Shown: positions 1-20,132 of the stretch, piece by piece
How positions within the stretch are numbered: the first letter of the stretch is position 1
Layout of the letters: each line of letters opens with the position of its first letter
Origin: a virus
Virus record (IMG/VR): IMGVR_UViG_3300017744_000211
Coordinates: 1 to 20,132 of that record
DNA length: 20,132 nt
Strand: one strand, 5' to 3'
Position numbers and translations under genes: made by a program
The notes under the pieces: model-generated
The model's database searches: none
Seen by the model: the letters and a program-made list of their open reading frames with translations, nothing else
What the model was told of the DNA's origin: nothing

Positions 1-158
1 AAAGCGTTGTTAGGTAACATAACCGTAAAGTTTAAGCCACCATTATGGCCGTAAGTGTTTGATAAACTTTCTACCGGCTCTACGTCGTGTATGTACGCGC
101 TTAATCCGTCTATATCATCTACTAGCCTACGTATCTTATTAAAACCTAATCCTTGCAT
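1..158 (-). CDS. Hypothetical protein, N-terminal part (gene runs off the left edge)
   Basis: An ATG at 158-156 opens a frame that stays open for 52 codons to the window edge. The visible part begins MQGLGFNKIRRLVDDIDG and continues with a mixed polar and hydrophobic sequence. I do not recognise a family. It follows the nuclease-like gene after a 28-base gap and has the same strand and codon use, so it is probably the next gene of the replication-side operon. No strong Shine-Dalgarno sequence precedes the ATG; the upstream bases are very AT-rich (TATAATATAACT just before the start). Confidence 0.55.
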   Translation of the reverse strand, partial: MQGLGFNKIRRLVDDIDGLSAYIHDVEPVESLSNTYGHNGGLNFTVMLPNNA

Positions 159-186
159 AGTTATATTATATACTAAAAAAGATAAG

Positions 187-597
187 CTATAAATTAATTG
201 AAATACAAAATCTCTTTTCTAAATACCCAACTACTTTGTCTATCTCATTGTTATTTGTAAAGTAAGTAGATCTAGCTAGTTTTTTAGTTTTCCATAAGTA
301 GTTATAGCCTATACCGTCTAAATAATTTATATCCCATATATAAAGTTTATTAAGGTAGTTAACAACATAGTAAAAGTTCCTATTCTCATTTAAACTGTGT
401 TCAATATTACGTTCATATTTATATCTTTCTATAATGTGTTTGTCGTAATCTTGATAACGTACCTTAATCTCTATAATTGTAGTTAGATTTTCTGCGTCGT
501 AATGCTCATATTTATCATTACTTTTTATAAAATTACCGCCTTTAAAATTTATTTTATTTAAAGCGTCTATAATTGCGGTTTCGTTGTAATCTATCAT
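187..597 (-). CDS. Possible PD-(D/E)XK-fold nuclease, 136 aa
   Basis: The frame is open back to an ATG at 645, but I choose the internal ATG at 597. It forms an ATGA overlap with the stop of the preceding gene, the pattern used throughout this operon, and gives 136 residues. Around residues 28-45 the sequence reads KYEHYDAENLTTIIEIKVR, with an acidic residue followed by E-x-K about a dozen residues later. A Tyr-rich beta segment (YYVVNYLNKLYIWDIN) comes after it. That arrangement resembles small PD-(D/E)XK endonucleases or Holliday junction resolvases common among phage replication genes. The family is inferred from the motif only, so the function is tentative; it could equally be an uncharacterised phage protein. 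Confidence 0.45.
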   Translation of the reverse strand: MIDYNETAIIDALNKINFKGGNFIKSNDKYEHYDAENLTTIIEIKVRYQDYDKHIIERYKYERNIEHSLNENRNFYYVVNYLNKLYIWDINYLDGIGYNYLWKTKKLARSTYFTNNNEIDKVVGYLEKRFCISINL

Positions 598-1082
598 TTT
601 TCTAACTCTACTAGTTTTAAAAAAGTTTTTGTATTTTCCCAACATTTTTGTGAACTACTAAATGGTTTCCAATAGGGGTTATAACTATGTAAATCTTGTA
701 TTAAAATTGCTGCCGCTTGTATGTTGTACTTAGGTACAAATTGCGAATAAGTATTACCTATAGGATAATCCCACCTAGGTATTTCGCTATTATCTGTAAC
801 CCAACCATAGGTACGCGGTATAAATTGAAATAATCCGCTATCTTGATTGTCATATCGGTAGGCTTGTGTATTACCCCGGCTTTCGCACCACATTATTTTA
901 AAGGCGGTTTCTAAATTTTCTTGATCAAAATTTTCTACTAATAAAGTAGAGTAAGCTAAACAATTACCCGGTAATTCTTTTTTACAGTCGAACAAATTGC
1001 CTATTTCGGTCGTGGTAGGATCTATACCTATGGAAAAATTATTAATAACTAAAGCGTATAGTAATACGCAGGTTTTAATCAT
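594..1082 (-). CDS. Secreted lytic transglycosylase-like protein (SLT/lysozyme-like fold)
   Basis: The ATG at 1082 gives 162 residues; an upstream TTG at 1106 is in frame but less likely. The N-terminus MIKTCVLLYALVINNFSIG is a short basic-plus-hydrophobic signal peptide or anchor. Residues about 60-70 read AFKIMWCESRGN, where Glu67 fits the catalytic glutamate of the transglycosylase-like (SLT or Rpf-like) fold. The GLFQF motif follows at 83-87, then a Trp/Tyr-rich lid. Four cysteines may form disulfides outside the cytoplasm. The family cleaves peptidoglycan glycan strands. It overlaps the preceding gene by 8 bases and the nuclease-like gene by ATGA, so it is expressed with replication-side genes and not with the endolysin and holin. 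It could act in entry, superinfection control or wall remodelling; that role is inference. Confidence 0.72.
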   Translation of the reverse strand: MIKTCVLLYALVINNFSIGIDPTTTEIGNLFDCKKELPGNCLAYSTLLVENFDQENLETAFKIMWCESRGNTQAYRYDNQDSGLFQFIPRTYGWVTDNSEIPRWDYPIGNTYSQFVPKYNIQAAAILIQDLHSYNPYWKPFSSSQKCWENTKTFLKLVELEK

Positions 1083-1350
1083 ATTTATATGTTTGTACTT
1101 GACCAAATTTAATGTCTTGAAATATATTTTTACCGTCGTCTAGTTTATGTTTTGCTCTATCTTTACCCTCGTCTAATAAATACTTAGCGCATTTATGGGC
1201 GTAATCTATATCTATTTTATCGCTTTCTAAATACATAGTAATTTCTATACTTACTTTAACTTTTTTATATTTAGGATCTATATAAAGTTTTTTACGTGAA
1301 TTTAGTTCTGTTATATATGTACTTTTTTTAGGGTTTTGTATACCGTCCAT
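1075..1350 (-). CDS. Hypothetical protein, 91 aa
   Basis: A 91-residue charged protein with an ATG start overlapping the stop of the upstream gene (TAATG). It is Lys-rich at the N-terminus, has a beta-like segment (KKVKVSIEITMYLESD) near residues 29-44, then a helical segment (YAHKCAKYLLDEGKDRAKH) and a charged end. No signal peptide, membrane segment or known motif is visible. Its place between the initiator-side genes and the transglycosylase-like gene in a tightly coupled operon supports it being real. Function unknown. Confidence 0.65.
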   Translation of the reverse strand: MDGIQNPKKSTYITELNSRKKLYIDPKYKKVKVSIEITMYLESDKIDIDYAHKCAKYLLDEGKDRAKHKLDDGKNIFQDIKFGQVQTYKYD

Positions 1351-1640
1351 TATTTAGCCTTATTGTAATGTATTTGTGTAAGCCAATTAAATAGGTTATA
1401 TACATTACCTACAAATTGATTTTCAAGGGTTTCTTCTCCCCCTATAGTTAGGTCGTATAGATCATTATAATTTAGAAACAAATCATACTCTATATATTTT
1501 AATTCGTTACCTACTTTAAAAGATAAACCGCCATAGCCTAAGTCGTTTTCCGGAATAACTACTTTATTGAAAATTAAACCGCTCATACCGGGTACTTCAT
1601 CTATTAAATTAGTTACGGCTAGGGCGCCTTTATTACTCAT
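1350..1640 (-). CDS. Hypothetical protein, 96 aa
   Basis: A 96-residue acidic protein whose ATG lies 8 bases inside the end of the replication initiator gene and whose stop overlaps the next start (TAATG). It contains a GYGGLSFKVGNELKYIEYDLF stretch of probable beta strands (residues about 36-55) and a C-terminal helix with aromatic residues (NLFNWLTQIHYNKAK). I do not recognise a family. Its position directly after the initiator suggests a replication accessory role, but nothing in the sequence shows it. Confidence 0.62.
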   Translation of the reverse strand: MSNKGALAVTNLIDEVPGMSGLIFNKVVIPENDLGYGGLSFKVGNELKYIEYDLFLNYNDLYDLTIGGEETLENQFVGNVYNLFNWLTQIHYNKAK

Positions 1641-2376
1641 TAACCCACCTTTCTAATTCTATTTTAGTATTAGAATTTTTAAAATCTTTAGGTTTACGTG
1701 TTTTAGCCCCTTGTATTAGCTCCGTATGATTAGGTAAGCTACGGTGGTTTAAAGCACCTTCGCCATAACTTAAAACTATATTTTTAGCTATTATAGGTAT
1801 TTCATCTAGGGTTACACCGGCTTTAAATAGTTGTTTAGCGGTATTTTCTATTTGACCCCATTGGTTGTCAGTTATTTTTTGTAGCCTACAAACTTCTACT
1901 ATTTTATCCTTATAAGAATTTTGTATTTTTTTATTATATAGTTCTATAGGTCTAGTTGAAGTAGGTCTAGTTAGAGTAACGTTTTCTTTACTACCCCTAG
2001 TATTATTTTCTTTACTACCTGTAGTAATGTTATCTTTACTAGGGGTGGTTAAATTTTCTTTACTACCCCCGTTAACCATAAGCGTATAATGATTTCTAGC
2101 CCAATCTCCGCTATCATTTCTTCTTTTATCAATTTTTAAAACGCCTTTAGCTTGTAAACCCTTTATAGCGGTTATTGTAGCCGGCTTACTACGGCCTAGA
2201 TCTTTAGCTATTGTATTTAAGCTAGGCCAACATTCTTTAGTTACGTTATCTGCGTATTTACCTAAAACTACGTACGTAGCTAATTCAGTAGGTTTAAGTA
2301 TATCCGCTACCCAATGCGGTACTATAGTAAATGTCGGTATATCATAATTTACTCTTATAGTTTCTTTTTTAGTCAT
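1633..2376 (-). CDS. Replication initiator-like protein with N-terminal winged helix (lambda O type organisation)
   Basis: A 247-residue protein. Residues about 25-98 form a typical phage HTH_36-like winged helix: LKPTELATYVVLGKYAD, then PSLNTIAKDLGRSKPATITA as the recognition region, then LQAKGVLKIDKR and a beta wing. Residues 103-135 are a low-complexity linker of four 8-residue repeats with core SKENxT, and the rest is a helical C-terminal domain. Such proteins bind origin repeats and recruit the replicative helicase. The linker is encoded by four 24-bp DNA repeats that are probably the origin iterons, as in lambda gene O (see the repeat entry). It overlaps neighbours by 8 bases on both sides. 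Family assignment is from motif reading; the origin role is inferred. Confidence 0.78.
   Translation of the reverse strand: MTKKETIRVNYDIPTFTIVPHWVADILKPTELATYVVLGKYADNVTKECWPSLNTIAKDLGRSKPATITAIKGLQAKGVLKIDKRRNDSGDWARNHYTLMVNGGSKENLTTPSKDNITTGSKENNTRGSKENVTLTRPTSTRPIELYNKKIQNSYKDKIVEVCRLQKITDNQWGQIENTAKQLFKAGVTLDEIPIIAKNIVLSYGEGALNHRSLPNHTELIQGAKTRKPKDFKNSNTKIELERWVNE
1982..2067 (-). repeat. Four 24-bp direct repeats inside the initiator gene: probable origin iterons
   Basis: On the plus strand the core TTTTCTTTACTACC occurs at 1982, 2006 and 2054, with a variant (TTATCTTTACTA) at 2030, so the period is exactly 24 bp over four copies. On the coding strand each unit begins (G/C)(G/C)TAGTAAAGAWAA, and three of four carry the partial dyad TAGTAA...TTACT. 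A shorter direct repeat GGTCTAGTT occurs at 1949 and 1964. A run of almost pure A/T (about 1915-1948) lies on the downstream side. Iterons inside an initiator gene followed by an A/T-rich stretch is the lambda ori layout. The repeats are seen directly; origin function is inferred. Confidence 0.7.
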
Positions 2377-2719
2377 TATTTCCTTTATTGTTTTGCTTAT
2401 ATTTTATAGCGTCGTTAAGTGTTTTAAAATTGTTATCTTTTAAATATTGTTTAAGGCCGTTTTTATATATAGGCCTTGGTAATTGTTTATTATCTAAATA
2501 AATTAAATCGTTTTGTTCTTTAGTTAATTTATATAATTTAGGTAGATCTAAAAACTGTGCGCCGTTTTGATAAATGAGGGCTAGGGCGTTAGCGAGGGCA
2601 ACTTCACTAAAGCCCTTATAGTCCTCATATAAACTACTAATAATTTTTTTATTAAAGTTTAAATTAGGCCAACGTACATTAGCCCAATCTAAGCATTTTA
2701 AAAAAGCTATTTTGTCCAT
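2369..2719 (-). CDS. Hypothetical protein, possibly a small helicase-loader-type protein, 116 aa
   Basis: A 116-residue, mostly helical protein. The N-terminal part (FLKCLDWANVRWPNLNF, then SSLYEDYKGFSEVALANAL, then YQNGAQFLDLPKLYKL) recalls the layout of small phage proteins of the G39P loader type: an alternating Trp/Tyr helical domain with a GAQFLDLP-like turn. The C-terminal half is basic and probably flexible. It lies between the zinc-ribbon protein (TAATG overlap at 2719) and the initiator (8-base overlap at 2369), where many phages place a helicase loader or DnaD-like protein. The resemblance is weak and comes from memory of the pattern only. Confidence 0.4.
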   Translation of the reverse strand: MDKIAFLKCLDWANVRWPNLNFNKKIISSLYEDYKGFSEVALANALALIYQNGAQFLDLPKLYKLTKEQNDLIYLDNKQLPRPIYKNGLKQYLKDNNFKTLNDAIKYKQNNKGNND

Positions 2720-3180
2720 TAAAAGGGTGCGTAGTTTTCTTCTACTTCTTCTACCTCTTTAGCCTCCGGCGGTAGATCTACGGCGTTTTCGTTGAACTCT
2801 TTGTCGAATTCTAATTTAGCGTTATTAAATTCGTCTTTATCCCAACTTGCCCAAGCCATTTCTTTATTATATTTTTTACTAAAGTTACCGTGAGTACAGT
2901 CGTCATTCTTACAACGCCATACGGGTTGGTTACCTGTAGCCGTATCTCTGTTATCCCAAACAAAACTACTACACCCCGGGCATTTAGGCTCAAATTCTGC
3001 GCTATTACCTGTACTAGGTGTACTTGTAGTAGCTTTAGTATTTGTAGTTATGTCTTCGCCCTCTAATAACCATTTATTAAATGTAACCGCGTTAGCTATT
3101 ACTTCATCTGCTGTCCCGCCTACATTTGCTGCCGCTTTTAAACTAACTTGCTTTAAGATTAGCTTTTCTTTATTTTCCAT
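2719..3180 (-). CDS. Zinc-ribbon protein with SSB-like acidic C-terminal tail, 153 aa
   Basis: The ATG is preceded by AGAGG eight bases upstream. Residues 1-45 are helical (DEVIANAVTFNKWLLEGED). Residues 46-62 are a Thr/Ser-rich linker. Cys67-x2-Cys70 and Cys90-x4-Cys95 form a four-cysteine zinc ribbon. The C-terminus is strongly acidic and ends EEVEENYAPF, which looks like the SSB tail that ends DDDIPF and docks partner proteins. Its place at the head of the replication genes fits a single-strand-binding or recombination-mediator role, but no OB-fold is recognisable. Seen: cysteines and acidic tail. Inferred: DNA-metabolism role. A palindrome upstream (3246-3268) may regulate it. Confidence 0.6.
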   Translation of the reverse strand: MENKEKLILKQVSLKAAANVGGTADEVIANAVTFNKWLLEGEDITTNTKATTSTPSTGNSAEFEPKCPGCSSFVWDNRDTATGNQPVWRCKNDDCTHGNFSKKYNKEMAWASWDKDEFNNAKLEFDKEFNENAVDLPPEAKEVEEVEENYAPF

Positions 3181-3245
3181 TTCTTTACCTCTTTTTTTTC
3201 GTAATTACTATTTAAAGTATCTAAAGTTACCCATATTAGTGCGTC

Positions 3246-3268
3246 TATCTTAACGTTAAGGTAAGATA
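3246..3268. promoter_or_regulatory. Operator-like palindrome upstream of the zinc-ribbon gene
   Basis: CTTAACGTTAAG at 3249-3260 is a perfect 12-bp palindrome. Overlapping arms TATCTTA (3246-3252) and TAAGATA (3262-3268) form a second possible pairing. It lies in the 120-base gap (3181-3300) before the zinc-ribbon gene, the only clear gap among the replication-side genes, about 65 bases upstream of the start codon. The surrounding sequence is very AT-rich with TATAAA-like hexamers but no clear -35/-10 pair. Binding of a regulator is inference. Confidence 0.4.
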
Positions 3269-3300
3269 AAAATTTATAAATTGTAACTAAAAATATTTTT

Positions 3301-3450
3301 TTAATCGTCAAATATACTGTCATCTTTTACCCAATCCGGTAGATCTATTTCTTCTTCTTCTTCTTCACTTAAAAAAACTATACCGTATATAGACAAACTT
3401 AAAGCTATTAATAAACTCCATTTACCTAATACGCTCATATTTTCTAACAT
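3301..3450 (-). CDS. Small single-pass membrane protein with poly-Glu segment, 49 aa
   Basis: This gene is short enough to be missed by usual cut-offs. The ATG at 3450-3448 overlaps the preceding stop as TAATG, with GGGAG eight bases upstream, and the frame ends with TAA at 3301. A hydrophobic stretch (WSLLIALSLSIYGIVFL, residues about 11-27) is a good transmembrane helix. It is followed by SEEEEEE and an acidic tail ending DDSIFDD. An internal ATG (codon 5) is an alternative start. Start-stop coupling and the coherent layout support a real gene. Possible roles include a membrane-acting early protein or superinfection factor; this cannot be decided from sequence. Confidence 0.6.
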   Translation of the reverse strand: MLENMSVLGKWSLLIALSLSIYGIVFLSEEEEEEIDLPDWVKDDSIFDD

Positions 3451-3647
3451 TATTTAACTCCCCTTTTCTTTTTTATTTCTTTTAGTTCTAAATCTATAGG
3501 TTGTTTGTAACTTATTACTTCTAGATCAATATCCTCGGCTAAATGTTGTAATATTATATCTAACGCGCTTATGGTACTTTCTAAAGGCTTTTCTAAATAA
3601 GTTTCTAAACATACTATTAATTCTATTTTTTCAAACTTTTTACTCAT
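3450..3647 (-). CDS. Hypothetical protein, 65 aa
   Basis: A 65-residue protein, start and stop both coupled to neighbours by TAATG overlaps. It begins MSKKFEKIELIVCLETYLEK and has a predicted helical middle (STISALDIILQHLAEDIDLEV) and a very basic C-terminus (LKEIKKKRGVK). No motif recognised. It is the third of four coupled small genes between 4119 and 3301, a typical early-gene cluster of unknown function. Confidence 0.6.
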   Translation of the reverse strand: MSKKFEKIELIVCLETYLEKPLESTISALDIILQHLAEDIDLEVISYKQPIDLELKEIKKKRGVK

Positions 3648-3793
3648 TACTTAACCTCTCTTATTTCTTTTATATCTAATATAGTTTTACCCCACCATAA
3701 ATATTCGCTATATGTTTCGCAATTGTTTATTAGATCTAAATGCTTTACTTCGTTAAACGCGTTAACTAATTCTTTTAATTTATTATTAATCAT
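3647..3793 (-). CDS. Small hypothetical protein, 48 aa
   Basis: A gene below common length cut-offs. The ATG at 3793-3791 overlaps the preceding TGA as ATGA, and its TAA (3649-3647) overlaps the next start as TAATG, so it fills the space between its neighbours exactly. The product begins MINNKLKELVNAFNEVKHLD, has a WWGK motif near the middle and ends KEIREVK. It is probably a helical cytoplasmic peptide. No family recognised; confidence rests on the perfect double coupling. Confidence 0.58.
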   Translation of the reverse strand: MINNKLKELVNAFNEVKHLDLINNCETYSEYLWWGKTILDIKEIREVK

Positions 3794-4119
3794 ACGTGTA
3801 ACGCCCCGCAGTAATCTAATTGTGTTCTACAGTCATTACAGTCACCGCTATAAACGTCTTTACGCGTATTATATGGATCGTGTGCGGCGAACGTTCTTTC
3901 CGCGTTAGGGTTTGTATTAATAGCTAGGCTAGGCTCTTTATTATCTACAACTAAAACGTCGTCGTTATCAATAACAACGGAGTTATATAATTGTACTAAA
4001 CGGTCGCTAGCTAGTACGTGGGTTAGTGTTAGGGTTTTTGTATCATCTTTTTTTATAGCTACGTAGGTACGCCCCTTAATAGCTTTAGTATCTTTACTAA
4101 TTACTTTAATTAGTTTCAT
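3790..4119 (-). CDS. Hypothetical protein with C-terminal Cys cluster, 109 aa (first gene of the early operon)
   Basis: The ATG is preceded by a full AGGAGG four bases after which the start region begins (leader TTACTAGGAGGTAAAAATG), the best ribosome-binding site in this half of the window. Residues 1-60 look like a beta-rich SH3-like fold (IKGRTYVAIKKDD, VVIDNDDVLVVDN). The C-terminus contains GDCNDCRTQLDYCGALHV, three cysteines and a histidine that could bind metal. Its position just downstream of a terminator and a -10-like element suggests it opens a transcription unit running to the left. Function unknown. Confidence 0.62.
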   Translation of the reverse strand: MKLIKVISKDTKAIKGRTYVAIKKDDTKTLTLTHVLASDRLVQLYNSVVIDNDDVLVVDNKEPSLAINTNPNAERTFAAHDPYNTRKDVYSGDCNDCRTQLDYCGALHV

Positions 4120-4121
4120 TT

Positions 4122-4135
4122 TTACCTCCTAGTAA
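4122..4135 (-). repeat. Variant copy of the TTACTAGGGAGTAA intergenic element, serving as RBS leader
   Basis: On the minus strand this reads TTACTAGGAGGTAA and lies directly upstream of the ATG at 4119, supplying its Shine-Dalgarno sequence. It differs from the consensus TTACTAGGGAGTAA only in the centre. The arms TTACT and AGTAA of the consensus are inverted repeats. Other copies are at 4345-4358, 16387-16402, 16788-16801 and 16977-16990. Confidence 0.6.
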
Positions 4136-4142
4136 TAATTTT

Positions 4143-4148
4143 ATTATA
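4143..4148 (-). promoter_or_regulatory. Possible -10 element for the early operon
   Basis: TATAAT occurs on the minus strand in TTATTATAATAA, about 24 bases upstream of the ATG at 4119 and downstream of the terminator at 4283-4336. The best -35 at 17 bp spacing (TAGCAA) matches TTGACA in only three positions. The hexamer is nearly palindromic, so the plus strand has TATAAT too. The evidence is position plus a perfect -10. Confidence 0.35.
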
Positions 4149-4214
4149 ATAACTTTATTTTGTATTTGCTAGCTTATAAACGCGGATAGGGGTATTTTTT
4201 ATGAAAACTTTATC

Positions 4215-4279
4215 TAGGCATAGTACTCGCAGGCCTACATTCCAAATAGCGCACAACGTAACTGTGCCTTATGTTGGAA
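4215..4279. other. Structured non-coding segment (two inverted repeats) between lysis and early genes
   Basis: TAGGC (4215-4219) pairs with GCCTA (4233-4237). TTCCAA (4240-4245) pairs with TTGGAA (4274-4279) around an inner stem GCACA/TGTGC (4251-4255 with 4263-4267, 7-base loop) and ATA/TAT, so 4240-4279 folds into one long hairpin on either strand. The segment is less AT-rich than the intergenic sequence on either side. No tRNA features (no T-loop consensus) are visible. A 53-codon plus-strand frame (4201-4362) covers it but runs through the terminator. It could be a small RNA, an antisense RNA from the plus strand ending at the same terminator, or a protein-binding site. Strand and function are unknown. 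Confidence 0.4.
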
Positions 4280-4282
4280 ATA

Positions 4283-4336
4283 AAAAAACCGGGATTGTAC
4301 AAAAAAAATATATATCTTTTACTTTCCCGGTTTTTT
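4283..4336. terminator. Long-loop intrinsic terminator after the holin gene
   Basis: A perfect 12-bp stem AAAAAACCGGGA (4283-4294) pairs with TCCCGGTTTTTT (4325-4336) across a 30-base A/T-rich loop. A- and T-tracts on both sides let it act in both directions. On the minus strand it closes the unit ending with the holin. The core resembles the other two terminators in the window (CCCGG or CCCGGG stems with flanking A/T tracts), but the loop is unusually long. Confidence 0.7.
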
Positions 4337-4344
4337 CTACTTTA

Positions 4345-4358
4345 TTACTAGGGAGTAA
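4345..4358 (+). repeat. Copy of the TTACTAGGGAGTAA intergenic element
   Basis: Perfect consensus, plus-strand orientation. It lies between the holin stop (4395) and the terminator (4283-4336), the same arrangement as the copy at 16387-16402. There is no minus-strand gene start here, so this copy is not acting as a ribosome-binding leader on that strand. Confidence 0.55.
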
Positions 4359-4394
4359 TTAAGTAAGTATTAATACTAATAGCTTAAATAATTA

Positions 4395-4619
4395 TTACCA
4401 AGTTTGTTTTGGTTTATATTGTTCTAGCGCGTGTTGGATAACTGTAATAAAAGAACTTAGAAAAGCTACTCCTAATAATTCAACTAGATCGGCGTCAATA
4501 ATGCCGGTACTATTTGCTAAATACAAACTAATAGCAGATTGTAAACCTGTGCGAAATGCTTTACTAAGCATAAAACCCCAATAGGCTTTCCAATTTTTAG
4601 ACGACTTTGTATTTGTCAT
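4395..4619 (-). CDS. Holin, r1t-like small holin
   Basis: A 74-residue protein with a strong Shine-Dalgarno (GGAGGA four bases before the ATG). Residues about 10-35 (WGFMLSKAFRTGLQSAISLYLA) and 43-66 (LVELLGVAFLSSFITVIQHALEQY) are two amphipathic to hydrophobic helices, with a basic C-terminus (KPKQTW). Length, two-segment layout and position directly after the endolysin fit the phage r1t-type holin family typical of actinophages. Holins accumulate in the cytoplasmic membrane and release the endolysin. It overlaps the endolysin end by 23 bases and is the last gene before the terminator at 4283-4336. No dual-start motif is obvious. Confidence 0.78.
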   Translation of the reverse strand: MTNTKSSKNWKAYWGFMLSKAFRTGLQSAISLYLANSTGIIDADLVELLGVAFLSSFITVIQHALEQYKPKQTW

Positions 4620-5358
4620 TTTTCCTCCTTTCAGTTCCTATAAACTCCATAAGTTTGCCGTAGGTGTTAGCTCCGACTATACCGTCTTCTACTAGCCCGG
4701 CTTTTTTTTGAAATATTAAAACATTAGCCTGCGTCATCGCACCAAATATACCGTCAGTAGTTAAAGCTATACCCAAAGCCTCATTTAATAGTTCCTGTAC
4801 TTTTTTAACCCCGGCGCCTTTACTACCTTTACGTACGGGTTTTAGATCTAAACCGGTTTTAACATATTCTTTTTGATCAAAATTTTTCCTCACTAAACCT
4901 TTAGCTAATTCGGTAGGTGTTACAAAAATCTCAAAATGCATCGGGTCTTTGTAACTGTTATAGTTACCGCCCCACCTAAAAACCGGTAAGCCGTCATTAG
5001 TTGTTATGTTTAGTATTTTATCTATAGTTTCTTTTTTAAAATTAGTTTTAGTTGTACCGTCGCGCGTTACCGGGTTTAAATCCCAATTTATATCCACGGC
5101 TAAACCGTAGGCGTGACAGCTATATTTATTACTATTAGCTATTTTTCTATAGTTATAGCCACCCGTAGTATTACGGTGGGTTATGTAATTATCTTCTTGT
5201 AAACAAAAATTTAATAATGTAAAAGCAGATAAAACATTTTTATTTATTTTAGCCCGCCCTTTACCATTAAAATTAATTATTGTTGTGTCGCTTGTGTTAC
5301 CTAAAGCACTTTTCCAATGCTCTAAATACCAATTACTACTTCCTCGTCTTGTACTCAT
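4597..5358 (-). CDS. Endolysin: M15 peptidase domain plus C-terminal PG_binding_1 domain
   Basis: I place the start at the ATG at 5358 (ATGA overlap with the preceding stop, 253 aa); an in-frame ATG at 5379 adds seven residues and cannot be excluded. In the longer numbering, SCHAYGLAVDIN gives His89 and Asp96 and DPMHFEI gives His148. These are the SxHxxGxAxD and MHxE zinc-ligand pattern of M15B/C L-alanyl-D-glutamate or D-Ala-D-Ala peptidases. Residues about 182-244 (VRKGSKGAGVKKVQELLN, then TTDGIFGAMTQANVLIFQ, then DGIVGANTYGKL) form a peptidoglycan-binding domain. There is no signal peptide, so export depends on the holin. The full set of metal ligands is present. Confidence 0.9.
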   Translation of the reverse strand: MSTRRGSSNWYLEHWKSALGNTSDTTIINFNGKGRAKINKNVLSAFTLLNFCLQEDNYITHRNTTGGYNYRKIANSNKYSCHAYGLAVDINWDLNPVTRDGTTKTNFKKETIDKILNITTNDGLPVFRWGGNYNSYKDPMHFEIFVTPTELAKGLVRKNFDQKEYVKTGLDLKPVRKGSKGAGVKKVQELLNEALGIALTTDGIFGAMTQANVLIFQKKAGLVEDGIVGANTYGKLMEFIGTERRKNDKYKVV

Positions 5359-6572
5359 AAAATCTCTATATCGCTCCATTTCCTAAAATCTTTACTACTG
5401 TGTAACACTAAGGTAGTAACGCCGGGTAAACTTTCGTCGCCCCCGCTTTCTTCAAAATATTGGCTACCGTTGTCTATTGTGTTAGCCCCTAACAATAAAC
5501 GCCTATCGGTTTCTTTACTCCAATGGTGGTGGTAATGCCCTACTAAAAGTACACTAGTAGAGTAAAAACCACCTTTACTAGGCTTACTAGCCATTTTATT
5601 AAACCAATTTTCTACACGGCCGGCCGGTGTCGTTCCGCGCCGAGCTTGGTGACCGTGGGCTATCGTAAGTACGGTACCCGGTAAAACTTCAACACTATAG
5701 GCCAAACTTTGATCGGGTATCGTAAATTTAACGTGTTTTTTACTAGGGTCGGCTTTTAATATCTGTGCTACTTCATCAAACAGTTCGCCGTCTTTATTGT
5801 CGCCAAAGGTTGTATAAGCCTTATTACCTATTCTTTTTTCGCCGTGGTTACCTAATGCACATAACCCTAACACCTCATTAAAATCTTTACTAAATGTATT
5901 AAATGCGTCTAATAACATTTGCCGGGCAACTGTTTTTTGTTGACGTTCATCTAATACTGTTGTAAAAGTTTGCATAGGGTAATGGCCGGAACACGATTCA
6001 ACTAAATCTCCTAAACCTACAATAATTAATTTATCTAAATCTTCTTTATATTTATGTTTTAAGTGTCTTATTTGTAGTTTTATACTTACTAAGCTAGCGT
6101 AATACCTTTTAAGCATTTCTTCGCTACCCTCTTTTCCTACTTGCCAATCGCTCATACATATAACAAAAGCTTTTTTATTTTTTGTTTTTTTTAGATCTAC
6201 GGGCTTTTTACGTTTAGCCCCGTTTATTAGTCTTTTTAATTCTTTATCATCGTATTTATTATCTTTACGCGCGTATATGTTAGCTTTAAAATAATAAAAA
6301 TTTTGTATACCCTCATTACCCCAACCCTGCCACGTTCTAAAGTTTACGGGATCATCTTCACGGACATAAAAATCTTTATGAGCGTCTTTACCAAGCCAAA
6401 AATCTATCCACTCGTTCCAATTAGGGTTTCCTTGCGGTATAGCTTTAGTAGTAATACTACCTTTAGACCCGTTCATTTCTACGCCGGGTACCCAACTACC
6501 GTCCGGTTTTACTTTATTACCTTTAGCCGTAGGTACGTCATTCCTAGTAGCGGCAAATTTTTCTAAATCCAT
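5355..6572 (-). CDS. Calcineurin-like metallophosphoesterase
   Basis: A 405-residue protein with an ordered set of metallophosphoesterase motifs: DWQ (142-144, with Gln in place of the common DxH histidine), GLGDLVE (Asp189), GNH (241-243), AHGH (305-308) and GHYHHH (345-350). The first ~130 residues are a separate region (WQGWGNEGIQNFYYFKANIY) with no motif I can name. Phages often carry such an enzyme; candidate substrates include DNA ends (Mre11/SbcD-like), cyclic nucleotides or phosphoproteins, and the sequence does not decide. It sits between a small unknown gene (TAATG) and the endolysin (overlap), so it is expressed with the lysis genes. The Gln substitution is also seen in some active Mre11-like phage enzymes, as I recall. 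Confidence 0.82.
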   Translation of the reverse strand: MDLEKFAATRNDVPTAKGNKVKPDGSWVPGVEMNGSKGSITTKAIPQGNPNWNEWIDFWLGKDAHKDFYVREDDPVNFRTWQGWGNEGIQNFYYFKANIYARKDNKYDDKELKRLINGAKRKKPVDLKKTKNKKAFVICMSDWQVGKEGSEEMLKRYYASLVSIKLQIRHLKHKYKEDLDKLIIVGLGDLVESCSGHYPMQTFTTVLDERQQKTVARQMLLDAFNTFSKDFNEVLGLCALGNHGEKRIGNKAYTTFGDNKDGELFDEVAQILKADPSKKHVKFTIPDQSLAYSVEVLPGTVLTIAHGHQARRGTTPAGRVENWFNKMASKPSKGGFYSTSVLLVGHYHHHWSKETDRRLLLGANTIDNGSQYFEESGGDESLPGVTTLVLHSSKDFRKWSDIEIL

Positions 6573-6841
6573 TATAAAGTTAGGTTATTTTCTTCGGCTA
6601 TACGTGCAATAATTTTGCGTAAACCCTCTTTACTTACCATATTAAACCCTAAATGTAGATTACAATATTCAGCTAATGTTAAATAGTTGTACCTATAAGC
6701 CCCGGGCTCATTTTGTTTTGTTTTAGCCTCTTTTAAAAGATCTATAATAATCTTAGTGTAGGCCGGATATTTATTTTCAAATTTACGTTTACTAGAAATA
6801 CTTTTTTTATTAACAAAAGTTTCTAAATTAACTTTAGTCAT
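6572..6841 (-). CDS. Hypothetical protein, 89 aa, first gene of the lysis unit
   Basis: A basic, helical 89-residue protein. The middle (TKIIIDLLKEAKTK, then LTLAEYCNLHLGF, then SKEGLRKIIARIAEENN) looks like a small helix-turn-helix or winged-helix domain, which would suit a transcription regulator or DNA-packaging accessory, but this is only a shape-based guess. It is the first gene after the terminator at 6905-6938 and a -10-like element, so it likely heads the unit with the phosphoesterase, endolysin and holin. The stop overlaps the next ATG (TAATG). Confidence 0.55.
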   Translation of the reverse strand: MTKVNLETFVNKKSISSKRKFENKYPAYTKIIIDLLKEAKTKQNEPGAYRYNYLTLAEYCNLHLGFNMVSKEGLRKIIARIAEENNLTL

Positions 6842-6864
6842 AAAGCCCCGTTTCTTATATAACT

Positions 6865-6887
6865 ATTATATCGGTTATCTATGACAA
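6865..6887 (-). promoter_or_regulatory. Possible promoter elements for the lysis unit
   Basis: On the minus strand, TATAAT at 6870-6865 lies 23 bases upstream of the ATG at 6841 and downstream of a terminator. A TTGTCA hexamer (6887-6882) is only 11 bp upstream, too close for a standard sigma-70 spacing, so only the -10 is convincing. A terminator followed at once by an AT-rich -10 and a new coding unit supports a promoter here. Confidence 0.35.
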
Positions 6888-6904
6888 ATAAAGCTTGGGG
6901 ATAT

Positions 6905-6938
6905 AAAAAAACCCGGCTAATTAAACCGGGTTTTTTTT
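6905..6938. terminator. Intrinsic terminator at the end of the late operon
   Basis: Seven A's plus CCCGG (6905-6916) pair with CCGGG plus seven T's (6926-6937) across a 9-base loop, and a T-tract follows. On the minus strand it also ends in a T-tract, so it is bidirectional. It separates the tail-side genes ending at 7103 from the lysis unit starting at 6841. Same architecture as the terminators at 4283-4336 and 16344-16376. Confidence 0.8.
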
Positions 6939-6972
6939 AATCTTTTACAATCGTAACTTATTTAGATTAGGC

Positions 6973-7021
6973 AGGTAGTACCTTTAGTTTTCGAGGGTTT
7001 CGCTCTTCATTTTTACTACCT
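6973..7021. other. Inverted repeat in the 261-base gap before the late terminator
   Basis: The gap 6842-7102 has no ordinary gene. Within it, AGGTAGTA (6973-6980) and TACTACCT (7014-7021) are perfect 8-bp inverted arms. Inside the 33-base loop, GAG and CTC can pair around a GGTTTCG turn. It lies about 35 bases upstream (minus strand) of the terminator at 6905-6938. It could be a transcript-end structure, an attenuator or a protein site. The rest of the gap (7022-7102) is featureless AT-rich sequence. Confidence 0.4.
6984..7010 (-). other. Eight-codon leader-like ORF (MKSETLEN)
   Basis: The minus strand reads TAGGTAGTAAAAATG and then seven further codons to TAA. The leader is close to those of the genes at 4119 (TAGGAGGTAAAAATG) and 16974 (TAGGGAGTAAAAATG). 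The frame sits inside the hairpin at 6973-7021 and upstream of a terminator, so it may be a leader peptide or the remnant of a deleted gene that kept its ribosome-binding leader. It may also be chance. Confidence 0.25.
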
Positions 7022-7102
7022 ATTAGGTTTACCCCTAAATTAAGTTTCAATACTCTAAATATAGCCGTTTAAAAAAAAGTTGCCAATCAAAAACAAGTTA
7101 TT

Positions 7103-7585
7103 TTAATGTCCGTGACCTGCGGCCTCTAGATAAGCTAATCTAGATTTTAAATCGTTAAGTTCCCACATATTATTATTAACACTTTGTATTTGTGTTTCTA
7201 CCCTAGTTAATGAATCGTTTAGTTCTTGATACTCCCATTTTTCTAATAAATAATATCTATCTAGATCAAAACCGCCGTCCCTTACTTGTTGTTCTAAGTT
7301 AAATAAATTAGCCTGTAGGGTAGCCATTTCCTCATTAAACCTGCCTACATTTTGTGCCGCCATTTCTAACGCTTGTATTTTTTCATAAAGTACTGCTATG
7401 TCGTTTTGAACGTATGTACTTTCTTTTAATGTATTAAATTCGTATTCGATATTATTCATACGGTCATCTATACCCTGTAAAGTATTAACAATATCTGCTG
7501 CGGTACTAAGCCCGGTACCTATAGTACCCATTAAAGCAATCGCCGTAGCTATTAGGCCTATGTTATCTTTTATTTTACTTAGCAT
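7103..7585 (-). CDS. Membrane-anchored coiled-coil protein, 160 aa
   Basis: The N-terminus has a short basic start (MLSKIKDN) and then a hydrophobic helix (IGLIATAIALMGTIGTGL, residues about 9-26), fit for a signal anchor. Nearly all the rest is heptad-like coiled coil (residues about 30-150: IDDRMNNIEYEFNTLKES, IQALEMAAQNVGRF, LNDLKSRLAYLEAAGHGH). It ends GHGH. One N-terminal anchor plus a long periplasm- or wall-facing coiled coil resembles spanin-like or anchor proteins, but gram-positive-type hosts lack an outer membrane, so the role is unclear. It is the last gene before the structured gap and terminator, and clusters with two other small coiled-coil/membrane genes. Confidence 0.6.
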   Translation of the reverse strand: MLSKIKDNIGLIATAIALMGTIGTGLSTAADIVNTLQGIDDRMNNIEYEFNTLKESTYVQNDIAVLYEKIQALEMAAQNVGRFNEEMATLQANLFNLEQQVRDGGFDLDRYYLLEKWEYQELNDSLTRVETQIQSVNNNMWELNDLKSRLAYLEAAGHGH

Positions 7586-7634
7586 TATTAATAGGACAAG
7601 CGCTACAAATACCGTTACATAATCCGCAAATCAT
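7575..7634 (-). CDS. Four-cysteine micropeptide, 19 aa
   Basis: The frame MICGLCNGICSACPINNAK starts at an ATG (7634-7632) directly abutting the previous stop (TAAATG) and ends with TAA at 7575, 11 bases inside the next gene. It therefore fills the gap between two genes exactly. The spacing C-x2-C-x3-C-x2-C is a plausible metal-binding knuckle. No Shine-Dalgarno is obvious, but translation could be coupled to the upstream stop. Such a tiny frame needs peptide or conservation evidence; four cysteines in 19 codons is unlikely by chance in an AT-rich genome. Confidence 0.45.
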   Translation of the reverse strand: MICGLCNGICSACPINNAK

Positions 7635-7847
7635 TTATCCACCAATTTTCCAAATTATTTCGGTAATTTCACTATCTATATTTTGTATTATGCTTAATAC
7701 GTCGCCTAACTTGTTATTAGAATTTATAACTTCAACTTGTAGGGCGGTGACTTCTTGTTGTAAGTCGTTAACTGTTTTAAATAACCAAGCTACTAAACCC
7801 GCGAGGCCACCCTGTAATATTTGACTAAGATCTACTTTGGCTTTCAC
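7635..7847 (-). CDS. Small coiled-coil, membrane-associated protein, 70 aa
   Basis: I choose the GTG at 7847, which forms a GTGA overlap with the preceding stop, over a GTG at 7895 that would add 16 residues. Residues about 7-24 (LSQILQGGLAGLVAWLFKTV) are hydrophobic to amphipathic and the rest is heptad-like (LQQEVTALQVEVINSNNKLGDVLSIIQNI), ending EIIWKIGG. It belongs with the two neighbouring membrane/coiled-coil genes and may form a complex with them. No family named with certainty; XhlA-like accessory lysis proteins are one possibility. Confidence 0.5.
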   Translation of the reverse strand: MKAKVDLSQILQGGLAGLVAWLFKTVNDLQQEVTALQVEVINSNNKLGDVLSIIQNIDSEITEIIWKIGG

Positions 7848-8026
7848 ATTAACACCGTTATTAAAGTAGCTATAGATATACCGGCTATTATCCACCCGTA
7901 AATTTCAGCCCGTGTAGGCCTTGTATTAATATCGGCTTGTAGCCTATCGAGTTTATTATGTATTTTTTCTAGATCTAACATAATTTTAGACGTCATCTCT
8001 TTTTGGGTGTAATTATTCTCGCTCAT
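7844..8026 (-). CDS. XhlA-like small protein: coiled coil plus C-terminal membrane helix, 60 aa
   Basis: Residues about 10-35 (TSKIMLDLEKIHNKLDRLQADI) are a charged coiled coil. Residues 42-60 (IYGWIIAGISIATLITVLM) are a C-terminal transmembrane helix ending directly at the stop. Length and layout match the haemolysin XhlA-type proteins that act beside holins in gram-positive phages. If so, the phage has holin-like functions at two separate sites. The start (ATG, 14-base overlap with the HNH gene) is not preceded by a strong ribosome-binding site. Confidence 0.5.
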   Translation of the reverse strand: MSENNYTQKEMTSKIMLDLEKIHNKLDRLQADINTRPTRAEIYGWIIAGISIATLITVLM

Positions 8027-8285
8027 ATTCTAAGTAAGATTTTAGCAGTACCCGGAACTCTCTTTTAGCGTATGATATAGTACGACCGTCGTAAATATCG
8101 TGGTGTAATTTACATAGCATAGCTACATTATTTATATCGTATTTACGGGTAGGGTTGCCTCCCATACCTATATCTTTTAAATGCGCTAGCTCTAATTTTT
8201 GGTCGTAGTTAATACATTCCGGCCATTCGCAACGGTTATTAGCTCGCTCTAATGCTATTAGGCGCATTTCCTGAAGTTTAGTCAC
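8013..8285 (-). CDS. HNH endonuclease-type protein, 90 aa
   Basis: It starts at a GTG (GTGA overlap with the previous stop). The HNH pattern is clear: Cys19-x4-Cys24 (CEWPEC), LELAHLKDIGMGG (His35), NNVAMLC (Asn53, Cys58) and KLHHDIYDG (His61/His62). The four metal-ligand positions are C19, C24, C58 and a His. HNH proteins nick or cut DNA and in HK97-type phages assist terminase in packaging. Here it sits at the far end of the tail genes among membrane-protein genes, so it may instead be a free-standing homing-type nuclease. Confidence 0.8.
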   Translation of the reverse strand: MTKLQEMRLIALERANNRCEWPECINYDQKLELAHLKDIGMGGNPTRKYDINNVAMLCKLHHDIYDGRTISYAKREFRVLLKSYLEYERE

Positions 8286-8989
8286 TTAAATTTCTTTTTA
8301 GTCCATATTTTATTTACGTAATGGTTTATAGCATATCTACCAAAGCTATTTTGCTCTTGTAAATAATAAGCACCGTCCTCAAAAAAATCACTTACCATTT
8401 CCCAATTATCTCTTTTAAATGGTATAACTTGAGCTAAAGGGGTACCGTGTTTAATTATGCCTTTATGGTTTTTGGAAACCCAAACGGGTAAAGCAAAAGC
8501 TGAAATATTATTGTCGGTATCTACTACCCCTGCTACCGCTTTAAAGGGTAGTTTATTAAAACCTAACGGGCTAATTATTAAAGATGAATAACCTTTAGGG
8601 GTAATTGGTATACGCCTATACGTATATTTAGCTACTTGCGGGTAATAACCGTAAGGGGTATCTATTTTAGAGGTGTGTTCAGCGTGAGGCTCCATAATAC
8701 TTTCTTGGGTTTTCCAACTTAGATCCCAATTATCGTTTTTATGTTTTAAAACTATATCGTATTGAGTTTCAATAATATATCCCAAAGTTAAAGCGTCTAA
8801 CATAGGTACGCACTTTTTATATGTACTATTTGTTAAATTAGCGGTAACTTCTATTTCATCTACTTTTTTAGTATCGCCGTAAATATTTATGTCTTTAAAC
8901 CATTTAGGTAGTTTTTTATTTGCCGGAATGGGCATTTGATCAAGTGTTTCGTATTTTTTTTCTGTAGCTTTAAATATTATTTTTTTCAT
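8282..8989 (-). CDS. Conserved-looking phage protein of unknown function, 235 aa
   Basis: A 235-residue Trp/Tyr/Lys-rich protein with no signal or membrane segment. Notable segments are MPIPANKKLPKWFKDI near residue 19 and GTPLAQVIPFKRDNW near residue 181, the latter resembling a segment I associate with uncharacterised proteins of marine myo- and siphophages. Location after the tail fibre genes suggests a virion or tail-assembly role, but no domain confirms it. The stop overlaps the GTG of the HNH gene. Recognition is from memory of sequence style, so low weight. Confidence 0.55.
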   Translation of the reverse strand: MKKIIFKATEKKYETLDQMPIPANKKLPKWFKDINIYGDTKKVDEIEVTANLTNSTYKKCVPMLDALTLGYIIETQYDIVLKHKNDNWDLSWKTQESIMEPHAEHTSKIDTPYGYYPQVAKYTYRRIPITPKGYSSLIISPLGFNKLPFKAVAGVVDTDNNISAFALPVWVSKNHKGIIKHGTPLAQVIPFKRDNWEMVSDFFEDGAYYLQEQNSFGRYAINHYVNKIWTKKKFK

Positions 8990-9018
8990 AAAACTATATT
9001 AGCTTTATAAAGAATTTT

Positions 9019-9483
9019 TTATTCTACCTTTTCATAAATTTCAAGTTCACCGTTCCAACGGTATAAATCCCAAGTTACTTCTTCTTCATTCCACATATAA
9101 TTTTCGGTTTCGGCGTTATAATCTGGTTTTTCCGTAGGCGCAACCCAATTACCTAAGTTTCCTATAGTTTCATCGTAAACCCAACTTTCAAACGGTTTAA
9201 CCGGTGTAAAAATATCTTCGGTTGGTTTATATATGGCGTTTATACCTGCAAAATTTCCTCTAAATGCTTTACTTTGGTCATCGCCTGTTTCCATAGTTAA
9301 AGGGTCAATATAAACATTATCGTAAGTATTAAAAGAAGTACGTTTACAAGTTAAACCCTCTCTTTTAGTTTCGTAATATTCTTCCCAATTACTAAAACCC
9401 TCGGGTGTAGCCTCATCTTCATTTTTACCCGTTATTACTTCAACTACTATATTTTCTTCATTTATAAATGCAAAATGTCCCAT
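9019..9483 (-). CDS. Tail fibre-associated hypothetical protein, 154 aa
   Basis: A TTG at 9495 is possible, but the ATG at 9483 is the better start: GGAG lies six bases upstream and the product then begins MGHFAFINEENIVVEVITGKNED. That opening (MGHFA-x-INxxNxVxxVI) is the style of proteins next to fibre genes in marine phages. The rest is acidic and Trp/Tyr-rich (WEEYYETKREG, GINAIYKPTED, MWNEEEVTWDLYRWNGE), with beta-type segments. It overlaps the end of the glycine-rich gene. Virion or fibre-assembly role inferred from context. Confidence 0.6.
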   Translation of the reverse strand: MGHFAFINEENIVVEVITGKNEDEATPEGFSNWEEYYETKREGLTCKRTSFNTYDNVYIDPLTMETGDDQSKAFRGNFAGINAIYKPTEDIFTPVKPFESWVYDETIGNLGNWVAPTEKPDYNAETENYMWNEEEVTWDLYRWNGELEIYEKVE

Positions 9484-9484
9484 A

Positions 9485-10480
9485 TTATGCTCCAAACTGC
9501 ACGGTATCTGTCCCGGCTGTAAATTGTATAATTTTTTCGTGGTTAGGGTAGTCTAGTGTTTCGGTAAATGTAAGACCACTAGCATTATTGCAATTCCAAT
9601 CTAGAGGAACTCTAGCTATGACTATTCCACTACCGCCAGCACCGGAGTTTGAGGAAGTGTTACAATTACCACCGCCGCCACCACCACCTTTATTAACAAT
9701 TCCTGCTCTTGAATTTGAGTGACCTGTTCCGGACGACGATCCTCCACCACCGGTAGCAGTATCACTAGGGCTATTAGAAGTTAAATCATTTGAGGATCCC
9801 TTACCTCCACCTGCACGACCGACCGAAGTTCCTGTAATTGATGAATATAAACCTACACCACCATTAATAACACCACCCGAACAAGACATTCTCGCCGGTG
9901 TAGTACTAGCACCACCACCGCCACCTGTACCTAAATAATGATTAGGACAAATTCCGGGTCCATTGAGGCCGGGTCCACCATTTTTACCTTGGTTAGCTGT
10001 TCCGGACGCTGCACCGTGATAATGGCTTGCGCCACCGCCCGAGCCACCTGAACGAGCGCCACCACTTGTAGCACTTGATCCTCCGCCACCACCGGCAGAA
10101 GTAATACTTCCAAAAACGCTATCGTTACCCGTTACGCCTATACCACTATTGCTAGTAGCTGTTCCGCCTGCACCGATTGTAATTGTAATATCTGTATTAG
10201 GAGTTACGGTTAAAGGTGTTTCCGTTGAGGAGCCAGCACCACTATCTTCGCTAGCGTATGAATTTCTATAACCCCCGGCACCACCGGCACCGCCTGCGGC
10301 TAATGAAAAACCACTACCACCACTACCACCGCCCGCTATAACTAAATATTGTACGGGGTATTCGGATAAAGACCACCCGTTGTCGGCTTGTAAATCTATA
10401 ATATCGTTAACTTGAAAAACCCCTGAATTTTTAGCCGTATTTTGCGTAGGTACCGCTCCCGTATAACCGTATTCTGACAT
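9485..10480 (-). CDS. Glycine-rich tail tip / adhesin-like protein, 331 aa
   Basis: Residues about 44-290 are dominated by Gly/Ser with repeated GGGG blocks (YLVIAGGGSGGSGFS, GGAGGAGGYRNSY, GGGGGGGN) and end with GGSGIVIARVPLD and a short beta C-terminus. This is the typical glycine-rich phage tail protein (polyglycine II-type receptor-binding tips in T4-like gp38; GGGGAGGY...GGSGIVIIRY forms in marine phages). The N-terminal ~40 residues are non-repetitive and may attach it to the tail. The Gly codons make this the most GC-rich gene here. Role: likely receptor binding; host range may vary through the Gly loops. Confidence 0.75.
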   Translation of the reverse strand: MSEYGYTGAVPTQNTAKNSGVFQVNDIIDLQADNGWSLSEYPVQYLVIAGGGSGGSGFSLAAGGAGGAGGYRNSYASEDSGAGSSTETPLTVTPNTDITITIGAGGTATSNSGIGVTGNDSVFGSITSAGGGGGSSATSGGARSGGSGGGASHYHGAASGTANQGKNGGPGLNGPGICPNHYLGTGGGGGASTTPARMSCSGGVINGGVGLYSSITGTSVGRAGGGKGSSNDLTSNSPSDTATGGGGSSSGTGHSNSRAGIVNKGGGGGGGNCNTSSNSGAGGSGIVIARVPLDWNCNNASGLTFTETLDYPNHEKIIQFTAGTDTVQFGA

Positions 10481-10490
10481 ACTTTATCCT

Positions 10491-10835
10491 TTAGGTTGTA
10501 ATTTCTAAAACTGAAAGATAGGCCTCTAAATCGCCGGAAGACGCAACGCCTTGTATTTTAATTACTTCGCTTTGCTCTAATACGATTTTAGAATTACCCA
10601 TTAACTCCAATGAACTATCTGCAGGTACTAGCATAGTATGAGCTATTTCTGCTTTTTTAGTTGATCCGCCGGTTTCATAAATTGTAACCGTTACACTATC
10701 ATCATTAGTTCCGTCGATATTAGTCACTCTTAAACTCAAACCTATAGATACCGCTCCCGAACTTGCCGGCGCTGTATATAATGTTTGTTCGGAGTTTGTG
10801 ATTGCTATATCTGCTGTGTTAAATGTTTCCGCCAT
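10491..10835 (-). CDS. Virion protein, probable tail/fibre component, 114 aa
   Basis: A 114-residue beta-rich protein (ITNSEQTLYTAPASSGAVS, then RVTNIDGTNDDSVTVTIYE, then VPADSSLELMGNSKIVLEQ, then LSVLEITT). The order of strands is that of small jelly-roll or Ig-like virion proteins found next to fibre genes in aquatic phages. The start is preceded by AAAGGA. Ten bases separate it from the next gene. No specific family is named. Confidence 0.55.
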   Translation of the reverse strand: MAETFNTADIAITNSEQTLYTAPASSGAVSIGLSLRVTNIDGTNDDSVTVTIYETGGSTKKAEIAHTMLVPADSSLELMGNSKIVLEQSEVIKIQGVASSGDLEAYLSVLEITT

Positions 10836-10852
10836 TTTATATTATTCCTTTC

Positions 10853-11377
10853 TTATGATAAAGCTATAACTAAGCCTAAACTAACGCCACCGGCACCTGC
10901 ACTAAGTACACCGCCTGTCGCTGTAATTGTAGTTCCGTCGGCCATAGCCGTTGCTAAATCAGAAATACTTTCTTTTTTTGGATTGTTACTGTCATCTGCG
11001 TCAATTATTGCAATTGAATCATTAGCAACATTTACAGTAGCCGCAGCTAAACCATTAGGTGCAAATTTTAAAGTTGACGAAAATGCTCCCGAAGTTGCAG
11101 TTGCACCACCGCTTAAACCATCGGTTGCGTTTGTTGTTACTGTTATCCCTGTAATATCTCCCTCGCCGATAAAAGACGCCCAAGCCGACCCGTTATAAAA
11201 TTGTAAAACGTTGCTATCGGCTAAATAGCAAAACTGACCCTCTATAGGGCTTGTTATTTGTGCGTCTCTTGCCGTAGAGTTTGCAAAAATACCTATAGAT
11301 TGCTCCATTAAGTAATCATTAACATCTGCGGCCGTTAAAACTTCACCTGTTGAAAATACTTTAAAACCATTAGCCAT
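10853..11377 (-). CDS. Tail fibre-type protein with attachment-like N-terminus, 174 aa
   Basis: The N-terminus MANGFKVFSTGEVLTAADVN is a very recurrent opening of actinophage and marine-phage distal tail proteins, followed by QSIGIFANSTARDAQITSPIEGQFCYLADSN, a common fibre motif (range check, then FYNGSAW). Beyond residue 75 the sequence is a low-complexity Ala/Thr/Gly/Ser beta region typical of a short fibre shaft. It lies between the minor tail protein and other fibre genes. AAAGGA lies upstream of the ATG. No catalytic domain is visible. Confidence 0.65.
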   Translation of the reverse strand: MANGFKVFSTGEVLTAADVNDYLMEQSIGIFANSTARDAQITSPIEGQFCYLADSNVLQFYNGSAWASFIGEGDITGITVTTNATDGLSGGATATSGAFSSTLKFAPNGLAAATVNVANDSIAIIDADDSNNPKKESISDLATAMADGTTITATGGVLSAGAGGVSLGLVIALS

Positions 11378-11423
11378 ATTTTAAGTTTATCCTTTCTATA
11401 CTTATTACGTTGTTGTATGTCAT

Positions 11424-12656
11424 TTAATAACCTAATTTATCCGTATCTAATATACCAAATAAATTGTTATCTAGTCTCAAAAATGCTTGTTGGTTAGCGC
11501 TACTTAACTTATAACCTACCTTAAAAGTATCGGGCGTTATGTTATAAGAGATACTGTCTAAAGTTTCTAAACTTGTTATTTGGCTAGGGCTACCGGTACC
11601 GGGCGGGCTTAGTTCAATACTAACAATATCCCCGACTTCGCTAGCTAGTACTAAATTTTGATTACCTGTGCTTAGATCATTTACATTTACTTCTAAATTA
11701 TCAAAACGTAGTAACGCGTCTTTAAACTTACCTAATAAAAATTGTGCGGCCGAATTAACTTCTGTATCGCTATTATTTAAAAGACTACTACGAGTTAGGG
11801 TACGTATTAAATATTTTAATTGACTACCAACGTCTACCTGTGTTTGTGTAGACCCACCGGTACGCGTAAGGTTTACTATATTAAATATTTCGTTGTCATC
11901 TGTTATATAATCTACGCTTACGTAAGCTATATTACTTCCGTCATCGCTAAAAACTTTACTAGCGCTACTAGGAAAAGTCGTATGCCTGTTTTTAAATGTT
12001 AATTTACCGCTTTTACTCATAAATAGTAAACCGTTTTCACTTTGTTCTATACGTTGTAATAAACTTAAAGTATTCTCGGTTAGCCCGCTAATAGCCTGCA
12101 TTGTACTAATACCGGTTTCTATATCTCTATTACTTGTACTAAATTTAACGCTATTGTTATTTAAAACTTCATTTATTAATGCACCGCTATCTGTACTACT
12201 AAAAGATTGGTTTATTAATTCAGTATTGTTAATTTTCATAAAAGCGTCAAAACCTGTAAAAGTAGCAAAAGAGTTATTACTATCCGGATAATTAATGCTT
12301 ATATCGGCTACAAAACCAACAAATAGGTCTTCATAATTACTACCGCCGTCCGTTGTAGCGTCTACGTGCATAATTATAAATGGCTCTATACCGGGGTAGT
12401 ACGGGCTAGCCGTATTAGTATTTTCGTACTTACGGGCGTTATTTAATAATTTTATAGCACAACTACCTGTAAAAAAACTATCTAGGTCTTTAGACCTACC
12501 ACGGCTTATAGCTATATTTTGAACGTCGCTTGTAACATCTGTAAGGGTTGTAGCCCCTCCTAATTGCCCGGTATCTAATACCCCTCTAACTAAATCGTCT
12601 AGGGTAAAGGTATCGGGCGTAAATCCTAATCTAACGCGTACCGTAGGTTGCGCCAT
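11424..12656 (-). CDS. Minor tail protein, 410 aa
   Basis: Follows the tape measure gene after one base. The N-terminal ~120 residues (MAQPTVRVRLGFTPDTFTL, then DVTSDVQNIAISRGRSKDLD, then LFVGFVADISINYP) match the style of actinophage minor tail or distal-tail proteins with a repeated jelly-roll and a GRS-type loop. The middle carries LLQRIEQSENGLLFMSKSGKL, a segment common to baseplate hub-like minor tail proteins. The C-terminal part has beta repeats ending in a coil. It probably forms the tail tip that joins tube to fibres. The assignment is by position plus motif. Confidence 0.75.
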   Translation of the reverse strand: MAQPTVRVRLGFTPDTFTLDDLVRGVLDTGQLGGATTLTDVTSDVQNIAISRGRSKDLDSFFTGSCAIKLLNNARKYENTNTASPYYPGIEPFIIMHVDATTDGGSNYEDLFVGFVADISINYPDSNNSFATFTGFDAFMKINNTELINQSFSSTDSGALINEVLNNNSVKFSTSNRDIETGISTMQAISGLTENTLSLLQRIEQSENGLLFMSKSGKLTFKNRHTTFPSSASKVFSDDGSNIAYVSVDYITDDNEIFNIVNLTRTGGSTQTQVDVGSQLKYLIRTLTRSSLLNNSDTEVNSAAQFLLGKFKDALLRFDNLEVNVNDLSTGNQNLVLASEVGDIVSIELSPPGTGSPSQITSLETLDSISYNITPDTFKVGYKLSSANQQAFLRLDNNLFGILDTDKLGY

Positions 12657-12657
12657 T

Positions 12658-14865
12658 TTAAACTATCCTTAAATTACGTCTATTATATTTTTCTATTTGT
12701 TCAATTATTTGTCGTCCTACGTCTGCGCCGTCTGTACCTAAGCCCGCGTTTACGCTTATGTTATAAACGTCACCGCCTAGGCCATTACCCCCGCCAACCC
12801 CCGAGGGTAGAGGTATAACTGCCTCGGTACCCGCCTCGCCTATCATAGCTAAAGTCGGCTCCTTAACAATTCCACCTTTGGCCAATCTCGGTATATTAGG
12901 TAAGTCGGGTGGGTTAATATCTATACCAAAAAAACTAAAACCTAAACCGTTGTTAAGGTCGGTTATAAAGCCGTTTATTTTATCTATAACTTTATTAAAT
13001 ACAAACTTTACACCCTCCATTACAACACCCGCGCCGGTTTTAATAACTGTTGTAATAGTTTCTACAAAATTGTTTCCAAATTCTTTTAATTTAGGAACTA
13101 AAAAATCTTTAGTTTTTGTTAAAGCATTGACAAAAACATTTTTTAGCGTGCCAAATAAATCCCAATTTTTTTTGAAAAAGTTAAGTAAGCCGTTAAATAT
13201 ATTTTTTAAACCCTCTACCGCTAAATTAACATCTCCACTAAAAAGCCCGCTAATAAATTTAACTACACCGTCAAAAACTTCTTTTAGGTTATTAAATTGA
13301 TCTTTTACAAAATTTAACCCGGTATTAAATGAGTTAACAAATCCCTCGCCCTTAAAAAAGCTAATAAAATTAGTAAATAAGTTTTTTAAAAAATTTATAC
13401 TATTAGTCACAAAATTTCTAAAAACCTCAACATTATCAAAAGCAAACCTAAAGCCCGCGGCAAGGCCTGCTATAGCACCTATTATGAGCGTAACGGGGCT
13501 AAATAGAGCCGCAAACGCACTAGCTATAGATATTACGCTAGCTAGTAAAATACCGCCTATAACGACCGCTAAGCCCGTAAAAGCAACTTTAGGGTTAGCT
13601 TGAAAAAACTCGCTAATTTTATCTACTACGGGAGCCAATCTTTTTTGTAAACCCTTAAAAGCGTCAGTTAATTTATTAATAGTAGATCTAACTACATCAC
13701 TAGCAAAAAAACTTTTTACGTTATCTACAAAAGCCTGCAAGCCCGGTTGTATTTCTTTAAATTTAGCTTGTATTTTATCTATAGCCTCAATAAGTATTGG
13801 AGCTAATTTTTGTCCAATTTCTATTTGTAAAACACTAAAAGCAGCTTGTAGTTTTTCTAAAACTAATCCTATACCTTTAGAGCCTTGGGCAAATGCCTCA
13901 TCTGTTGCTCCTATAGCATTAGCGCTTGCGTCTAATTCAGTAGCAAACTTTTCGCTACCTTTACCGGTTAAAGTTTGTAACACCGCTAAGGCCTCTACAG
14001 ATCCCGTATATTCCGCTAACGGTTTATTATTTGCCTCAGCACCCTTTTTAATAATATCAAAACCTTTTTTTAAATCTCCTCCGCTTGCTATAAATTCCGT
14101 AAAACTTTTACCCGTCAGATCCATAAATAATTTAGATAGTTTGCTAGTAGGTTTTGAAAGTTCCGATAATGTACTTTTTATTTGCGTCATAGCAACGCTA
14201 GTAGGTGTACCCGAGGCGGTTAATGTAGCAACCGCGGCAGTTACGTTTCCAAATTCAATACCCATAGCTGCGGCAATAGGAGCTACATTGAACATAGCGC
14301 TTGATAATTGGTCTACCGTAGTTTTACCACCTTTAACCGCGGTAAAAATTAAATCGGAGGCCTCGCCTACGCTAATTACATCACTACCAAAAGCATTTAC
14401 TACGGTAGTTAAACCGTCAACGGCTATACCTAATTCAGTAGCACCGCCTACGGCTAATTTATTAGCGGTTTCTAGAAAAGCAAAAACATTGTCGGGTGGT
14501 ATACCGGCGGAAAGTGAGTCGTATAATGCCGGTATTATATCTTCGGGTAGCTTACCTATTTCTTTAGCTAGTTTTAAAACATCGGTATTTATTTGATCAA
14601 AAGCCTCTTGCGTTGTACCGGGTAAAAGTGTAAAAACTTCGTTCATACCGGTTTCAAAATCTCTAAACGCTCCTAATGACTTAGTAGCTACGGCTCCGGC
14701 CGCAACGCCTATACCCCCTAAAACTTTATTTATTTTATCCCCGGAGGATTTCATTTGGGTGCCTACGTCGGAAAACTTTTTACCTACTTTACCTACGTTG
14801 CCTAAAAACTTTTTAGTATCTGCTAAAAATTCAAACCGTAACGTTTTTGTACTCTCGCCCGCCAT
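12658..14865 (-). CDS. Tail tape measure protein, 735 aa
   Basis: The longest gene in the window. Residues about 70-270 contain the TP901-type tape measure core (ETGMNEVFTLLPGTTQEAFD, GIPPDNVFAFLETANKLAV, GLTTVVNAFGSDVISVGEAS). Residues about 425-471 are strongly hydrophobic (VVIGGILLASVISIASAF, then LIIGAIAGLAAGF), as usual for tape measure proteins that reach the host membrane. The C-terminus ends in a Gly-rich segment (GLGGDVYNISVNAG). At about 0.15 nm per residue, it would correspond to a tail near 110 nm. It starts by overlapping the 197-aa gene (TAATG at 14865). No peptidase motif is seen inside it. Confidence 0.93.
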   Translation of the reverse strand: MAGESTKTLRFEFLADTKKFLGNVGKVGKKFSDVGTQMKSSGDKINKVLGGIGVAAGAVATKSLGAFRDFETGMNEVFTLLPGTTQEAFDQINTDVLKLAKEIGKLPEDIIPALYDSLSAGIPPDNVFAFLETANKLAVGGATELGIAVDGLTTVVNAFGSDVISVGEASDLIFTAVKGGKTTVDQLSSAMFNVAPIAAAMGIEFGNVTAAVATLTASGTPTSVAMTQIKSTLSELSKPTSKLSKLFMDLTGKSFTEFIASGGDLKKGFDIIKKGAEANNKPLAEYTGSVEALAVLQTLTGKGSEKFATELDASANAIGATDEAFAQGSKGIGLVLEKLQAAFSVLQIEIGQKLAPILIEAIDKIQAKFKEIQPGLQAFVDNVKSFFASDVVRSTINKLTDAFKGLQKRLAPVVDKISEFFQANPKVAFTGLAVVIGGILLASVISIASAFAALFSPVTLIIGAIAGLAAGFRFAFDNVEVFRNFVTNSINFLKNLFTNFISFFKGEGFVNSFNTGLNFVKDQFNNLKEVFDGVVKFISGLFSGDVNLAVEGLKNIFNGLLNFFKKNWDLFGTLKNVFVNALTKTKDFLVPKLKEFGNNFVETITTVIKTGAGVVMEGVKFVFNKVIDKINGFITDLNNGLGFSFFGIDINPPDLPNIPRLAKGGIVKEPTLAMIGEAGTEAVIPLPSGVGGGNGLGGDVYNISVNAGLGTDGADVGRQIIEQIEKYNRRNLRIV

Positions 14866-15458
14866 TATTTATTTTCCTTTATTGTTTTTTTAATTAGATC
14901 AAACATTTCTTCCGCATAGTTTTCGGTAATTTTAGGTACGGCTTTAGCTATAGTTTTTTCCGCTACATACCCGTAATATTTAGCGCCCTCCGGAAAACTA
15001 TCATTAGATTTCCAAACATCGCCTTGCCACTTTTTATATACCCGCCTTTTAAGTTCACTAGCAGGAAAAAAGATACCGTTAAAGTTTCTATCGCTATTAG
15101 CCCCTTTACCCTGTTGGCTACTATAAAAATTTAAAAATTGATACCTACGACCAAACTCTAAGTTTCTTACAAATTTATTAGTCTTGCGTATGTCTAAGAA
15201 AGCTAATCTATCGGTACCGCCACCTACGTAACCTTTAGCGCCTTTAGATCTTTTAGGTACGGGTCTACCGTTTACGCTTTGCTTTAATGCCTCGGTACGC
15301 GCTACGGATTGTACCTGTTGAGAAATTTCTTTATGGTAGCCACGTAATTCTTTTTTAACGGCTTTACCCTCCGCTAAACCGTTTAAACCTTTTATAACAT
15401 CGTTTAAACCGTCTACGGCTATACCGCTTTTAGATTGTTTTTTCTGTATAGTAGCCAT
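14865..15458 (-). CDS. Tail-completion or gp10-like protein, 197 aa
   Basis: A basic 197-residue protein between the chaperone genes and the tape measure gene. N-terminal helices (GLNDVIKGLNGLAEG, KKELRGYHKEISQQVQSVAR) and C-terminal segments (EGAKYYGYVAEKTIAKAVPKI, MFDLIKKTIKEN) recall the HK97 gp10-like organisation, which normally lies between connector and terminator genes. The middle (NFYSSQQGKGANSDRNF) is unusual. If it is gp10-like it is displaced from its usual place. The first 15 bases are identical to those of the G chaperone gene (ATGGCTACTATACAG). Uncertain family; virion or assembly role by position. Confidence 0.5.
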   Translation of the reverse strand: MATIQKKQSKSGIAVDGLNDVIKGLNGLAEGKAVKKELRGYHKEISQQVQSVARTEALKQSVNGRPVPKRSKGAKGYVGGGTDRLAFLDIRKTNKFVRNLEFGRRYQFLNFYSSQQGKGANSDRNFNGIFFPASELKRRVYKKWQGDVWKSNDSFPEGAKYYGYVAEKTIAKAVPKITENYAEEMFDLIKKTIKENK

Positions 15459-15652
15459 TATTTATTTTCTTCCGCTCGTTTTTGGAGTGAATTTTGTAAC
15501 GCTAAAAACATCGGTAACGGTAACTCCGCTACTTCTGTTGGGTTTAACCCGGCGGCCAAACTTATGTCGGCTATTAGTTCTAAGTAATAGCCACCGGTTA
15601 CTCCGGGTCTTCGCCACCTAAACCGTCTATAGTAGCGACGGTATTTAGCCAT
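15458..15652 (-). CDS. T-frame extension of the tail assembly chaperone (likely translated only as a frameshift fusion)
   Basis: A frame in -1 register to the G gene that overlaps its last 55 bases and runs on to a TAA at 15458. Read alone it starts MAKYRRYYRRFRWRRPG, an improbable Arg/Tyr-rich N-terminus that is just the other frame of the G end. The following part (GGYYLELIADISLAAGLNPTE) reads like a normal chaperone T extension. Tail assembly chaperones of siphophages make G and G-T by -1 frameshift. A slip around GAC-CCG, to CCC-GGA, just before the G stop would give about 135 residues. The classic A-rich slippery heptamer is absent, so frameshift is inferred; independent initiation at the ATG at 15652 is the alternative. 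Confidence 0.65.
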   Translation of the reverse strand: MAKYRRYYRRFRWRRPGVTGGYYLELIADISLAAGLNPTEVAELPLPMFLALQNSLQKRAEENK

Positions 15653-15864
15653 TTATCGAAATCATCGGTTACGCCGGTACGCTTACTAGCGTTCCAACAT
15701 AAATACATTAATTCCTCAAAACTTAGATTTTCTAATTCGCTTGCCGGACGTTGTCCAAACTTACGTTCTAAAGCTACAAAATCTATCGGCCTTAACGTTA
15801 CTTCCTTTTTAGTGTTGTCGTCTAATACAAGTGTGAGTTGGTGTAACCCCTGTATAGTAGCCAT
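15598..15864 (-). CDS. Tail assembly chaperone, G-type, 88 aa
   Basis: An 88-residue helical protein between the tail tube and tape measure genes. It begins MATIQGLHQLTLVLDDNTKK and continues VTLRPIDFVALERKFG, LSFEELMYLCWNASKR and FDKWLNTVATIDG. These features match phage tail chaperones (a beta start, then helices with conserved Trp and FEELMYL-type residues). The overlap with a -1 frame (15458-15652) is the classic G/G-T arrangement. The protein binds the tape measure protein and the tube during tail assembly. The start is ATG, one base after the tube gene stop. Confidence 0.8.
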   Translation of the reverse strand: MATIQGLHQLTLVLDDNTKKEVTLRPIDFVALERKFGQRPASELENLSFEELMYLCWNASKRTGVTDDFDKWLNTVATIDGLGGEDPE

Positions 15865-15865
15865 A

Positions 15866-16273
15866 CTAAGAAGTCGCTCTTGTTATTGTGCCGCTAGTTG
15901 GAAAACTAACAGAAAAACTTGCTAACTCACCTACACCATTAGCAACCGGTTGGTGTTGGTTTACCAAAACACTTCCGGAATAGCTAGGGTTAGTTGCGCT
16001 AACAGATCCCGCGTCAGCTTTTAAGACGAAAGTAGTAACAGTTCCCAAAAGTGGAAACAATGTTACGTCTACTTCACTAGAGGCGAAGTCTTGTTGGAAA
16101 TCAATACTTAAAGTACCGTCCTTAAGACCGCCTAATCTACTCTTAAAAGTTTGACCGAAAGCAGTTTCTTCTATTTCGTCCGCCGTAATATCTAAAGTAA
16201 CGCTAGCTATATGATCTGAAAGGTTTACACTATTCAAAACTAGGCTTGCGTTATTTAATACAAACTTTGCCAA
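15866..16273 (-). CDS. Major tail tube protein, short form, 135 aa
   Basis: The start is a TTG at 16273 with AAGGAG seven bases upstream. The start is supported by the paralogue at 17871, which begins MAKYVF against MAKFVL here. SVTLDITA (24-31) and LGGLKD (47-52) are shared with the paralogue, and 17 bases of DNA are identical (16185-16201 and 17783-17799). It ends GTITRATS with no extra domain. It adjoins the chaperone and tape measure genes, so this is the tube subunit by context. Upstream (16274-16403) lies a strong terminator, so its own promoter or readthrough is needed; I see no clear promoter (a TATAAG with no good -35). Confidence 0.82.
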   Translation of the reverse strand: MAKFVLNNASLVLNSVNLSDHIASVTLDITADEIEETAFGQTFKSRLGGLKDGTLSIDFQQDFASSEVDVTLFPLLGTVTTFVLKADAGSVSATNPSYSGSVLVNQHQPVANGVGELASFSVSFPTSGTITRATS

Positions 16274-16343
16274 TTCTATCTCCTTTTCTTATAGAATAAT
16301 TTTAAGTCCTGTAGATCTAAACGAGCGTAGTATGACATATTAA

Positions 16344-16376
16344 AAAAACCCGGGCTACATATAAACCCGGGTTTTT
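16344..16376. terminator. Intrinsic terminator at the end of the inserted cassette
   Basis: AAAAACCCGGG (16344-16354) pairs perfectly with CCCGGGTTTTT (16366-16376) across an 11-base loop; bidirectional T/A tracts. On the minus strand it lies between the cassette gene ending at 16404 and the short tail tube gene starting at 16273, i.e. inside the tail gene region. Confidence 0.8.
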
Positions 16377-16386
16377 CTGTACGTAA

Positions 16387-16402
16387 TTAACTAGGGAGTT
16401 AA
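16387..16402 (+). repeat. Extended inverted copy of the intergenic element
   Basis: TTAACTAGGGAGTTAA, plus-strand orientation, lies between the last cassette gene and the terminator, like the copy at 4345-4358. It is opposite in orientation to the copy that precedes the cassette (16977-16990), so the cassette is bracketed by inverted copies. Confidence 0.5.
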
Positions 16403-16403
16403 T

Positions 16404-16592
16404 TTACGATTTTAAACAAGCTTTAAGAAATTTATTATAGTCAAAATTAGCATTATCTTCTGCAAATCTCGTAGCTAAATTATTCATTAATTGGTCTAAT
16501 GTAAAGCTAGCGCTTTGTTGCCCCTCTTTTAACTTAACCATTTCGTTTATTTCCTCGGCTATCAATACATAATATTTTCTACTTAACGCCAT
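16404..16592 (-). CDS. Small conserved-type phage protein of the inserted cassette, 62 aa
   Basis: MALSRKYYVLIAEEINEMVK at the start and NLATRFAEDNANFDYNKFLKAC at the end form a recurrent pattern: LSRxxYxLIA, then LAxxFAxxNxxFDxxxFLxAC. I recognise this in small uncharacterised phage and prophage proteins (usually NPRFDRxRFLAAC). It is usually placed with early or regulatory genes, not tail genes. The start follows the previous stop by one base. Function unknown; possibly host takeover. Confidence 0.6.
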   Translation of the reverse strand: MALSRKYYVLIAEEINEMVKLKEGQQSASFTLDQLMNNLATRFAEDNANFDYNKFLKACLKS

Positions 16593-16593
16593 T

Positions 16594-16785
16594 TTATACC
16601 TCTTTCCATTCGGCTAAACTAAATATTTTAGCTTTTATGCTATCGTTTTCTTCTCTATTACAAAAGTATTCAACTTGTTTTAATGTTTCAAAATAGCCCT
16701 CGCCCATATATTGACCTTTTTTAAACATTTCATTAGTATCTTTGCTTACTAATTTAACTACGTAATTTATTCCTGTATTTTTCAT
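16594..16785 (-). CDS. Hypothetical small protein of the inserted cassette, 63 aa
   Basis: A 63-residue protein beginning MKNTGINYVVKLVSKDTNEM, with a probable beta hairpin, then a helix (FETLKQVEYFCNREEND) and a beta strand near the end. The leader TTACTAGGGAGTAATAATG gives it a GGGAG ribosome-binding site within the repeated intergenic element. No family recognised. It lies between the other two cassette genes on one transcript. Confidence 0.58.
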   Translation of the reverse strand: MKNTGINYVVKLVSKDTNEMFKKGQYMGEGYFETLKQVEYFCNREENDSIKAKIFSLAEWKEV

Positions 16786-16787
16786 TA

Positions 16788-16801
16788 TTACTCCCTAGTA
16801 A
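16788..16801 (-). repeat. Copy of the TTACTAGGGAGTAA element upstream of the cassette's second gene
   Basis: Perfect consensus on the minus strand, three bases before the ATG at 16785 (GGGAG is the ribosome-binding site). It overlaps the stop (TAG) of the first cassette gene. Confidence 0.6.
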
Positions 16802-16974
16802 CTGTTTTCTATTTGTTTTAAAGCTAATCTAACTTTTACGGTATTAACTAGCTTTGTGTTTATATTGTTTTGATCTAAAACTTCTAATAGCGTAATACTT
16901 TTAGTATTAGAGTTTAGGTTAGTGTCTAAAGCTATAAATTTTACCGCTTTAGTTTCTATTTTATTTAGTGTCAT
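16795..16974 (-). CDS. Hypothetical small protein, first gene of the inserted cassette, 59 aa
   Basis: A frame just below usual length cut-offs: ATG at 16974, TAG at 16795. It begins MTLNKIETKAVKFIALDTNL and contains a helical, Leu/Ile/Val-rich stretch (SITLLEVLDQNNINTKLVN), ending KVRLALKQIENSY. The leader TTACTAGGGAGTAAAAATG provides a strong GGGAG site, and a sigma-70-like promoter lies 33 bases upstream. This supports a real, independently expressed gene. No family recognised; the segment ITLLEVLDQN-NIN-KLV could be a small dimer interface. Confidence 0.6.
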   Translation of the reverse strand: MTLNKIETKAVKFIALDTNLNSNTKSITLLEVLDQNNINTKLVNTVKVRLALKQIENSY

Positions 16975-16976
16975 TT

Positions 16977-16990
16977 TTACTCCCTAGTAA
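16977..16990 (-). repeat. Copy of the TTACTAGGGAGTAA element upstream of the cassette's first gene
   Basis: Perfect consensus on the minus strand, ending three bases before the ATG at 16974 and supplying its ribosome-binding site. With the extended opposite-orientation copy at 16387-16402 it brackets the three-gene cassette. Confidence 0.6.
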
Positions 16991-17006
16991 TTGTTTTTAT
17001 AAGTTA

Positions 17007-17036
17007 ATTATATACTACTTAGGTAAAATATGTCGG
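17007..17036 (-). promoter_or_regulatory. Sigma-70-like promoter of the inserted cassette
   Basis: On the minus strand, -10 TATAAT lies at 17012-17007 and -35 CCGACA (4 of 6 to TTGACA) at 17036-17031, with an 18-bp spacer. A transcript would start near 17000, about 26 bases upstream of the ATG at 16974, and would end at the terminator 16344-16376. The rest of the gap (17037-17145) holds no recognisable gene. Confidence 0.55.
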
Positions 17037-17145
17037 GTTTTATTGGGTTTCTTAGAGTTTTTTTTTAAATTTAATAGGTAGGCTAAGTTACTAAGGTTAC
17101 AAATTTACGGCCGGCAGATCGCTTTTAAATGCCCTGTTTGTGCGT

Positions 17146-17871
17146 TTATGCTATGCCGATTGCCGCGTGGATAGATAAAGACGGATTAGTACCGCTAACA
17201 GTATAATTTAATCTAAAATGTGTATCAGTTATAGCGCCTGCAACTTTTTTGATCTCGCTATTAATAGCGGTAATACTTGTAAAGGTTGCTCTATCTGTTG
17301 GGCTTGTAAAATCGCTATTGTCATCGGATTGTAATTTAAACGTAATAGTAGGGGTACTTGTACCGCTTACCCCGTAACAATGTACTACGGCATAAAGGTT
17401 TTCAGTAGCTCCGACCGCTCCTAATTGTACGCCCGCGCTATTACCCGTTGCCGTAATGTCACCGTCTAATTGTATAGTACCCCTTACAACTGCATCGGTG
17501 GAGTTACTTTTACTTAATGTAAAAGGCGCTATGTCGCCTACGCTACCCAAGATATTATAACTAAATAATTTTGATTTTAAAAAGTAGGCGGTATTACCTA
17601 CCCCGGCGTCCGGTACTACGCTAACTATAATTTCATTACCTACGCTAGCGCCTAATAATGCGTCGGGTTTTTCTACCCCGGCCTCAAAAAAACCGTCTAC
17701 GTTAAGGCTACTGTCTTTTAAACCACCTAATAATTCCCTAAACCCACCGCTATTTATTGTCGTAGCGTCAAGTTCTTCGGCGGTAATATCTAAAGTAACA
17801 GAGTTAGTATGTGAGCTTAGATCGTAACCACCTAAAAATAACTTACCGTCCGTAAATACATATTTAGCCAT
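17146..17871 (-). CDS. Tail tube protein paralogue with C-terminal extension, 241 aa
   Basis: The N-terminal ~130 residues align with the short tube protein at 15866-16273: MAKYVFTDGKLFLGGYDLSS start, SVTLDITA at 24-31 and LGGLKD at 48-53. The extra ~100 residues (from about 135) form a beta-rich domain (RGTIQLDGDITATGNSAG, NLYAVVHCYGVSGTSTPTI, FRLNYTVSGTNPSLSIHAAI) of Ig-like or carbohydrate-binding type. In lambda and T5-like tails such C-terminal domains decorate the tube surface. It may be the main tube protein with decoration and the short form a minor partner, or the reverse. The start is TAATG-coupled to the 62-aa gene. Confidence 0.78.
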   Translation of the reverse strand: MAKYVFTDGKLFLGGYDLSSHTNSVTLDITAEELDATTINSGGFRELLGGLKDSSLNVDGFFEAGVEKPDALLGASVGNEIIVSVVPDAGVGNTAYFLKSKLFSYNILGSVGDIAPFTLSKSNSTDAVVRGTIQLDGDITATGNSAGVQLGAVGATENLYAVVHCYGVSGTSTPTITFKLQSDDNSDFTSPTDRATFTSITAINSEIKKVAGAITDTHFRLNYTVSGTNPSLSIHAAIGIA

Positions 17872-18059
17872 TACTTATTATCCTTTATAATTTTTTTAAT
17901 TTCTTTTTTAGCTTTTTTGTTTACATCTTTTTTAGTTACGGCCTCTATATGTCCGGCCTTAGTTAATGTTAATATCTTGTTTAAGTCTGTTAACTCAATA
18001 GTAGATCCGGGGTCTTTATCGTCTATTTGTTTAGTTCCTATTATTTTAAATTTCGGCAT
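17871..18059 (-). CDS. Small protein in the head-tail joining region, 62 aa
   Basis: A 62-residue protein with MPKFKIIGTKQIDDKDPG then STIELTDLNKILTLTKAGHIEAV. This follows the pattern IxGTxxIxxxxPGxTxxLxD...LxxxGHI, which I associate with small uncharacterised phage proteins next to connector/terminator genes. The C-terminus is a Lys-rich tail (KKDVNKKAKKEIKKIIKDNK). TAATG couplings at both ends. A probable joining-complex or assembly role comes from position alone. Confidence 0.6.
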   Translation of the reverse strand: MPKFKIIGTKQIDDKDPGSTIELTDLNKILTLTKAGHIEAVTKKDVNKKAKKEIKKIIKDNK

Positions 18060-18484
18060 TAACTTGTTCCTTTAGTATAAACTTCTAAACTTATGTTTGC
18101 TCCGATAGCGTCTATCCCGTTAAGGTTAACGTCACCGGCGTAATTACTTACCCCGGTTACACTAGCATCGGTATCGCTTAAACCTAATGTTCTATTATTA
18201 AATATAGCCTGCCTTAAAGAGCTACTTCCGGCTCCTGTAATATATAAATCTAGTGCGTCCTGTGCCGTACGGCTTTCGCCTCGTTGTACCGCTACTAAAA
18301 TATCAAAATTGTAAAGATCTGTTCCTCTTTGCATAGCTAAACCAAAAGTAATTGAAGTAGGTAAAACAATAGCTACCGGAAAGTTAATTGAGTAATCCGG
18401 AACAATATCGTAAACCCGTAAACCTGTAATATTATTTTCTAAAGTTGTTTTTAAACCGTCGCGTATCTGTTGTAAACTAGCCAT
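18059..18484 (-). CDS. Probable tail terminator/completion protein, 141 aa
   Basis: MASLQQIRDGLKTTLENNIT at the start, LRVYDIVPDYSINFPVAIV, then the FDILVAVQRGESRTAQDALD segment and IGANISLEVYTKGTS at the end. The alternation of an N-terminal helix, beta strands and a helix with a C-terminal strand matches phage tail terminator proteins (lambda gpU or HK97 gp10/TrP type), which cap the tail and join it to the head. It lies between the connector and the tube paralogue, the expected place. TAATG couplings at both ends. Confidence 0.7.
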   Translation of the reverse strand: MASLQQIRDGLKTTLENNITGLRVYDIVPDYSINFPVAIVLPTSITFGLAMQRGTDLYNFDILVAVQRGESRTAQDALDLYITGAGSSSLRQAIFNNRTLGLSDTDASVTGVSNYAGDVNLNGIDAIGANISLEVYTKGTS

Positions 18485-19116
18485 TAAGCGACACCTAAAA
18501 CGCTACCCTTTCTAAATGGTAATAATAAACGGGTAACTTCTCTATTTTGTTGTACGTTTACTACACCAAAGTCGCCTACACCCGCTACACCTAAAGGCGC
18601 ATTTCTCATCGCAAACAATTCACTAGCTAGCATTTTACAAGCGTATTTTATAGGCTCGGGCGTTGCCTCGTAACCCCATTTAGCTGTTACTTGTGCGTAA
18701 GGCCTATTACTTGTTACACTTCTAGGCCATTCGTATTCGCCGTCACTTAGTAATTGTATAATGTAAAACGGGCTCCCCTCTATACCGTCTACTACACCGT
18801 TAAGGGGTAAAAGTTTGTATTCTGTGTCGGGTACTGTTGTTTCGTATGTACCGTCGTCGTTATCGTCATATTTAATTACTAGACCGGTAGTAGTTGAAAT
18901 GTCATCAACGTATAGCCTGTAATAATCTCGTGTGAAATATTCTCTAGAGGTAGCGTTAGCGTCCGCGTAAAACTTACGACCGCAAAATGCGTCTATTTGT
19001 CTACTAGCTCCGTTAATAGCGTTATCTAATAGATCGTCGTCAACGCTATCGCCCGTGGGTATACCAACAAAAGTTTTGAGATCGTTTTGGGTTATGTACC
19101 CGTTAACTATAGCCAT
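18484..19116 (-). CDS. Head-tail connector protein, HK97 gp6-like, 210 aa
   Basis: It begins MAIVNGYITQNDLKTFVGIP and continues with DDLLDNAINGASRQIDAFCG and RKFYADANATSREYFTRDYYR. These match the phage gp6-like connector pattern of an N-terminal helix bundle (YITxxDLKxFxG..D..L...I..AS..ID..CGR.F). The later part (YACKMLASELFAMRNAPLG) supplies the second helix region. Connector rings sit below the portal. It follows the capsid-side small genes and is the first of the joining module; coupled by TAATG to the next gene. Confidence 0.85.
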   Translation of the reverse strand: MAIVNGYITQNDLKTFVGIPTGDSVDDDLLDNAINGASRQIDAFCGRKFYADANATSREYFTRDYYRLYVDDISTTTGLVIKYDDNDDGTYETTVPDTEYKLLPLNGVVDGIEGSPFYIIQLLSDGEYEWPRSVTSNRPYAQVTAKWGYEATPEPIKYACKMLASELFAMRNAPLGVAGVGDFGVVNVQQNREVTRLLLPFRKGSVLGVA

Positions 19117-19119
19117 AAA

Positions 19120-19194
19120 TTATTTTCCTTTACGGCCTTTAGACTTACGACCTTTCATTTTATTTGTTTTACCGTAACCTACACCTTTGGGCAT
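19120..19194 (-). CDS. Basic micropeptide, 24 aa
   Basis: ATG at 19194, TAA at 19120: MPKGVGYGKTNKMKGRKSKG plus RKGK. Ten of 24 residues are Lys or Arg, and seven are Gly. It lies between the 56-aa protein and the connector gene, with no other gene possible on the strand here. Similar small Lys/Gly-rich peptides occur among structural genes of aquatic phages (pattern MPxxxGYGKK...). It may bind DNA or RNA inside the head. No clear ribosome-binding site; coupling to the upstream stop (2 bases away) is likely. Confidence 0.45.
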   Translation of the reverse strand: MPKGVGYGKTNKMKGRKSKGRKGK

Positions 19195-19196
19195 AA

Positions 19197-19367
19197 TTAC
19201 TTCTTTACTACTTTTTTTTCGGTTTTAGGTTTCTTACTAGCAGTTTCAATTTTACCACCCAAGTCTTTAATAGCTTTTTTAACTTCTTCTGCACGTTTTG
19301 CCTTTCCGTAAATTTCGTAATGTTTTAATTCTTCTTTTAATGCTTTTATTATTTCTTTATTACTCAT
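19197..19367 (-). CDS. Lys/Glu-rich small protein, 56 aa, following the capsid gene
   Basis: ATG at 19367, TAA at 19197. It begins MSNKEIIKALKEELKHYEIY and continues GKAKRAEEVKKAIKDLGGKI, an amphipathic helix pair, then a basic Lys-rich end (SKKPKTEKKVVKK). This layout matches small proteins found after the major capsid gene in many phages (ALxxELxxYexxGKxxRaxxVxxxLxxlG). That recurrent pattern supports a real gene; a capsid-accessory or DNA-contacting role is inferred. GAAAGAAAAA lies upstream, with no strong SD. Confidence 0.65.
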   Translation of the reverse strand: MSNKEIIKALKEELKHYEIYGKAKRAEEVKKAIKDLGGKIETASKKPKTEKKVVKK

Positions 19368-19382
19368 TTTTTCTTTCTATAC

Positions 19383-19414
19383 GGTGTAAGTGTCCGTTGC
19401 CGGACACTAACACC
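19383..19414. other. Strong hairpin directly after the major capsid gene
   Basis: AGTGTCCG (19389-19396) and CGGACACT (19401-19408) pair perfectly around a 4-base loop TTGC. GGTGT/ACACC extend the stem after one A-A mismatch, giving 13 base pairs. It lies 22 bases beyond the major capsid stop. No T-tract follows on the minus strand, so it is not a standard terminator. It may protect or process the abundant capsid mRNA, or act as a weak attenuator that lowers expression of the following genes. Confidence 0.65.
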
Positions 19415-19436
19415 AATTTAATTTATCTACTTCTTA

Positions 19437-20132
19437 TTAGAAAGTAGGTGGAACGAAACCTGTTCCGGAAACATAAGCTGCTCCCGCTGGGTATCGACCG
19501 GAGGCAAACGCGGAATATCCATAAACTACCATTTTAGTAGTTAGGTTACCTGCGTTAGTTTCCTCAAATTTGAGTTGCATAACTCCGTCCTCAAATATCT
19601 TGAGGTCGTCCATTTTGATTGCCCAAACTAGATCCTCATTATTACCGGCGCCACCGTTTGTTTGAACGTTTGCGTCTGTAATAACGGGTAGGCCTAGTAA
19701 AGTACCGACTACGTTTCCGTAAGCGGCAGCCTCACCAACGCCGACTGCGTTGTCCGGGTTATTACCTTGCGGTAATACTAATGGTCTACTATTACCGTCA
19801 ACTCCTGCGGTAAAGAAACCCCAACGTCTAGGGTGCATAAAAATAGCGGTAGCAGGTGCAAATCTGTTTGAGTTAACAGTTTGTACTGCGTTAGCTAGTT
19901 TAGGAAATGCCTCAGCTACGGTTGGGCTAGCGTCTGTATAAGAGATAGCTCCGATTCCCGCGACTTGGATCATTCCTGTGTGCTGTCCGTTAGCGCCTGT
20001 TCCTGTCCACATTTGTTGGTCTAATGTAGTGTAATAAGCAGAAAGTAGATCTTGAAAAATTACATTCTCTAATGAGAATCCACTTCCGCCACCTCTTTCA
20101 AGAGCCTGTCTTGAAACATCTTGTTGACCTGC
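19437..20132 (-). CDS. Major capsid protein, HK97 fold, C-terminal 232 codons (gene enters from the right edge)
   Basis: The frame is open to the window edge without a start. The first visible residues AGQQDVSRQALERGG, then SLENVIFQDLLSAYY, match the HK97-type capsid pattern (VSRQxLER...E..I..DL..A). TGTGANGQHTGMIQ is the GTG...GI loop that follows the E-loop region. FMHPRRWGFFTAG and LGLPVITDANVQTN correspond to the A-domain/P-domain elements common to the family, and the C-terminus is GYSAFASGRYPAGA with a final beta strand. It forms the icosahedral shell. Portal and protease should be upstream, beyond the right edge. Confident assignment although partial. Confidence 0.9.
   Translation of the reverse strand, partial: AGQQDVSRQALERGGGSGFSLENVIFQDLLSAYYTTLDQQMWTGTGANGQHTGMIQVAGIGAISYTDASPTVAEAFPKLANAVQTVNSNRFAPATAIFMHPRRWGFFTAGVDGNSRPLVLPQGNNPDNAVGVGEAAAYGNVVGTLLGLPVITDANVQTNGGAGNNEDLVWAIKMDDLKIFEDGVMQLKFEETNAGNLTTKMVVYGYSAFASGRYPAGAAYVSGTGFVPPTF

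What the first reader, a model, noticed from the sequence alone, without database searches (positions are those of the whole stretch)
16387..17036. Moron-like three-gene cassette between two tail tube genes, with its own promoter and terminator
Genes at 16404-16592, 16594-16785 and 16795-16974 are tiny, of early-gene type, and have no evident tail role. They are preceded by a TATAAT/CCGACA promoter (17007-17036), followed by a strong terminator (16344-16376) and bracketed by inverted copies of one element (16387-16402 and 16977-16990). Such self-contained units in late operons are morons, often expressed in lysogens or early to alter the host or exclude other phages. This is the best candidate for an undescribed system here.
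Basis: partly seen in the sequence, partly recalled or inferred. Interest (0 to 1): 0.75.

Follow-up and report, generated by a model that had tools for sequence, protein, structure and literature searches.

The report
Swappable phage cassette with anti-start-site RNA
Viruses of a tiny ocean bacterium carry an exchangeable slot of small accessory genes between two tail genes, and the 'inverted copies' around it look like a matched pair of RNA hairpins, one exposing the ribosome-binding signal and one able to mask it, that change in step from virus to virus and also mark the start of the early genes.

Summary
The cassette is real and moron-like. Between two paralogous major-tail genes of Ca. 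Actinomarina phages, 137 relatives (68 distinct slots) hold either 62-69 bp and no gene (22) or a longer insert (46), nearly all with 1-4 tiny genes from about 30 families; cargo/empty needs at least 9-11 changes on the tail-protein tree. Near-identical phages differ by one gene. Promoter and terminator are confirmed by sequence and conservation.

The 'inverted copies' are not transposon ends. The upstream copies are ribosome-binding elements: Shine-Dalgarno (SD) hairpins at the first gene of the cassette and of the early operon. The inverted copy is a 3'-UTR hairpin just before the terminator, with a loop complementary to that SD; another precedes the late-operon terminator. The 3' hairpin covaries as RNA (65 double-changed cells against 24 in shuffles) and its loop covaries with the SD element of the same genome (22 against 6.6). 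Predicted duplexes (-18 to -25 kcal/mol) mostly rank cassette and early first genes at or near the top of each genome. A sister clade has an apparent opposite-strand anti-SD small RNA. I infer that anti-SD RNAs shut off translation of early and cassette genes; untested. What the three proteins do is unknown. Cluster K mycobacteriophage 'SAS' repeats show a suggestive parallel.

The parts
17146..17871 (-). Upstream flank: major tail protein paralogue T2
   Evidence: phrog_9522 E 1.4e-43; 191 candidate stretches in viral contigs encode relatives
17031..17036 (-). -35-like hexamer CCGACA of cassette promoter
   Evidence: sequence; CCGACATTATT also before cassette elements in L019 and L022 and before a third element-headed unit in L020's contig G004
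17007..17012 (-). -10 TATAAT of cassette promoter
   Evidence: perfect TATAAT upstream of 18 of 28 distinct element-bearing leaders against 13% of shuffles
16977..16990 (-). SD element TTACTAGGGAGTAA of gene 1: hairpin UUACU-AGGG-AGUAA holding the Shine-Dalgarno
   Evidence: exact complement of 4345-4358 (15-nt match)
16795..16974 (-). Cassette gene 1, family F1 (59 aa, three predicted helices)
   Evidence: model pLDDT 90, no PDB match at E<=0.001
16788..16801 (-). Second SD element, RBS of gene 2 and seam at which relatives differ
16594..16785 (-). Cassette gene 2, family F4 (63 aa); absent in L082, replaced by two other genes in L006
16404..16592 (-). Cassette gene 3, family F0 (62 aa); commonest cargo family
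   Evidence: 19 slot ORFs; weak relatives in mycobacteriophages and pelagiphage HTVC033P; model pLDDT 81
16382..16408 (-). 3' anti-SD hairpin CGUAAAUUAACU-CCCU-AGUUAAUUACG, overlapping the gene 3 stop codon
   Evidence: MFE -6.6, z -5.9; covariation; present in 21 of 21 element-bearing slots
16344..16376 (-). Cassette intrinsic terminator
15866..16273 (-). Downstream flank: major tail protein paralogue T1
   Evidence: phrog_4574 E 5e-30
4337..4366 (-). Anti-SD hairpin at the 3' end of the late operon (after holin-like ORF 4395-4619)
   Evidence: MFE -7.7, z -3.0; exact 15-nt complement of the cassette SD elements
4283..4336 (-). Late-operon terminator
4122..4139 (-). SD element (ATTATTACTAGGAGGTAA) of the first early gene 3790-4119

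Best explanation
The interval is an exchangeable accessory ('moron') slot of Ca. Actinomarina siphophages, expressed as an early-type unit. Its two bracketing elements are a cognate RNA pair: a 5' SD hairpin that loads ribosomes on the first cassette gene(s) and on the first early gene, and a 3'-UTR anti-SD hairpin, joined to the terminators of the cassette and of the late operon, whose C-rich loop is complementary to that SD. I infer that once these 3' ends accumulate they pair with the SD elements (kissing loops extending to 10-15 bp), exclude ribosomes and so turn off early and cassette translation when late transcription rises, with the cassette also limiting itself. Shown by sequence: the slot, its variability, promoter, terminator, the hairpin, and covariation within the hairpin and between SD and anti-SD. 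Inferred: that pairing happens, its sign (repression), its timing, and what the cargo proteins do.
For: Slot: 22 empty and 46 filled distinct slots, at least 9-11 changes on the tree, insertion directly after the T2 stop codon. Element logic: 21 of 21 slots with the 5' element have the 3' element 27-32 nt before the terminator core; none of the 25 other filled slots has either. RNA structure: 3' hairpin fully paired in 15 variants, 65 double-changed cells against 24 in shuffles, 0/500; MFE folds. Pairing: own early element against own late anti-element, longest-match sum 134, permuted mean 92, maximum 123 of 20,000; 22 double-changed cells against 6.6, 0/500. Ranking: cassette first gene and/or early first gene are at or near the top among about 100-200 candidate RBSs in most clade A genomes. 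Energies: -18 to -23 kcal/mol against -7.4 for the 16S anti-SD with WIN gene 1; host anti-SD is canonical. Sister clade: opposite-strand hairpin plus terminator with a CUCC loop behind a recurrent TGnTAnnnT (read by eye); in the Actinomarina single-cell phage an unusual UCCCGCU loop matches the unusual AGCGGGA RBS of its slot gene. Precedent for the mechanism: icaR 3'-UTR, PMC3868564.
Against: No transcript or translation data. An inverted DNA copy is always complementary, so SD/anti-SD covariation alone would also fit a DNA site. L012's cassette anti-element matches its own SD by only 8 nt, and G003/L190 lacks the SD-complementary C-run. In L182/L192-type genomes the first early gene could not be ranked because it lacks a standard start codon. 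The alignments for searches were put together by hand from folds. The clade B sRNA pairs only about 6-9 nt and its targets are less specific.
Confidence: 0.6

Rival explanations
1. The elements are DNA operators: a phage regulator binds the near-palindrome TTAC-N-GTAA near promoters and terminators, and the inverted orientation is incidental.
For: The element is near-palindromic and lies close downstream of -10 boxes; a site family tied to one regulator would change together within a genome.
Against: Spacing between half-sites varies (6-8 nt) between lineages; the forward copy sits exactly as an SD at start codons; the 3' copies are always inverted and lie inside a longer hairpin whose outer stem, not part of the shared element, covaries.
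Confidence: 0.15
2. The elements are mainly recombination seams (short linkers) by which cassette genes are swapped; complementarity is a by-product.
For: Near-identical relatives differ in gene content exactly at the element before gene 2; one cargo family (F20) also occurs as an early gene.
Against: Does not explain the 3' hairpin's outer-stem covariation, the copy at the late terminator, or why loop and SD change together.
Confidence: 0.1
3. The hairpins are sites for a phage or host RNA-binding protein (translational repressor or transcript stabiliser), not for RNA-RNA pairing.
For: Conserved hairpins at 5' and 3' ends.
Against: SD and anti-SD loops are complementary rather than alike, and covary as complements.
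Confidence: 0.1
4. Transposon-like or site-specific mobile cassette with terminal inverted repeats.
For: Gene unit flanked by inverted copies; cassette present or absent in relatives.
Against: No transposase or recombinase gene recognised in the cassette; promoter and terminator lie outside the copies; a further internal copy; copies also at the early/late junction; 25 filled slots lack the copies.
Confidence: 0.03

Closest known systems
Phage morons (independent transcription units inserted in late operons; definition as in PMC6316719)
   Same: Promoter, tiny genes, terminator among late genes; present or absent in relatives; cargo without evident structural role.
   Different: A dedicated slot between two tail paralogues with frequent gene-level turnover, and an RNA pair at its ends shared with the early operon.
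icaR 3'-UTR/5'-UTR pairing in Staphylococcus aureus (PMC3868564)
   Same: C-rich 3'-UTR motif complementary to the SD; in icaR it blocks translation and creates an RNase III site.
   Different: One host gene there; here one SD/anti-SD code is repeated at several operons of a phage and covaries between phages. Pairing not yet tested here.
c4 antisense RNA of phages P1 and P7 (review PMC12197685)
   Same: Phage RNA with loops complementary to the RBS region of a phage mRNA.
   Different: c4 acts on ant in immunity; no C4 (or any convincing) Rfam match here; here the anti-SD hairpin is joined to terminators and has several targets.
Start Associated Sequences (SAS) of cluster K mycobacteriophages (PMC3203893)
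   Same: SD-containing repeat at starts of non-structural genes; a single inverted copy in four K1 phages; in Adephagia that copy lies in the loop of a long predicted hairpin in a gene-free gap.
   Different: Different sequence; no obvious terminator link for the inverted copy; in DarthP and Shadow1 the loop is only a partial complement and no covariation was seen.

Membership tests
Moron (phage accessory transcription unit) | Own promoter and terminator | tested here: met
   By sequence only: TATAAT enrichment across leaders; terminator.
Moron (phage accessory transcription unit) | Present or absent in close relatives with clean boundaries | tested here: met
   22 empty and 46 filled distinct slots; insert directly after the T2 stop codon
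Moron (phage accessory transcription unit) | Expressed independently of late genes, for example in the lysogen | not testable with these tools
   Uncultured host; no transcript data; no PF00589 integrase in 18 records
3'-UTR anti-SD regulator (icaR type) | 3'-UTR motif complementary to an SD of phage mRNAs, within one transcript or another | tested here: met
3'-UTR anti-SD regulator (icaR type) | Pairing lowers translation or triggers RNase III cleavage | not testable with these tools
   needs reporters or in vitro probing
C4 antisense RNA (Rfam) | Match to the covariance model | tested here: not met
   No C4 match up to E 1 in 9 sources
Cluster K SAS | 13-bp GGGATAGGAGCCC within a few nt of starts | tested here: not met
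   Window element is TTACTAGGGAGTAA; analogy only
Transposon with terminal inverted repeats | Transposase and repeats at the outer ends only | tested here: not met
Known anti-phage defence protein | Match to a PADLOC model | tested here: not met

The most novel reading that the evidence does not exclude
These phages use a phage-specific, coevolving lock-and-key at ribosome-binding sites: a private SD element heads each early-type operon, and a cognate anti-SD RNA made from late and cassette 3' ends (or, in a sister clade, from an opposite-strand sRNA gene) switches all of them off together and could give phage-type-specific translational immunity. The same design would explain the unexplained SAS repeats and their lone inverted copy in cluster K1 mycobacteriophages.
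Probability: 0.3. Interest if true: 0.87.

Novelty: new variant of a known kind. Interest (0 to 1): 0.72.

Why it matters
It would be an early-to-late translational switch written into terminators, visible only by comparing genomes, in viruses of an abundant uncultured ocean actinobacterium. It offers a testable idea for the SAS repeats of mycobacteriophages, unexplained since 2011, in a laboratory system (Adephagia, M. smegmatis). It also defines a gene-swapping slot from which small host- or phage-directed proteins can be collected, and gives a comparative signature (SD element covarying with a terminator-linked hairpin) that can be searched in other phages.

Tried and rejected
Similarity of the 4-kb region or of T2 to named phages: none. 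PHROG, Pfam, PADLOC for the three proteins and main cargo families: nothing informative. Structure of F0 and F1: small helical folds, no PDB match at E<=0.001. Rfam: only sub-threshold matches, at least one of them on an ordinary terminator region. First early gene as a scan query: no relatives found. tRNA in slots: none. Mobile-element reading rejected (no recombinase, internal copy, copies elsewhere). A simple motif count did not support the element, so conservation and covariation were used instead. Clade C slots (L050, L134, L146, L088) have only partial SD/3' complementarity by eye and were not counted. A first hand-parsed hairpin alignment (A4) and a first hand count contained parsing errors and were replaced by A5.

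Full report
What is there. The three ORFs, promoter, terminator and repeated element are at the coordinates given, on the minus strand. The window is a 20,132-base IMG/VR virus record. Both neighbours match major tail protein families, and T1 matches T2 of relatives at 32-36% identity. The element has three copies here, not two: exact at 16977-16990 and 16788-16801, each the RBS of an ORF, and an inverted two-mismatch copy at 16388-16401. Outside the interval there is an exact inverted copy at 4345-4358, directly before the late terminator, and a two-mismatch copy at 4122-4135, the RBS of the first early gene. A loose motif count alone is not above chance.

Host. A 74%-identical T2 lies on a 29.7-kb contig of a single-cell genome named Ca. 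Actinomarina AG-919-G14, with its own slot gene. Its 16S rRNA ends in the usual anti-SD, CACCUCCUUUCU. Bona fide Actinomarinales phages have been reported (PMC7771536).

The slot. Scans with T1 and T2 gave 137 loci with both genes and 68 distinct slots: 22 are empty (62-69 bp, only the T1 RBS), 46 hold 270-1524 bp. The contents fall into about 30 small families by BLAST: F0 (gene 3) in 19 slot ORFs, F1 (gene 1) in 13, F2 in 7, F3 in 6. On a tree of T2+T1 the cargo/empty state needs 11 changes, at least 9-10 on starred branches. L054 (filled) and L060 (empty) have almost identical tail proteins and differ by a 216-bp insert directly after the T2 stop codon. Among the nearest relatives L082 lacks gene 2, L006 has two other genes there, and L004 has a different allele of gene 3, while promoter, element and terminator are kept; the L082 and L006 junctions fall at the element before gene 2. 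One slot (L013) keeps a promoter-like stretch and a terminator but no gene. F0 has weak relatives among small genes outside the structural region of mycobacteriophages and near the left end of pelagiphage HTVC033P; F20 is also an early gene in G005. This fits the moron idea.

The element. In relatives the 5' element takes lineage-specific forms: UUACUAGGGAGUAA, UUACUUAGGGAGGUAA, AUACUUGGGAGGUAU, GUACUUGGAGGUAA, UAGCUUAGGAGGUUAU. Most can form a small hairpin around the SD. The same form recurs within a genome at the first gene of the cassette, the first early gene after the late terminator and sometimes a third unit. A perfect TATAAT precedes 18 of 28 distinct leaders (13% of shuffles).

The anti-element. 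In 21 of 21 slots with the 5' element an inverted form lies 27-32 nt before the terminator core; none of the 25 other filled slots has either. A like hairpin precedes the late terminator in WIN, G002, G004, G005, G008, G009 and others. Folding gives an outer stem, a small internal loop, an inner stem and a C-rich loop (z from -1.5 to -7.1). In a hand-parsed alignment of 15 variants every pair is standard, with 65 double-changed cells against 24 +/- 3.5 in shuffles (0/500), and slid controls fail. The outer stem is outside the shared element, so this is evidence for RNA, not just for an inverted DNA site.

Matching. Within genomes the loop pairs with the element: WIN 15 nt, G004 12, G002 12, L182 12, G008/L283 11, L185 10. 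The own-pair sum exceeds all of 20,000 permutations (134 against at most 123). Seven of ten pair columns show double changes, 22 cells against 6.6 (0/500). By duplex energy over all candidate RBSs the top places are cassette and early first genes in most clade A genomes (for example G004 late hairpin: third unit, cassette gene 1, early gene 1, cassette gene 2, of 159). Predicted duplexes are -18 to -25 kcal/mol against -7.4 for 16S with WIN gene 1.

Sister clade. Phages of the clade in which empty slots occur lack the late-strand hairpin; on the other strand, sharing the same terminator, nine contigs have a hairpin of the type CUAACA-CUCCAUU-UGUUAG behind TGnTAnnnT (promoter read by eye). It complements GGAGUG-type RBSs of early genes and some slot genes over 6-9 nt. 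In the Actinomarina single-cell phage the hairpin loop is UCCCGCU and the slot gene has the odd RBS AGCGGGA, the third-ranked RBS there; suggestive only.

Mechanism. By analogy with icaR, where a UCCCC 3'-UTR motif pairs with the SD, blocks ribosomes and recruits RNase III (PMC3868564), I infer repression of early and cassette genes by late and cassette 3' ends. Activation, transcript stabilisation or a protein partner are not excluded. The function of the cargo proteins is not established.

SAS. Cluster K mycobacteriophages have an SD-containing repeat at starts of non-structural genes, function unknown, with one inverted copy in four K1 phages (PMC3203893). In Adephagia that copy is in the loop of a long predicted hairpin in a 430-nt gene-free gap; the region is matched in 177 phage records. 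Curiosium and Biglebops keep the loop, Amgine, DarthP, Shadow1 and Shandong1 keep at best a partial one, and it was not found in Pixie, MacnCheese or Oscar. This is a lead, not a demonstration.

Limits. No expression data; records may be fragments; alignments for searches were hand-parsed; RBS lists come from a simple ORF scan; shuffles do not remove relatedness.

Noticed in passing
L314:28683-28695 (Mycobacterium phage Adephagia, record about 58682): The lone inverted SAS copy lies in the loop of a long predicted RNA hairpin in a gene-free gap between gp92 and gp93, a region matched in 177 phage records; possible anti-SAS RNA.
   Followed up: partly
L258, L254, L248, L198, L210, L245, L252, L255, L259 downstream of the holin-like gene; G011:21156 region, minus strand: Apparent about 70-nt opposite-strand small RNA: TGnTAnnnT, hairpin with CUCC loop, shared bidirectional terminator.
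   Followed up: partly
Leaders of L124, L054, L130, L141, L051, L080 (CCAC..GTGG) and L059, L061, L128 (TCAC..GTGA): Slot promoters of the sister clade carry a covarying palindrome between -35 and -10, perhaps a repressor operator.
   Followed up: no
L182 and L192, first early gene: The early gene after a strong SD element seems to start with AUU rather than AUG.
   Followed up: no
L191/L154-L155 (G003) and L013 slot: A relative whose slot keeps promoter-like and terminator sequence but no genes or elements also has a late hairpin that lacks the SD-complementary C-run.
   Followed up: partly
window 4597-5379 and 4395-4619: Endolysin with Peptidase_M15_4 and PG_binding_1 domains, followed by a holin-like ORF.
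   Followed up: no
window about 6905-6937: Strong bidirectional terminator between genes 6572-6841 and 7103-7585 without an anti-SD hairpin.
   Followed up: no
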